From assembly GCA_025060615.1 (NCBI GenBank), contig JANXBS010000019.1:1-64000 (forward strand): a stretch of DNA of 64,000 nt, in the 5' to 3' direction. The notes under the pieces are model-generated. The model was not told where the DNA came from. It searched no databases and saw nothing but the letters and a program-made list of their open reading frames with translations. A program made the position numbers and the translations under genes. The DNA comes from Anaerolineae bacterium. Its GTDB lineage: Bacteria; Chloroflexota; Anaerolineae; DUEN01. How positions within the stretch are numbered: position 1 is the first letter of the stretch; every line of letters begins with the position of its first letter. This document shows positions 1-64,000 of the stretch, in pieces.

Positions 1-73
1 TCCCATGATCAATATGCCCAATCGTCCCCACGTTCACATGCGGCTTCGTCCGCTCAAACATCGGCTTGGACAT
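1..73 (-). CDS. tuf: Elongation factor Tu, N-terminal part (runs off window)
   Basis: The first 24 codons of EF-Tu read on the minus strand from an ATG at 73. They give the hallmark N-terminus [20 protein letters not shown] followed by IDHG, the beginning of the P-loop GHIDHGKT. EF-Tu carries aminoacyl-tRNA to the ribosome as a GTP complex. The gene starts 99 bp after the fusA stop, which is the standard end of a str operon (rpsL-rpsG-fusA-tuf). An AGGAG-like Shine-Dalgarno lies just upstream of the ATG. The rest of the gene is outside the window, so completeness cannot be judged. Confidence 0.95.
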
Positions 74-172
74 TCGAGTACTCCTTTCAGACTGATGAGA
101 TCATTAGGAATGAAGGCACAACCCTTCTATTATACTTGGCTTGGCTTATTTAGGCAAATTCCAGGCGCTGAT

Positions 173-2248
173 CTAACGCGCACCTAGCAAGATCCGCTCA
201 GCCTGCACCGGCTCGACTTGCTGGTAGTGGTCGAACTCCATGGTGAAAGTGCCGCGGCCCTGGGTGGCGGAACGCAATCGAGTGGCATAACCGAACATCT
301 CGGCGAGCGGCACCAGCGCGTGGATGATCTGCATACCTGGCCCATGCAACTCCAGCCCCTCGATTTGCCCACGCCGCGCGTTCAGGTCGCCGAGGACATC
401 GCCTGTGTTCTGCTCGGGCACTACTACGTCCACCCGCATAATCGGCTCCAGCAACACTGGCTCCGCCTTCTGCACCGCCTCTTTCAGCGCCATCGAGCCA
501 GCGATCTTGAAGGCGAGCTCAGATGAATCCACCTCATGATAGGAGCCGTCCACCAATCGCACCTTGATGTCTGTCATGGGGAAGCCAGCCAGGACGCCGT
601 TCTCCAGCGCCTCGCGCACACCCGCCTCGACGGCCGGGATGAACTCGCGCGGGACAGCCCCGCCGACGATCGCGTCTTCAAAGACGATCCCGCTCCCCGG
701 TGGCAGTGGCTCCACCTCCAGCCAGACGTGCCCATATTGTCCGCGGCCACCCGTCTGACGAACGAAACGCCCTTCAGCCCGCGCGGCACGGGTGATGGTC
801 TCCCGATAGGCCACTTGAGGCCGCCCCACGTTCGCGCTCACCCTGAACTCACGCAGCATGCGGTCTACCAGCACTTCCAGGTGCAGCTCCCCCATCCCTG
901 AGATGATGGTCTGACCAGTTTGCTCGTCTGTGCGCACCCGGAAGGTCGGGTCTTCCTCGGCTAGGCGTTGTAGCGCCTCAGACATTCGATCCTGATCTGC
1001 CTGGGTGCGCGGCTCGATCGCCACCGAGATCACGGGCTCAGGGAACTGGATGGACTCCAGCAGAATCGGGGCATCGGGCGAGCACAGGGTCTCGCCGGTG
1101 AATGTCTGCTTCAAGCCGAGCACAGCGCCAATGTCGCCGGCGTAGATCGTATCAATGTCCTCGCGCTTGTCGGCGTACATGCGCGTCAATCGGCCTACGC
1201 GCTCCTTACGCCCTCGATTCACGTTGATCACCTGGTCACCAGTGCGCAACGTGCCCGAGTAGACGCGCAGATATGCCAGGCGGCCGATATAGGGATCGGA
1301 GACGATTTTGAACACTAACGCCGCCAGAGGGCCGTTCTCGTCTGCAAATCTCTGCTCTTCCTGGCCGGTCTGAGGGTTTATGCCTCGGATGGGTGGAATG
1401 TCTACTGGCGACGGAAGGTAATACACGATCGCATCGAGCAGCGGCTGAACGCCCTTGTTCCGAAGGGCCGAGCCGCAAAGCACTGGCACCAGGGCGCCGC
1501 TGATCGTTGCCCGACGCAGGGCGGCCCGCAACAGCTCTGATGAGAGGGGTTCCCCCTCCAGGTATTTTTGCAGCACCTCCTCGTCGGCGTCGGCGATCCG
1601 CTCGATCATCTGCTCACGCCGCCAGGCCACCTCGTCCATCATCTCCAAGGGGATGTCCACTTGTTCGGGATGCGCGCCCAGCTCGTCGGAGAAGATCCAC
1701 GCCTTCTCCTCGATGAGGTCTACCATCCCCTGGAACGAATCGTGCACTCCCAGCGGCACTTGGATAGGCACTGGCCTGGCGTGCAGTCGCGTTTCGATCA
1801 TAGAGACCGTGCGCCAGAAATCGGCGCCAACCCGGTCCATTTTGTTAATGAAGCAGATGCGCGGCACCCCATACCGGTTGGCTTGCCGCCACACCGTCTC
1901 CGATTGGGGCTCGACACCGTTGACCGCGTCGAAGACGACTACGCCGCCATCCAGCACGCGCAGGGAGCGTTGAACCTCCGCCGTGAAATCGATATGCCCC
2001 GGCGTGTCAATGATGTTGATCTGGACACCTTTCCAGGTGCAGGTGATAGAGGCAGCCGTGATTGTGATGCCGCGCTCCCGCTCCTGCTCCATCCAGTCGG
2101 TGACCGTGGTCCCCTCATCCACGTTCCCCATACGATAGGTACGTCCAGTGTAGAATAGGATGCGCTCGGTAGTGGTGGTTTTGCCGGCATCAATGTGGGC
2201 GATGATGCCGATATTGCGCAATCGGGAGAGGGGTACCTCTCGAGCCAT
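173..2248 (-). CDS. fusA: Elongation factor G
   Basis: A 691-residue translocase GTPase that moves tRNA and mRNA through the ribosome and helps split post-termination ribosomes with RRF. The G1 motif [15 protein letters not shown] lies near residue 17-31. The switch region GITITAA, the G3 motif DTPGHIDF and the G4 motif NKMD follow in order. Domains II to V are complete, with the conserved GMGELHLE of domain III and the GRGQYG region of domain IV. Length is normal for EF-G. The ATG at 2248 follows a GAGGTGA Shine-Dalgarno by about 8 nt. It sits 61 bp downstream of rpsG and 99 bp upstream of tuf, so it is a str-operon member. No second-copy or resistance-type divergence is evident. Confidence 0.97.
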
Positions 2249-2309
2249 CTCACATCACCTCAGCACGCCGGAAGCGCGCAGCGCCTCTTTTCGACATGTG
2301 CCGCCGAAC

Positions 2310-2780
2310 TTACCAGCGATAGTGTGCAAAGGCGCGATTGGCCTCCGCCATACGATGCGTATCCTCACGGCGCTTGATTGTGGCCCCCTGGTTTTGATAG
2401 GCATCTACGAGCTCAGCCGCCAGCTTCTCGATCATAGATTTGCCCGGGCGCTGACGGGCGTACTGCACCAGCCAGCGCAGCGCCAGGCTCAGCCGGCGGT
2501 CAGGGGGGATCTCAATAGGCACTTGGTAGGTAGCACCCCCCACACGACGCGGCCGGACCTCGAGAAGTGGCGTGGCGTTGCGGACAGCCTGCTCCAGCAC
2601 CTCTAGTGCTGGACGCTGCAGCCGCTGTTCGATGAGCTGTAGACTCTCGTAGACGATCCGCTCAGCCAGACTCTTTTTGCCATTTCGCATTACCTTATTG
2701 ATAAGCCGCGCGACTAGTTCGCTATTGTATTTCCAGTCAGGCGGGATCACGCGCCTGGGCGGACGATTACGTCTGGGCAT
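2310..2780 (-). CDS. rpsG: Small ribosomal subunit protein uS7
   Basis: A 156-residue S7, the usual length, which nucleates assembly of the 30S head and lines the E-site mRNA channel. The N-terminus [20 protein letters not shown] is followed by the family signature around [20 protein letters not shown]. The C-terminal region ends with [17 protein letters not shown] longer frame runs upstream to 2867, but the ATG at 2780 is chosen because the family N-terminus begins there and a GGAGAAGGAGAT Shine-Dalgarno precedes it. The upstream extension would translate a hairpin in the rpsL-rpsG spacer. S7 represses its own operon in E. coli by binding this same spacer; whether the hairpin here does the same is inference. 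Confidence 0.96.
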
Positions 2781-2828
2781 GAGGATCTCCTTCTCCTTGC
2801 GCAATCGAGATAATCGGTTTTCTGTCAC

Positions 2829-2875
2829 AATACAAGATGCAAGACCCATGTATCCCGGATCCTGCATCTTGTATT
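2829..2875 (-). promoter_or_regulatory. Long hairpin in the rpsL-rpsG spacer
   Basis: A perfect 13-bp inverted repeat (2829-2841 and 2863-2875, AATACAAGATGCA and its complement) continues inward with six more pairs, two of them G-U, leaving a loop of about 9 nt. The predicted stem is about 19 bp and lies 49 nt upstream of the rpsG start. There is no U-tract, so it is not a classical terminator. It could be an S7-binding translational operator, an RNase processing site, or a dispersed palindromic repeat. The sequence alone does not decide between these. Confidence 0.6.
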
Positions 2876-2936
2876 TCCCAAGAAAGCTACCAATTTTGAG
2901 TCGAAAGTTGTTCGGCCCGTTCCAGGGCGGAAGATA

Positions 2937-3353
2937 TTATTTAGGCGCTTTCGCTCCGTACTTAGACCGGCCACGCCTTCGATTCGCCACCCCTGCTGAG
3001 TCTAGGGCCCCGCGCACGATATGATAGCGCACGCCCGGCAGATCTTTCACACGTCCGCCGCGCACCAGCACGACCGAGTGTTCCTGCAGGTTATGTCCCT
3101 CGCCGGGGATATACGCAGTGACCTCGATACCATTGGTCAGACGAACGCGCGCGATTTTGCGAAGCGCTGAATTAGGTTTTTTCGGCGTCATCGTGCGCAC
3201 CTGGACGCAAACTCCTCTCCGCTGGGGCGATCCCTTCTTCGTGCGAACTGTCCGCCCGGTGAGGGCATTATAGTTAAACCGCAAAGCGGGCGCTTTCTCC
3301 TTCTTAACTACCGGCTTGCGTCCTTTGCGCACAAGTTGGTTTATGGTAGGCAA
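2937..3353 (-). CDS. rpsL: Small ribosomal subunit protein uS12
   Basis: A 138-residue S12 of the decoding centre. The family core [21 protein letters not shown] and [13 protein letters not shown] is intact, including the two lysines where streptomycin-resistance changes usually occur, so this copy looks streptomycin-sensitive. About 14 extra residues lie between the N-terminal arm and QRRGVC compared with the E. coli protein, a loop also seen in other deep-branching bacteria. The start codon is TTG at 3353 ([10 protein letters not shown]), unusual for a ribosomal gene, but a strong AGGGAGGAG Shine-Dalgarno stands 6 nt upstream and the family N-terminus starts exactly there. It is the first gene of the str operon, with its own promoter. 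Confidence 0.96.
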
Positions 3354-3401
3354 TGAAGCTCCTCCCTAATCGCTAATCATGGGTCCTTTTGAGTGCAGAA
3401 G

Positions 3402-3426
3402 GGGAGGCTTATGTGCTAAGCCTCCC
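3402..3426 (-). promoter_or_regulatory. Leader hairpin of the rpsL operon
   Basis: A perfect 10-bp stem (GGGAGGCTTA against TAAGCCTCCC) with a 5-nt loop lies between the promoter at 3444-3472 and rpsL. Transcription predicted from that promoter would begin about 10 nt before the stem. No run of U follows on the minus strand, so it looks like a stabilising 5' leader or regulatory structure rather than the terminator of rpoC. Confidence 0.55.
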
Positions 3427-3443
3427 GTTAACGATAGCATAAA

Positions 3444-3472
3444 AGTTTAACACAGGGTGAACAGTGGGTCAA
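3444..3472 (-). promoter_or_regulatory. Sigma-70-type promoter of the str operon
   Basis: On the minus strand TTGACC (3467-3472) and TAAACT (3444-3449) are separated by exactly 17 bp. The -35 box overlaps the rpoC stop codon at 3469-3471, so rpsL-rpsG-fusA-tuf can be expressed independently of rpoBC. Confidence 0.6.
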
Positions 3473-6400
3473 ATTTCTATCTCGAAGTCCGTATCTTGCT
3501 CCTCGTAATCGAAGTCCTCATCTTCGGCCTCGGTGTCGTACATGCCGTACATGTCGGTCGCCTCAGCGTCTGCATCCGCATCCAGATCCATGTCCGACTC
3601 CAGGTCAGCAAATGGTTCCTCTCCTTCGCTATCGAAGGAGAAGTCCTCGTCGTCCAGGCCGGTGCCCGTGTCTACTAGTCCACGGCCGATCAAGGTGCGT
3701 GCCTCTTCCCGCGCGGGTGTCCCACCTCGCTGGCTTGCCTCGGCCATCTTGCGCATGCGCTCTTCGAAGCCAGTCCCTACCGGAATCAGTTTGCCGATGA
3801 TGACGTTCTCCTTCAGGCCGCGCAGTTCGTCCACGGCGCCTTTCACTGCGGCCTCAGTGAGCACCCGCGTCGTCTCTTGGAATGAGGCCGCCGCTAGGAA
3901 GCTGTCGGTGTTTAGAGCCGCTTTGGTCACGCCCAGCAAGACGGTTTCCCCCCGCGCTGGCGTGCCCCCTCGCCGGATAATCTCAGCGTTTACTGCCTCA
4001 AACATGAAACGGTCCACTAGTTCGCCTGGCAAGAAGTCAGTGTCGCCGGTGGAGCGAACGCGCACTTTGCGCAACATCTGGCGGATGATGATCTCGATGT
4101 ATTTGTCGTGGATGTTGACACCTTGGGACCGGTAGACCTTCTGCACTTCCTCTAACAGGTACAGCTGACAAACCTCACGGCCTTGGATGCGCAACACCTC
4201 GCGCGGGTTCTTGGCACCCTCGGTCAACTGTTCACCAGCCTTGACACGATCCCCCTTGCTTACACGCAGGCGGGCAGACGGCGGGATCTCTCGCTCCCAC
4301 TCCTCGGTCTCCTCCCGGCGGATCACCGCACTCACAGCACCATCCGGCCCATTCTCGAAGAAGATCTGCCCATCTGTGCCGGCCAGGAGCGCCTCTTCCG
4401 TCCCGTCTGGCCCACGGGCTACCACGGTATCCGCTTGGACGCGGTCTCCGTTCTCCACGACGACAGTCCATCCGACCGGAATAGTGAGTTCGTGGCGCAC
4501 GAGCCGCGTGTTCGATATCTTAAGCTTACGCAGCTCCCCTTCCCAGTAGACATCTACCACTCCGTCAATCTCGGCGATTACTGCTTCCCCCTTGGGGACC
4601 CGCGCCTCGAAGAGCTCTTCGACGCGAGGCAGGCCTTGCGTGATATCCTCTGCGCCGGCCACGCCGCCCGTATGGAACGTGCGCAGGGTCAGTTGGGTAC
4701 CCGGCTCGCCGATGGACTGCGCCGCGATGATGCCCACCGCCTCACCTAGGCTCACCAGACCACCGCGCGCCAGGTCCGCTCCGTAACACATGCGGCACAA
4801 CCCATGCGGAGCCTCGCACGAGAGTGGCGAGCGCACGTATACGCGCTCTACTTTCGCCGCGTCAATGAGCGTGACTTCCGGCTTCTCAATAAGTTGGCCG
4901 CGCTCCACGATCACCTCGCCTGTGCGCGGGTCTGTGATTGGTGCGGCTGCCACGCGGCCGATGATCCGCTCCCCGAACGATTCACCGATAGGGATGGTGC
5001 TTTGTCGGTCAATCCAGATCCCGGCGTTGGTGCCACAGTCTTCCATGGTGATCATGACATCCTGGGCTACGTCCACCAGACGACGCGTCAGATACCCGGC
5101 ATCTGCCGTACGGAGAGCCGTGTCAGCCAAGCCCTTGCGCGCGCCGTGGGTGCTCAGGAAGTACTCAAGTGCAGTCAAGCCCTCGCGGAAGTTGGAACGG
5201 ATCGGCAAGGGAATGATACGTCCGGATGGATCGGCCATGAGGCCGCGGATGCCGGCGAGCTGGCGGATGGGCTGAATGCCCCCCTTCGTCGCGCCGCTGG
5301 TCGCCATAGCACCTAACCCATCGAGCGGGCTGAAGAGGCGCTTAACTTCCTCTGTGATTTCGTCTGTCGCTCGCTGCCAGATTTCAACCACTTTGTTGTA
5401 CTGTTCTTCCTCGGTGATCAGGCCCCGGCGGAACTGCCGCTCCGTCTCCTCCACCTGCTTGGCTGCCTCTTCCAGGATCCGCTCCTTTGACGCAGGCACG
5501 CTGATATCGGAAATGGCAATGGTCATGCCTGAGCGTGTGGCGTAGTGGAAGCCAATGCGCTTGATCTCGTCCACCAGTTCGGCCGTGCGCTCTGGGCCCA
5601 GTCGTTGATAACATTCGGCCACGACGTCGTTGAGGGCCTTTTTGTCCATTGTCCGGTTGACGTATTGGAGCTCGCGCGGGAGCGACATATTGAACAGCAC
5701 CCGCCCGACCGTGGTATCAATAACACCGCTCAACTGGACAGTCTGTGGGTTAATGCCACGTTGCTCTAAGACCCGCAACAGCTCTTCCCATGCAGCCGGC
5801 CCGAAGCCTGGGAGCGCCAGCATCTCGCGCCGGCCTTGGCGCACGCGCGCGATGAGCTGTCCTAGGTTTTGAAACCCAGCTGCGGCTAATACTCCCTTGA
5901 CACGCTCGCTGAGGGGTAGATAATCCAATGGCGTCTCGTCCAGCCAGCTCCGATAGAATACCTTGATGGGAGCCTGGATGTGGACTAGGCCTAAGTCATA
6001 TGCCATCCGTACCTCATCGAAGTCGGAGAAGGCTTTGCCACTGCCTTTGGCGCCCGGACGTTCCAAGGTCATATAGTAGCACCCCAGTACCATGTCCTTG
6101 GTCGGGCCGACGATCGGCTCGCCGGAAGCCGGCTTGAGCAAGTTCTTTGTGGACAGCATGTAGCGGCGCGCCTCTTCCACGGCCTTGTCCGAGAGGGGAA
6201 CGTGCACGGCCATCTGGTCGCCGTCGAAGTCAGCGTTGAAGGCGGCGCAGACCAGCGGGTGGATCTGGATCGCGCTCCCCTCGATGAGCACGACTTCGAA
6301 GGCCTGAATGCCGAGGCGGTGCAAGGTCGGCGCCCGGTTCAGCAACACTGGTCGCTCCTTGGTGACCTCCTCCAACACATCCCACACGGCCGGATCCTCG

Positions 6401-8109
6401 CGATCCACCATGCGCTTGGCGCTCTTGATGTTGTGCGCGTAGTTCTGCTCGACTAAGCGGCGCATCACAAATGGCTTGAACAGCTCCAAAGCCATCTTCT
6501 TAGGCAGGCCGCACTGGTGGAGTTGCAGCTCAGGGCCGACGACGATCACTGAGCGGCCTGAGTAGTCGACGCGCTTGCCCAATAGGTTGCGGCGGAAGCG
6601 CCCTTGCTTGCCCTTGAGCAGGTCGCTCAAGCTCTTGAGCTTACGCTTGCCTGAGCGAGAGACCGCTCGACCGCGCCGTCCATTGTCTATCAGGCTATCC
6701 ACCGCCTCTTGCAACATGCGTTTCTCGTTGCGCACGATTACGTCGGGCGCGCCTAGGTCGAGCAGGCGCTTGAGACGATTGTTGCGATTGATCACACGAC
6801 GATAGAGGTCGTTGAGGTCGCTAGTGGCAAAGCGGCCGCCGTCAAGCTGCACCATCGGTCGCAGGTCCGGCGGGATCACGGGGAGCACGGTCAAGATCAT
6901 CCACTCCGGCTTGTTCCCAGATTTGCGGAATGCCTCGACCACACGCAGGCGCTTGGCGGCCTTTTTCCTGCGCTGCTTGGAACGCGTGGTACGGATCTCA
7001 TGCCGCAGCTCCTTCGCTAGCTTATCTAGGTCAAGGCGCGAGAGGACTTCCCGGATGGCTTCAGCGCCCATCCCAGCTTTGAACACGTTCCCCCACCGTT
7101 CGGTGAGCTCCCGATAGCGCCCCTCGGTGATCAGATCCATCGGCTGCAGGCTGCGAAGCTCAATGAGGTCGGCTTCATGCTGTTGGCGCAACTCGTTTTT
7201 TTGCTCTTCGAGCTGGGTCCGCAGGCGCTCGATCTCGACATCTGCCTCGCGGCGCACCTGATCGCGCCGCGCTTGCATGAGCAGGCGCACATTTTCCTGC
7301 TCGGCGCGAACGGCGTCCTCGATCTGGCTCAAGCGAGCCTGCGTAACCTCGTTCAGGCGGTCGAAGTGTTCGCGCCCCAGCCGCTCGCCGACGTCGAACA
7401 GCGGTTCATCCATCCAGGGCAGGGTGATGGGCTCTCGTAGCTCCTGGCCCTGCATCCGCTCTAGTTGCGATTGTAGGGCGCGTGCGGCGCCGATGATCTC
7501 ATCGGTCTCAGTGGCCAGCCGATCCTCCAGCGAGCGCAGTTGAGCCTTCTCTTCTTCGTCCAAAGCGGCCAGCGCCTCATCCCGGCGCACCTCGATCTGC
7601 TCGATCTGGGCGTTGATCTCTCCCTCGATCCGGGCGATGCGCATGGCCAGCTCGCGCTCGTGCCGCTGCAATGTGCGCTGGCGCGCCTCCTCGTCCACGT
7701 GAGTGACGACGTATTGGGCGAAATAGAGGATGCGCTCTAGGTTGCGCGGCGAGATATTGAGCAATAGCCCTAGCCGGCTAGGCACCCCCTTCACATACCA
7801 AATATGTGCCACCGGCGAGGCCAGCTCGATGTGCCCCATGCGCTCGCGACGCACCCGCGACGGGGCCACTTCGACGCCACACTTCTCACAAACAATCCCT
7901 TTGAAGCGAACGCGCTTGTATTTGCCGCAATAGCATTCCCAGTCCTTGGTTGGACCGAAGATGCGTTCACAGAACAGGCCGTCCCGCTCCGGCCGTAACG
8001 TCCGGTAATTGATCGTCTCTGGCTTCAACACCTCGCCGTGAGACCACTCCCGGATTTTCTCAGGAGAAGCCAGTGAAATGCGGATGGCGCTGAAGTCGTT
8101 GACTTCCAC
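3469..8109 (-). CDS. rpoC: DNA-directed RNA polymerase subunit beta'
   Basis: A 1546-residue catalytic subunit. The N-terminal zinc-binding motif (CYCGKYK then CEKCGVEV), the catalytic [15 protein letters not shown] and the second zinc site ending CRMCYG are all intact. The start is taken as the GTG at 8109, 5 nt after an AGGGGGTG Shine-Dalgarno, giving [11 protein letters not shown]; a GTG at 8130 is in frame but less well placed. There are three unusual parts. The first is a charged coiled-coil insertion at roughly residues 138-320. The second is an insertion near residues 728-784 that resembles the helix-hairpin-helix fold of the alpha-subunit C-terminal domain ([16 protein letters not shown] to [12 protein letters not shown]). 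The third is a strongly acidic tail of about 60 residues. It lies 137 bp downstream of rpoB and forms core RNA polymerase with it. Confidence 0.97.
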
Positions 8110-8135
8110 GGTAACACCCCCTAATTCCACTCACC

Positions 8136-8162
8136 GTTTTGGCATCCCCAAAGCACCAAAAC
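8136..8162 (-). promoter_or_regulatory. Small inverted repeat between rpoB and rpoC
   Basis: GTTTTGG (8136-8142) and CCAAAAC (8156-8162) can form a 7-bp stem with a 13-nt loop, 27 nt upstream of the chosen rpoC start. It lacks a U-tract. It may be an mRNA-processing or translational element, or chance. Confidence 0.3.
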
Positions 8163-8246
8163 ATTCGATGAGGCAATGGAGCTTGCGAACCGCTACCTTC
8201 TCTACTTATTGACCCGCTCTCCATCACCTCGTCACTGGTCACTCGA

Positions 8247-12128
<3,882 letters not shown>

Positions 12129-12153
12129 CGCCTATCCCACTCCTTTGGTGAAG

Positions 12154-12187
12154 AAAAAAAACCCACTCAAGACGAATGGGTTCTTTC
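12154..12187 (-). terminator. Terminator-like attenuator in the rpoB leader
   Basis: On the minus strand a stem of about 10 bp (AAAGAACCCA paired with TGGGTTTTTT, one G-U) with an 11-nt loop is followed by a run of T residues, 23-26 nt upstream of the rpoB start. The only promoter seen for rpoB is at 12257-12285, upstream of this hairpin, so the structure would terminate part of the rpoBC transcripts. No upstream minus-strand gene is present that would need a terminator here. Confidence 0.7.
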
Positions 12188-12256
12188 AATTAGGAAGCTC
12201 TCCGCACAGCACTAGTTAGGCTTAGCGTCATATAGACTGATGCATGATAACAACCA

Positions 12257-12285
12257 ATTCTAACACGGGAGGTTAATTTTGTCAA
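12257..12285 (-). promoter_or_regulatory. Promoter of rpoBC
   Basis: TTGACA (12280-12285, perfect -35) and TAGAAT (12257-12262, five of six -10 bases) are separated by 17 bp on the minus strand. The transcript would start near 12250 and carry a leader of about 120 nt containing the attenuator at 12154-12187. Confidence 0.75.
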
Positions 12286-12330
12286 ACTTTTCATTGCCCC
12301 TGCGCACCTTCAAGAGGTTGGCTCTGAGTT

Positions 12331-12359
12331 TTGTCACTCTGGCTGGCTAGGTGTATCGT
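12331..12359 (+). promoter_or_regulatory. Possible promoter of the 2-hydroxyacid dehydrogenase gene
   Basis: TTGTCA (12331-12336) and TATCGT (12354-12359) have 17-bp spacing on the plus strand and would give a 5' leader of about 118 nt. The match is moderate. No better candidate was seen in the 355-bp divergent region between rpoB and the dehydrogenase. Confidence 0.3.
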
Positions 12360-12483
12360 CATGTCACGCCGTTTTCCGAACTGAACAGAAAATCCTCATG
12401 TAGCTGGAGTATCCCATCATATCTCTATCTAATCTAATGAACAAGCCAAAAGCGGTAAGCTCCTAAGGGGGTGATAGAGAGCC

Positions 12484-13560
12484 ATGACTTCATCGTTCCT
12501 CGTCGTCATCACAGACCATTACTTCCCCGATGTCGAGCCACAGGTCCGCATTCTATCGGCTATCGGCGCTCGGGTGGTTCAGGCGCCCTCTCCGACCTTG
12601 GAGGCGGTGCTGCCGTTGGCCGTCGAAGCGGACGCGCTACTGGTGGGCCATGTCCCAATCACAGCCGAGGTGATCTCAAGCCTTCGTCGCTGCCGCGTTA
12701 TCGTGCGGTACGGCGTTGGGTTCGACAATGTGGATCTGGCCGCGGCTACCCGGCATGGCATCTATGTCTGCAACGTGCCAGACTACTGTATGGACGATGT
12801 GGCGACCCATGCCATCTTGCTGGCCCTCGCCTGTCTTCGTCGCCTGCCATACGAGATGGAAGTGGCTCGCAGCACTAATTGGCGCCGCAACGTCACTGGA
12901 GATATCCCACGTTTGGCTGGGCTAACGTTCGGCATCCTCGGATTGGGGCGCATCGGTTCAACGGCCGCACGCAAAGCTCGAGGCCTCGGTTTTCATGTCA
13001 TCGCCTGCGACCCATACATCTCACTCGATCAGTTCACCGCTGCAGGCGCTGAGCCAGTATCCTTTGACACGCTGCTTGCCCGCTCCGATGTGCTCTCCAT
13101 CCATACCCCCCTGACCGACGAGACGCGCGGTCTGTTCGATGAGCCCGTGTTACAGCGCATGAAGCCTACCGCCATCCTCGTGAACACGGCACGCGGGCCC
13201 ATCGTGCCTAATGCCGCGCTGCGGCGCGCCCTGCGCGAGGGCTGGATCGCCGGTGCCGGGTTGGACGTACTTGAACGGGAGCCGGCTCCTCCCGATGAGC
13301 CCTTGCTGGCAGAGCCGCGGGCGATTATCACCCCCCATATCGCCTGGTATTCAGAGACTTCCATGCTGGAGCTGCAGACACGGGCAGCTGAGGAGGTGGC
13401 ACGCGTCCTCACGGGACAACCGCCGCACCACGTGGTTAATCCGGAAGTGCTTAACTGCGCTAACAAGGGAACCAGCGAGCAGGCGAAGGGCCCGGCTGTC
13501 CCTTTTGGTCACTCGTCTTGCAGCTGCAAAACCATTCTCCCGGAAGGCGAGGGCACATAG
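12484..13560 (+). CDS. D-isomer-specific 2-hydroxyacid dehydrogenase, CtBP-like
   Basis: A 358-residue NAD-dependent dehydrogenase. The Rossmann motif GILGLGRIG covers residues 150-158. The expected catalytic set is R237 in NTARGP, E266 in LEREP and H285 in TPHIAWYS. The HIAWYSE form of the last motif resembles the CtBP-dehydrogenase subgroup rather than phosphoglycerate dehydrogenase; no ACT domain follows. The substrate is unknown. The ATG at 12484 follows a GGGGGTG Shine-Dalgarno. The family normally ends near VVNPEV (about residue 321). Here about 37 extra residues rich in Ser, Lys and Gly follow, and the last 52 bp overlap the convergent gene, which suggests loss of the original stop codon. 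Confidence 0.85.
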   Translation: MTSSFLVVITDHYFPDVEPQVRILSAIGARVVQAPSPTLEAVLPLAVEADALLVGHVPITAEVISSLRRCRVIVRYGVGFDNVDLAAATRHGIYVCNVPDYCMDDVATHAILLALACLRRLPYEMEVARSTNWRRNVTGDIPRLAGLTFGILGLGRIGSTAARKARGLGFHVIACDPYISLDQFTAAGAEPVSFDTLLARSDVLSIHTPLTDETRGLFDEPVLQRMKPTAILVNTARGPIVPNAALRRALREGWIAGAGLDVLEREPAPPDEPLLAEPRAIITPHIAWYSETSMLELQTRAAEEVARVLTGQPPHHVVNPEVLNCANKGTSEQAKGPAVPFGHSSCSCKTILPEGEGT

Positions 13561-14993
13561 GTGAATCGTCCCTGCGGGATCGGACTTACGATCTCCAGGT
13601 GGCCGGCGTCCATGTAGTTCAGAATGACCTCGAAGGGGGCCTTGCCCCGCACCCACTTCTCGACGATAACCACTCCGTGCCCAGGGAGGACGGTGAATAC
13701 TACTTGTCGGGGGTCGCTGGGATTCCTGAGCGCCTCAGAGCGAGAAAAGGCCTGTTTGATGCCCCAGGCCTGGGCTTGGGTCGCGCAGGAGACAAGGTAG
13801 TCATAGTATGGGGCATCCAGCGGAGCAAACTCAACGTACGCAGGATGGTAACTGGCCACCCCACGATGGCCGTGCAATTTCGAGCGGGCCATCGGGACCG
13901 GCTCGTTGATGCCCCAACTGCTGTCCAGGATCAGGGAGGGCAAGGCACGGTCCATATCCATCATCTCGACTGCTTCAGAGGAGGGGGGATCGTTCCGCTT
14001 GCCCTGAACATGCCGTACCAGTGCGCCATCCCCGGTGGGCTTAACCCCTATGATTACAGCCAGATCATCCTCGCTGATGTTCCCCTTATCCACGGGCCGC
14101 GCGCTTCCCGTTACGGTGGAAACCAACCCGCGCAAGACGGGATCATAAGTGGCAAAGCAACCTTCGCTATACTGACGGGCGACAGCATCTCCCACGGCGG
14201 GCATGTGAACCAGTTTGGGGATCACCACCATCTCGGTGAAGAAATTGCGCCGGTTTAGCTCCTGTGCAGCCCGGATCATGGCGGATGGCGTCGTCAGCGA
14301 ATCCCACACGGAGCGCGGGATCGGATCGTCCACCACCTCGTGATTGGTCACCTCCTTCGTGCTGAGGGCGGTCACCATACGAAGGGCAATGTCCTCGTAA
14401 AAATAGTCCAGGTCATTGGCCTTCGTTCGGGGATATGCGCCAGCCAGATCGAAATGATAGGCCTCCTTGATACCCCGCCGGCCTACTACGATGAGCACCA
14501 CTCGCAAGCTTTTCGTCTGCGCCTGAATTAGTCGCTCCAATGCCAGGATAGGGCCGCCGCGCTTACCCTGCTCGTAAAGAACCTGGTACGCCTCTGGCGC
14601 AAGGCCGGGAAACTGATAATCCCTAGGATTCGGAGCAGGATCACGAACGAACTGGTCGAACCGCTTCAAATGCCGCTGAAACTCGTCTTCGGGGATGCTC
14701 ACATAGGTGAACACGGTGGGGTTATGCCTCAGGCCGTACTTTCTCCTGGCCGTCACCATGAGGGAGGTCCGCCAGTCAATTAGATGTCCAAAATAGGCGG
14801 TGGTGATAATCGCATCCGTCTCGTTGTCGGGAATGTTGACCACTGAGTGTCCGGCATTTCGCAGATAGTTCAGCACCCCTTCAGTGGTCTGCTGCAGAGC
14901 AGAGTCCATCGGGCCTGGGATGAAAGCTACTTTCACCGTGCGCAGCCACGGGTGAACGACGGTGTTCCTGCTGATCATCGCTTTCACGCCCAT
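13509..14993 (-). CDS. Conserved-looking protein of unknown function, 494 residues
   Basis: I do not recognise this family. The protein appears soluble: no signal peptide or long hydrophobic segment is visible. It begins MGVKAMISRNTVVHPWLRTV and has an N-terminal alpha/beta-like part (KVAFIPGPMDSALQQ, ADAIITTAYF-like strands). A histidine/tyrosine-rich stretch near residue 390-420 reads HGHRGVASYHPAYVEF. The ATG at 14993 is preferred over a GTG at 15035. It has an AGGGGAT Shine-Dalgarno, and the GTG lies inside the terminator of the upstream tRNA-Glu. Codon usage and composition match neighbours. It converges on and overlaps the dehydrogenase by 52 bp. The function is left open. Confidence 0.75.
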   Translation of the reverse strand: MGVKAMISRNTVVHPWLRTVKVAFIPGPMDSALQQTTEGVLNYLRNAGHSVVNIPDNETDAIITTAYFGHLIDWRTSLMVTARRKYGLRHNPTVFTYVSIPEDEFQRHLKRFDQFVRDPAPNPRDYQFPGLAPEAYQVLYEQGKRGGPILALERLIQAQTKSLRVVLIVVGRRGIKEAYHFDLAGAYPRTKANDLDYFYEDIALRMVTALSTKEVTNHEVVDDPIPRSVWDSLTTPSAMIRAAQELNRRNFFTEMVVIPKLVHMPAVGDAVARQYSEGCFATYDPVLRGLVSTVTGSARPVDKGNISEDDLAVIIGVKPTGDGALVRHVQGKRNDPPSSEAVEMMDMDRALPSLILDSSWGINEPVPMARSKLHGHRGVASYHPAYVEFAPLDAPYYDYLVSCATQAQAWGIKQAFSRSEALRNPSDPRQVVFTVLPGHGVVIVEKWVRGKAPFEVILNYMDAGHLEIVSPIPQGRFTYVPSPSGRMVLQLQDE

Positions 14994-15030
14994 TGCACAT
15001 CCCCTAGAAAAACAAGCCGTGAATGATAAA

Positions 15031-15053
15031 CGCACCCCCCAATGGAGGGTGCG
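15031..15053 (-). terminator. Terminator of tRNA-Glu
   Basis: CGCACCC and GGGTGCG form a 7-bp GC-rich stem with a 9-nt loop, followed on the minus strand by TTTATCATT. It lies 13 nt downstream of the tRNA-Glu 3' end, in the right orientation, and before the start of the 494-residue gene. Confidence 0.6.
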
Positions 15054-15065
15054 AGATGAAGAAAA

Positions 15066-15138
15066 TGCCCCCAGGGGAATTCGAATCCCCGTTTTCAGCT
15101 TGAAAGGCTGATGTCCTAGTCCACTAGACGATGGGGGC
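15066..15138 (-). tRNA. tRNA-Glu (UUC)
   Basis: A 73-nt cloverleaf on the minus strand. The acceptor stem is GCCCCCA with TGGGGGC and discriminator A. The anticodon stem CAGCC/GGCTG-type pairing encloses the loop CTTTCAA, giving anticodon UUC. The T arm contains GGGGATTCGAATTCCCC. The 3' CCA is not encoded, so it must be added by the nucleotidyltransferase. Its own promoter and terminator flank it. Confidence 0.95.
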
Positions 15139-15149
15139 TAGATAGCCAA

Positions 15150-15178
15150 ATTGTAACCGAAAGATAAAGCCACGTCAA
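15150..15178 (-). promoter_or_regulatory. Promoter of tRNA-Glu
   Basis: On the minus strand TTGACG (15173-15178) and TACAAT (15150-15155) are spaced by 17 bp, about 12 nt upstream of the tRNA 5' end. Confidence 0.65.
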
Positions 15179-15303
15179 ATCAGGGCAAGCATCCAATCCT
15201 AAGCCCTGCGCTTTTCAGCAATCTAACTCTTGAGTCGGAGTTGGACCATCTTGCCAAGCCCAAAACGCAGTGGTGTCGACTGGGATCTGCCGATCGAGGG
15301 GCT

Positions 15304-15332
15304 TTGTGCCTATCCTCCTCTCATGCTATACT
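15304..15332 (+). promoter_or_regulatory. Promoter candidate for the dynamin-like GTPase gene
   Basis: TTGTGC (15304-15309) and TATACT (15327-15332) are spaced by 17 bp. The predicted transcript would have a leader of about 138 nt before the GTG at 15477. Confidence 0.4.
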
Positions 15333-15476
15333 GCGCGCGATGCGCACAGAGGTGTCTTTTGTGAGTGAGGAGCACCACGGTTTCGTAGCCTCATCCGTCG
15401 AAGCGGATGGCTCCGGCGCTTGTGGCAACAAGCTGAGCGCGCTGTGGGCCAGACGGGTTAGCATTGCGGAGGGCCT

Positions 15477-17222
15477 GTGCTACGCCGGTTTCTCACCTCT
15501 CGACAAGATGAGCTGCTTCGCCGCGAGCGCGAGCTTCTGATAGCGTTGCAGACCGCGCTCCATCGGTTCGGCGCCGAAGAGGCTGACCTAGAGACTTTGT
15601 ATCAAGCTCAGCGCCAGCTCGATGAGCTCTTCCTCCTGGTCGTTGTGGGAGAATTTAACTCTGGCAAGTCTGCTTTCATCAACGCCTTGCTAGGTGAACC
15701 GTTTCTGACCGAAGGGGTGACCCCCACCACCGCTCATATTTATCTGCTGCGTCATGGACAAGCCAACCGCCAGATCAGCCCGGATGGAATCATTCTCCTC
15801 TTTCATCCGGCTGAGTGGCTCCAGGACATCAATCTGGTGGATACCCCGGGCACCAACGCGATCATCCAACGGCATCAGCAGCTCACCGAGGCGTTCATCC
15901 CCCGCAGCGATCTGGTGCTGTTCGTGACCTCGGCCGATCGCCCTTTCTCCGAATCCGAACGCGCCTTTCTCGACCTCATCCGGGACTGGGGCAAAAAGGT
16001 TGTGATGATCATCAACAAGATAGATATCCTGGAGAGCCCGGAGGAGGTGGAACAGGTGGTCGCTTTCGTCCGGGAAAACGCGCAGCGCCTGTTAGGCCTG
16101 TACCCTGAGGTGTTCCCTATTTCCGCCAGGCTAGCCTTGCGGGCTAAAACGCTTGCGGCCGGCCCGGAGCGCGAGACTTTGTGGGAGCGCTCTCGCTTCG
16201 CTGCGTTGGAGGCCTATATCCTGAACGTCCTGGACGAGCGCGAGCGCATCCGGTTAAAGCTGTTCAACCCTCTCGGCGTGGCCCAGCGTCTGGCCGCTAA
16301 ATACCTTGCTCAGGTGCATGATCGTCAAAGATTGCTGCGCGAGGATACAGCCACCACCGAGGCGATCGAGGCCGAGCTGACCGCTTACGAAGCGGATATG
16401 CGACGGGACTTTCGCTACCACCTCAGCCACGTGGACAACGTCTTGCATGAGATGACCCTGCGAGGGCTCGCCTTCTTCGATGAGACGGTACGGCTGGGCC
16501 GGCTGTTGGACTTGCTCAATGCCGAGCGCCTGCGTGGTGAGTTCGAGCGGATCGTGATCGCCGACTCAGTAGTGCAGGTAGAGGCGCATGTAAATGAGCT
16601 GATCAACTGGATGGTGGATCAGGACTTCCGGCAGTGGCAGGCGGTGACAGAGTACCTTAACCGCCGCGTTGCTCAACATCAGGAGCGGATCATCGGCCGC
16701 GTCGGCGGGGCCTTTGAAAACCATCGGCGGGAGCTGCTAGCTTCGGTAGGCCGCGTCGCTAGCGAGATCGTCCGCTCGTATGATCACCGGCGGCAGGCCC
16801 GTGAGATCGCGACCTCTGTGCAGGCTGCCGTCGCCCAAACCGCCCTGGTAGAGGTGGGAGCGGTGGGGTTGGGCGCGCTGTTGGTCAAACTCCTCGCCAC
16901 CACGTTGGCTGATGTCACCGGGCTGTTGGCCGCCGGTGTGCTAGCCGCCCTCGGACTATACGTGCTGCCAATGCGGCGACACAAGGCCAAAGCCGACTTG
17001 CAAGCCCGCGTGGACGAGCTACGCCAACGATTAGCCGATACGTTGACCCATCAATTCGAGGACGAACTGACGCGCTCACTGGCCCGCATCCGGGACGCTA
17101 TCAGCCCCTACACGCGCTTCGTGCGCAGCGAGCAGGCCAAGCTGGAGCAGATCGAGCACAACCTGAAGGCCATCGAGGCCGAGCTCCAACACCTGCGCCT
17201 GGCCATCTGCGAGCTGGCATGA
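15477..17222 (+). CDS. Dynamin-like GTPase
   Basis: A 581-residue bacterial dynamin-family protein, likely a membrane-remodelling or membrane-repair GTPase. The P-loop GEFNSGKS is at residues 58-65, the switch-I threonine in TPTTAH near 82-87, DTPG at 122-125 and NKID at 180-183. Long helical segments follow, with a hydrophobic pair of helices near residues 445-495 that could be a membrane paddle, then a C-terminal coiled coil. The GTG at 15477 has a GGAGG Shine-Dalgarno 5 nt upstream, and an in-frame TAG at 15459 excludes a longer start. Many bacterial dynamins are encoded in tandem pairs; this one stands alone. It converges on manA with a 16-bp gap. Confidence 0.9.
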   Translation: MLRRFLTSRQDELLRRERELLIALQTALHRFGAEEADLETLYQAQRQLDELFLLVVVGEFNSGKSAFINALLGEPFLTEGVTPTTAHIYLLRHGQANRQISPDGIILLFHPAEWLQDINLVDTPGTNAIIQRHQQLTEAFIPRSDLVLFVTSADRPFSESERAFLDLIRDWGKKVVMIINKIDILESPEEVEQVVAFVRENAQRLLGLYPEVFPISARLALRAKTLAAGPERETLWERSRFAALEAYILNVLDERERIRLKLFNPLGVAQRLAAKYLAQVHDRQRLLREDTATTEAIEAELTAYEADMRRDFRYHLSHVDNVLHEMTLRGLAFFDETVRLGRLLDLLNAERLRGEFERIVIADSVVQVEAHVNELINWMVDQDFRQWQAVTEYLNRRVAQHQERIIGRVGGAFENHRRELLASVGRVASEIVRSYDHRRQAREIATSVQAAVAQTALVEVGAVGLGALLVKLLATTLADVTGLLAAGVLAALGLYVLPMRRHKAKADLQARVDELRQRLADTLTHQFEDELTRSLARIRDAISPYTRFVRSEQAKLEQIEHNLKAIEAELQHLRLAICELA

Positions 17223-17238
17223 TATTGCTTTAGGCTTT

Positions 17239-18237
17239 TTATTCGATGTACACGCGCAGCGCGATCGATGGCTTCGCGGCCGCTACTGCGAAATCGCCAA
17301 GGGCGGCCGGCAATAAAGCAAAGCGCACTGCGGGCAGTGCTACAGGGTCGCCTGCCCAGGTGATAGCACACTCACCCTCCATGCAACCCCAAATCTCAAA
17401 GGTCTCACCGGTGCAGTGGCCGACCCATGCGGCTTTGGTCGCTAGTTGCACCCTCTCCACCGTGAAGTACTGACAGCGACTGATCACCTCTCGCCGGATC
17501 CCCTCGCGCATTTCTACCAACTGCGGTGTATAAGCCTCTGGTTCGATCTGGCTGAAGTTTATCACTTCCAGCGCTTTTTCGATGTGCAATGGGCGTGGCC
17601 GGCCATCGGGCCCCAATCGGTTCCAGTCATACACCCGATACGTGGCGTCGGAATTCTGCTGGACCTCCGCCACTACCAGCCCAGCCAGTAGCGCGTGGAC
17701 TGTCCCCGCTGGAATAAAAATGGCATCGCCCTTGCGTACAGGTAGGTAATGGAGACAGGACTCCAGCGTGCCCGTTTGTAATGCCTGTACAAATCGCTCC
17801 CGAGTCACGCCGCGCCGTAGTCCATAGATCAACCGAGCACCGGGCGCCGCACGCAACACATACCACATCTCCGTTTTGCCAAGCTCTCCGCCCTCGTACT
17901 CGTGGGCATAGGCATCGTCAGGATGTACCTGCACGCTCAGATCTTGGTTGGCGTCTAGCAACTTGATCAACAGCGGGAACTTCCCTAGCTCTAGCGCGCT
18001 CCGATTGCGCACTCCCACTAGATCGAGTCCTAGCTCTTCCAACAATTCCGGCAACAGGCGACCCCGGTAAGGGCCAGCGTCCACCGCCGTAGGGGATGAC
18101 GGGTGGCCGCTGATATCCCAACTCTCCGCGATGATCCCAGCCGGCAGCCGTCGGCCGAACATCTCTAGATTGCGCCCACCCCACAGGTAATCCCGAAATC
18201 GCGGCTCAAACGTCAGTGGATATAGGTACTTCTCCAT
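17239..18237 (-). CDS. manA: Mannose-6-phosphate isomerase, class I
   Basis: A 332-residue zinc-dependent isomerase interconverting fructose-6-phosphate and mannose-6-phosphate, which feeds GDP-mannose and glycan synthesis. The cupin signature is clear: KLLDANQDLSVQVHPDD carries the zinc-binding Gln and His, GKTEMWYVL the next ligand, and FIPAGTVHAL the last His. NSDATYRVYDWNR is the usual downstream block. It is the short prokaryotic form (family range about 300-390). The ATG at 18237 is chosen for its GAGG Shine-Dalgarno, the family-like N-terminus MEKYLYPLTFEPRF, and a promoter whose start would lie near 18268, which excludes the longer frame to 18303. Confidence 0.93.
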   Translation of the reverse strand: MEKYLYPLTFEPRFRDYLWGGRNLEMFGRRLPAGIIAESWDISGHPSSPTAVDAGPYRGRLLPELLEELGLDLVGVRNRSALELGKFPLLIKLLDANQDLSVQVHPDDAYAHEYEGGELGKTEMWYVLRAAPGARLIYGLRRGVTRERFVQALQTGTLESCLHYLPVRKGDAIFIPAGTVHALLAGLVVAEVQQNSDATYRVYDWNRLGPDGRPRPLHIEKALEVINFSQIEPEAYTPQLVEMREGIRREVISRCQYFTVERVQLATKAAWVGHCTGETFEIWGCMEGECAITWAGDPVALPAVRFALLPAALGDFAVAAAKPSIALRVYIE

Positions 18238-18274
18238 GTCCGTTTCCTCATCTCTTTCGGTTCCATTAAGCATA

Positions 18275-18303
18275 AGTATACGGGAGATAGAACGACAAAG
18301 CAA
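18275..18303 (-). promoter_or_regulatory. Promoter of manA
   Basis: TTGCTT (18298-18303) and TATACT (18275-18280) are spaced by 17 bp on the minus strand, giving a leader of about 31 nt. Confidence 0.5.
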
Positions 18304-18439
18304 CGATCCAATCCCCTACCTAGGAGGGCTTTCTCTGGCTCTTACTCCGTCTTCACTCCTCTCCTGCACCGTGAGGAAGAGGAACCGAGGGGAGAAGAGG
18401 AGTTCGGAGGCGGCCGCTATACCACTAGAAAACTTCAGG

Positions 18440-18468
18440 TTGACAAAAGCCTCGGTCTGAGGTATACA
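18440..18468 (+). promoter_or_regulatory. Promoter of the Fur-family regulator operon
   Basis: A perfect -35 TTGACA (18440-18445), 17-bp spacer and TATACA (18463-18468). Transcription would start near 18475, inside the palindrome at 18471-18485. Confidence 0.7.
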
Positions 18469-18469
18469 A

Positions 18470-18922
18470 ATGATACATTGTATCAATTATGAGCCTGCTG
18501 TGGGGATCTCGGAGCTGTTAGAGGCTTTGCGACGCTCTGGATATAAGGTCACTCGAGCGCGCCGGATGGTGCTAGAGGCCCTGATCGCCGCAACGGGGCA
18601 TGCCACGGCGTCGGACGTAGTCACAAGAGTGCAGGCACATGCGCCGGGAGTAGGCCGCGCCTCCGTTTATCGGGCGCTAGACCTCTTTAGCCAACTCGGC
18701 TTGGTCCAGGCCTCCGGCTTGGGCAGCGCTGCCACCACATACACCCTTGCACCTGCTGGCCATCATCACCATCTCGTCTGCGTCCGCTGCCACAAGATCG
18801 TGGAATTTGACGATTGCTATCTGGCCGATCTGCAACGGCAACTGGCTGAGCGGTTCGGATTTCAGATCAACGGCCATCTCGTGGAAATGTATGGACGATG
18901 TCCTGGCTGTCTGGAAGAATAG
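18470..18922 (+). CDS. zur: Fur-family metalloregulator (Zur-like)
   Basis: A 150-residue Fur-type repressor. A winged-helix domain (SGYKVTRARRMVLEAL then GRASVYRALDLFSQLGLV) is followed by the metal-binding dimerisation domain with GHHHHLVCVRC and a terminal CPGC. The two CxxC pairs (104-107, 144-147) are the structural zinc site. Placement directly before a Zn/Mn ABC transporter points to zinc sensing, though Mn or Fe cannot be excluded. The start is uncertain. The ATG at 18470 has a GAGG upstream, but it lies between the -10 box and the predicted transcription start and inside the operator. The in-frame GTG at 18500 would give a typical Fur N-terminus (VGISELLEALRRSG) and may be the real start. 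Confidence 0.9.
   Translation: MIHCINYEPAVGISELLEALRRSGYKVTRARRMVLEALIAATGHATASDVVTRVQAHAPGVGRASVYRALDLFSQLGLVQASGLGSAATTYTLAPAGHHHHLVCVRCHKIVEFDDCYLADLQRQLAERFGFQINGHLVEMYGRCPGCLEE
18471..18485. promoter_or_regulatory. Fur/Zur-type operator (7-1-7 palindrome)
   Basis: A perfect 7-1-7 palindrome, TGATACA-T-TGTATCA, positioned across the predicted transcription start. Its TGAT ends and 15-bp size match the general Fur-family box plan (TGATAATnATTATCA). It is the likely site of autorepression controlling the regulator and the transporter genes behind it. Confidence 0.75.
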
Positions 18923-18925
18923 GCC

Positions 18926-19266
18926 ATGTAACGGCAGGTCTTCGGGCTCATCGGCGTATTTTGGCTGATTACGTTGACAATCGGCTGCCAGCCTTCTCCT
19001 ATCTCGCCAGCTCTGCCTGAAGCCAGGCTGCAGAGGTTGGCCGTTGAGACGTTCCTGGCCGACATCGCGCAGGACGCGGCTGGGGATCGGTTATCGGTGG
19101 AGATGTTGTTCCCAATCATGGCCGATCTACGTAGCTTCGAGCCGACGCCCAGCGATACGGCCCGCATCGTCGCAAGTGATGGTTGATCATCAACGGCGGC
19201 GGGCTGGGAGGCGCGCTGATGAAGTTAATGCCACAGGCTGATAAGAGCGGTATGATACCCGAGTGA
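18926..19266 (+). pseudogene. znuA: Decayed znuA-like metal-binding lipoprotein gene
   Basis: Remnant of the zinc ABC transporter binding protein. An ATG at 18926 is followed at once by a TAA stop. The same frame then encodes a lipoprotein signal sequence ending LTLTIGC and the family N-terminus (VETFLADIAQDAAGDR, then RSFEPTPSDTARIVASD). The expected histidine in the 'HSYEPTPSD' motif has become arginine. A frameshift near 19180 moves the reading to another phase, where LIINGGGLGGALMKLM continues the family pattern until a stop at 19264. The remaining two thirds are missing. It lies exactly where znuA would be, between the regulator and the ATPase. A functional binding protein must be encoded elsewhere or the transporter is impaired. 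Confidence 0.85.
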
Positions 19267-19301
19267 TCAGAGAGGCACTTGGATAGGACTGCGGATGGTG
19301 G

Positions 19302-20207
19302 ATGATGGACAACGGGCAGCGGCTGAAACGTAAGGGGCAGGAGGAGGCTTTGTCATCACAGGTTCAGGGTTCCGGACTTGAAGGGGAGCTGGCCCAGTTG
19401 GAGGTGGAGCACCTAACCGTCGCCTATAACGGCCCGCCCGTCCTCTTAGATGTCACGTTTCAGGTGCCCCATGGCGCGCGCGTGGCTGTAGTCGGCCCGA
19501 ATGGGGCGGGCAAATCCACCCTCTTCAAGGCCTTAGTGGGCCTGTTACCGCTACGCCAGGGGCGTGTGCGGGTCCACGGGCGGCCGCTAGGCAGCCATCT
19601 CGATTGTGTGGCGTATGTGCCCCAGCGTGAGGAGGTAGATTGGCGCTTCCCAGTAACCGTCGCCGATGTGGTGATGATGGGACGGTATGGTCGGCTGGGA
19701 TGGTTCAGGCGTCCTCGGCCCGAGGATCACGAGATCGTCCGGCGCAGTTTAGAGCAGATGGGGCTGGCCCACTTGAGGGATCGTCCCATCGGTGAGTTGT
19801 CCGGAGGGCAGCAACAGCGCGTCTTTCTGGCGCGGGCGCTGGCGCAAGAGCCTCATATTCTGCTGATGGATGAGCCCTTTACCGGCGTGGATGCTGCCAC
19901 GCAGGAAGCCATGCTGGCGTTGCTCGATCAACTGCACGCCCGCGGGGTGACGGTGATGGTCTCCACTCACGACCTGAATCTGGCGGCCACGCGCTTTGAC
20001 CGGATATTATTGCTCAACCGCCGCGTGATTGCTTACGGCACGGCCTCTGAGGTCTTCACGCCGCAAAGCGTTCTAGAGGCGTTTAGCGGGCAAGCATTGA
20101 TCTTGCCGGGAGCGCTGGTGATTGACCAGTGCTGCCCGCCTGGTGAATCGGAGAGAGGCCGGAATCTATCCACTGCACAGGCGAGAAGTCAATGGCGGAA
20201 TGGTTAA
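19302..20207 (+). CDS. znuC: Zinc/manganese ABC transporter ATP-binding protein
   Basis: A 301-residue ABC ATPase. Walker A GPNGAGKST is at residues 65-73, the signature LSGGQ at 166-170, Walker B ILLMDE at 186-191 and the switch histidine in STHDLN. The block DCVAYVPQREEVDWRFPVTV is typical of the ZnuC/MntB group of metal-uptake ATPases. The first 30 residues before QLEVEHLTVAY are extra and poorly conserved-looking, so the true start may be later than the ATG at 19302. It overlaps the permease gene by 16 bp and is in the Zur-like operon. Zinc versus manganese specificity is inferred from context only. Confidence 0.9.
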   Translation: MMDNGQRLKRKGQEEALSSQVQGSGLEGELAQLEVEHLTVAYNGPPVLLDVTFQVPHGARVAVVGPNGAGKSTLFKALVGLLPLRQGRVRVHGRPLGSHLDCVAYVPQREEVDWRFPVTVADVVMMGRYGRLGWFRRPRPEDHEIVRRSLEQMGLAHLRDRPIGELSGGQQQRVFLARALAQEPHILLMDEPFTGVDAATQEAMLALLDQLHARGVTVMVSTHDLNLAATRFDRILLLNRRVIAYGTASEVFTPQSVLEAFSGQALILPGALVIDQCCPPGESERGRNLSTAQARSQWRNG

Positions 20208-21007
20208 CTGCGCCGCTGGCCTATGGGTTCATGCAGCGAGGGCTTCTGGCATCGGCCATGGTGGGAGTGCTCTGCGCCGTGGTCGGGTGCTACGTAGTCC
20301 TGCGTGGGATGGCTTTTCTAGGAGATGCCATGGCACACGCCATCCTGCCTGGCGTGGCTATCGCCTATCTGCTGAAAGGCAACCTGTTGGTGGGCGCGCT
20401 GGTGGCAGCGATCGCGGTAGCGCTGGGGATCGGTTTCTTCTCGCGTCAGGGTGTAATCAAGGAGGACACCGCTATCGGCATCCTGTTTGCGGCGACCTTG
20501 GCCTTGGGTGTGGCGTTGATTAGCTCAATCCGAACATACGCCGTAGACCTCACCCACATCCTGTTCGGCAATGTGCTGGGGATTAGTCCAGCCGATTTAT
20601 GGCTGACGGGTGCCCTAAGCGTGATCGTGTTAGCCACCGTGGGGCTGCTGTATAAGGAGTTCCTGGTGATCTCATTCGATCCTGTCCTCGCAGCAACTCT
20701 GCGCTTGCCAGCCGAGCAGCTGCGTTTGCTGATGCTGATCTTGCTGGCGCTAACAGTGGTCGTATCGCTGCAGACGGTGGGAGTGGGGCTGGTGGCCGCT
20801 ATGCTGGTAACGCCGGGGGCCACGGCCTATCTGCTCACGCGCCGGCTGCCGGCGATGATGGCTCTGGCGGCTGCCATCGGGGTCTTCTCCAGCATCGCTG
20901 GCCTGTATCTGAGCTTTTACGTGAACGTCGCTTCGGGCGCGGCTGTGGTTCTAGTGGCCACGGCCATCTTTGTAGGCGCATTTCTCTTGTCCTCGAAGAG
21001 ACGATAA
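20192..21007 (+). CDS. znuB: Zinc/manganese ABC transporter permease
   Basis: A 271-residue integral membrane protein of the ABC-3 (ZnuB/MntC) family with about eight hydrophobic helices. Family blocks are GCYVVLRGMAFLGDAMAHAI, ILFGNVLGIS, and QTVGVGLVAAMLVTPGATAYL with TRRLPAMMAL. The ATG at 20192 begins inside the end of the ATPase gene, indicating translational coupling. It partners the upstream ATPase to move Zn2+ or Mn2+ across the cytoplasmic membrane. No intact substrate-binding protein gene is present nearby. The operon ends here; no clear terminator hairpin follows. Confidence 0.9.
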   Translation: MAEWLTAPLAYGFMQRGLLASAMVGVLCAVVGCYVVLRGMAFLGDAMAHAILPGVAIAYLLKGNLLVGALVAAIAVALGIGFFSRQGVIKEDTAIGILFAATLALGVALISSIRTYAVDLTHILFGNVLGISPADLWLTGALSVIVLATVGLLYKEFLVISFDPVLAATLRLPAEQLRLLMLILLALTVVVSLQTVGVGLVAAMLVTPGATAYLLTRRLPAMMALAAAIGVFSSIAGLYLSFYVNVASGAAVVLVATAIFVGAFLLSSKRR

Positions 21008-21092
21008 TCGGGCGATGGGTCGCTAGGCGATGAACAGGCGACGCTCGTTCTGACTAGGCATATGTAACAAGGCCAAGGGAGAGCCGTGGAGA

Positions 21093-21764
21093 CTATGAGG
21101 ACGTAGCAGCGTCGGGGCTCGTTAGCAGGGCTAGCAGTTCAGCCAGCACCATAGCTGTTGCGCCCCAGACTTTGTGTGACCCGATGGCATAGAACGGCAC
21201 GCGCACTGGCTCGCCGTGGATTAGCCATGTCTCCTCTTGCCGGGTGCGCGGATCAAGCAAGTGGGCCAAAGGCACTTCGATCACTTCCGCCACTTCTTTG
21301 GTACAAGGGAGGAAAGCCGGCCGTTCCTGCGCATAGGCCACGACAGGGTGGATGCAAAATCCGCTGTGAGGAATGTAGAGTGGTGATAGTTCGCCAATCA
21401 CCTCCAAGGCAGCTGTGGGAATCCGGAGTTCTTCCCATGCCTCGCGCAACGCAGCAGCAACGGCTGTTTCACCTGGCTCCATACTGCCCCCAGGAAATGA
21501 GATCTGCCCCTGATGATTCGACACCTTCTCACTGCGTTGGGTAAGCACTAGGCAAAGGGTCCCATTCCTGACGGCGCAGTGCTGCGGACATGGATAGAGC
21601 AAGACGAGCACACCGGCATGTCTGCATGTGAGGTCGGGGTCCAAGATGCGCTCTATACCAGGCCGTGGTTGAGGGGACATACACATCTGGGCAGACAGTC
21701 CTGGCAGGGGACCACGTAGTGCTCGGCGTATCTGCTCAGGGTTGATAAAGGCCTCAGACCACAT
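21093..21764 (-). CDS. Nudix hydrolase, CoA-pyrophosphatase-like
   Basis: A 223-residue Nudix enzyme. The Nudix box reads GGSMEPGETAVAAALREAWEEL, with the metal-binding REAWEE. The preceding LTQRSEKVSNHQGQISFPGG matches the NuCoA motif that marks coenzyme A pyrophosphatases (NUDT7/YeaB type), so CoA or acyl-CoA is the likely substrate. The N-terminal 70 residues are less conserved. The ATG at 21764 encodes MWSEAFINPEQIRRAL. It is convergent with znuB and separated from it by 85 bp. Confidence 0.88.
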   Translation of the reverse strand: MWSEAFINPEQIRRALRGPLPGLSAQMCMSPQPRPGIERILDPDLTCRHAGVLVLLYPCPQHCAVRNGTLCLVLTQRSEKVSNHQGQISFPGGSMEPGETAVAAALREAWEELRIPTAALEVIGELSPLYIPHSGFCIHPVVAYAQERPAFLPCTKEVAEVIEVPLAHLLDPRTRQEETWLIHGEPVRVPFYAIGSHKVWGATAMVLAELLALLTSPDAATSS

Positions 21765-22156
21765 AGCTAGAGTCTACCATAGCCCAGTATGAGAGGCAAA
21801 GCGCCAAAAGTTGACGGCTCATGTTCTAAAGTAAACGCACCACAAGGAGCTTCCAGTCCTAGCGTAGAGATTGCCGACTCGGGCTGCTCTGCGACCACCG
21901 CCTCTTTTAGCCGGGTTCGCGCTGACAGCCGAGGGAGAGACGTTGGAACCCGAGCCAGGCTGCTTGGCGATGCACTCTAGCCAGGGAAGCCCCAATTGAC
22001 AGCTTATCGCCAGTAGAATACAATATAGCCAGAAAGAACTCCGCTATTTGCTTCCACTTTCCCCGGATTCATGTCGATTCCGGCCTGATCTTTGCTGCGA
22101 GATTTTGAGGACGCTCCGTTATCTGAGATGAACGATGATCGAAGTTTACACGGGGG
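21765..22156. other. 392-bp stretch with a promoter but no clear gene
   Basis: A good plus-strand promoter lies at 21996-22024. A pair of repeats CGGGTTC and GAACCCG near 21918-21952 could form a hairpin. Frames through the first 200 bp show no recognisable protein on either strand, and no riboswitch consensus was recognised. Confidence 0.5.
21996..22024 (+). promoter_or_regulatory. Promoter upstream of the 72-residue protein
   Basis: Perfect TTGACA (21996-22001), 17-bp spacer and TACAAT (22019-22024). The predicted leader is about 125 nt. Confidence 0.6.
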
Positions 22157-22375
22157 ATGACGATGGCTGCAGAACGAAGTCCAGATAAAGTGAAAGCGCG
22201 GATAGACCAGGCTATGTGGGAGCTGTTACTGAACTTATACCGGGCAGCAGAGTTGGCCCCAGAGGAACATGACTCGGAATTGGAGGAGTTGATCGCCAAG
22301 GCTCAGGAACTGAGAGCTTCCCTTGCTAGAACCTTCGGCCAACCTCATGCTGATCCGAGCGAAAAAATGGCTTGA
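22157..22375 (+). CDS. Small acidic helical protein of unknown function
   Basis: A 72-residue, Glu- and Leu-rich protein predicted to be mostly helical (QAMWELLLNLYRAAELAPEE, then ELEELIAKAQELRASLARTF). I do not recognise a family. Support for it being real comes from a GGGGGA Shine-Dalgarno before the ATG at 22157 and a strong promoter 130 bp upstream. The reading frame also shows heptad-like order. A second ATG two codons later is an equally possible start. It converges on kbl with a 63-bp gap. Confidence 0.55.
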   Translation: MTMAAERSPDKVKARIDQAMWELLLNLYRAAELAPEEHDSELEELIAKAQELRASLARTFGQPHADPSEKMA

Positions 22376-22438
22376 ACGTGTAGAGGCCCTGGTGGGACAT
22401 CTGCCTCACCAAGACATCTATTGGGATCTCTGTTCTGC

Positions 22439-23632
<1,194 letters not shown>

Positions 23633-23705
23633 AGCGCACCTCTCTGGCAAATGAGAGACGATAGGAAATGGATGGCTATCGTTGGCCATTCGTGGTCTTT
23701 TATCT

Positions 23706-24746
23706 TCAGGGAAACAGTACGATCTTGCCGCTCTGGCCGGAACGCATGATTCGGATCGCCTCTTCGAATTGATCCATCGGATAGCGATGGGTGATGATCG
23801 GTGTCAGATCTACGGCTCCAGACGAGAGAAGCCCGCGGATCCGGTACCAGGTGTCCCAAATGCGCCGACCGACGATGCCATACACAGTGGCCCCCTTGAA
23901 GATCACATGATTGGCCAAATCGAACGGGATAGGCGCGCTGGGAAGTCCCAGCATAGCTACCTCTCCGCCGTCAGCCAGAGCGCGAAACCCCTGGTCAATG
24001 GCCGATGCTGCGCCGGCCATCTCTAGCAGGACGTCCACTCCCTCGCCTCCTGTATGCGACCGCACGAACTCCACTACATCTACCTCGGCCACGTTGAGGG
24101 CGTAGTCCGCGCCTACTCGCCGTGCCAGTTCCAGCCGGTAAGGGCTGATGTCAGTGGCGAAGATGGTGCGGGCGCCGGCTGCACGTACTACAGCGATGGT
24201 CATCAGCCCCACCGGTCCGCAGCCGGTGATCAGGACATCGCGCGCCGACACGTCGGTGGCAAAGGCGGTGTGGACGGCGTTCCCGAAGTTCTCCTGTAAG
24301 GATGCCAACTCCGGCGGCATATCCGGTGGATTGGCCCAAATGTTTTCCACTGGTAAGACAACATATTCGGCGAAGCAGCCGTCTCGATCCACGCCGATGA
24401 TTTGTGTTTGTTGGCAGAGGTGGCGGCGGCCTGTACGACACTGGCGACATTGGCCGCAGGTGATGTGACTTTCAGCAGACACGTAAGCGCCTACCTCGAC
24501 CTCGGTCACCTCTTTGCCACGCTCGACCACGGTGCCGCAGAATTCATGGCCGATGATGATAGGCGGGCGGATGCGCTCGCGAGCCCACGGGTCCCAAGCG
24601 TAGATATGCAGATCGGTGCCGCAGATAGACATCGCTTGGATTCGAATCAGCACCTCGCGCGGACCTGGGCGAGGCACCTCCATTAGCCTCATCTCCAGCC
24701 CTGGCGAGCGATGAGATTTTACGATGGCGCGCATCCTTTCCGACAT
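23706..24746 (-). CDS. tdh: L-threonine 3-dehydrogenase
   Basis: A 346-residue zinc-dependent medium-chain dehydrogenase that oxidises L-threonine to 2-amino-3-ketobutyrate with NAD+. The catalytic zinc ligands are C42 (SICGTDLH) and H67-E68 (GHEF). The structural zinc cysteines are C97, C100, C103 and C111. The nucleotide-binding [12 protein letters not shown] block follows. NVFGRRIW-like [10 protein letters not shown] near the C-terminus is typical of TDH rather than sorbitol dehydrogenase. A CAGGAGAG Shine-Dalgarno precedes the ATG at 24746. It forms an operon with kbl. Confidence 0.95.
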
Positions 24747-24807
24747 GGTGAGCTCTCCTGTGGGTCAAAAAGTCCTTGGCCGAGATGGGCATTTCTGTTC
24801 GAGTTAC

Positions 24808-24837
24808 AGTATATCACGCTTCAAGCCGAAGCGACAA
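24808..24837 (-). promoter_or_regulatory. Promoter candidate of tdh-kbl
   Basis: TTGTCG (24832-24837) and TATACT (24808-24813) with an 18-bp spacer on the minus strand, about 60 nt upstream of the tdh start. Confidence 0.45.
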
Positions 24838-24856
24838 CCGAAGATGCTTGGGGTTC

Positions 24857-24885
24857 ATTGACCGAGGCCTCCAGGTATGTTATGA
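24857..24885 (+). promoter_or_regulatory. Promoter of the pcm-rfbD-glycosyltransferase operon
   Basis: TTGACC (24857-24862), 17-bp spacer and TATGAT (24880-24885). It is divergent from the tdh promoter and lies about 280 bp upstream of pcm, reading through the PIN-domain remnant. Confidence 0.55.
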
Positions 24886-25022
24886 TTGTCTCAAAACCGG
24901 CCGGGCATCGAGGCCGCCCGTGTGTATTTCAGGAAGATCTCCTGCCTATCCTGTATATCGGATGGGTGGGCAAGGCATGCCATCGTACGGAAGTCACTGC
25001 CATGCTCTCAGCAGCGCGCTGA

Positions 25023-25130
25023 GAGCTCAGCTTGGTGGACTATGTCAGTTTCGAGATCATGCGACGCCTGGAGATCAAACGAGCTTTCGCCTTCGATCCG
25101 CATTTTGAAGGACAGGGGTTCGAGTGTATA
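25023..25130 (+). pseudogene. C-terminal remnant of a PIN-domain (VapC-type) toxin
   Basis: The frame that runs into pcm encodes [19 protein letters not shown] followed by [14 protein letters not shown]. This is the closing segment of VapC-like PIN ribonucleases (family pattern SLVDxxSFxxMrrlgixxAlafDxHFexqGF). Two of the acidic active-site residues are still present, but the first 90-100 residues, including the start, are absent. No antitoxin is visible next to it. It has no stop before pcm, so it looks like an N-terminal extension of that gene, but pcm has its own start and Shine-Dalgarno at 25164. Confidence 0.75.
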
Positions 25131-25163
25131 GTGGGCCTCACTGGCTCAGGAGTGATATGCTTT

Positions 25164-25811
25164 ATGGAACATTGGCCGCCACTCTGGCCAGACATCACCG
25201 ATGCACGGGTGCTTGATGCCATCGCCCGCGTTCCACGAGCCGAGTTCGTGCCTGAGGAATTCCGCGAACAAGCCCTGCTCGATCAGCCGTTGCCTATCGG
25301 CTATGGGCAGACTATCTCTCAACCCTATGTGGTAGCTCTGATGACGCAATTGCTTGCTCTCAAACCAGAGGATCGCGTGCTGGAGATCGGAACTGGATCC
25401 GGCTATCAGGCAGCCGTCCTAGCCGAATTGGCTCGGGAAGTGTACAGCGTGGAGATGATCAAACCGCTGGCTGAGGCGGCACAAGAGCGCCTACAGCGGT
25501 TGGGCTACACCAACGTTCACATCCTGCACGGTGATGGCGCGCTGGGATGGCCTGAACACGCGCCTTATGACGCGATCATTGTCACGGCCGCCCCGACGCA
25601 GATCCCACCCCCCTTGATCGCCCAGCTGGCCGAAGGGGGGCGTATGGTGATACCGGTTGGACCGGAGTACAGCGAGCAGACACTCCAGCTAGTGGTGAAA
25701 CGACGAGGCCACGTCCGCATTCAGTCCATTGCCCCGGTACGCTTTGTGCCCCTGGTGAGTCCCATCCCCGACATCTCGGAGCCTGATCTGAGTAAAAGTA
25801 AAGAGGTATGA
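25164..25811 (+). CDS. pcm: Protein-L-isoaspartate O-methyltransferase
   Basis: A 215-residue SAM-dependent methyltransferase that repairs isoaspartyl residues in aged proteins. The family substrate-recognition block [19 protein letters not shown] sits at residues 46-64 and the SAM motif [16 protein letters not shown] at 72-87. [16 protein letters not shown] and GGRMVIPVG follow. The ATG at 25164 ([10 protein letters not shown]) has an AGGAG 11 nt upstream. The same frame is open upstream to 25032, but that part is a PIN-domain remnant and is not part of this enzyme. It overlaps rfbD by 4 bp (ATGA), so the two are translationally coupled. Confidence 0.94.
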
Positions 25812-26680
25812 ACAAACTACAGCGGATCGTAGTCACCGGTGCACGAGGACAGGTAGGTAGGGCTCTGTGCACTCTGTTCAACGGTGTGACTTTGCTGGCG
25901 CTCAGCTCGGCCGATGCTGATGTGCGAGATGGCGATCGTATCATTCCCTTGATCGCCGATTTCCATCCGGATCTGGTCATCCACACCGCCGCTTGGACCG
26001 ATGTAGATGGCGCCGAGCGCGATCCCGATGGCGCATACGCGGTGAACGCGCTGGGCACACAGAATGTTGCGTTGGCCTGCCAGGCGACAGGGGCGGCTAT
26101 GGTTTACCTCAGCACCAATGAGGTGTTCGATGGCCAGGCCACCGAGCCCTATCGCGAGTGGGATACGCCTGCTCCCATCAGCGTGTATGCCCGCTCGAAG
26201 CTGGCTGGTGAACGGATCGCGCAAATGCTCCTGAATCGGCTGTATATCGTGCGGACGTCCTGGGTCTTTGCTCCTGGCGGCCGTAACTTCCCCAGTAAGA
26301 TCATCGCCACGGCCGATCGCCTGGGCGCGCTGCGCGTTGTGGATGACGAGATCGGCAACCCCACCTATGCGCCAGACCTGGCCCAGGCCATCATACGGTT
26401 GATCCATACAGGACGATTCGGGATCTACCACCTGACTAATGAAGGCGCCTGCTCGCGTTACGAGTGGGCCTGTGAGATCTTGCGTTTGAGCGGTCGCAAG
26501 CATGTGCCGATCACTCCCATCCCCTCACGGGAATGGAGCCGATTGGCCAGGCCTCCTCTACGCGCAGTGCTCGCCAACACCGCTGCAGCCGCCCTGGGCA
26601 TTCGCCTGCGCCCTTGGCGAGAGGCATTGGCCGATTATTTCGCTGTTAGCGAGCCAGCGGCCAAGCCAGAGAACCAGTGA
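25808..26680 (+). CDS. rfbD: dTDP-4-dehydrorhamnose reductase
   Basis: A 290-residue short-chain dehydrogenase of the RmlD type, reducing dTDP-4-dehydro-L-rhamnose to dTDP-L-rhamnose. The nucleotide motif TGARGQVG is at residues 10-17, with [12 protein letters not shown], the catalytic region [10 protein letters not shown] and YARSK (Y127, K131). [14 protein letters not shown] is also characteristic. No rmlA, rmlB or rmlC lies adjacent, so the rest of the pathway must be elsewhere. It is followed after 33 bp by a glycosyltransferase that may use the product. Confidence 0.92.
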
Positions 26681-26713
26681 AGGACGGCCGTGTGATGTAG
26701 GAGAGCAGTTTTC

Positions 26714-27670
26714 ATGACTCGAGAACGTCCGTTTGCCTCGGTGATCATCCCCAACTACAACGGCGAACGTTTCCTGCCTACCTGTTTGGACGCGTTGCGC
26801 GCCCAGACTTATCCGGCCGGCCGTTTTGAGGTGATTGTGGTAGATGACGCCAGTCAGGATGGCTCGCTGGCTTTACTTCAACGCGCCTACCCTGAAGTTC
26901 GTGTATTAGCCTTGCCGCGGAATCGAGGGCTAGCGGCCGCTTGTAATGCCGGTGCTGCAGTCGCTCGCGGCGACGCGCTGGTCATGCTGAACAACGACAC
27001 TGAGGCGGAGCCGGGATGGCTTGCCGCACTTATGGAGGAGTTGACCGCCCATCCCAAGGTAAGCACAGTAGCCTCCAAGCTGCTGTTGTTTGACCAACGT
27101 GAGGTCTTGCATTCGGCGGGCGATCTATATGGCCGTGATGGAATCCCGCGCAATCGCGGTGTATGGGAGCGCGATCAAGGGCAATATGACCGTGATCGCC
27201 GCATCTTTGGCGGTTGTGGCGGGGCCGTAGCCTATCGGCGAACGGCTTGGGAAGAAGCTGGCGGGTTTGATGAGCAGTTGTTCATGTATCTAGAAGACGT
27301 GGATTTAGCGTGGCGATTGCGGTTGCTGGGGTGGGAGGCGATCTTCGCGCCTGAGGCCCGGGTCTATCACCGCTTGAGCGCGACCGGCGGCGGCGCTCTT
27401 GCCAGCTTCTACACAGGACGCAATACAGTGTGGGTGTTGGCTCGGGATGTGCCTGGTCCTATCCTGCGTCACCACTGGCCGGCTATGGTGCGCGCGCAGC
27501 TTCGCATCGCCCGAGAGGCTGCGCGGGCCTGGCGTGGCGTCGCCGCACGAGCTCGCTTGCGCGGTCAATGTGCAGGCCTCGCCGGCTTGCCGCGCATGTT
27601 GGCTCAGCGGTCTGCACTGCAGGCGCGCCGGCGCGTATCCATCGAGTCGCTGGAAGCATTGTTGGTCTGA
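26714..27670 (+). CDS. Glycosyltransferase family 2 (rhamnosyltransferase-like)
   Basis: A 318-residue GT-A fold transferase. The N-terminus has ASVIIPNYNGERFLPTCLDA and VDDASQDGS, then NRGLAAACNAGA and the metal-binding LNNDTE. The acceptor-side segment GGCGGAVAYRRTAWEEAGGF and EDVDLAWRLRLLG follow. This pattern matches the GT2 group that includes rhamnosyltransferases (WcaA/RfbF type). The position directly after rfbD fits rhamnose transfer to a surface glycan, but donor and acceptor are inferred. It ends before a strong hairpin. Confidence 0.88.
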   Translation: MTRERPFASVIIPNYNGERFLPTCLDALRAQTYPAGRFEVIVVDDASQDGSLALLQRAYPEVRVLALPRNRGLAAACNAGAAVARGDALVMLNNDTEAEPGWLAALMEELTAHPKVSTVASKLLLFDQREVLHSAGDLYGRDGIPRNRGVWERDQGQYDRDRRIFGGCGGAVAYRRTAWEEAGGFDEQLFMYLEDVDLAWRLRLLGWEAIFAPEARVYHRLSATGGGALASFYTGRNTVWVLARDVPGPILRHHWPAMVRAQLRIAREAARAWRGVAARARLRGQCAGLAGLPRMLAQRSALQARRRVSIESLEALLV

Positions 27671-27676
27671 AAACAG

Positions 27677-27703
27677 CCTGGAGGGGCGTCTCGCCCCTCC
27701 AGG
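27677..27703. terminator. Bidirectional terminator-like hairpin
   Basis: A perfect 12-bp GC-rich stem (CCTGGAGGGGCG with its complement) and a 3-nt loop lie 7 nt after the glycosyltransferase stop, between convergent genes. There is no T-run on the plus strand, so it may rely on Rho or act as an RNA 3' end stabiliser. Confidence 0.55.
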
Positions 27704-27763
27704 CCTCCTCTGAGAGACCTCTTAGGCCCTGGGCGTACAGCAGAGCTGGAGGGAGAGTGCCAG

Positions 27764-28933
27764 TTACGTTAGCCGTTCCACTGTGACCCATTGACCGGAT
27801 TCGGCTGACTTGAGCACGGCGTCTACCACGGCGTCCGTCTGCGCGCCGCTGAGGAAGTCCGAGTTAGGCTGCTCCCTCCTGTCTAGCGCATATAGGAAGT
27901 CCACCACCGCGTGCACGAACGTGTGCTCATAACCGATAGGATGGCCGGGCGGCCACCAGTGGGAAATATACTCATGATCGCCGGCGTTGGTCGCTAAGAT
28001 CACCGACCACCCTTGCCGGTCGCTGGGCTGAGTTCCATCGTAAAACTCCAGCTCGTTCATGCGCTCAAAGTTGAAGGCGATGGATCCTTTAGAGCCATTG
28101 ATCTCGAACCGGTTATAGTTCTTGCGGCCCAGCGCAAAGCGCGTCGCCTCGAATGAGGCCACTGCGCCGTTCTCCAGCTCGGCGATGATGAGCGCGGCAT
28201 CGTCCACGGTCACCTCTCCCACGCCGCCGCCGGCCGCCGACCCCCATGCGCCCATGTCCTCCGCAGGCAATGGGCGCTGCTTGATAAACGTCTTGGTCAA
28301 CGCGGTAACGCGGGTCACCTCACCTACAAGATAGCGGCACAGGTCAATGGTGTGGGAGCCGATGTCGCCCAACGCGCCTGCGCCGGCGATCTCCTTGCGC
28401 AGCCGCCATACCAGCGGGAAGTTGGGGTCGGTGATCCAGTCCTGGAGATAGGTGCCGCGGTAGTGGCGGATCTCCCCCAGCGCGCCGGACTCGATCAGCT
28501 TCTTCGCCAGGCGCACGGCCGGCACTCGGCGGTAGTTGTAATTGCAGAGCGTGGTCACCCCGGCCTCGCGCGCCGCCTGTACCATCGCCTTGGCCTCCTC
28601 CAACGAGTTGGCTAACGGCTTCTCGCAGATGATGTGCTTGCCGGCTTTAGCTGCGGCGATGGCGATCTCCGCATGGGTATTGCCTGGCGAGCCGATATCA
28701 ATCACATGGATATCGTCCCGCTCTACCACCTCTCGCCAGTCCGTCGCGATCTCTTCCCATCCGAACTGATCGGCGACGGCTTTGACTGCATCCCGGTTGC
28801 GCCCAACTAGCACTTTCATGACAGGCTTGATGGGCAGGTCGGGGAAGAAGACGGGGGCCTGCCGAAGGGCGTTGGAATGGGCGCGCCCCATAAACTTGTA
28901 CCCGATCAGGGCTACATTGACTGTCTTAGCCAT
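27764..28933 (-). CDS. Gfo/Idh/MocA-family oxidoreductase
   Basis: A 389-residue NAD(P)-dependent dehydrogenase acting on a sugar, inositol or similar polyol. The Rossmann start is VNVALIGYKFMGRAHSNAL, followed by IDIGSPGNTHAEIAIAAAKA. The family signature with the catalytic lysine is ICEKPLANSLEEAKAM, and GDIGSHTIDLCRYLVGEV lies in the substrate domain. The exact substrate cannot be told. An excellent GGAGGGAG Shine-Dalgarno precedes the ATG at 28933. It is separated from lutC by 104 bp and may be monocistronic. Confidence 0.92.
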   Translation of the reverse strand: MAKTVNVALIGYKFMGRAHSNALRQAPVFFPDLPIKPVMKVLVGRNRDAVKAVADQFGWEEIATDWREVVERDDIHVIDIGSPGNTHAEIAIAAAKAGKHIICEKPLANSLEEAKAMVQAAREAGVTTLCNYNYRRVPAVRLAKKLIESGALGEIRHYRGTYLQDWITDPNFPLVWRLRKEIAGAGALGDIGSHTIDLCRYLVGEVTRVTALTKTFIKQRPLPAEDMGAWGSAAGGGVGEVTVDDAALIIAELENGAVASFEATRFALGRKNYNRFEINGSKGSIAFNFERMNELEFYDGTQPSDRQGWSVILATNAGDHEYISHWWPPGHPIGYEHTFVHAVVDFLYALDRREQPNSDFLSGAQTDAVVDAVLKSAESGQWVTVERLT

Positions 28934-29037
28934 ATCTCCCTCCGTATTTTTTGTCAGATTAGGGCTGAAGGAGCTCGCTGCTTGGGCAGTTTACGAGATG
29001 CCATATGCTGCTCTTGTACTGAGCCCAGCTCCGGATT

Positions 29038-29739
29038 CTACCTCTCCTCAAAGAGGAGCACTTCCATCTGTCGTGGGCCGTGCACGCCCAGAACTGGCGT
29101 CATCTCGATATCGGCCGTGCGGCTTGGGCCACTGATAAATGTTACGTTGCTGGCGTCGGCGAAAAACTCCCTAGCCCGGCCATCCTTCCGCAGCTCCGCT
29201 AGCCATGCCTCTAAATTGGGATAGAGACGAGAGACGGGCACTAGCGCTAGGTGCTTGGGGGTAATCAGCGATGCCAGCCGGCAGAATCCGGGGCCGCTAC
29301 GCACCACCACGGTGCCTGTGTTTGCTAGTGCCGCTTCGGCGCCGGTGATGCCCCAATCCACCTCGGTGGCCTGCTGCAACACGCTCATCCGATCTCTCGC
29401 TCGAAAATCGGGCACGATTACCTCGACCCCGATCGCAGACAAGGCATCGGACAACCCCGGCAAAGGCAGCAGCTCAGGGCTCCAAGACAGTACTCGTCGC
29501 ACCTGCTCCGTCTGAAAGCGGGATAACAGGCGCAGCCGCGCCGCTGCGACGGTCTCCATATACTCCCATGCTCCACCTAGTCGCTCGAGCTCTTGTCCGA
29601 ACCGTGCGATCCACTCGCGGCGCCCTCCTACGACCTGGGTTACCGCCTGTTCGAGCAGCCCCCTAGGGTGAGACACTGGTGGGTACCGGTGCAACGCCTG
29701 GGTGAGCCGGTTTAGGATCCGCTGTCGCACCTCGTTCAT
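29038..29739 (-). CDS. lutC: Lactate utilization protein C (LUD domain)
   Basis: A 233-residue LUD-domain protein. The C-terminal half has the family pattern DWGITGAEAALANTGTVVV, LALVPVSRLYPNLEAWL and FISGPSRTADIEMTPVLGVH, ending near GPRQMEVLL. It is a component of the LutABC (YkgEFG) complex for oxidation of L-lactate to pyruvate. It overlaps lutB by 4 bp. No lutA (CCG-domain subunit) is present next to the pair, so that partner must be elsewhere or replaced. Confidence 0.92.
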   Translation of the reverse strand: MNEVRQRILNRLTQALHRYPPVSHPRGLLEQAVTQVVGGRREWIARFGQELERLGGAWEYMETVAAARLRLLSRFQTEQVRRVLSWSPELLPLPGLSDALSAIGVEVIVPDFRARDRMSVLQQATEVDWGITGAEAALANTGTVVVRSGPGFCRLASLITPKHLALVPVSRLYPNLEAWLAELRKDGRAREFFADASNVTFISGPSRTADIEMTPVLGVHGPRQMEVLLFEER

Positions 29740-31169
29740 GGGCTAGCCCTTCGTGTAAGGCGCTGTCGCTCTGCCCAGCGATCCCGAAAGGGACGGGCGG
29801 CAAAGCCTGGAAAATCCCGACTGCGCGTCCAACGGTGAAACGGCGGCGGCAGCCAGCGCAGCCACCCTTGGCGTGTCATCCCTAAGCTCACCCAATATGC
29901 CAGCCGGCCTGCCCACCGATATCGTCTCGGCGACTGCATTAACCAGCACCAGCTATGGATCGCCCAGCGTTCCCATCTCGAGGACAGCCGCCCGGCCGTT
30001 AACTCCGCCCGTAGCCACAAGAGCAGTTGGGGGATGTCAATCTGCACGGGACACACATCCCGACAAGCGCCGCATAGCGAGCTGGCGCTGGGTAGCTCTT
30101 TCGCCTGGGAAAGGCCCTGCAGCAGCGGCGTCACCACTGCGCCAATAGGGCCTGAGTAGATCCAACCATAGGCGTGTCCACCAATCTCTCGGTAGACAGG
30201 GCAATGGTTCAGACAGGCGCCGCAGCGAATGCAATAGAGGGCCTCGGCATAGCCGTTGGCGAGCATCCGGGTGCGCCCGTTGTCGAGCAAGATAAGATGC
30301 AGCTCCTCCGGCCCATCTGGATCATCTGGCCGCGCCGGGCCGCTGATCAGGCTGACATAGGCAGTCAGCTTCTGCCCGGTGGCGCTGCGCGTGAGCATCT
30401 GCAGCAGCAACATCAGATCTTCAAGGGTAGGGACAACCTTCTCGATCCCCATGACCGCCACGTACAACGGTGGCAGGCTGGTCACCAGGCGGCCATTGCC
30501 TTCATTGGTGACAATGGCGAGCGTCCCCGTCTCCGCCACAGCGAAGTTGACCCCGCTGATCCCCATCTGGGCCTGGAGAAAGTGCCGACGTAACCGGCGC
30601 CGCGCCGTTGCCGTGAGGATCTCTGGCTCCAGTGTCATCGGCAGGCCCAAATGACGCTCGAAGAGTTCCGCGATCTCTTCCTTGCGCTTGTGGATGGCTG
30701 GCGTCACGATATGGGAGGGCGTCTCTCCGGCTAATTGGATGATGTACTCCCCCAAATCGGTCTCCACTACCTCCAGGCCAGCCAATTGCAGGGCGTGATT
30801 GAGGCCGATCTCCTCGCTCACCATGGACTTGCTCTTAACGATCTGACGCACCCCGCGCGAATGCGCCAGGTCCAGGATGATCTGACGGGCCTGGGCTGCG
30901 TCCTCTGCCCAATGCACAACGCCTCCTCGCGCCGTCACCTCGGCCTCTAACTGCTCCAGCAGCTCCGGGAGGTGAGTGATCGTGTGCTCGCGAATGGCGC
31001 GTGCTTGATCACGCAGCGCCTGAGGCTCGGCTAGTTCTGCGAAGGCCAGCGTCCGTTGGAGCATAAACTGTCCCACAGCGCGCTGCAAGGCTAAGCGTAA
31101 ATGCCGATCCTCTAGTGCCGCGCGCACACGTTGGTCAAAGGAAAGCCGAGGCGCGCCTTTCGTCATCAT
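29736..31169 (-). CDS. lutB: Lactate utilization iron-sulfur protein B
   Basis: A 477-residue LutB. An N-terminal LUD domain (KSKSMVSEEIGLNHAL, VETDLGEYIIQLAGETPSHI) is followed by two [4Fe-4S] clusters ligated by CIRCGACLNHCP and LCGACRDVCPV, then a C-terminal DUF3390-like helical part. FAVAETGTLAIVTNEGNGR is a typical family segment. It acts in electron transfer during lactate oxidation at the cytoplasmic face of the membrane. The start MMTKGAPRLSFDQRV at 31169 lies 6 bp after the M24 peptidase stop. That places lutB and lutC in an operon with the peptidase and a small membrane protein. Confidence 0.94.
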   Translation of the reverse strand: MMTKGAPRLSFDQRVRAALEDRHLRLALQRAVGQFMLQRTLAFAELAEPQALRDQARAIREHTITHLPELLEQLEAEVTARGGVVHWAEDAAQARQIILDLAHSRGVRQIVKSKSMVSEEIGLNHALQLAGLEVVETDLGEYIIQLAGETPSHIVTPAIHKRKEEIAELFERHLGLPMTLEPEILTATARRRLRRHFLQAQMGISGVNFAVAETGTLAIVTNEGNGRLVTSLPPLYVAVMGIEKVVPTLEDLMLLLQMLTRSATGQKLTAYVSLISGPARPDDPDGPEELHLILLDNGRTRMLANGYAEALYCIRCGACLNHCPVYREIGGHAYGWIYSGPIGAVVTPLLQGLSQAKELPSASSLCGACRDVCPVQIDIPQLLLWLRAELTAGRLSSRWERWAIHSWCWLMQSPRRYRWAGRLAYWVSLGMTRQGWLRWLPPPFHRWTRSRDFPGFAARPFRDRWAERQRLTRRASP

Positions 31170-31175
31170 GCCCTC

Positions 31176-32354
31176 TTAAAGCAGTCGAACGATCTCGTCC
31201 TGGAGCGGTAGCGTCGTCACCTCAGCGTCTCGCTCGCCGACGTACATATCAATCTCCAGCCGCACACCGAACTCGGGCAGGTAAATGCCCGGCTCGATGG
31301 AGAATCCTACGCCGGGGATCAAGCGACGCCGGTCTTGCGTCTCTAGGTTGTCTATGTTGACGCCGTTGCCATGCGCTTCCACGCCGATGGAGTGGCCGGT
31401 GCGATGGATGAAGTATTCACCATAGTTGGCATACGTGATGATTCCGCGCGCTACATCGTCCACTTCGTATCCATATACAGGCCGTCCTGCCCGGATGCCC
31501 TGCTGTACAAAGCGGACGGCCGCGTCACGGGCAGCCCGGACGATGTCGAAGATGTCTTGATGCAGCTTGGGCGGCTCTACACCGGCATAGGCTACCCAGG
31601 TGATGTCAGCGTAGACGGCGTCTGGCCGCTCCTCCTTTGCCCATAGGTCTATCAGCACCCAGTCGCCCGAGCGAACGGGTGTGGGACGATCTGGAGAGGG
31701 GAAGTAGTGCGGATTGCTGCTATGAGCGTTGACAGCCACGATAGCACCAGCCCCGATTAGGCCGCGATCTGCGCATTGTTGTAAGATGAACTGCTGGACT
31801 TCATGTTCACAAACCATCTGGCCCTTTCCTAGTGCCTGGGCGATGTGCTGAAAGGCCATATCTTTGATCGCCAACAGGGCGGCCGCGCTACGCCGATGTC
31901 CGGCGAGTTGTTCAGCGGTCCAGCAAGCCTCCACCGCCTGCACCAGGTCAGCTGAGGAGACGACCTCTACTCCCAGGCCGCGCACCATCTCGATCGTGCC
32001 GGCGTCCACCCGAGAGACGTAGGGAATGGCTCCTTGGGGAGAATACTCCATCGCCACCTGGCCGACGCCATGGAGCAGGCTGCGCAGGCGGTCAAGCCAG
32101 TCTTGCCAACTCACGTAGGTCAAGATGCGGCCGGGCAAAGGCGCTTGGAAGTGACCTGCTTCTAGACGGGGGATGATCCAGGCTGGCTCCCCCCTGGGCG
32201 GGATCCAATAGGCCCAACGGCGGCTAAAGACACCCTGCGCTGGCAGTCCTACCACCCGGCGGGCGATGGGATTCATGCCGTGAAAGTCGAAGAGGAGCCA
32301 GCCTCCCAACCCGGCTTCTGTCAACAAAGATTGAACGCGCCCTAAGTCCAACAT
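31176..32354 (-). CDS. M24-family metallopeptidase (Xaa-Pro peptidase-like)
   Basis: A 392-residue pita-bread-fold enzyme of the aminopeptidase P/prolidase/creatinase type. The metal ligands are recognisable: Asp in VLIDLWAK, Asp in VYADITWV, His in HRTGHSIG, Glu in FSIEPGIYL and Glu in VRLEIDMY. The N-terminal creatinase-like domain (LLFDFHGMNPIARRVVGL) is complete. The substrate may be a proline-containing peptide or another amide. It lies in the lut operon, 6 bp upstream of lutB and 12 bp downstream of a small membrane protein. Why a peptidase is linked to lactate use is unknown. Confidence 0.9.
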   Translation of the reverse strand: MLDLGRVQSLLTEAGLGGWLLFDFHGMNPIARRVVGLPAQGVFSRRWAYWIPPRGEPAWIIPRLEAGHFQAPLPGRILTYVSWQDWLDRLRSLLHGVGQVAMEYSPQGAIPYVSRVDAGTIEMVRGLGVEVVSSADLVQAVEACWTAEQLAGHRRSAAALLAIKDMAFQHIAQALGKGQMVCEHEVQQFILQQCADRGLIGAGAIVAVNAHSSNPHYFPSPDRPTPVRSGDWVLIDLWAKEERPDAVYADITWVAYAGVEPPKLHQDIFDIVRAARDAAVRFVQQGIRAGRPVYGYEVDDVARGIITYANYGEYFIHRTGHSIGVEAHGNGVNIDNLETQDRRRLIPGVGFSIEPGIYLPEFGVRLEIDMYVGERDAEVTTLPLQDEIVRLL

Positions 32355-32366
32355 GGCTCGGCGTGG

Positions 32367-32675
32367 TCATCCCCCGCTCGCCTGCCGCCTCAGATCTTCC
32401 ACGACGGCCTGCATACGATCTGCCGCGTCGAGCACAAGCTGCAGCCCGCTGGCGGCCAGGAACAGCAGCGTCGCGAAGAAGAGAGCTGGCCCAAACGGGA
32501 TGCAGAACAGTGTCATCCGCAGGACGAATTTTAGCCCACCTGGCGCGGTCAGGCCTTCATAGCCGGCCTTGCTCTGCCAGGCCAGCCCGTTCCATAACCC
32601 CCAGATGAACACCAGGATAGACAAGACCAGTGAGATCAGGGCCAGGATGCGCAATACTCGATATCGGGACTCCAT
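32367..32675 (-). CDS. Small membrane protein of unknown function
   Basis: A 102-residue protein with two hydrophobic segments, at about residues 9-28 (LALISLVLSILVFIWGLWNG) and 54-77 (LFCIPFGPALFFATLLFLAA). It ends in a charged helix. No family is recognised. The ATG at 32675 has a very strong AAAGGAGGAG Shine-Dalgarno. It is the first gene of the unit that continues with the M24 peptidase, lutB and lutC. Confidence 0.75.
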   Translation of the reverse strand: MESRYRVLRILALISLVLSILVFIWGLWNGLAWQSKAGYEGLTAPGGLKFVLRMTLFCIPFGPALFFATLLFLAASGLQLVLDAADRMQAVVEDLRRQASGG

Positions 32676-32780
32676 GTCTCCTCCTTTGAGCAATAGAAAT
32701 TGGCATATAGAACCGCCAAGCTAGGTATCGGCTTTTGACCGGCGTCTGAGGCGTTGATCCATTGCCCTTTGTCCCTCATC

Positions 32781-33866
32781 CTATACCAGCGCCCGAATCT
32801 GCTGGGCTAGGGCATCTATCGCGGCGTTATCAGGCAACACCCCGATCTCAACCCGATATTCCCGTTTCTCACCTGGCGCCAGCATGAGCAACGTGCCACG
32901 TTCTCGTTCAGCGGCGCGCCCAATTACAAGGCAGTTGGCCGGCTCGACGCCGACGACGTAGGTCCCAGCGCCCATTTGCTTCCATTCGATGAGCCGTGGC
33001 AGTTCCGCCCGGCGGTAGCGGACGTAGGCGCCGAAACCGCGCCCGCCATCTAAAGCTCGGTTGGCTACGATCACCGTCACATAGCCGTCAGCGTCAGCTC
33101 GCGTCTCGTGGAAAAAGACCTGCTCAGCATAACCCGGCTGGGGTTTCTCGAAGCGGGCATGCTGTCCCAGCCCCGGCTCAGCTATTGTGTCGCGCGGCGT
33201 CACCTGCACAGAAGGTGAAATCAGTTCGGCGCCCTCGTCAATCAGCGGCCAGCCGAAGTTGCAGTGGTAGAGCATCATGTGCGGCGCAGGCAGATGGCCA
33301 ATGTTCTCCACCGTATCCTCGATGAACAGGCGGGATTCGCCCATACGAGCGGTGATCCGCCGGCTCAACAGTAAGTCTTCACCGAAGACCACCGCCTCTC
33401 GCATCTTACCCTGCACCCAAATCACATACTGGTCGCCCTCCCAGCCGGCGTCTGCGTAGACATGACGGGCTGGGATGTGACCGATGCGCCCGTGTAATCC
33501 CAACGCCTGTCCCTGGTCTACAGATGGCGCGCCCACCTGTGTCAACCCACAGGTAGCCATTAGGCCGCCGTGGAAGGTGCGCAGCCAGCCCAGCCCTTCT
33601 GGCTCATAGAAGGCAGGCGCCGGCGTTCCCGGTTGGCCCTGCCAAGCCAACGCCCGACCATTGTAGGTGGCCATGCCGATGTCCATACCGCGATCCAACA
33701 ATACGGTAAAGGTGAATCCGCTGCCTGTGTATACGTCGGCCACGCGGACGCCGCGCTCTGGGCCGTCAGCCAGCTCTGCTAGTCGGACGCCGGCCACTTG
33801 GCGCATGTCGCCAACACGTTGGAGCAACTCTTGACGGGTAAGAGCACATCCAAAGAGCTCAGGCAT
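32781..33866 (-). CDS. DUF4432-family aldose-epimerase-like protein
   Basis: A 361-residue beta-sandwich protein of the galactose-mutarotase-like fold. Family features include RGMDIGMATYNGRALAWQG, GGLMATCGLTQVG, GLHGRIGHIPA and the metal- or sugar-site histidine in MMLYHCNFGWPLID. DUF4432 proteins are probably sugar-binding or epimerase-like and often sit in carbohydrate-use loci; the reaction here is not known. The ATG at 33866 follows AGGAGG. It is separated from the small membrane protein by 105 bp. Confidence 0.85.
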   Translation of the reverse strand: MPELFGCALTRQELLQRVGDMRQVAGVRLAELADGPERGVRVADVYTGSGFTFTVLLDRGMDIGMATYNGRALAWQGQPGTPAPAFYEPEGLGWLRTFHGGLMATCGLTQVGAPSVDQGQALGLHGRIGHIPARHVYADAGWEGDQYVIWVQGKMREAVVFGEDLLLSRRITARMGESRLFIEDTVENIGHLPAPHMMLYHCNFGWPLIDEGAELISPSVQVTPRDTIAEPGLGQHARFEKPQPGYAEQVFFHETRADADGYVTVIVANRALDGGRGFGAYVRYRRAELPRLIEWKQMGAGTYVVGVEPANCLVIGRAAERERGTLLMLAPGEKREYRVEIGVLPDNAAIDALAQQIRALV

Positions 33867-33968
33867 GGAGAACCTCCTATGAAAAAGTTAGCTGATATGG
33901 CGCGAGCCTCAGCTTGTCTTCACACACCTGGCGACCTCTGCGAAAAACCCGTTACAAAATGCACAGCT

Positions 33969-34326
33969 CACGTATTCGTATCCATAGAACTTGTCGCCTT
34001 AGTCATGGCCGGCGCTCTCCGGCGAGACCACCTCTACCATCAGATCGGCCGGGCTGTCCAGATATGTCTCCTTTAGCCGCTCTCAATGCGCATTCGACCC
34101 AGACAGCAGATCAGGTTCTCGCCCAGGGCGAGCTAGCTTCGTTTGAAAATGGGACAGCAACACGATCCCCAAATTATGCTTCCACGTAGGTACTGATCAC
34201 CCTGTATAGAAAACCACTCAACTCCTGATGTAGCTTTGATACGGATCTGATCATGAGCACTTCTCCGTCCGTCCACTCGACGACTGTGTCTTCATCGGCC
34301 CAGGTCAGGAATTCCTCGTACGTCAT
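33969..34326 (-). pseudogene. Decayed Uma2-family (DUF820) endonuclease-like gene
   Basis: On the minus strand an ATG at 34326 opens MTYEEFLTWADED then EWTDGEVLM, HQELSGFLYRVISTYVEA and a stop. After a +1 frameshift, LGIVLLSHFQTKLARPGREP continues. An in-frame stop, then ERLKETYLDSPADLMVEVVS with PESAG follows. A second stop precedes GDKFYGYEY. This is the order of the Uma2 core (PD-(D/E)XK-like fold) through its catalytic segment. The C-terminus is missing. It carries one frameshift and at least two internal stops, so it is dead. These genes occur in large families in cyanobacteria and Chloroflexota. Confidence 0.88.
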
Positions 34327-34477
34327 CTAGCGCGACGCGGCTACGCTCAGCAATAACTCCCTCAAATGCCGTCGCAGTCCCTCTTCCGAGAGAGCCCGCT
34401 TTTGAAAACTCTTGCGTTAGCTCCGCCATCATTCACCCCAACACGATGTGCAAGGGGCCAAAGGACGAGAGGCCGGT
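34327..34477. other. Spacer upstream of the Uma2 remnant
   Basis: A minus-strand frame immediately upstream of the remnant encodes LRRHLRELLLSVAASR and a stop. It might be the tail of another lost gene, but I cannot assign it. Nothing else is recognised. Confidence 0.3.
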
Positions 34478-35263
34478 TCACCCGTAGGCCTGCTCTTCGT
34501 CTCCCGTCGTTCGTTGTCTATCTTCCCCCTCCCAGGTGCACGTCACCACCTGCTCATCATACGTCATCTGGATCCGCTGGCCCGGCGGCACGATCAAGAA
34601 ATCGTCATCCCATTCGCCATAGAGCAATTTGCGCACCAACGCCAGATCACCCGCCAGTCGGTCGAACAACCAGCCACGTCGTTCAGCCTGAGCACGAGCT
34701 TGGGCCTCCACTTTGGAGGCATCGCCGACGCCCATGTCAATAAAAGCTGCTCGTTGATAGTGTTGCTGCCAGGCTCCCATCACTTCCATAAGATAGTCAG
34801 CGTTTTCCTTGCCGTACTTCTCCACGTACTCTTGGTAGACTGCATCCGGATCAACACTGGCATCGGAACCCAGCGCAACACTCCCCCCAGTTCCATCAGA
34901 CCGTTCCATGTAGTCGAGGTTGTACCAGTATGTGCCAGGATATTGCTCAAACTGTTGGCGATACCGAGCGCGGGAGCCCAAGAAGATGGTGATGCAGTCG
35001 TGCGCTCGCGGCACTACTAGGGGAATATCTCTGGCCACTAGCCCGGCCACCGATTGCCCGCACAGTCCATAGGCCAGGACGATGGCATCGTAGCTCTTGC
35101 CAGAGGTGGCGTCAATACGGGCTTGCAGCTGAGCCCGGAGGTCAGAGGGATTGTTGTGCAACCCACGCCGAAACAGCTCCACATCTACCACATGCGGTGA
35201 ATACGCCGCGCACAGATACAGCGGGCGGGCCAATACCTCACAGGCTAAACATCTCAGTCGCAT
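34478..35263 (-). CDS. DUF1638 domain protein
   Basis: A 261-residue DUF1638 protein. Typical segments are LRCLACEVLARP, AIVLAYGLCGQSVAGL, IPLVVPRAHDCITIFLGSR and PGTYWYNLDY. The cysteines in CLAC, YGLCG and HDCI with the adjacent His suggest a metal or cobamide-related site; this is inference. The family is repeatedly found beside corrinoid-dependent methyltransferase genes, and here it follows a uroporphyrinogen-decarboxylase-like gene by 56 bp. The ATG at 35263 with AAAGGAG is preferred to the longer frame at 35287. Confidence 0.88.
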   Translation of the reverse strand: MRLRCLACEVLARPLYLCAAYSPHVVDVELFRRGLHNNPSDLRAQLQARIDATSGKSYDAIVLAYGLCGQSVAGLVARDIPLVVPRAHDCITIFLGSRARYRQQFEQYPGTYWYNLDYMERSDGTGGSVALGSDASVDPDAVYQEYVEKYGKENADYLMEVMGAWQQHYQRAAFIDMGVGDASKVEAQARAQAERRGWLFDRLAGDLALVRKLLYGEWDDDFLIVPPGQRIQMTYDEQVVTCTWEGEDRQRTTGDEEQAYG

Positions 35264-35319
35264 GATCAGCTCCTTTAGACAATACAAGCGCCCGATCTCA
35301 TGCTAATGAGGCTGCGACC

Positions 35320-36405
35320 TCAAGCTGTACAGGGGTGAGGCTCCTCGATGGCCTCAAAGAAAGCCAACACGTTTTCCCAGGGCACGTCTGGCTCTAGGAT
35401 GTGCGTGGGTGCTAGCAGCAGCCCACCTCCTTGTCCCACGGTCTCGATCCGTTCCCGAACCACCTGTTTGACCTCCTCCGGTGTGCCGAACGGCATTGTC
35501 GTTTGCGTGCCAATGGTCCCCCAAAACGCCAGCCGATCGCCATATTGTCGTTTCATCTCGGCCGGGTCCATGCACTCCGGCTGTACCGGATTGAGGATGT
35601 CCACGCCGATTTCGATCAGCTCCGGCACGATCGCGCGGCAGTCCCCATCTGAGTGATAAAAGATCAGGAGGTCTGGGTTAACGGCTCGCGCGGCCTCGAT
35701 GACCGCCTGGAGCCGCGGCTTGAGCCAGGCGCGCCATATGGCCGGGCTCATCAACATGCCAGTTTGCGAGCTGACATCGTCCCCTAGCCGCAGAATGTCC
35801 ACACCCGCCTGGGCCAGCCGCCGGGCCTGCGCCTTGCGGATCTCGGTGACGCGATCGAGCAGCGCAGCTGCGAAGCCGGGGTTGACGACCAGGTCGGTGA
35901 GCAACTGTTCCATTCCCCGCATGTACCAGGAGATCTCGAAGATAGTGCAAGTGAGGTCTCCTGCGACGGCCAGCTCTCGGGCGTGCAACTGCGCAACAGC
36001 TTCGTCCAGATGTTCATGGGTACCAGGCGCTAACGGGTCGGGGAAGGGGTATGCGTCTAGTTCGCGTGGCGTCTGGAGATCACGCAATGGATGGATCATG
36101 CGTTCGAAATGGAAGAATGTGCCGCGTTGTCGCGCCACGCCCCACTGGTCCACCGTTATATCCCCTAAGTCTAAGTCCGCCGGGAGGAAGGGCGAGAAGT
36201 CAGGACGCTCGCCAGTGTCCGCCAACGAGACTGCGCGTACCTCGAATTGAAAGTATTCAGCAGGGTCATCAGCCCCGGTCTTTTGGCGGAAGATCTCCAT
36301 CAGGGCCGGCGTGAAAGCCCCCCAGCTTAGCTCGCGTGGCACGCGGTCAGGCGGTTCCCGTCGCATGGCGGTCAAGACGCGTTCACGCGGGGTCATCTCA
36401 GGCAC
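35320..36405 (-). CDS. Uroporphyrinogen decarboxylase-family protein, corrinoid methyltransferase-like
   Basis: A 361-residue TIM-barrel protein of the URO-D superfamily. It begins with PRERVLTAMRREPPDRVPRE and contains DILRLGDDVSSQTGMLMSP, FYHSDGDCRAIVPELIEIG and DILNPVQPECMDPAEMKRQY. The HxxxxC pattern in FYHSDGDC and the HILEPDVPWENV segment match the MtaA/MtbA-like methylcobamide:thiol methyltransferase branch and not heme-synthesis HemE. No corrinoid protein is encoded nearby. The start is a GTG at 36405, 9 nt after AGGAG; an ATG three codons later is possible. It is in an apparent operon with DUF1638. Confidence 0.88.
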   Translation of the reverse strand: MPEMTPRERVLTAMRREPPDRVPRELSWGAFTPALMEIFRQKTGADDPAEYFQFEVRAVSLADTGERPDFSPFLPADLDLGDITVDQWGVARQRGTFFHFERMIHPLRDLQTPRELDAYPFPDPLAPGTHEHLDEAVAQLHARELAVAGDLTCTIFEISWYMRGMEQLLTDLVVNPGFAAALLDRVTEIRKAQARRLAQAGVDILRLGDDVSSQTGMLMSPAIWRAWLKPRLQAVIEAARAVNPDLLIFYHSDGDCRAIVPELIEIGVDILNPVQPECMDPAEMKRQYGDRLAFWGTIGTQTTMPFGTPEEVKQVVRERIETVGQGGGLLLAPTHILEPDVPWENVLAFFEAIEEPHPCTA

Positions 36406-36517
36406 TGGGTCTTACTCCTGGGTTCACCTTAGACAATTGGGAGGCGAAAAGCCAATAGACAGCTAGTAAACTCAAGAGGCCGACCCCAATTATACCTTGG
36501 TCATTGCCAATGGCCAT
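36398..36517 (-). CDS. Possible 39-residue membrane peptide
   Basis: A short frame on the minus strand encodes MAIGNDQGIIGVGLLSLLAV then YWLFASQLSKVNPG, with one hydrophobic segment. It overlaps the URO-D-like gene start by 8 bp. No clear Shine-Dalgarno is present and the family is unknown. It may be only a chance frame. Confidence 0.22.
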   Translation of the reverse strand: MAIGNDQGIIGVGLLSLLAVYWLFASQLSKVNPGVRPSA

Positions 36518-36710
36518 GGCAAGGTACCATTTGCGAATTTCTCTGCCAATTGTACCGGAGGTAAGGCAGAAGTGCAAAAGAGCAGCGAGAAACGAGCAAG
36601 ACGGGTTTATGCCCACTTCCTGCACGGTAGAATCGTCCTTCTCCTCTGCTGAGCCGGAGGTTCGTTAAGCTGCTGCCTGGGATGCGTTTTTAGGCACCTT
36701 TTCAGTTCCC

Positions 36711-37220
36711 TCAATGGACGCGTATCGGTGTGCCGCAGCGCCTGCAGAACCGATCGCCTTCATCGAAAGGAGCCCTACATTGCGGACAGGCTGTGCCATC
36801 CCGGGAGGCCGGAGTTACTCCCTGGCGAAGCGCGGCGATCTCAGCCTCAATCTGCGCGTCTAGCGCAGCAGAGATTGACACTTTACTGGGCTGCCGTTGG
36901 GCAAGCTCCTGTTCCAGTTGCACCTCGAGTTTGGTTTGCGTCCCTAGGTGCCAATCCAGCTCTTTCAATACCTCAATGGCCTCTGCCCGCAATTGCGCGT
37001 TGAGGGCTTGAAAGTCCTCCTCCTCGATCTTGCCCACAGCGTGGTCAAATTCCAGATCCTTGATCGCTGCCAGCAGCGCCTCACGCCGCAACATTAACTC
37101 TCCTAGGACCGGATCATTTTCCCCGCCGTTCATGAGTGATCTCGATCGGCTGTGCACAATGGGCCAGGCGACGATGACCACTGCGATGGCGGCCATCAGG
37201 AGGGCGATGAGTATGAGCAT
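36711..37220 (-). CDS. CcmI-like protein with C-terminal zinc ribbon
   Basis: A 169-residue protein with one N-terminal membrane helix (MLILIALLMAAIAVVIVAWP). It then has the CcmI-type cytoplasmic segment LRREALLAAIKDLEFDHAVG with KIEEEDF. The C-terminal zinc ribbon is CPQCRAPF and FCRRCGTPI. CcmI normally helps the CcmF/H haem-ligation module present apocytochrome; here the TPR part is absent and replaced by the ribbon. It is the last gene of the ccm operon, 24 bp after ccmF. Confidence 0.75.
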   Translation of the reverse strand: MLILIALLMAAIAVVIVAWPIVHSRSRSLMNGGENDPVLGELMLRREALLAAIKDLEFDHAVGKIEEEDFQALNAQLRAEAIEVLKELDWHLGTQTKLEVQLEQELAQRQPSKVSISAALDAQIEAEIAALRQGVTPASRDGTACPQCRAPFDEGDRFCRRCGTPIRVH

Positions 37221-37244
37221 ACGGCGACCTCTTTCCTTGTCCGT

Positions 37245-39239
37245 TCACGCCGGGTGAATGGCCCTCGCTGGAGCACGTGCGAGGATCGACGCGGGCTCTT
37301 GACGGTGAGGCCAGATGGCAATCACCGTCCCCAGCACCAATACTAGTCCTCCGATCCATAGCCAGATCATCAGTGGGTTGATGTACACTTTGAACGAGGC
37401 GCGCGCGCCATTGTCCTCCCAGCCGGCCAGGACCGCGTATACATCCTCGCGCAGTCCGGTGAGGATCCCAACCTCGCTGGTGGGCTGTTCGGGCGTCTTG
37501 AAGTATATATTCCGCTGGGGCTCGAGCGTGCCAATGTAGCGGCCGTTCCGATAGATCTCCAGCCGGGCATAGATCTGTTGATGATTGGGCGTGACCCGTT
37601 GGCCCAGGCCGCGGTAGACCAGCGTATAGTCTTTGACCGTCATATGCTCGCCGATGGCTAGGTTGGCCTGTCCTTCTGACTGGTAAAAGGTGTTTCCGAT
37701 GATGCCAATCGCCATCAAGACGACGCCCAGGTGGACCGTATATCCGCCATAACGGCGCTGGTTGCGCCGGACCAGCTTTATCATCGCTTGCAGCCAGCTT
37801 TCACCGGTGGTTTTTCGGCGCGCATCTGTCCCGCGTACGAACTCTTGTCCGATGGTGGACATGATCAGCGCGCATACCCCCAACCCCACCAGGGGCAACG
37901 GCTCGCGAACACCAAAGATGGCGAGCGCCGCTACCCCCGCTAGGGAGAGGATCGCCGGCCAGGTGAACTGGCGCCGGATCGTCTCCCACGTCGAGATGCG
38001 CCATCCTAGCAGCGGACAGATGCCCATCAAGACGAGTAATCCCAGAAAGATTGGGCCGTTGACCTTGTTGAAGAACGGCGCGCTGACTGAGATCTTGGTG
38101 TTGCTCACCGCCTCGGTAATGATTGGGAAGAGGGTACCCAGCAAGGTGGTAAACGTGATCCCCACGAGGATTAGGTTGTTGCCTAAGAAACCCGCTTCGC
38201 GGGAAAGCATACCGTCCAGCTCGTTCTCGCTGCGCAATAGTGGCATCCGATGATGCATCAGCGCCAAAAAGCCTAATGTCGAGGCGGCGATAAAAGCCAG
38301 GAACATCGGCCCAATGTTGGACAAAGCGAAGGAGTGCACTGATTCGATAATGCCGCTGCGGGTGATGAAGGTGCCCGTCAGCGTCAGCTCGAAAGTGAGC
38401 AGAATAAGGGCCATGTTCCACGTCTTGAACATGCCGCGACGTTCCTGAATCATGATCGAGTGCAGAAAGGCGGTGCCGGTCAGCCACGGCAGGAGCGAGG
38501 CGTTCTCCACCGGGTCCCATGCCCAATAGCCGCCCCATCCTAGCTCGGCATATGCCCATTGCGAACCCATCAGGATGCCTACGGACAGAAACAGCCACGG
38601 GACAAGCGTCCAGCGCCGGATCGTGCGCACCCAGGCGTTGCCGAGCTGTCTGCTAGCGAGCGCGGCCACCGCAAAGGCGAACGGTACGGTGAACCCGACG
38701 AAGCCGAGGTACAAGCCCACCGGATGCGCCATCATCCAATAATTCTGTAGCAAAGGATTTAGCCCGGAGCCATCTGGCGGTCTGAAAGGTAACCGTTGAA
38801 ACGGATTGGCTGAGAACAGCAATAGCGACAAGAAAAAGGCACTGGTAAACAGCAAAGTGGCGTGGACGTAAGGCATCATCTGCTGGTGCTGTTGGTGAAA
38901 TCGGGCGGCCACTGCCATGGAATACAGACTGAGGATTAACGTCCAGAACAGAAGAGATCCTGCCTGACCGCCCCACAGGCTCGATATCTTGTAAAGAGTG
39001 GGCAGGTTCCGCTCAGAGTGAGAGGCGACGTACTCGATGCTGAAGTCATCGGTCAACAGTGCATACCACAGGGCCAGGGTCGCGATGACCACCAGGCTAC
39101 CCACGACGAATACAGCATTTCGTCCGCTCATCACCAGCTCGGGCATGCGTCGCCGTGCCCCCTCAATGGAGACCGCTACTCCGAACAGCGCGATCACAAA
39201 CCCTAACACCAACGCAACGTATCCAATATCCGGGATCAT
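37245..39239 (-). CDS. ccmF: Cytochrome c-type biogenesis protein CcmF (haem lyase subunit)
   Basis: A 664-residue membrane protein with about 14-15 hydrophobic helices. The haem-handling WWD motif reads WGGYWAWDPVENASLLPWL. The conserved blocks SLWGGQAGSLLFW, GTFITRSGIIESVHSFA and the C-terminal periplasmic part before a last helix (GLVLVLGTVIAIWPHR) are present. It ligates haem to the CxxCH cysteines of apocytochromes c at the outer face of the membrane. It lies downstream of ccmG and ccmH in one operon. The haem-delivery genes ccmA-E are not in this window. Confidence 0.95.
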   Translation of the reverse strand: MIPDIGYVALVLGFVIALFGVAVSIEGARRRMPELVMSGRNAVFVVGSLVVIATLALWYALLTDDFSIEYVASHSERNLPTLYKISSLWGGQAGSLLFWTLILSLYSMAVAARFHQQHQQMMPYVHATLLFTSAFFLSLLLFSANPFQRLPFRPPDGSGLNPLLQNYWMMAHPVGLYLGFVGFTVPFAFAVAALASRQLGNAWVRTIRRWTLVPWLFLSVGILMGSQWAYAELGWGGYWAWDPVENASLLPWLTGTAFLHSIMIQERRGMFKTWNMALILLTFELTLTGTFITRSGIIESVHSFALSNIGPMFLAFIAASTLGFLALMHHRMPLLRSENELDGMLSREAGFLGNNLILVGITFTTLLGTLFPIITEAVSNTKISVSAPFFNKVNGPIFLGLLVLMGICPLLGWRISTWETIRRQFTWPAILSLAGVAALAIFGVREPLPLVGLGVCALIMSTIGQEFVRGTDARRKTTGESWLQAMIKLVRRNQRRYGGYTVHLGVVLMAIGIIGNTFYQSEGQANLAIGEHMTVKDYTLVYRGLGQRVTPNHQQIYARLEIYRNGRYIGTLEPQRNIYFKTPEQPTSEVGILTGLREDVYAVLAGWEDNGARASFKVYINPLMIWLWIGGLVLVLGTVIAIWPHRQEPASILARAPARAIHPA

Positions 39240-39315
39240 TTAAGGGCCTCCTCGGCTTATCGCCTGTTTTAGACCAAGGACGACAGACAACAGACGGTAG
39301 ACGAAAGGCGAACCT

Positions 39316-39897
39316 CTAGTTGTCATGCGCTGACTGGGGGACAGACAAGATCTCACGGATATGGGCTTCTAGCTCTTCCATGGTAGTGAAGGGGCCTTCT
39401 TTGAAGCCCTTGATCTGGCCATCGGGGCCGATGAAGAAGGTCTCGGGTACGCCACGGATGAAATAGCGACGCGCGATCTTACTCCCCAGGTCAGGCCCGT
39501 TAGGATATGTGATCTGAAACTCTCGCAGGTAGGCCCGCGCCGCCGGCTCCTGGTCCAGATAGTCCACTCCGATCATCATCAGCCCCTGGTCCCTATATTT
39601 GCGCCATGCAGCCTCTAAAAGTGGCGCTTCATCCTTGCAAGGATCGCACCAGCTCGCCCAGAAATTAAGCACTACAGGACGGCCGCGCAATTCTGCTAGC
39701 GAGATCTCTTCACCATCAAACAGGATCAGAGTGAATTCAGGGGCTGGGCCGCTCTTGGGCTGGCTGACCCCTTTACGGGCCTGTCCATAGAACAACACGG
39801 CCAGAAAGGCCAGGACGATCACCAGGGTAAGCGCCATGCTAGGGGTAAAGCCCCGGGATGCGATTCGCCCACTTGAAGGAGCGGGAATCTCAGTCAA
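39316..39897 (-). CDS. ccmG: Thioredoxin-like thiol-disulfide protein CcmG/TlpA
   Basis: A 193-residue membrane-anchored thioredoxin-fold protein. One helix lies at about residues 18-36. The fold begins with [20 protein letters not shown] and has the redox site [31 protein letters not shown] supplies the cis-proline region. It keeps apocytochrome c cysteines reduced for haem attachment. It overlaps ccmH by 8 bp and precedes ccmF by 76 bp. Confidence 0.92.
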
Positions 39898-40417
39898 GGC
39901 GACGCAACTCCTCTTCCAATCGTCTGACGTACTCGTCCTGGAATATCTCTGGGCTGGAGGCGGTTGCCGTGGCCGTTACAGTTCGCCTGTGCTGGGACCA
40001 GTGATAACCTAGGTAGCCCAGTAGTCCAGCCCCCGCAGCCAGGAATGCGAACGGCAGCACCCAGGCCAGTAACGTAAATCCCTCTCGAGGTGGCTCGCCT
40101 AACACTTGAGGGCCGTATTGCTCCACGAAGTACGCCTTAATCTCCTCCGGTGTAGCCCCCTGGCTCAGCTTCAGGGCGATCACCTCGCGCATCTGCTCGC
40201 ACGCTTTGAGCTCGCACACGTCCAAGCGGACGCCAGCGCACAGCGGGCACCACAACTCGCGTGCGACCTGATTGATTTCGTCCGGGGTAGGCGTTTGCGC
40301 AAGGGCTGTGGTCCCGGTGAGCCACATGAGGCCTAACAGAGCCACGCACCATGTCAAGGCCAAGAGCAGCTTTTGGCCCTTCTCCGAGCTTCTGTTCAAA
40401 GGAGATGAACTTATCAT
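39890..40417 (-). CDS. ccmH: Cytochrome c-type biogenesis protein CcmH
   Basis: A 175-residue protein with a signal sequence (LLLALTWCVALLGLMWLTG then ALAQ), a short periplasmic domain and a C-terminal helix. The redox motif reads ELWCPLCAGVRLDVCELKAC, the extended CxxC form of CcmH/NrfF, followed by MREVIALKLSQGATPEEIKA and YFVEQYGPQVL. It reduces apocytochrome c before haem ligation. The ATG at 40417 overlaps the stop of the response regulator-cyclase gene by 4 bp (ATGA), so its translation is coupled to a signalling protein. Confidence 0.93.
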   Translation of the reverse strand: MISSSPLNRSSEKGQKLLLALTWCVALLGLMWLTGTTALAQTPTPDEINQVARELWCPLCAGVRLDVCELKACEQMREVIALKLSQGATPEEIKAYFVEQYGPQVLGEPPREGFTLLAWVLPFAFLAAGAGLLGYLGYHWSQHRRTVTATATASSPEIFQDEYVRRLEEELRRLD

Positions 40418-41505
40418 GATCCAACCTCTTCAGTTTGTCGGTTTTCCCGCCATCTCAGAACCCGGAAAGCGCGCACGGGTTCTGTACGCCCTTTGACGGT
40501 GAGCAAGCCCCTATCTTCGGCTATCACAAGATCCTTCACCTGTCGGTAAACCTCTTCACTAATTAGGATTCCCCCGCTGGGGGCGTTCTCCTGCAGACGT
40601 TTGGCTAATACGACGGTGTTGCCAATGGCCGTGTAATTCATCTGCTCTTTGCTGCCGATGTTGCCAACCACGGCATCGCCGGTATGAATGCCGATAGCCA
40701 GAGACAGCTTCGGCTCGTTGGGCAGGAGATGCAGTCGCTGGGCGGTATCTTGGATGTCCAGCGCGGCGCGCACTGCGCGCACGACATGATCCGGTTGAGG
40801 CAACGGCGCATTAAATAACACCATCGCGCCGTCTCCCATGAACTTGTCCAGTGTGCCTTCATGTACTAAGGCCGTATCCGCTACAATGGAGAGGTACGCA
40901 TTCAAGATATTGATCAGTTCATCAGGGGGGATAGCCTCTGCTAACGGGGTAAAATCGCGCACGTCTACGAAAAGGATGGTGACCTCCTGGCGTACACCTC
41001 CTAAGCTAGGAGCTCCTGGTTCCTTTAGCAGCCGTTCTGTTACGCGCGGCGAGAGGTAATGCTGAACGAGGATATGCATCTTGGCATTTAGCTCGTCCAG
41101 CTCTTTTTGTAGCTCGGCGTTTTTGCGTCGCAACTGGGTTTTCTCAAGGGCCTGCTTGATACGAGCGCGCACCTCCTTTAAGGGAAAGGGCTTAGACACA
41201 TAATCGTCTGCACCAGCCTGCATGCATTCAATGGTCACACGCTCAGAGCTGAGCGCACTGACCATAATGATGCCTGTCACCGGATCTCGCTCGCGAATCA
41301 GTTTGAGCACTCGCATGCCATCGATGTGTGGGATAATGATGTCCAGCAAAATCAAATCTGGTCGCTCTCGCTCGAACAGGGCTAACGCCTCTTTCCCATC
41401 CTTCGCTTCGATGACTTGATATCCATCGGCTTGTAAGATCTTGCCCAAGAGGCGGAGCGTCTCAGGTTCGTCGTCCACCAGTAACACTTTAGGCGATTGT
41501 GGCAT
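40414..41505 (-). CDS. Response regulator with class III nucleotide cyclase domain
   Basis: A 363-residue protein. The receiver domain (1-120) has D11-D12, phospho-acceptor D55 in LILLDIIIPH and K105. A short coiled coil (113-145) leads to a class III cyclase domain (about 170-345). Metal-binding D181 and D225, and the ATP-selecting K221 in LDKFMGDGAM, are kept. However, the usual IGDTVNLAAR segment reads IGNTVVLAKR: the transition-state Asn is Val299, although Arg303 remains. Activity is therefore uncertain. The ATG at 41505 is chosen because the receiver starts there and the promoter at 41572-41600 excludes the long frame to 41970. First gene of the ccm operon. Confidence 0.88.
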   Translation of the reverse strand: MPQSPKVLLVDDEPETLRLLGKILQADGYQVIEAKDGKEALALFERERPDLILLDIIIPHIDGMRVLKLIRERDPVTGIIMVSALSSERVTIECMQAGADDYVSKPFPLKEVRARIKQALEKTQLRRKNAELQKELDELNAKMHILVQHYLSPRVTERLLKEPGAPSLGGVRQEVTILFVDVRDFTPLAEAIPPDELINILNAYLSIVADTALVHEGTLDKFMGDGAMVLFNAPLPQPDHVVRAVRAALDIQDTAQRLHLLPNEPKLSLAIGIHTGDAVVGNIGSKEQMNYTAIGNTVVLAKRLQENAPSGGILISEEVYRQVKDLVIAEDRGLLTVKGRTEPVRAFRVLRWRENRQTEEVGS

Positions 41506-41571
41506 GGGATTTCGCCAACTATTGGGGAGGTTATCCCGGTGATTTGGGCCTCTTATAACTACTTCTCCCTC

Positions 41572-41600
41572 ATTATAATACCATACGCAGCACGAGGCAA
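41572..41600 (-). promoter_or_regulatory. Promoter of the response regulator-ccm operon
   Basis: TTGCCT (41595-41600), 17-bp spacer and a perfect TATAAT (41572-41577) on the minus strand, giving a leader of about 60 nt. Confidence 0.65.
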
Positions 41601-41638
41601 TCGGTTTTATCCAGCCGCGGGGCATCTGTGGCGAGACC

Positions 41639-41667
41639 TTGGCAGGTAAGCTCCGGCTGATTATAAT
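41639..41667 (+). promoter_or_regulatory. Promoter of the glycosyltransferase gene (leaderless)
   Basis: TTGGCA (41639-41644), 17-bp spacer and a perfect TATAAT (41662-41667) on the plus strand. The ATG starts only 7 nt after the -10 box, where transcription itself should begin. Confidence 0.7.
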
Positions 41668-41673
41668 GAGCCC

Positions 41674-42681
41674 ATGTCTAGTGGCCACCCTCTGCGAGTC
41701 TCTGTCATCTCCACGGTGCTTAACGAGCAGGAATCTGTCCCTCGCTTGATGGGCTCCCTGCTTGCCCAGACGCGCCAGCCAGATGAGATCATCATCGTAG
41801 ATGGCGGCTCGCAAGACGGGACCGTCGCTGAGATCGAGAGATACGCGAGCTGCTTGCCGCTGCGAGTGCTGATCGTCCCAGGTGCCAATATCTCTCAAGG
41901 ACGCAATCGCGCTATCGCTGAAGCCACCGGCGATGTCATCGCTGTAACAGACGCCGGCGTGCGGCTGCACCCTCGCTGGCTGGAGGCATTGATTGCCCCC
42001 TTAGAGGTATCTTCTGAGCTGCAAGTCGTATCTGGTTTCTTCTTCCCCGATCCACAATCCCTGTTGGAGGTGGCGATGGGGGCCACTGTCCTCCCAGCTC
42101 TGGAGGACATTCGGCCAGATCGCTTTTTGCCGTCTAGCCGTTCAATAGCTTTTCGACGGGAGGCGTGGCAGGCGGTAGGGGGATATCCGGAATGGCTGGA
42201 TTACTGTGAGGACCTGGTCTTTGACCTGCGCTTACGCGATCGGTTTGGGTCTTTCGGATGGGCACCGGATGCAGTGGCGTATTTTCGGCCTCGCACGTCT
42301 CTACGCGCTTTTTTCACCCAGTATTACCGTTACGCCCGTGGTGATGGTAAGGCCGATCTGTGGCGATGGCGACATCTGGTGCGCTATACGACGTATCTGA
42401 TACTTGCGCCGGCTCTCATCGGCCTGGGGATCATGCATTCACCCGGGTGGTGGGGAGTGCTTGTCCTTGGAGGGGCTATTTACTGTCGGCGGCCATGGCA
42501 GCGCTTAACACATTATTGGAGCGACTTGTCCTTCTGGCATAAGCTGTGGGCTCTGGCACTGGTGCCCATCATTCGGTTGGTGGGGGATGTGGCCAAGATG
42601 ATCGGCTATCCCATCGGTTGGGTCTGGCGGTGGCGTCACCGACATCGCCCAGAGCTGCGATGGCGTGCCAAGGGGCAGTGA
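41674..42681 (+). CDS. Glycosyltransferase family 2
   Basis: A 335-residue inverting GT2 enzyme. The nucleotide-sugar domain reads VSVISTVLNEQESVPRLMGS, IIIVDGGSQDGTV, RNRAIAEATGDVIAVTDAG and EDLVFDLRLRD. A C-terminal part with hydrophobic segments (residues about 235-275 and 290-305) suggests membrane attachment and a polyprenyl or lipid acceptor. No Shine-Dalgarno precedes the ATG at 41674. The position of the promoter implies a leaderless mRNA. It converges on the dnaJ-like gene with 35 bp between. Confidence 0.87.
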   Translation: MSSGHPLRVSVISTVLNEQESVPRLMGSLLAQTRQPDEIIIVDGGSQDGTVAEIERYASCLPLRVLIVPGANISQGRNRAIAEATGDVIAVTDAGVRLHPRWLEALIAPLEVSSELQVVSGFFFPDPQSLLEVAMGATVLPALEDIRPDRFLPSSRSIAFRREAWQAVGGYPEWLDYCEDLVFDLRLRDRFGSFGWAPDAVAYFRPRTSLRAFFTQYYRYARGDGKADLWRWRHLVRYTTYLILAPALIGLGIMHSPGWWGVLVLGGAIYCRRPWQRLTHYWSDLSFWHKLWALALVPIIRLVGDVAKMIGYPIGWVWRWRHRHRPELRWRAKGQ

Positions 42682-42716
42682 TCTTTGTGTTAAGGGATTT
42701 CGCAGGCCTGTAGCGG

Positions 42717-43706
42717 CTAGCGGCGGCGCGAAAGCTCACGAAGCTGTCGGAATAATTCCCGTTCGCGCTCGGTGAGGTTGGTGGGCAACTGCACGTAGAT
42801 TCGTGCATAGAGGTCACCCCGCTGATCTGGGTTTTTCAAGTTAGGCATTCCTAGACCGCGCAGACGGAAGACTTTGTTATTGGGCGTCTCCGGTGGGACC
42901 GTCAGCACGACAGGCCGTTCTAGCGTTGGCACCTGTACCTCGCCCCCCAGGACGGCAGTGTAAAGATCCACCGGTACATCCACCTTCAGGTCATCACCGT
43001 CTCGCTGGAATGTGGGATGCGGTAATACTTCCACTACCAAATACAGATCGCCTGATTGTCCACGGCCAAGTACTCCCTTCCCGGATACGCGCACCCGTGA
43101 TCCCGTGCGCACACCACGGGGGATCTTCACCTCGATGCGGCTGCCATCCTCCCGTTGTAGGATACGGGTGGTACCTCGAAATGCTTCCTCGAGGGTAATC
43201 TGCACGGGTTGCTCCACATCCTGGCCGCGGCGCGGGCGCTCTTCTACGGCCTGATCGAACTCCCCAAAGCCGAACAGATCTCCCAGATTGACGGTGCGTT
43301 GGCGCCTACCCATGCCGCCGAACAGGGTCTGGAAGAATTCAGAGAAGCCACCCAGACCGCCGAAGATCTCCTCCAGTTCCTCCGGGGTGACAGTGCGCGT
43401 GTAGACACGTTGCCCTCCCGGACCGGTAGCCGTCCAGCGACTCCAGTCAAAATCCTCAGGACGGCCTCCCGCGCGCGTGAACTGTTGCCAGTAAGCCCCG
43501 AACTGGTCGTACTTCTTCCGCTTTTCCGGATCCGAGAGCACCTCATACGCTTCGTTGATCTCTTTGAAGCGCTCTTCAGCCGCTTTGTCACCCGGGTTCA
43601 CGTCGGGGTGATATTGGCGGGCCAGCTTGCGATAAGCTTGTTTGATCTCTTTTTCTGTGGCATTGCGATCTACTCCCAAGATTTTATAGTAATCTTTGTA
43701 CTCCAT
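42717..43706 (-). CDS. DnaJ-family co-chaperone, CbpA-like
   Basis: A 329-residue J-domain protein. The J domain (1-70) carries YHPDVNPGD with the HPD that stimulates DnaK. A G/F-poor linker follows, then two beta-barrel substrate-binding domains ([17 protein letters not shown], then [18 protein letters not shown]). The CxxCxGxG zinc-finger repeats of DnaJ are absent, so it is the CbpA/type II form. Neither dnaK nor grpE is adjacent and no CIRCE element is visible upstream. A possible promoter lies at 43933-43961. Confidence 0.92.
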
Positions 43707-43932
43707 AATCCCTCGTCAAGCATTATGTCCATCATGGGAGGCCAAGGTTCCTTGAGAAGAACAGGACACAGCCATGCCTTGCCTCCATCAACCCTTTTAG
43801 CCTGCCTCTTGCCGCCCCCCCAAGGGCCCTATCCACTTCTGAGCAAACTCAAGAGACGGAGAGCTAGGGGAGACGGGATCAAGAGCTCATCGGTTGGATG
43901 CGAAGCTATCTCTTTACTCCGAGCAATATACT

Positions 43933-43961
43933 AGTGTATCATGAAATGTGCTGAATGTTAA
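43933..43961 (-). promoter_or_regulatory. Promoter candidate for the DnaJ-like gene
   Basis: TTAACA (43956-43961), 17-bp spacer and TACACT (43933-43938) on the minus strand, with a leader of about 220 nt. This spacer of 297 bp holds no gene that I can see. Confidence 0.4.
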
Positions 43962-44003
43962 TTTGAGCCAATCAGCTCATCTCTCCCCTAGCGGAAATTC
44001 GGC

Positions 44004-46007
44004 TCATCTCACACGATGAGCTTCCAAGATAGTATCTTGCCTTAATGTATCTTCTAGGGATAAGCGGGCGTTCGCTTGCCCTTTTCCCATCGTCCACGTT
44101 GTATTCGGGGGGGCGATAAGCGTGAATCGTAGTGGGAAGGCTGGTGTGCCTGGCTGCTTCTGGATCCTCAGCCGGTATATATCGCCCTCTGCCACTGAAG
44201 AGGGCAGGCGATATGATAAACGGACCACGTGGGTGGTACCGGGAGGCATGACGAATAGGCCAGCGATCACCTGCGCGCTTTGCTCGCCCAGGCCAACCTC
44301 GAGGCTGCTCACATCCAGCCCCTCGGCCTGTAACAACTGTGCGCCTTCTGGGACATAGACCCGCACGTAGTTCCAATAACAACGTTGCGTCAGATCGTCA
44401 TAAGTATGGCCATATTCAACGCGCAGCTCGCAGGTGTCCAAGTCTGTGCGGACCGGATGCGTATAGGTGAGTACTAGATAAGCCGCCCAGCTGTCTGTCT
44501 CCCAGGCAACAGTATAATCCATCTGACGGGTGACAACAGCGTTCACCTTGTTATATCCTACGTTGCTATCGAACACGGCCAGGAAGTCCCGATCGCCCGG
44601 ATGTAGCCCCCCGTCCCATCCCAACGCAACGATTGCCTCTTGTGCCACCGGATCGTCTAGGTAAATCAGCAGGTGCTTCTCAGCGGCAGCTTGCCAGAGA
44701 GCCCGGCCTACCTGTAGGAGATCCAGATCGCCTGTGCCCAGGCGTTGTATGATCGCCTGGGCCAGGATCATCATGAAATCCTTGCGCCGCAGCCACCACT
44801 CCCCCGCATCTTGTTCGATTGTCAACCCCTCGGTTGGTTGCTCCCAAGCAGCCTTGATCTGAGCGAGCACATTATTCTCCGTCACGGGCTCTTCGATGCC
44901 AGGGACTTGGAGCGGATCCAATGCAGCGACAAGTAACTGAACCGCTGCCAGGTCTAACGCGATCACTCCGTCGGCCTCCCGTCCCTGATCCTGTTGATAC
45001 AGCGCCTCCATCACACGAGCGCTAGTGGGGAAATCGGGTGACCAGTTAGCATCACGCAGGAAGAGCAGCTCGATCCCCATGATATGGCGCAAAGGCTCAG
45101 GCGCTGGTGGGTGTGGCTGACTCAAGTTATCTACTGCATAGCTATCCTGGAAGCTCAATTCTACTAGCCTCCCGTCCTTCAGACGTGCCAACCCCACGCC
45201 GCTGATAAACCCCCCGGTGGGGCGCAGTTCATCACTGTTCTGCGCAATGATAAGATATAGCCGCTCCTCGTGCGCACCCAACAGATCGGGCAATCGAGGC
45301 AATAACGCAAGGAAGGGACGTGCTTGGGCGATCAGGCTTTGCAGCAATAACAGTCGATCTCCGATGGTCGAAGGAAGCCGGGCTGTGTCCACACCCTGGA
45401 GCGCAGCTTGAGCTCGATCGAGATGCGCGCCGATCTCTTGCCAGGCCGGCGCACTCGCCTCTAGGCTGGGTAACGCATCAGCTAGAAGGTCCAATGACGA
45501 CGCTGCATCTGAGGTGTGGTTGCCTCGCGCGGCCACTACTTCGATCAATGGTAGCGCGTAATCCAGGCCGAGGCGGCCGGCGGTCAACAGCTCCGCTCCA
45601 GCATCTAGCAAATTAGGAGCAGCGCTTATCACCCCGCCTAGGCGTGGCAGCCATGCCAGACGGCGCGCCAGCGGCAGGAAAGGGGCGACCTCTTGGCGTA
45701 GGGCATTCCATTCAGTTTCCAACATTGCCAGGCGAGGCTGCAACGCTGCCAGTGCCGATGTATTGGTGGGATTAGCTGTCAACTCTCGAGCCAGCGTCCC
45801 TGTCTCCTGCGCCAATTGCCAGACGGTCAGGACCTGACGGTACAGGCGATATCCCTTCCAACCTATCCAACCTAGCGCAATGGTCAAAAAGCATGCTAAA
45901 ACGAGCGCGAGCGCAAGGGAACGCCAACGTATTGCCGGGGAAGCCCAAGGAGAATTTTCGGATGTCTGAGGTGTAATTTCCACAGTTTGCTTATCCTTTC
46001 CAGGCAT
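44004..46007 (-). CDS. DUF4012 domain protein, membrane-anchored
   Basis: A 667-residue protein with one N-terminal membrane helix (LALALVLACFLTIALGWIGW) and a large outside domain. The DUF4012 core is recognised by LYLIIAQNSDELRPTGGFIS, DSYAVDNLSQPHPPAPEPL, NWSPDFPTSARVMEALY and GVIALDLAAVQLLVAAL. The C-terminal part (VYVPEGAQLLQAEGLDVSS) forms a second beta-rich domain. The family resembles LCP-like or cell-surface assembly proteins of Chloroflexota and Actinobacteria, but its role is not established. It follows the DUF2723 gene by 6 bp and shares its operon. Confidence 0.88.
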   Translation of the reverse strand: MPGKDKQTVEITPQTSENSPWASPAIRWRSLALALVLACFLTIALGWIGWKGYRLYRQVLTVWQLAQETGTLARELTANPTNTSALAALQPRLAMLETEWNALRQEVAPFLPLARRLAWLPRLGGVISAAPNLLDAGAELLTAGRLGLDYALPLIEVVAARGNHTSDAASSLDLLADALPSLEASAPAWQEIGAHLDRAQAALQGVDTARLPSTIGDRLLLLQSLIAQARPFLALLPRLPDLLGAHEERLYLIIAQNSDELRPTGGFISGVGLARLKDGRLVELSFQDSYAVDNLSQPHPPAPEPLRHIMGIELLFLRDANWSPDFPTSARVMEALYQQDQGREADGVIALDLAAVQLLVAALDPLQVPGIEEPVTENNVLAQIKAAWEQPTEGLTIEQDAGEWWLRRKDFMMILAQAIIQRLGTGDLDLLQVGRALWQAAAEKHLLIYLDDPVAQEAIVALGWDGGLHPGDRDFLAVFDSNVGYNKVNAVVTRQMDYTVAWETDSWAAYLVLTYTHPVRTDLDTCELRVEYGHTYDDLTQRCYWNYVRVYVPEGAQLLQAEGLDVSSLEVGLGEQSAQVIAGLFVMPPGTTHVVRLSYRLPSSVAEGDIYRLRIQKQPGTPAFPLRFTLIAPPNTTWTMGKGQANARLSLEDTLRQDTILEAHRVR

Positions 46008-46013
46008 AGATGC

Positions 46014-47597
46014 TCAGCTAGTCCCCTTACAGGCTGACTGGGACGGCTGGAGGCGATACAAAGGCCCTTCTGCAACGAAGTTATAACAGGTCAGCAGATC
46101 TGTCGACGGCTCTGCCACGTATACAGGTCGCACGCTTACGTTTGCCTCCATCAGCGCCTCAAAGGCGGACGGGGGCAATCCTCCCACCAAGACGACATCC
46201 GGATGCCATTTCGCCACTGTCTCGCGGTACCAGTCGAACTCATACAGGTGAGGGTTCACGATTGCCACATCAGGGCGTATCCCCAAACCGTACCGTAGGT
46301 ACCAAAGGGAAAAGGTCGTCCGGTCGCTGACGGCAATGATGAGCGCATGGGGGCCGGCGACAGCCAAAGCCTGTTGCGCGAACGTGATCGCCTCGCGTTC
46401 TTGGCTGAGATCTTGATCATCCCAGTATGCCCATGCCATCCCGATAGGCAGGCTCATCAAGGCTAGGGCCAACACCGCCATGGTCAGCTTTTCCAGGCTA
46501 GACCAATGCCTTGCGATCCATCGCTGGAGTTCTTCCTTCAGCGTCCATGCCCCTAGGGCCATCGCCGGCGCCAGGGTCAGGTAGGCGGGGATCAGGTACA
46601 CATAGGAATCAGCCGTGTCATAACCTAACGCGTAAAGGCTGAAGGCGCCTACCGATGCCAAAGTCAGGCCCCATAGCCCACGGCGCTCCGCCCTCGCCCG
46701 CCATAAGCCGAGCAAGGCCAACGCCAACCCGGGCGGGGTCAGATTCTGCAAGAGCAGGCTGGCCCAAGCGGATAGCCGCCATGGCAGCCAATGTATTGGA
46801 AGGGCGAACACCAGCGGTTGATAGATCTGTCCGGAGATCAACCACCAAAGCCGGGGTAGATCGCGCGGATTCCCCCAGTTTACCGGTGGGTCAGCTCGCG
46901 CAGCCCACGGCAGATACAGGTAGACCAGTAATCCCACAACGCAGCCGGTGGTAAAAGCGAGTAGGGCTCGCCGATCTAGGCGCACCTTGGCTAGCCAGAG
47001 GTAAAAAGCTAGTCCGGGAATCCACAAGGTCAACGAGAGATGATTGCCCAGGCCCACGCCGAGCACGAGTCCCAAGGTCAGACTCAAACCAACGCTCACG
47101 GAGGCATTCTCTTGTATACGCAGTACCAAATACATCAACACTGCGATAAAGAGCGCATGCAGGGTGTATACCTCGGTGATAATCGCTTGAGACCAAAGGG
47201 TGGGGGCGAAGGCGGTCAGGAGCGCTGTCCCTCCTGCGATGTATAAGTATCCCTTCGAGACGTCCTGATGATCCGGCGCCGCGCGCGCGCTCGCCAAGGC
47301 CACGAACGCAATTGCGCCGCTGGCCGCGAGGGCAGAAAACAAGTTGCTCCAGAAGGCGGGTGGCTCCCCGGCCAGCGTAAGGATCCCACGCAGCAATATC
47401 AGATACGTAGGATAGCCGGACGGATGTGCTACTCCGCCCGTCAACGCTGCCGTCAGGAGATCTCCGCCATCCGCGCCGTTATGAGCCCACGTGAGGTCAG
47501 GTGCTAGGGTTGCCCGGTAGATGGCCAGAGCCAGCGCTGCCGGCACCGCGGGCCACAGGTGACTCAGAAGCGATGCACGAGGACATAGCCAAGCCAT
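46014..47597 (-). CDS. DUF2723 membrane glycosyltransferase-like protein
   Basis: A 527-residue polytopic membrane protein with about 11-12 hydrophobic helices. The N-terminus has the DUF2723 signature RATLAPDLTWAHNGADGGDL then GVAHPSGYPTYLILLRG. The acidic residues in the first outside loop match the GT-C fold of protein O-mannosyltransferase-like enzymes that use polyprenyl-phosphate sugars. The soluble C-terminal domain (residues about 420-527) contains VVLVGGLPPSAFEALM. It overlaps the upstream SH3b-protein gene by one base. Likely acts in glycosylation of surface proteins or glycans; substrate unknown. Confidence 0.87.
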   Translation of the reverse strand: MAWLCPRASLLSHLWPAVPAALALAIYRATLAPDLTWAHNGADGGDLLTAALTGGVAHPSGYPTYLILLRGILTLAGEPPAFWSNLFSALAASGAIAFVALASARAAPDHQDVSKGYLYIAGGTALLTAFAPTLWSQAIITEVYTLHALFIAVLMYLVLRIQENASVSVGLSLTLGLVLGVGLGNHLSLTLWIPGLAFYLWLAKVRLDRRALLAFTTGCVVGLLVYLYLPWAARADPPVNWGNPRDLPRLWWLISGQIYQPLVFALPIHWLPWRLSAWASLLLQNLTPPGLALALLGLWRARAERRGLWGLTLASVGAFSLYALGYDTADSYVYLIPAYLTLAPAMALGAWTLKEELQRWIARHWSSLEKLTMAVLALALMSLPIGMAWAYWDDQDLSQEREAITFAQQALAVAGPHALIIAVSDRTTFSLWYLRYGLGIRPDVAIVNPHLYEFDWYRETVAKWHPDVVLVGGLPPSAFEALMEANVSVRPVYVAEPSTDLLTCYNFVAEGPLYRLQPSQSACKGTS

Positions 47598-48535
47598 CAG
47601 TCCGAATCAGGAAAACGGGCGCCGGTGGGTGGCAACTCGGCCGGAGGCAGGGGCACGCTGACACCGACGGACTGCCAGAATCCCTCAGCGCTGGCCACCT
47701 CGGCGAGGTTGTCTATGATCCCGCCCAACGGGGCATCAGGGACAACAGCGCCAGTTATTGTGATGATCGCAGTCGCACCTGGTCGTAGCGTTCCCAGCCG
47801 GGCAAGCACCACCTGGCCCTCCAGGATCACCTCTCCTTGGGAGCTGGAGGCCTCGTGCAATGTGACTAGGCTGGGCAACTCATCGCGTGCTGTCACCTCC
47901 CCAGCGTCGCTGTCACCCCCATTGTGCACCGTGAGCCGGAAGGTCAGCATCCGACCGGGGACGGCCCATGGCGGATCAGCGCTGAGTGCCAAATCCAGCT
48001 CAGGGAGCTCAGGGGCAGGCGTTGCAGTAGCAGTAGGAGAGGGTTGAGAAGCTGAGGGAATTTCCGTGACAACGGGGATGCCAGCGATATCTCCCTGTGT
48101 CTCCGTGAGCAGTGCATACAGCCACCCTGGCTGTCCGAGATACTCGATGCGCCACCAGTCACCCGCTGCGTTGCGTCCGGTGATCGGGTAGGCCTGACCA
48201 GCACGAGCAGCCCCGATCACTGGATAATTGGTGCCTGGGCCTTGCCGCACGTTCATATTGGAATGAGGAATAGCGACCACAGGCACGGGTGTAGGGGTGC
48301 TCAAGATTTCGGTTGGGAGCGGTGTCGGAGTATCGGTGGGCGGTTGGGCAGATGATGAAGGTTTAGAGCGAGTTGCCGTTGGTGGCGGGGGAGGCTCGCT
48401 CGTCGGAGTGGGCGTTGGAACTGTTTGCGCTAACTGTCGAGGATGAGTCCAGGCTGATGCACCTGGCCCCAGTAGAGCGATTAACAAAAGAATCAATAGA
48501 AGGCTGAGGATCCATCCAATGCTTTTAGAAGACAT
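47597..48535 (-). CDS. Secreted SH3b and DUF11-type repeat protein
   Basis: A 312-residue exported protein. A signal segment (GWILSLLLILLLIALLGPGA) is followed by a Pro/Thr-rich linker. Next comes a bacterial SH3b domain (NMNVRQGPGTNYPVIGAARA to PGWLYALL) and a DUF11/CARDB-like beta-sandwich (LTVHNGGDSDAGEVTARDEL, LGTLRPGATAIITITG). It ends AELPPTGARFPDSD. The LPPTG resembles a sortase motif but lacks the following hydrophobic and basic tail. Likely binds or decorates the cell envelope. A GGAGGG Shine-Dalgarno precedes the ATG at 48535. Its first 45 residues are paralogous to the small gene at 48722. Confidence 0.82.
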   Translation of the reverse strand: MSSKSIGWILSLLLILLLIALLGPGASAWTHPRQLAQTVPTPTPTSEPPPPPTATRSKPSSSAQPPTDTPTPLPTEILSTPTPVPVVAIPHSNMNVRQGPGTNYPVIGAARAGQAYPITGRNAAGDWWRIEYLGQPGWLYALLTETQGDIAGIPVVTEIPSASQPSPTATATPAPELPELDLALSADPPWAVPGRMLTFRLTVHNGGDSDAGEVTARDELPSLVTLHEASSSQGEVILEGQVVLARLGTLRPGATAIITITGAVVPDAPLGGIIDNLAEVASAEGFWQSVGVSVPLPPAELPPTGARFPDSD

Positions 48536-48552
48536 GAATACCCTCCTAATCT

Positions 48553-48665
48553 ACCTGTGAGATTACGATAGGTACTACTCGTGGTTACTACTTCACAGAG
48601 AACGTCTGCTATTCAGTGTAACTACGAGTAGTGATCTTACCACTCTATCTGCCAAACTCACAGGT
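48553..48665. repeat. 113-bp imperfect palindrome between two secreted-protein genes
   Basis: Outer arms ACCTGTGAG (48553-48561) and its exact complement (48657-48665) enclose inner arms ACTACTCGTGGTTAC (48574-48588) and GTAACTACGAGTAGT (48618-48632). The inner arms pair with one mismatch. GATAG and CTATC between them also match. The unpaired centre is about 29 nt. It resembles a MITE-like element or a large structured RNA in the 5' leader of the SH3b gene. Confidence 0.65.
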
Positions 48666-48721
48666 CTATAACGCACACTAGCGATAAGGGGATTGTTTTC
48701 AGATAAAGGGACTGAGACGCT

Positions 48722-48907
48722 TTACATCCTGATGATCAGCGGCAAAAAGTTTGATGGAATGAGCACAGGAGTAAAGGTTGGTGTTGGAACTGTTTTCGGT
48801 ATCGGCTGGCTAGGACGAGCCCAGGCAGACATACCCGGTCCTAGCAGAGCGATCAAAGCAATGATTAAGAACAGACCAACGATCCACCATGTGCTTTTTG
48901 TTAACAT
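48722..48907 (-). CDS. Small secreted protein, paralogue of the SH3b protein N-terminus
   Basis: A 61-residue product: a signal segment (WWIVGLFLIIALIALLGPGM then SAWA), a short Pro/Thr stretch (KTVPTPTFTPVLIPS) and the terminal NFLPLIIRM. The first 45 residues match the start of the SH3b protein downstream almost position for position. The end resembles the 'LPLI' tail common on secreted Chloroflexota proteins. A strong GAGAGGAG Shine-Dalgarno precedes the ATG at 48907. It is either a real tiny secreted protein or a gene whose middle has been deleted. Confidence 0.55.
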   Translation of the reverse strand: MLTKSTWWIVGLFLIIALIALLGPGMSAWARPSQPIPKTVPTPTFTPVLIPSNFLPLIIRM

Positions 48908-48918
48908 AGGCTCCTCTC

Positions 48919-50877
48919 TTACATATCAACTTTCAGTGGAAAAATCCGATCTGAAGCTTCCATTACCAGGATATCACCAGCTGTTACATTGTTGTCTGGG
49001 TTGATGTCGTTGGCCGGGCCTATCAGCCGAACATAAACTCGATAGCGCCCTGGATAGCGATTGGGCCAAATCACTGTGGCTATCCCATCAGATCCAGGCA
49101 AGAGATGATCAGTGCCGATCAGGACGCCGCCGGTATCCGGCTCCCCTTCCCAAAACTCAACCATTAACGGCGCGTCTGCCCCGATTCCTCTCAAGCTATG
49201 TACCCGGGCGCGTAGTTGAATCGCAGCCGGTGCGTCCTTTGAAGCTGTCTGCGCTAGCCCATCAGCTTCGGGCGCAGTCACTGCCAAGTCAAGCGCCAGT
49301 TGAACGGTGACGGAGAGCGTGTTGTTCGTTTCGCTCGACTCAGCGAGCTGGTTAAGCGCGTCGGCTTCTAGCATGACCGTAACACCGTTGGCATTGGTTG
49401 TCGTCCAAAGGGCCGACACGGTTACCTGGCCTTGGTACCGGCTGGGGACATTGGGCACGGCTTGCTCAGCGATCTGTGTTCCCAAAGTGTAGCCAGCGAA
49501 GACGCCCCGACCGTCATTACCGACTAGTTGCTTGGTTGCCTCAGCTTGTTCAGAGCCGACTGAAACTCGTATATTGAATAAACAAGGAAGGTACATGTGG
49601 GCGCGGGGTCGACTCCAAAAACGGGCTAACGAGGATCCAGCGGCGACGTTACCCCAATTCGCAATAGTGCCTTGCAGCCGAATCGCCACCGGCTCACCCT
49701 CCCAGAGAGGCGACTTCTCTACCCAATAGGTGAGGCTCATAGGCTTGAGGTCCACGTACGGCGTAATTAATCGGGCGGTATAGCTAGCGAAGGCTTGCCC
49801 CATAGGCGTGATCTGGGCTGTATTCGGATCAAAGAGCGCGCCCCAGGTACGTCCCCATCCGAAACTAATATCATCCAAGCTGTACCAAGCCCACCGCTGT
49901 ACTAGTCGATTCCCATCAGCCGGCATACCCAATTCGCTATCCCTGGCATTCAGGAAATAGTCGAAGGTAGCGTACATGTAGTTGCGCACCCGTTCGAAGC
50001 CGTAACCCAACTCCTCCGGGAATAGAATAGCGTATTCTGAGACAATCAGCTCTTTGTCGCGTTGGCCGTGATCACGCATCTAGCGTCGGAAGCGGACGAT
50101 CTGTTCCTGGAACAAGTCCATGCGATCCAGTTCGTTAATCTCAACCCATAACCCACAGTTGGCATCGATCCCAGGCGGGATATCAGCACCCCATGCTCCC
50201 AGGTCATTACTTCCAGGACGAGCACACTTCCGTATCTCTTCCGGAGAGAGGCCTGGCCTAAGTTCGCGTAGCACGAAGTTGTGAACATTCCACACGTCTA
50301 CGGGTATTATTTGGCCATACAGGCGTTGATACTCGGACCACACCATGTCCAGCCAACGCATACGTAGTTCGGTGGGCTGGACCATGCCACCGATCGCCAC
50401 GCGCGCCGTGGGATCCAACGACTTGATTCGATGGTACAGCTCATGGTAAAGCTGTGCGTAGACGGTAGGATGAGTGCTGTCCTGTGTGTAAATCCGGTCT
50501 GGCTCATTGCCGATAAGCCAAAGCAAGCCGGGATTGTTGTGCACGGCGTTCGCCAACACTTCGCCGTAAGGCCAATACGGAGTGCTGCACGGACGGTATT
50601 AGCTGTCACATACTCGGATGATCTGCACGTATTCCATGCCAGCTGGGTTTCTAACTTGAGAAGTGGCTCCCCAGTTTACATACCAGCCGGCGTGCAGTTG
50701 TCCTACGTCGAAGCGACTAATATCGGTGACTACACCGAAACCGAAGCGCTCATTGGCCGAGGGATATAGGGATGGCTCTGGGGCCTCAAGAGCCGCTTGC
50801 GCAATAAGATTGCCACTAGGGGACGTTCCCAGAACCCATAAATGGAAAAGCACGAGCGTTGCCAACCTGCGCCACAT
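48919..50877 (-). pseudogene. Decayed secreted glycoside-hydrolase-like protein with CARDB-type domains
   Basis: One reading frame of 653 codons is interrupted by two in-frame stops, TAA at 50599-50601 and TAG at 50080-50082, with no frameshift. The first part has a signal segment (LATLVLFHLWVLGTS) and GFGVVTDISRFDVGQLHAGW. The second has PGLLWLIGNEPD, a TIM-barrel acid/base-like motif, VDVWNVHNFVLRE and IVRFRR. The third resumes MRDHGQRDKELIVSEYAILF then EELGYGFERV and ends in CARDB-like repeats (LAESSETNNTLSVTVQL). The TAG replaces a codon where Trp is expected (FRRWMRDHG), a single TGG to TAG change. Downstream pieces could be translated from internal starts, but the intact enzyme is lost. 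Confidence 0.85.
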
Positions 50878-50943
50878 CGTAGCCCTCGTCCTATCTTAAG
50901 CTGGAGTTTCAATTGCTTGCTCAGTGGACATTTCCACTCTTCC

Positions 50944-52533
50944 TTACAACGCGCCGTCCCCTCGTATGACCGCGAAGATCGTCTGCCACAGGATCAAACA
51001 ATCACGGCGCAGCGAGTAGTGCTCGATGTAATCGAGCTCTAACGCTAAGCGCTCACTCAGGGTGAGCCGGCCGCGGCCGTTCACCTGCATCGGCCCAGTC
51101 ATCCCCGGCTTCACTACGAGTCGTCGCCGCTGCTCGTCTGTATACAGGCGGACTAGGCGCTCTTCCTCCGGCCGTGGGCCTACCAGGCTCATCTCCCCGC
51201 GCAACACGTTAACGAACTGAGGCAATTCATCCAGGCTCCACCGTCGCAACCAACGCCCCACTCGTGTCACGCGTGGGTCGGGATATCGCTTCACCACGAC
51301 TTGGTCCAATTCTGCTCCCCCGACGGGCAACGGTGCGCGCTCCTCCGCACCCACATACATGGTACGCAGCTTGTACATACGAAACGGCCGCCCGTGCTCG
51401 CCTACCCGCGTTTGCGTATATACAATCGGGCCAGGTGAGTCTAGCCAGATCGCCAGCGCTAGTAGGGGAAAGAGGGGTAGCGAGATCACCAACCCCACTA
51501 GAGCGCCAGTGATATCCATTAACCGCTTGATGATGCGTTGAGGCCCGGCGATGGCCGGCCGTTGCGGTCCACGGTATCCAGCAAAATGGATCGAGCCTGC
51601 CAACAGCCCCACTCCTAATGCTATTGCTCGCACCACCAACATCGGTAAGGCGATCAAGGCAACTAGGCGATCCCTCTGCCAGGCGTGGCGCAGGAACGGG
51701 ATCGCGCTGAGCCCAAATCCCAAGGCGGCTACAGCCGGCAACCACCACAACGACGGCCAGAGCCAGGCGCCCACAAGGCCCAGCCCTTCTAGCCCCACCA
51801 ACACAATCTGGACCTTGAGGGCCTGCGGCGTATGCGAATCACTTACGGCCTTCTCTGGCAGCCACCGCAGCATAAGTGCCTTCCAGTAGCCGATCCGATA
51901 CTTTCGCCGAAAGTAGGCTGAAATCGAGGCGACGTGACGATGATACACCTGCGCCTGTGGGACAAAAACCAGCCGGTACCCCTTCGCTGCCAGGCGGAAG
52001 GAAAGCTCCTGGTCCTCGATTGTGGGCTTTCGGATCGTGGGATCGAAGCCCCCATTCGCCAAGATCACGGAACGGCGATAACCTGCCGAATAGGTGTCCA
52101 CAAAGTCAATACGGTCGCGGCCGGCCATGCGGGCGTATCGCTCCTCGTATTCGACCTGCACGAAGCGAGCAATAAGCTCGCGTTGCCGAGTTAAATACGT
52201 CCCTTTGGCCCCGACAACTCCTGGCTGCGCTAGCGCTTCGGCCAAGGTGCGAGCCCAGTGCGGCGTTGGCTCGCAGTCAGCATCGGTGAAGAGGACGATC
52301 TCGCCGCGCGCGGCTTGCACGCCGGCATTACGCGCCGCCGCCGGCCCGCTGTGCTCGATGCGGATCACCCGCGCGCCCGCCGCCTCCGCCACTGCAGATG
52401 TATTGTCCGTCGAGCCATCGTCCACCACGATGACCTCGTACTCTGAGGGCGGCAAATCCTGCTCTCGTAACGCTTGAAGACAGCGATCAAGGTAGCTAGC
52501 GGCATTATAGGCTGGAATGATTACGCTGATCAT
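50944..52533 (-). CDS. Glycosyltransferase 2 fused to polyprenyl phosphoglycosyltransferase
   Basis: A 529-residue fusion. Residues 1-230 are a GT2 domain (ISVIIPAYNAASYLDRCLQA, VDDGSTDNTSAV, FTDADCEPTPHW, DQELSFRLAAKGYRL). Membrane helices follow near 240-320. The C-terminal 200 residues are a bacterial sugar-transferase domain (KRLMDITGALVGLVISLPLF, QTRVGEHGRPFRMYKLRTM, DELPQFVNVLRGEMSLVGPR, KPGMTGPMQVNGRG) that starts lipid-linked glycans by moving sugar-1-phosphate to undecaprenyl phosphate. The ATG at 52533 overlaps the previous stop by 4 bp, which favours it over the frame at 52566. It is the last gene of the exopolysaccharide operon. Confidence 0.92.
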   Translation of the reverse strand: MISVIIPAYNAASYLDRCLQALREQDLPPSEYEVIVVDDGSTDNTSAVAEAAGARVIRIEHSGPAAARNAGVQAARGEIVLFTDADCEPTPHWARTLAEALAQPGVVGAKGTYLTRQRELIARFVQVEYEERYARMAGRDRIDFVDTYSAGYRRSVILANGGFDPTIRKPTIEDQELSFRLAAKGYRLVFVPQAQVYHRHVASISAYFRRKYRIGYWKALMLRWLPEKAVSDSHTPQALKVQIVLVGLEGLGLVGAWLWPSLWWLPAVAALGFGLSAIPFLRHAWQRDRLVALIALPMLVVRAIALGVGLLAGSIHFAGYRGPQRPAIAGPQRIIKRLMDITGALVGLVISLPLFPLLALAIWLDSPGPIVYTQTRVGEHGRPFRMYKLRTMYVGAEERAPLPVGGAELDQVVVKRYPDPRVTRVGRWLRRWSLDELPQFVNVLRGEMSLVGPRPEEERLVRLYTDEQRRRLVVKPGMTGPMQVNGRGRLTLSERLALELDYIEHYSLRRDCLILWQTIFAVIRGDGAL

Positions 52534-53582
52534 GTCGGCTTTCGTTCGGCAACAAAGCTTATCCACATCAGACAGAGGATGCCTAGCCCGATTAGCAGGA
52601 CAACCACAACCAGATGTAGCCAGACAGCGAAAGCCAGTGCCACATCTTGCGGAATATCAAACAGCCCCAGCCCTAAGATAGCCAGGTAATGAAACGTGCC
52701 AATCTTGGCCGGTGACGACGGAAGTGCATTGCCGGCCTGCAAGATGACCAGCAGTGTTAGGGCGATGAGCAGTGACGATGGGAGCGCCAGCGCGCGCAAG
52801 AGAAGCAGATTAGTGCTGGCAGAGACCAACCACACCATTAGGGTCCAGCCCAGAAGAGCCCCTATCTGCGGCACAGTGCGCAAGGCGAACAACCCTTCCT
52901 GGATCGCATGCCAGATACCCAGCACAGAGTTGCTCCAACGGGCGGGCAAGCAACAGGCCACGCGCTCGGCTAGGGAGTGCATCCGGTTTAGGAAGAAGAG
53001 GCTGGCGACTAGCGTCGCTGTCAGCGCGCTGGCGAGCCAGGCCAAGCGCTGTCCCCAGGCCGTTAGCCAGGTTGGCCAGGAGAAAAAAGGTAGCAGAGCT
53101 GCAAACGTAAGCAGCAACATGATCAGGTCCGCCCATTTTTCGATAGCAATCGTGCTAAGGGACAGGGCCTTGCTTTGCCCCTCTAACCGCTCGACTACGT
53201 AGATGCGCGCCAGCTCTCCCAAGCGAGCTGGCGCTAGTAAATTCGCTGTCATGCCGATCAAAAGAGCCATGGTTAATGCTCGAAAGCGCGGACGCCGGCC
53301 TGTTCGAGGGTAAAGGGCCCGCCAGCGAGCTGCTTTCACTCCCACTGTCATTAACACCGAAGCCAGAGCCAACGCCACCCATATGGGGTTCGCCTCACTA
53401 AACGCATGACGCACCCGGTCTAGATCCGTCGTCCGTATAGCCAGATAGGCAGCTCCTCCGCTCAGCATCAGGCCTAACCAGAAACGGCCAATTCGCATGG
53501 CCCGGCCAACTGCTTGATATCCTCTTTGAGAGAGAGAAGCGGGCGGTGAAGCGTTGTGGTCGAGCTCGCTCAATTTGATCAC
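52530..53582 (-). CDS. Lysylphosphatidylglycerol synthase TM-region family membrane protein
   Basis: A 350-residue polytopic protein of the UPF0104/YbhN-like family (flippase-like domain) with about eight helices. Family-like segments are WVALALASVLMTVGVKAARW, ALLIGMTANLLAPARLGELA and RIYVVERLEGQ. ALPSSPAKIGTFHYLAILGL lies near the C-terminus. The role is probably lipid or glycolipid transport, or support of a glycosyltransferase; it has no aminoacyl-transfer domain. It is coupled to the downstream fusion enzyme by a 4-bp overlap and separated from the Wzz-kinase gene by 122 bp. Confidence 0.85.
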   Translation of the reverse strand: MIKLSELDHNASPPASLSQRGYQAVGRAMRIGRFWLGLMLSGGAAYLAIRTTDLDRVRHAFSEANPIWVALALASVLMTVGVKAARWRALYPRTGRRPRFRALTMALLIGMTANLLAPARLGELARIYVVERLEGQSKALSLSTIAIEKWADLIMLLLTFAALLPFFSWPTWLTAWGQRLAWLASALTATLVASLFFLNRMHSLAERVACCLPARWSNSVLGIWHAIQEGLFALRTVPQIGALLGWTLMVWLVSASTNLLLLRALALPSSLLIALTLLVILQAGNALPSSPAKIGTFHYLAILGLGLFDIPQDVALAFAVWLHLVVVVLLIGLGILCLMWISFVAERKPT

Positions 53583-53704
53583 TCAGGCCATCTCTCTTGC
53601 TCGGGTGACGATAAACGGATCCACCGGGTTGCGAGGCTGTGCTAGCTGCAGTCTTCGGGATGAACACGCTGCTGGCAGCGCTGGCTGTCCTCGTGCTGTC
53701 CTCG

Positions 53705-55252
53705 TCATCCAAGTTCATAGGAGTAATAGCCAGATCGGCCAGCCGTGAGTTTGTTTAATGCCACGCCGAGGATGCGGGCCCCTACCTTGCTCAGCTCTTC
53801 ACAGGCTTGTTGGGCGATCGGCTGACGTGTCTCCTCGGCATCAATGACTAGCAGTACCCCATCGAGCTGACGAGCCAGCACTGCTGCATCGGTCACGGCC
53901 AGCACGGGCGGGCTATCGAAGATCAAGAGGTCTGCCTCCTGCTGAAGCCGCTGGATCAGTTCCTGCATGCGTTGAGAGCCTAGCAGCTCCAAGGGATTGG
54001 GCGGCAAGGGGCCGCTGGTAAACACATACAGGTTTTCGACCTCGGTGGGCTGCACATACCCATCCGGCATTAGGTTTGTGTCGCTGAACAGCGCGGTCGT
54101 TAGCCCTACTGCATTCGGCAGATGGAAAAGCTTATGCAGCGTGGGCCGGCGCAGGTCGGTATCCACCAGGACCACCATCTGGCCGGTCTGGGCCATCACG
54201 ATGGCCAGATTAGCCGCTATCGTGCTCTTGCCTTCGCGGGGGCCACTACTGGTGATCAGCAGCGTGCGGACTGGGCGATCCACACTGGAGAACTGGATGT
54301 TGATGCACAGGGTGCGATAGGCTTCGGCGATAGGCGACTTAGGACTTGTGTGCGCAATTAGCTGCTGCCCTTTGTCGTCAAAGCGGGCAATGGCTCCCAA
54401 TGTCGGCAGATTTAGGACTCGCAAGACCTCTTCCGGCGTTTTGATGGTGTCGTCCAGGTACTCGATTAGAAAAACGCTGCCCGAAGCCAGGATTGCCCCC
54501 ATGATGGCGGCTAGCAACGTGTTGAGCAACGTGCGGGGGCGAACTGGATAGATCGGCACGTCAGCCGGCTCCGAGACCACGACATTGTTTACCAATTGCG
54601 CCTCAGACAGGCGAATCCCTTCATAGCTGCTTAAGAGATTCAAATAGCTGGCACGGTACTGTGTCAGATTGTTCTGAAGACGGTCCAGTTCCACCTGCTG
54701 AGCGGGAGTCTGCGGTGTGCCCAGACGATTAATAGCCTCCCGAGCGTGAGCGATATCTTGCTGGAGGATCTCGATCTCGCGAGCTAGATTCTCCTCCGAG
54801 CTGGCGAAGCGGCTAGTCTGGATGCGCTGATTGTGCTCGATGAAGACCTCCGGCAGAGTGTTAGCGATGCGGGCTGCCAGCTCAGGGTTCGGATTTTTCA
54901 CTTTTAGCCGGATCAACTGGGTGTCGAGGATGGGTTGGACGGTGATGTCCTTAACTAGCTCTATTGGCTCCATCGGAAGGCTTAAGCGCTCAATGACTTG
55001 CTCAAGCACAGGACGCATTTTGAGCAGCTCCGCGTAGGTGCGCGCCAAGCGTCCATCGGTGAAGATAGGAGTGTAGTCATTATAGATTAGGAGCGTGGCG
55101 GACGCTTCGTAGATCGGCGTACTGTTGTAGCTGATAGCTAAGGCGGTCCCACCGGCCAACAAAGTGCACAGCCCGATCAGCCAAAACCATCTCCAGATGA
55201 TCGCTACGTACCGTCTAAAAGGTTGTGGTGATCTTCTTACGCTGACGATCAT
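53705..55252 (-). CDS. Wzz-type chain-length protein fused to BY tyrosine kinase
   Basis: A 515-residue exopolysaccharide co-polymerase and autokinase. The N-terminal Wzz domain has two membrane helices (WFWLIGLCTLLAGGTALAIS and LLAAIMGAILASGSVFLIEY) flanking a coiled-coil outside region. PVRPRTLLNTLL is the proline-rich segment before the second helix. The cytoplasmic kinase has Walker A SSGPREGKSTIAANLA, Walker A' VVLVDTDLRRPTLHKLF and Walker B LLIFDSPPVL. Its Tyr tail is short (GRSGYYSYELG). The ATG at 55252 overlaps the sortase stop by 4 bp; the frame open to 55342 lies inside the sortase gene. Confidence 0.92.
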   Translation of the reverse strand: MIVSVRRSPQPFRRYVAIIWRWFWLIGLCTLLAGGTALAISYNSTPIYEASATLLIYNDYTPIFTDGRLARTYAELLKMRPVLEQVIERLSLPMEPIELVKDITVQPILDTQLIRLKVKNPNPELAARIANTLPEVFIEHNQRIQTSRFASSEENLAREIEILQQDIAHAREAINRLGTPQTPAQQVELDRLQNNLTQYRASYLNLLSSYEGIRLSEAQLVNNVVVSEPADVPIYPVRPRTLLNTLLAAIMGAILASGSVFLIEYLDDTIKTPEEVLRVLNLPTLGAIARFDDKGQQLIAHTSPKSPIAEAYRTLCINIQFSSVDRPVRTLLITSSGPREGKSTIAANLAIVMAQTGQMVVLVDTDLRRPTLHKLFHLPNAVGLTTALFSDTNLMPDGYVQPTEVENLYVFTSGPLPPNPLELLGSQRMQELIQRLQQEADLLIFDSPPVLAVTDAAVLARQLDGVLLVIDAEETRQPIAQQACEELSKVGARILGVALNKLTAGRSGYYSYELG

Positions 55253-56019
55253 GGTTTGGTTGATGGGCTTGTAGCCGATTTTTCGGCGTTCAGATGGGCC
55301 CTCACGATGACCCGGTGCGTGTTCGTCCACATGGGCCAGCAAGTGATCAATGTGAGCACTGGCCGGTCTGTGGGAGCCATCCAGCTGGCATTTTGCTTGC
55401 GTTCTTCTTCACTGGCACCCACATCCGGCAATAACAAAACCTGTTCTACCTCGTATACGTAGCGATGGCCATCAGCTGCGTATACGTGGATCTCGGAGCC
55501 CGGCCTCAGGCGCGGCTCCCGGCGATCTATATCGCGGCTGATCTGTTCAAAGACCCTTCCCTTGGTATTGTGATGTCCAGAGATAACGACGTTACCGGCT
55601 TGACCAGGATTAGCGCTATTGACATGATGGCCAGCGGCATTTTCGGCTGTCTGCCACTCGCTACGCCGTTGATCGCCTTGACCCACAATCCGCCAGGCTA
55701 CTTCTACCACCGGCGTGTCAATCCCAAGGTCCGGGATGACCAGCCGGACAGGCGGGCTGTTAGGCGTCGCTGTTGGCTCGGGGGAGAGGACTTCCGGCAC
55801 GGGTGTGGGTGTTGCGGTAGCGACATCCGGCCTCGTCATCGGAGAAGCTGGAGTAGAGGTGAACGTAGGATATGCTGCTGGCCCGACGGGAGAGGGAGAT
55901 GGCGCCGCTGGCGTCTGTGGCTTTTGCGTGGAGCAACCCATCAAAAGGACGACTAGTAACAGGAGAGATAAAACGGCTGCTTGATCAGCCCCTCCACACG
56001 GGCGACGACCGCAAATCAT
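55249..56019 (-). CDS. Sortase, lipoprotein-anchored
   Basis: A 256-residue sortase-fold transpeptidase. The catalytic His is in NVVISGHHNTKGRVFEQI, the Cys in LTLITCWPMWTNTHRVIV with the Arg eight residues on. RLVIPDLGIDTPVVEV is the usual start of the class D/E-like barrel. The N-terminus has a signal ending LLLLVVLLMGC, which looks like a lipobox, followed by a long Pro/Thr/Ser linker. That would tether the enzyme by lipid rather than a helix. The ATG at 56019 with GGAGG is preferred; a longer frame would run antisense through tRNA-Val. It is the first gene of the exopolysaccharide operon, 4 bp overlapped with the Wzz-kinase. Confidence 0.88.
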   Translation of the reverse strand: MICGRRPCGGADQAAVLSLLLLVVLLMGCSTQKPQTPAAPSPSPVGPAAYPTFTSTPASPMTRPDVATATPTPVPEVLSPEPTATPNSPPVRLVIPDLGIDTPVVEVAWRIVGQGDQRRSEWQTAENAAGHHVNSANPGQAGNVVISGHHNTKGRVFEQISRDIDRREPRLRPGSEIHVYAADGHRYVYEVEQVLLLPDVGASEEERKQNASWMAPTDRPVLTLITCWPMWTNTHRVIVRAHLNAEKSATSPSTKP

Positions 56020-56159
56020 AAGGCCTCCGACTTCTTGGACGGGTTTTTTACACCAGCATCTCTGAGCGCCCACCACGCTTATCTGCTTGCGGTGAGCTGT
56101 ATTGTAGTTCACCTGCTGCGAAAAGGCAAGGCCAACAGGCGTTTGGAATGCTAAAGCAA

Positions 56160-56189
56160 TTGACAGATCAGCACGTCCTTCGGTATAAT
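56160..56189 (+). promoter_or_regulatory. Promoter of tRNA-Val
   Basis: Perfect TTGACA (56160-56165) and perfect TATAAT (56184-56189) with an 18-bp spacer. The mature tRNA starts 10 nt after the -10 box. Confidence 0.85.
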
Positions 56190-56198
56190 ATCCGTGTA

Positions 56199-56272
56199 GG
56201 GCGAATAGCTCAGGTGGAACGAGCGCCTCGCTTACACCGAGGAGGTCGCAGGTTCGAGCCCTGCTTCGCCCA
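56199..56272 (+). tRNA. tRNA-Val (UAC)
   Basis: A 74-nt cloverleaf. The acceptor stem GGGCGAA pairs with TTCGCCC, with discriminator A. The anticodon stem CCTCG/CGAGG holds the loop CTTACAC, anticodon UAC. The T arm is GCAGGTTCGAGCCCTGC. CCA is not encoded. The consensus promoter drives it, divergent from the sortase operon. Confidence 0.95.
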
Positions 56273-56431
56273 TGATCAGGTCGCTTAGCTGTGCCAGGTT
56301 GCATAGTTAGGCGGCCTTTGTTTTTAAGCGCTAGTGCGTGATCTGACGGATGCTATTGGGGCATTTGTAAGCGGCTGCATCTGTTACTTCGCAAGCAATG
56401 GCTAGTACTTTTCAGACAAGCCATAAGAGGG

Positions 56432-59011
56432 TTACTCGATCTCAGCTGCAATGAGTGAACGTGCTAATGCTTCTTCCTCCTCTCGGCTGTTGACCTTTCC
56501 ATCTAGACGGGCATCCAGCAGAGCCTCCAGGATGCGACGGTAGGCAGGGCCGGGCTTCAGCCCCATACGACGTAGATCGTGCCCATCCAATTCTGTAGTC
56601 ACCTGGGCCAGATGCTGTTCGAACTGGTCCACGCGCTGCCGCGCCAGCCATGAGTCGGTCGCTGCGCGGAAGACCAGGCGAGCAGCCGGGCCGGCTGGTG
56701 CCAGGATGCGATAGATCTGGCTAGGGCAAAGGTGATTCTCTGTGAGCTGCGCTTCTTGCGCACGCAGATGACGAGTTCGTTCAATTAGCCCACGCGCTCG
56801 CGAGTCAAAACGCAACCGCTGCATGATCCCTTCCTGCTCCGAGATATCCAGGCGGTAGAGCCACAGCGCCCAGTAGAGGTGCTCGATGGCAACAGGTGGC
56901 TCACGGCTAGTCAGTGCCGCGCGCAACGCCTGAAATCGCTCGGCTAGCCACGAGTCGTAGCGCAGTGCAGGATGGATGTGGGGCAACACTCCCAGGCCGG
57001 CCAGGCGGGCCAACGCTCGTTCCGGTTCTGGCTCCCGCAGGATCAGGATAAGCTCGTTTCGGATGCGCTCGCCGCTCACCCGCTCCAACAGCTCTAGCGC
57101 GTTGCCGATCAGCTCCTCTGTGCGCGGCTCGATGCGAAAGCCCAGGCGCTGCTCCAAGCGAACGGCGCGCAGGATACGGGTGGGATCCTCCACGAAGCTC
57201 AGGCTGTGCAGCACCCGGATAAGCCCCTCCTGCAGATCACGCTCGCCGCCGTAAAAGTCGAGAAGCTCACCCCAGCGATCCGGGTCTAGTCGGATGGCCA
57301 GGGTGTTGATCGTGAAATCGCGGCGATGCAAATCCTGCTTGATATTGGATCGTTCGACCGTGGGCAAGGCAGTGGGGTGTTCGTAGAACTCGGTGCGGGC
57401 GGTGACGAAGTCAAGCGAAGGGATGGGGTTCGGCCCATAAATTCCTTCTTCGGGCAGAATCCACTTGGCTGTGCCGAACCGCTTATGGCCGCGCACTCGC
57501 CCTCCCCAGCGTTGGGCCAACTCGTGTGCCAGGCGAATGGCATCTCCCTCCACTACTAGATCGAGGTCCAGATTGGGAATATCCAGCAGCAGATCGCGCA
57601 CGAAACCGCCCACGGCGTAAATGGGATAGCCCAGCTCCTGCGCGACGCGTCCCACCTCCTGTAGTAGGGCGTGAAGGGACGCTGGCAAGGCGGCCTTCAG
57701 ACGCGACGCCAGCGTTCGCGCGTGGCCAGGCGGCAAGGCCCACGTCTTGATCAGGTCCGTGCGTGTGACGATACCCAAGAGGCGGCCATCCTCCGAGGAG
57801 ACGACCGGGATCTGGCCCCAGCCGTGCTCGATCATCAAGGCTTGCAGGCGCTGCACCGAGTCCTCCGGATGAACGACGACCGTTCCGGAATGCATGATCT
57901 GGCGCACCGGCACGTTGCTCAGCTTGTGATGCAAAGCTCGGTCCACTTGGCGGCGGGTGAGCATGCCGACGATCTGGCCATCCTCGGTCACCACAGGGAA
58001 CCCCTCGAACCCGTAGCGCTGCATCCGCTCGGCCGCCTCGGCCACCGTAGTGTCTGGCGTCACCGTCTGCGGCTGCCCGTGCGACATGATCTGGGCCACC
58101 GTGACGGCTGGCCGCACGTGTTTCTGCAGGAGCTCTATCAGCCGTTGTTCGGCCTGCTTCAAGGAGATGTCGCGCAGGACAGCCGCTGCCGCTCGGCTAT
58201 GCCCGCCTCCGCCTAGCTCCTGAGCAATGGCGCCCACGTCAATCGCCTCAGAAGTGCTGCGTGCCACCAGTTGAATGCGATCTCCCTGATCTACGAGCAA
58301 AAAGAGGCCCTCCGGCTCGTACAGATCGCGCAGTTTATGGGCGAGCACAGAGACTTCGTTCACATATTGATTCGACCGCGCAGTGGCGATGATGACGGGA
58401 TGGCCGGCGAAGTCGTAGGGGTGGCTGTGCTCCGCCAGTTGCTGATACAATGCCCACTGTTCGGGGGTGATGGGATGATGCAGAAAGCGGTTGACCACGT
58501 CGAGGTTCGCACCGTGCTCCAGCAGCCAGGCCGCACAGCGCGCATCCCGTGACGTGGTCGTGCCATAGGTGAGGGAGCCAGTGTCCTCGTAGATGCCAAG
58601 CAGAAAGAGGGTGGCTTCCAGAGGCGTCACTGGGATATGGCGTTCGGCGATCTGTTCCACCAGCAGCGTGGTGGTCGAGCCGATCTCTTCACCCCAGAAC
58701 TGCCAGCCAGCCGGCAGCGGCTCCTGCTTGGGATGGTGGTCAATGAACTGGCCAGTAGTATGAGGGCCCATCCGGCGCAAGGGCTGAAACGTTTGCGTGT
58801 CCACGGCGATAGCATGATCAATGCGCATTCGTGGGAGTTCGTCGACATGACGGAAGGGGAGCACATCCCGATGCAAGAGGATAAAGTCGCGCACGTTGCG
58901 GTTCATCTGGCGCGGCAGGACGGGAATGGCGTCCGGGTGCAGCTTGTGCGCTGCTAACAGTGAAGCCACCGCGTCGAAATCCGCGTGTTCGTGCGTGAGG
59001 ATCACCCGCAT
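56432..59011 (-). CDS. DHH-CBS-CBS-polyA polymerase fusion (CCA- or A-adding tRNA nucleotidyltransferase)
   Basis: An 859-residue multidomain protein. The N-terminal DHH phosphoesterase domain (HEHADFDAVASL, AVDTQTF, FIDHHPKQE) ends with a DHHA1 part (ELGGGGHSRAAAAVL). Two CBS domains follow (VAQIMSHGQPQTVTPDTTVA and VRQIMHSGTVVVHPEDSV). The class II nucleotidyltransferase has GGFVRDLLLDIPNLDLDLVV with the two catalytic Asp, and RRDFTINTLAIRLD, FVEDPTRILRAVRL and ERIRNEL. The same architecture occurs in the A-adding enzyme of Aquifex. The tRNAs here lack encoded CCA, so the activity is needed. Whether it adds CC, A or CCA cannot be told. The ATG at 59011 is chosen over a TTG at 59023. Confidence 0.9.
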   Translation of the reverse strand: MRVILTHEHADFDAVASLLAAHKLHPDAIPVLPRQMNRNVRDFILLHRDVLPFRHVDELPRMRIDHAIAVDTQTFQPLRRMGPHTTGQFIDHHPKQEPLPAGWQFWGEEIGSTTTLLVEQIAERHIPVTPLEATLFLLGIYEDTGSLTYGTTTSRDARCAAWLLEHGANLDVVNRFLHHPITPEQWALYQQLAEHSHPYDFAGHPVIIATARSNQYVNEVSVLAHKLRDLYEPEGLFLLVDQGDRIQLVARSTSEAIDVGAIAQELGGGGHSRAAAAVLRDISLKQAEQRLIELLQKHVRPAVTVAQIMSHGQPQTVTPDTTVAEAAERMQRYGFEGFPVVTEDGQIVGMLTRRQVDRALHHKLSNVPVRQIMHSGTVVVHPEDSVQRLQALMIEHGWGQIPVVSSEDGRLLGIVTRTDLIKTWALPPGHARTLASRLKAALPASLHALLQEVGRVAQELGYPIYAVGGFVRDLLLDIPNLDLDLVVEGDAIRLAHELAQRWGGRVRGHKRFGTAKWILPEEGIYGPNPIPSLDFVTARTEFYEHPTALPTVERSNIKQDLHRRDFTINTLAIRLDPDRWGELLDFYGGERDLQEGLIRVLHSLSFVEDPTRILRAVRLEQRLGFRIEPRTEELIGNALELLERVSGERIRNELILILREPEPERALARLAGLGVLPHIHPALRYDSWLAERFQALRAALTSREPPVAIEHLYWALWLYRLDISEQEGIMQRLRFDSRARGLIERTRHLRAQEAQLTENHLCPSQIYRILAPAGPAARLVFRAATDSWLARQRVDQFEQHLAQVTTELDGHDLRRMGLKPGPAYRRILEALLDARLDGKVNSREEEEALARSLIAAEIE

Positions 59012-59019
59012 GGACCGCC

Positions 59020-59172
59020 TCAAGCCTCCTTAGGAGAATCCACTTCTAACGCTTTCGGTCCGAATGTCTCAATTGCTAGGGCCTCCTCGTATGAGTCACC
59101 TTCTCCGACCACGATGCCTTTCAGGCCGATCATGCCATCCTCCCGAATGCCCTCAACGATTGCTTCCAGCGA
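59020..59172 (-). pseudogene. Fragment resembling a HicB-like antitoxin
   Basis: In the spacer between the ferredoxin-domain gene and the nucleotidyltransferase gene, a different frame encodes SLEAIVEGIREDGMIGLKGI, then VVGEGDSYEEALAIETFG and PKALEVDSPKEA before a TGA at 59020. The GEGDSYEEALA segment is like the end of the HicB fold, and the jump from EEALA to IETFG looks like an internal deletion. The only ATG start (59133) would give 37 residues. The upstream part overlaps the end of the neighbouring gene in another frame. Family assignment is tentative. Confidence 0.35.
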
Positions 59173-61165
59173 GCTGGGCTCTTGCCAGGATCGGGTCCAG
59201 ATGTGGGAATTCGTCGAACATGTGCGGCAGATAGATCGCGGTCATGAACTGATCTTGAAAATCCGGCTCGGCCGCTGTCTCAACGAACTCCACCCGGCGC
59301 GCGACCTCGGCCGCCTCTAGCCGCTTGCGCCGGTTGAGTAGGGCAATGCGCGCTCCGTCGCCAGCCGCGTTGCCCACTGCATACACGCGGCTCAGATCGC
59401 AATCGGGCAACATGCCGATGGTCATTGCCCGTTCCGGGTCAATGTAGCTGCCGAACGCGCCAGCTAGGATGATCCGGTCTACCCGTTCCACACCGCGACG
59501 ACGCATCAGGATCCGCGCACTGGAGTACAGCGCGGCCTTGGCAAGCTGGATCGCCCGCACATCGTCCGCATACAGAGCGATCTCCTGCCCTGTGCTGGTC
59601 TCATGCGGCCAAGCCAGCACAAACGAGGCCTGATTCCCCTGACGACGGAAACGCGGCGATGGGCAATCCGCCACAAAGTGGCCGCTCCGGTCAATCACGC
59701 CCGCCTTAAAGAGCTCGGCCACTGCTTCAATGATGCCGGAGCCGCAGATACCGCGCGCCTTCTCTGCGGGCGGCACCTCTTCCGTCCACTCGTCGCTCCA
59801 GCGCTGCTCGCCGATCACTCGGAAGCGCACCTCTAGTGTGTTGGGGTCTACCCGCACTCGCTCGATGGCGCCGAGGGCGGCGCGCATTCCATGGACGATC
59901 TGCGCTCCTTCGAAGGCAGGGCCGGTCGGGCTGGAGCAGCAGAGGAGGTGCTCCGAGTTCCCCAGCAGTAGTTCGCCGTTGGTGCCCACGTCAATGATCA
60001 AGACGATCTCGTTAGGTGAAACCTTGTGCGGCTCCTCGGCTAGGATGACGCCCACGTTGTCCGCGCCCACATAGCCGGCCTCGATGGGCAGGATATGCGC
60101 CATGGCGCCAGGCGCTAAAGCCAATCCCAGGTCACGAGCCTTGTAATCGAGAGGGCCATGCACCGCGGCCGGGAACGGCATCCCACCCAGCTCGCGAGGG
60201 TCAATGCCGAGCAAGATGTGGTGCATGACCGTGTTGCCCACCAGCACGATCTCGGTGATGTCTTCCGGGGTGATGCCCGCCACGCGGGCGGCGCGGCCAG
60301 CTAGCTCGTTCAGGCTGGCAATGATGGCCCGATTCATGCGGGTTAGGCCCTCCGGCTCGCTGATGGCGTAAGACACACGTGAGAGCAGATCCTCCCCGTA
60401 GGTGACCTGCGGGTTCATGATCGCTTCGGAAGCCAGTACGGCACCTGTGCGCAGATCGCACAAGTAAGCAGCCACCGTGGTGGTGCCTACGTCTACGGCC
60501 AGGCCATAAGCACCCTCGTGGTATCCTGGCTGCACGCGAATCACCTCGCGCTCCTGCCAAATAGTACAAGTGATCCCACGCTGGCCTTGGCGAAGTGCCC
60601 GTTGCAGCCCGCGCAGCGCGGTGATGTCAATGGCCAGCTCTCGCAGGCCGAAGCGCGTCGCTAGCTCTCGCTGCGCTAGCTCCCATTCGCCGGTGGGCCG
60701 TTCTAGTGTCGGCGGCTCCACCTCTACATAGCACAGTCGGATCGCTGGATCCAGCTCGATGCCCATCTCGCGGGCGGCTTTACGGATCACTTGCTTTCGC
60801 GCTTGGCTCTCCTCCGGCACGTGGATCAGCAGGTCGCCACATACCATGGCCGAACACGAGAGGCGATGCCCCTGCTCAATGTCCAGCCCCTTGCGCTGGG
60901 CGTAGCGAGCCTCACGCTCTGAAACAGGAGAGACGTGATCCCGGCTGGAGTGGATGCCCAACTTGGGGAAAAACCCCTCCTCGATGACCACCCGGCATTT
61001 GCCACAGGTTTGACGTCCGCCGCAGATGGATTCGATCTCCACCCCTAAGGAACGTGCTGCCTCCAGGATGGTGATCCCGGCTGGGACATATCCTTGGCGT
61101 CCGGCCGGTTGAAAGACGATCCGGTGGGCCCGGTGGTTATCGCCGCCTGTCATCTCTTTGGACAT
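59153..61165 (-). CDS. Ferredoxin-ASKHA protein (DUF4445), reductive activator of corrinoid proteins-like
   Basis: A 670-residue protein. The N-terminal [2Fe-2S] ferredoxin domain has CGGRQTCGKCRVVIEEG and a distant last Cys in RLSCSAMVCG. A linker leads to the large ASKHA ATPase-fold domain (DUF4445): YGLAVDVGTTTVAAYLCDLR, NPQVTYGEDLLSRVSYA, VLVGNTVMHHILLGID, LIIDVGTNGELLL and ILAGAFGSYIDPERAMTIG. This is the plan of RACo/RamA proteins, which restore Co(I) in corrinoid methyltransferases at the cost of ATP. The ATG at 61165 has GAGAGG upstream; the frame continuing to 61369 looks non-coding. It fits functionally with the URO-D-like/DUF1638 pair at 34.5-36.4 kb. Confidence 0.9.
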   Translation of the reverse strand: MSKEMTGGDNHRAHRIVFQPAGRQGYVPAGITILEAARSLGVEIESICGGRQTCGKCRVVIEEGFFPKLGIHSSRDHVSPVSEREARYAQRKGLDIEQGHRLSCSAMVCGDLLIHVPEESQARKQVIRKAAREMGIELDPAIRLCYVEVEPPTLERPTGEWELAQRELATRFGLRELAIDITALRGLQRALRQGQRGITCTIWQEREVIRVQPGYHEGAYGLAVDVGTTTVAAYLCDLRTGAVLASEAIMNPQVTYGEDLLSRVSYAISEPEGLTRMNRAIIASLNELAGRAARVAGITPEDITEIVLVGNTVMHHILLGIDPRELGGMPFPAAVHGPLDYKARDLGLALAPGAMAHILPIEAGYVGADNVGVILAEEPHKVSPNEIVLIIDVGTNGELLLGNSEHLLCCSSPTGPAFEGAQIVHGMRAALGAIERVRVDPNTLEVRFRVIGEQRWSDEWTEEVPPAEKARGICGSGIIEAVAELFKAGVIDRSGHFVADCPSPRFRRQGNQASFVLAWPHETSTGQEIALYADDVRAIQLAKAALYSSARILMRRRGVERVDRIILAGAFGSYIDPERAMTIGMLPDCDLSRVYAVGNAAGDGARIALLNRRKRLEAAEVARRVEFVETAAEPDFQDQFMTAIYLPHMFDEFPHLDPILARAQLAGSNR

Positions 61166-61413
61166 ATCCGTTGTCCTCTCCGTGTGTGTTAATTTATGGA
61201 AGTCGGCCCTAGCCCATTGTACGGCATGTTCGCAGGGCTGACAAGAAAAGAGACGGCTAAGGGAACGTCGCTGAAGATATGCCGAGCGGGACGGAAATTG
61301 GCTTGAGCAAGGCTGAGAGGGCATTGGATACGGGCAATTCATGGATTGCCCCTTCTTTTGCGTCCGCAAAGTAGGGATACGACCCTGCTGTGCTCTTACT
61401 TTTCAGACGCCCT

Positions 61414-62586
61414 CTAAGGAGCTGCCGTCAACACAGCAGTGGAAGTAATCTCGCCTATGTCGCTGGGAATGGCAGTGGGGAGGACGCGAGGAGCCGGCCG
61501 TGGTGGGCATTCCGTCTTGCCAGGGAGAGAGGCGAGCACCGGCTTTGCTTCGAACACATTGCCCAGCCATGCTTGAAGGGCCTGGGGATCGCGCAGGCGA
61601 AGGATATATGCGCCGCTCTCGGTGGTGATCGATTCCACCAGTGAGAAATCAAACGTCAGTCCGTGCACGTTCTCCGGTTTGAGCTGGAGGGCGAACTGAG
61701 CTAGGCGGATGATCTCGGGCAAAGTCAGGTCGGTTTGGACAGTGTCGCGGAAGGCCGCCCACAGCTCGGGCAGGCGCGGGATCACGTTGATCTGTAGGGC
61801 ACGATCACGCAGTGCCCATAATAGCATCTGCTGTCGGCGTGCCCGATCGAAATCGCTAGAATAGTAGCGAAAGGTGGCGAACCGGCGCGCGTTCTCACCG
61901 TTCAACCAATTCTCCCCTGCGGGCAGCGTCCACTCGGCCAAACCCGTAGGAGAATGGCTATCCGGCACGGCCTCGTACAACGTGCAGGGCAAGGTGACAG
62001 TAACGCCTCCCAGCGTGTCCACAATCCGCTCGAACTGCTGCATATTGATGCGCACGTAGTGCCGGAAATCCAGTCCTAATGTCTGGGTTAACACGCGACG
62101 CAGCAGAGCCGGTCCCCCACCTGGGTACTTGGTGCTCTCGCCGATGTAGTCGACACGATTGATCCGCGCCTCACCTGTGCCGGGGATCTCTACGTACAGG
62201 TCACGCGGGATGCTGACCATTCCAACGCGCCGCCCATTCCAGTCCACGGCGGCTAGCAGGATGGAATCTGTACGCCAATCTTTATCTCCTGGCCGTTGGT
62301 CAATGCCCAGGATGAGGTAATTGTCTGTCTCAATCCAGGGGCGTGGCGTGGGGGTAGGGGCTGGTGCTAGGTCACGTGGGATAGGGCGTGGTGGATTCGT
62401 AGGCACTGCCACCTCAGAGAAAGTGGCCCTAGCGGAGGTCGGCGACGGGACAAGCAGCGGGTGCAAGACGGAGAGGGTCCTATCGGAGCTTGTAAACTGC
62501 TGCGAAAGACAAGCTGCTCCCAGCAGCGGCAGGAAGAGCATAGCGATCACGACGACGAAGGCCCAACGCGAAGTTGACATAATCAC
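61414..62586 (-). CDS. LytR-CpsA-Psr (LCP) family protein 1
   Basis: A 390-residue exported LCP protein. A signal or anchor helix (WAFVVVIAMLFLPLLGAACL) contains a possible lipobox ending GAAC. A Pro-rich linker precedes the LCP domain: DNYLILGIDQRPGDKDWRTD, VGMVSIPRDLYVEIPGTG, RINRVDYIGES, RHYVRINMQQFERIVDTLGG and ARRFATFRYYSSDFDRARRQ. LCP enzymes transfer undecaprenyl-linked glycopolymers to the cell wall or to protein. The start is GTG at 62586, or ATG at 62580. One base separates it from the end of the second LCP gene, so the two are co-transcribed. Confidence 0.9.
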   Translation of the reverse strand: MIMSTSRWAFVVVIAMLFLPLLGAACLSQQFTSSDRTLSVLHPLLVPSPTSARATFSEVAVPTNPPRPIPRDLAPAPTPTPRPWIETDNYLILGIDQRPGDKDWRTDSILLAAVDWNGRRVGMVSIPRDLYVEIPGTGEARINRVDYIGESTKYPGGGPALLRRVLTQTLGLDFRHYVRINMQQFERIVDTLGGVTVTLPCTLYEAVPDSHSPTGLAEWTLPAGENWLNGENARRFATFRYYSSDFDRARRQQMLLWALRDRALQINVIPRLPELWAAFRDTVQTDLTLPEIIRLAQFALQLKPENVHGLTFDFSLVESITTESGAYILRLRDPQALQAWLGNVFEAKPVLASLPGKTECPPRPAPRVLPTAIPSDIGEITSTAVLTAAP

Positions 62587-62587
62587 A

Positions 62588-63718
62588 TCAGGGACATTGT
62601 TGGCTGAGATCGTTCGTCTCTGAGAGCGGCGGCAAGTCGAACAGGCCCTCGATGGCTTCCCGGATTTGACGGTAATCGGGCACGAGGACCATTGCTCCGC
62701 TGCGAGTGATCCAATCGCGCACCATGGGCCGGCCGATTACAAGGCCGTGAATATCCTCGGCGCGTAGGCTCAGCCCAAACCGCGCCAGGTCCAGGATGTC
62801 CAGCGGCCCGAGGTCGGTGAGGACCCTATCGCGAAACTCTCGGTATAGTGCGGGAAGACGCGGCCAGAGATTGATCTCCAGCGCTCGGTCGCGCATGGCC
62901 AGCAACACGCGCTGTTGGCGGCGGGCTCGATCTAGGTCGCCGCCTGTGTACCGTGAGCGTACATATCTTAGCGCGTCCTCCCCAGTCATGAAATAGTTGC
63001 CAGGCTCAAGTTGCCAGCGTTTCCCCGGCGTATCCCAACCGGGGTCACGCAGCGGGCAGTCCACTGTGACCGTGATCCCGCCCAGCGCATCCACAGCGCC
63101 CTTAAACCCTTCGAAATCCACGCGCACATAGTGGTGGATCGGGATGCCCAGGTTTTGACGCAGGGTTTCCTTCAGCAACTCTATGCCGTTAGGGGGATTG
63201 TCGTTCTTTTTTTTGCGTAAAGAGCCATAGAAGTCAGCCGTGTTAATGCGCTCCCAGCCGACGCCAGGGATTTTCACCCAAAGGTCACGTGGAATGGAGA
63301 TAATCCCCACTCGTCTTTGCGCACGGTCAATGGCCACAACCATGATCACATCGGTTCGCCACGGCTGTCCGGGTTTGCGCTGGTCCGATCCTAAGACCAG
63401 CAGGTTCTCGGTGTTACGCAGCGAGCGCGGGACCTCGATGGCGCTAGGGATAGGGGTCGGCGGCTCTCCGCGTTGCGGTGTGAGGGTGGGCAGCCTATCC
63501 GGCGGCACGGTGGGGAGGATCGGGCGAACCACTTGATCAGGGACAAAGGGCGGCGATGTAGGCGTTGCCTCCGCGCCGGGGAAGATGGTGAGGGGCCGAA
63601 CCGGTTTCAAGCCCGTATCAGATGCTGACGGTCGTCCTCGCCAAGCACAAGCTCCCAGGACGGCAAGGCAGAAAGTTGCTGTCATGACAACGCACATAGC
63701 GATAGCGCGTGAACGCAT
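62588..63718 (-). CDS. LytR-CpsA-Psr (LCP) family protein 2
   Basis: A 376-residue paralogue of the adjacent LCP protein. A lipoprotein-like signal (MCVVMTATFCLAVLGAC) is followed by a linker and the LCP domain: ENLLVLGSDQRKPGQPWRTD, VGIISIPRDLWVKIPGVG, RINTADFYGSLRKKKND, HHYVRVDFEGFKGAVDALGG, YVRSRYTGGDLDRARRQQ. The conserved Arg and Asp residues that bind the polyprenyl-pyrophosphate head group are present. It overlaps the upstream gene by one base. Both may act on the exopolysaccharide made by the 50.9-56 kb operon. Confidence 0.9.
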   Translation of the reverse strand: MRSRAIAMCVVMTATFCLAVLGACAWRGRPSASDTGLKPVRPLTIFPGAEATPTSPPFVPDQVVRPILPTVPPDRLPTLTPQRGEPPTPIPSAIEVPRSLRNTENLLVLGSDQRKPGQPWRTDVIMVVAIDRAQRRVGIISIPRDLWVKIPGVGWERINTADFYGSLRKKKNDNPPNGIELLKETLRQNLGIPIHHYVRVDFEGFKGAVDALGGITVTVDCPLRDPGWDTPGKRWQLEPGNYFMTGEDALRYVRSRYTGGDLDRARRQQRVLLAMRDRALEINLWPRLPALYREFRDRVLTDLGPLDILDLARFGLSLRAEDIHGLVIGRPMVRDWITRSGAMVLVPDYRQIREAIEGLFDLPPLSETNDLSQQCP

Positions 63719-64000
63719 CAGCCCTCCTGGGAAGGAGAAAGTTCAGTAGAGGACGAATAATAGCTTCTCCCGTTCAGCAGGCGCAGGATGGCTGGGGTCA
63801 CGTCGGTGATCGACTGTGCCTCTGCAAACGCTGCAGCATCCGGCCCCACTGCCAACAGCGGTACTGGATTATATGTATGCGCCTTCGTGCTCATGTCCTC
63901 GATGTTGCCATGATCGCTGCTGAGCAGGAGTGTGGCGTCGTCTGGAAGGTTGGCGAGCAAGCCGCTCAGGAAGCGATCTATCAACGCCATCGCCGTCTCA
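63718..64000 (-). CDS. Metalloenzyme-superfamily protein, C-terminal part (runs off window)
   Basis: The last about 94 codons of a protein with the alkaline phosphatase/phosphoglycerate mutase fold. The metal-binding segment LLLSSDHGNIEDMSTKAHTY is followed by NPVPLLAVGPDA and ITDVTPAILRLL, which is how iPGM-like and phosphopentomutase-like enzymes end. The reading frame stays open to the window edge, so the start and exact class are unknown. It overlaps the second LCP gene by one base. Confidence 0.8.
   Translation of the reverse strand, partial: ETAMALIDRFLSGLLANLPDDATLLLSSDHGNIEDMSTKAHTYNPVPLLAVGPDAAAFAEAQSITDVTPAILRLLNGRSYYSSSTELSPSQEG

Follow-up and report, generated by a model that had tools for sequence, protein, structure and literature searches.

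Does a metal importer whose own binding-protein gene has been destroyed go the way of that gene, or can it be kept in use by a binding protein encoded elsewhere in the genome? This question is raised by an operon-like run of genes on the plus strand of the 64,000-nucleotide stretch of Anaerolineae bacterium DNA analysed here, which is referred to below as “the window” (G000:C19:1-64000). The run consists of a gene for a Fur-family regulator, a remnant of znuA, a gene for an ABC ATPase and a gene for an ABC-3 permease. A preliminary description of the sequence had held that znuA is dead, that the other genes of the run look functional, and that the transporter may have been recruited to another binding protein or may be on the way to being lost.

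The znuA remnant and its operon

The remnant occupies positions 18926-19266 of the plus strand. Its ATG (18926-18928) is followed immediately by TAA (18929-18931), which makes the second codon a stop; an open frame (RQVFG...ASDG) then extends over 18932-19183 and is closed by TGA at 19184-19186, and the continuation (LIINGGGLGGALMKL...) lies in a different frame, at 19183-19263, with a stop at 19264-19266. The open piece keeps a lipoprotein-like start and a ZnuA N-terminus, and its residues 40-83 match positions 6-49 of the 263 in the Pfam ZnuA profile PF01297 (E 2.3e-6), with a score of 27.7 bits that is slightly below the 29-bit cut-off. In a tblastn comparison the stretch from 18944 to 19210 resembles residues 9-99 of the 338 in an intact ZnuA encoded on contig C8 of the same genome, and the farthest match of the remnant to any ZnuA used ends at 19213; about two thirds of znuA is missing from the window operon. 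When the remnant is compared by BLAST with 72 ZnuAs, the C8 protein is its best match, at 54% identity over 81 amino acids.

The metal site in the surviving part is also changed. The ligand motif DPH reads DLR, an exchange of a metal-ligand His for Arg in a column which holds His in 64 of 70 ZnuAs (the C8 copy included), gaps in 4 and Ala in 2, and the remnant is altered at 5 of the 10 positions conserved in at least 85% of the ZnuA alignment. With recognisable ZnuA homology, and with both reading frame and metal site destroyed, the znuA of the window operon itself is a dead relic carrying several independent lesions; the stop at codon 2, the loss of the ligand His, the frameshift and the absence of about two thirds of the gene, from which its death had been proposed, can all be read in the sequence.

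The regulator, ATPase and permease, which had been described as functional in appearance, are all full length by Pfam, in agreement with that description. The Fur-family regulator FurA (18470-18922, plus strand) matches the FUR profile PF01475 with E 1.7e-28 and 99.7 bits, and it also matches solved Fur, PerR and Zur chains; because its listed ATG overlaps the palindrome discussed below, its true start probably lies downstream, for example at GTG 18500. The ATPase, of ZnuC/MntA type (19302-20207, plus strand; ABC_tran 105 bits), has Walker A, signature, Walker B and H-loop motifs that were recognised by eye, and its initial 30 or so residues may be untranslated. The permease, of ZnuB/AztB type (20192-21007, plus strand), matches PF00950 with E 1.1e-79 and 268 bits. 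An ABC-3 permease with a matching ATPase places the pair among importers of Cluster A-I (Znu/Mnt type); a binding protein encoded in the same operon, which is a usual though not universal trait of that cluster, is represented in the window operon by the relic only.

The intact ZnuA on contig C8

The genome assembly, a draft in 73 contigs totalling 3,858,829 bases, has a completeness of 97.8%, so that another binding protein could be missing from it. A search of the whole genome with PF01297 (E<=10) found two places, the remnant and an intact gene at C8:84863-85879 on the minus strand, whose 338-residue product scores 294 bits and carries a Cys of lipobox type together with a His-rich loop. A second Fur gene stands upstream of this znuA. 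The surrounding 14 kb yielded no homologue of either ABC gene of the window, and a permissive search for remnants of ABC genes beside the C8 znuA returned nothing, the best matches having E values of 1.5 for the ATPase and 2.3 for the permease. The His-rich loop of the C8 ZnuA also gave a match within the ATPase gene, on its opposite strand (E 0.002), which was taken for low complexity.

The corresponding search for permeases with PF00950 (E<=1) gave two hits, the permease of the window and one half of a permease on contig C4 (G000:C4:60222-60620; L111:4208-4633). The C4 locus was rejected as a second complete metal importer, as ABC-3 positions 124-256 of 258 alone are matched there; neither an ATPase nor a binding protein turned up within the surrounding 10 kb, and what we take to be a DtxR-like C-terminal stretch continues in frame. 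The C4 locus is probably what remains of a second metal importer. The window permease is the sole complete ABC-3 permease found in the genome, and the sole complete binding protein and sole complete permease of the family that the searches found there are on different contigs; in the manner of AdcAII, an intact homologous binding protein is encoded away from the ABC genes.

The palindrome common to the two loci

A perfect 7-1-7 palindrome, TGATACA-T-TGTATCA, stands at the front of the window operon (18471-18485; TGATACATTGTATCA) and resembles an operator; directly upstream of it a promoter-like TTGACA-17-TATACA (18440-18468, plus strand) can be seen by eye, which is absent from the listing of the promoter scan because the rule of that scan demands T at position 6 of the second hexamer. 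A second perfect 7-1-7 palindrome of the same form (TGATAACTGTTATCA) lies at C8:85899-85913, 20-34 nt upstream of the intact znuA. The preliminary description had proposed a search of the rest of the genome for an orphan ZnuA-like lipoprotein under a similar operator, and such a gene was thus recovered.

The palindrome is rare. The pattern TGATANNNNNTATCA occurs at 4 sites in the genome, compared with 1 for the backward control and an expectation of 1.3 under a dinucleotide model built on 88 kb; 2 of the 4 are perfect palindromes, against 0.088 expected, and no third was found in the whole genome. A looser pattern gives 21 genome sites against 11 in the backward control, with perfect palindromes at 2 loci as counted by eye, and a regulon wider than the two perfect palindromes is not claimed from it. 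Within the window, a search allowing two mismatches gave 5 matches against 3.3 expected. Across 92 sequences (955,737 bases from the window genome and related loci), 15 box-like sites were found within 400 nt of the start of a fur, znuA or permease gene and 0 elsewhere, one of the 15 standing 301 nt before a permease; the loci were chosen for these genes, so the count speaks to position and not to frequency. A Fur-family (Zur-like) regulator acting at the common palindromic operator probably represses both loci.

The metal transported

The metal imported is most likely zinc, judging from the His-rich loop and the ligand positions of the C8 ZnuA. Three of these positions hold His, and the third is His in all 70 ZnuAs and Glu in the solved chains named for manganese; the fourth is variable, with His in 25 of 70. 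The named solved chains that score best against the C8 ZnuA are manganese proteins, the zinc protein AdcA scoring lower, and the best NCBIfam hits, none of which is above its cut-off, are the manganese model MntA for the ATPase and Fur models for the regulator.

Split systems among relatives

In a search of 60 genomes, the present one included, ZnuA was matched in 53 and ABC-3 in 55 at E<=0.01, some of the ABC-3 matches being weak. The same-family genomes G001, G002 and G003 have the plain order fur-znuA-ATPase-permease with proteins of another clade. In a permease tree of 80 rows, the permease is adjacent to a ZnuA (within 3 kb upstream on the same strand, the window row being set by hand) in 61 rows and separate from it in 11, with 8 assigned to neither state, and at least 10 changes between the states are required; these counts do not measure frequency, since many of the G-genome rows were picked for their split look. 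The 11 separate rows include less similar cases, namely G042 and a divergent second system of G003 (L075). A contig scan returned 80 loci, 52 of which were mapped (L112-L163); two that duplicate the contigs of G045 and G018 were dropped, as was one that was too short, and the remaining 49 comprise 41 adjacent, 3 separate and 5 assigned to neither state.

The split condition of the window genome has counterparts in three genomes with a separate ZnuA, which were counted in favour of a split system. In G033, where the genome search found a single ZnuA over the cut-off and a single ABC-3 permease, an orphan znuA lies under a perfect box (TGATAATTATTATCA), and a regulator-ATPase-permease run with no gene between them lies on another contig. 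In G061 (L133) and G060 (L135) an ATPase-permease pair has no ZnuA with it and ZnuA is encoded elsewhere: that of G061 is paired with a Fur gene near a contig end (about 1.9 kb follows), and the match in G060 begins at a contig start. No box was found at the ZnuAs of G060 and G061 or at the ABC loci of G033, G060 and G061; among the split genomes examined, the window genome alone has the palindrome at both halves.

Several other arrangements were seen in passing. In G042 (L092:5680-12394) two genes that look by eye like ABC exporters stand between znuA and the ATPase/permease pair, and in G004 (L090) a ZnuA is followed, near a contig end, by a similar ATPase hit. A lone znuA stands beside CbiQ/CbiO-like genes in G047 (L082:5695-8391) and beside phosphate-transporter-like genes in G038 (L080:5786-9864), both by eye. 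In L077, L085, L089, L150 and L151 an ABC-3 permease has no listed ATPase hit in the stretch examined, hits below 45 bits having been filtered out in the first three and below 100 bits in the last two; these loci may have scattered components, or a divergent ATPase.

Origin of the two halves

The trees were all built by a quick method, with SH-aLRT as the sole measure of support. From the larger ZnuA and permease trees the long-branch or distant rows L159, L088, L153, L161, L075 and L103 were omitted, as were L110, L093, L100, L099 and L104 and, from the permease tree, L105 and L089. The C8 ZnuA and the remnant fall in one large ZnuA clade (support 99) with the ZnuAs of intact operons, and the permeases of those operons form a clade with the window permease (support 98). 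The placement of the remnant is unsure, with 33% of columns filled and a long branch; in the larger ZnuA tree its highest identity is to L224, at 48% over 84 columns. A recent duplication of znuA within the genome is unsupported, as the trees place neither the remnant nor the C8 ZnuA as the sister of the other.

The history of the C8 locus can be approached through its Fur gene. A search of 298 genomes of the class with the C8 Fur matched 63 at E<=1e-20, and identities of at least 55%, its own gene aside, are confined to 7 genomes of family f31, the best match outside that family reaching 53%. The Fur gene is followed by a ZnuA gene in 6 of the 7, the exception being G033. ATPase and permease genes follow as well in four (G197, G169, G116 and G070); in G207 the ATPase is partial, being cut by the contig end, and in G097 ZnuA is cut in the same way. 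In view of this gene order in f31, the C8 fur-znuA pair resembles what would be left of a second fur-znuA-ATPase-permease operon, formerly complete, after the loss of its last two genes.

The tree grouping of the C8 ZnuA with f31 is weak. A strict f31 clade, comprising six rows, is present in the best tree but has a support of 27 only, and a seven-row set with the C8 ZnuA that holds one non-f31 row has a support of 83; the ZnuA of G169 falls outside the f31 grouping. The permeases of three of the four complete f31 operons (G197, G116 and G169) belong to another clade than the window permease, and that of G070, which is 34% identical, was left unplaced in the tree. In G197 and G116 (L254 and L257) a ZnuA of the same large clade as the window's is encoded beside a different type of permease, and this disagreement between ZnuA clade and permease clade suggests that permease lineages have traded binding proteins with one another. 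Since the C8 Fur and, more weakly, the C8 ZnuA group with f31, where the three permeases placed in the tree belong to the other clade, an earlier partner of the C8 ZnuA may have been another permease.

A broken ZnuA gene was also observed in G116 (G116:C183; L248:1188-2338). It is 74% identical to residues 159-338 of the C8 ZnuA and contains an internal TAG, and its N-terminal part is replaced, by eye, by an ABC-2-permease-like frame; the same genome also holds a znuA-ATPase-permease operon.

Discussion

The outcome that is favoured, in view of the intact C8 ZnuA, the full-length ABC pair and the common palindrome, is recruitment rather than loss. We think it probable that the importer persists as a split system, in which the window operon would provide the ATPase and permease, and the orphan C8 znuA would supply the binding lipoprotein in trans, with a Fur-family repressor at the common palindrome switching both loci when the metal, most likely zinc, is scarce; the common operator would keep the split parts made together. 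From the gene content of the two loci we infer that the window operon lost znuA and the C8 operon the complementary ATPase/permease part. The trans partnership is the most economical reading because the search of the sequenced genome found no second candidate partner for either half.

The pairing of a binding protein with a permease can be very specific, and hybrids between the ZnuA and AztC systems failed in Paracoccus, according to an excerpt of PMC7731109, which is evidence counter to such a partnership. Against this failure must be weighed the report, in the same excerpt, that AdcA and AdcAII use one permease although they are 39% identical; the relic and the C8 ZnuA are 54% identical over 81 residues. 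Also to be counted against the partnership are the possible earlier pairing of the C8 ZnuA with another permease and the lack of a box at one or both halves in the other split genomes.

The lesions might be thought to be errors of sequencing or assembly in a 73-contig draft, the true operon having a full znuA, but this is hardly credible and was rejected on the number and kind of the lesions: an early stop, changes at conserved residues, a frameshift and a large deletion occur together inside one contig with intact genes flanking them on both sides, and the search of the rest of the genome turned up no further ZnuA fragment that could be the missing part. An account in which the ATPase and permease use a binding protein of another family, or none, has a precedent in Listeria ZurAM, described in the excerpt of PMC7731109 as a zinc ABC locus without a binding protein; it is nonetheless improbable here, because a ZnuA of the same large clade stands under a palindrome of the same form, so that nothing else is needed.

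It is also unlikely, though the advanced state of the remnant is consistent with it, that the entire transporter of the window no longer works and has only begun to decay, with an ATPase and permease that have no lesions so far and a C8 znuA left over from another system. The broken spare ZnuA of G116, truncated and with an internal stop, indicates that redundant copies do decay in the group. In the window, however, znuA is shorter by about two thirds and has lost half of ten conserved residues, yet the ABC genes are full length and have their motifs; the C8 znuA is intact and preceded by a perfect palindrome, and no other complete importer of the family was found in the genome.

The split system proposed here has partial parallels among characterized importers. 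AdcAII of Enterococcus faecalis and streptococci, like the C8 ZnuA, is a zinc lipoprotein encoded away from the ABC genes with which it works, those of AdcACB, and is predicted to be Zur-regulated (excerpt of PMC8966984); the AdcACB operon keeps its own AdcA, whereas the window operon's copy is dead and the orphan is the sole one found. Listeria ZurAM, likened here by description and not by sequence, is like the window operon an ABC locus lacking its own binding protein, but Listeria also has a complete ZinABC (excerpt of PMC7731109), and in the window genome no other complete system of the family was found. Among other Chloroflexota, ordinary (fur-)znuA-znuC-znuB operons such as those of G018, G045 and L114 share the order znuA, ATPase, permease with the window, and their ATPases and permeases are respectively 67-71% and 76-81% identical to those of the window; their znuA is intact where that of the window is a relic. 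A fur gene is present in the G018 operon, and no fur hit was obtained for G045 or L114, the latter being cut at the contig start.

Excerpts of PMC8966984 and PMC7731109 indicate that orphan zinc-binding proteins serving an ABC pair are already known, and further background, likewise in excerpt, concerns Francisella (PMC5786701) and the Zur boxes of B. subtilis (PMC4324032). No report of split Znu systems of Chloroflexota was found in a literature search covering the titles and abstract openings of open-licence papers. Less usual features of the present case are the replacement of a dead operon copy by a single orphan, the occurrence of the palindrome at two loci only, and the repeated uncoupling in relatives. 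A wider reading, which we put forward tentatively and hold to be possible, is that two redundant zinc operons in one lineage underwent reciprocal loss and left a hybrid transporter, which took its regulator and binding protein from the first operon and its ATPase and permease from the second and is held together by an operator in common, and that uncoupling and ZnuA swapping have happened many times in Anaerolineae and their relatives.

Importer parts that are separated in the genome can nevertheless have one rare control-like site in common, and the breakage of an operon does not have to entail the loss of its function; a transporter should not be called lost solely on the ground that its binding-protein gene is dead. 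If the hybrid works, it would provide a natural case for the study of specificity between binding protein and permease, where the engineered hybrids in Paracoccus failed.
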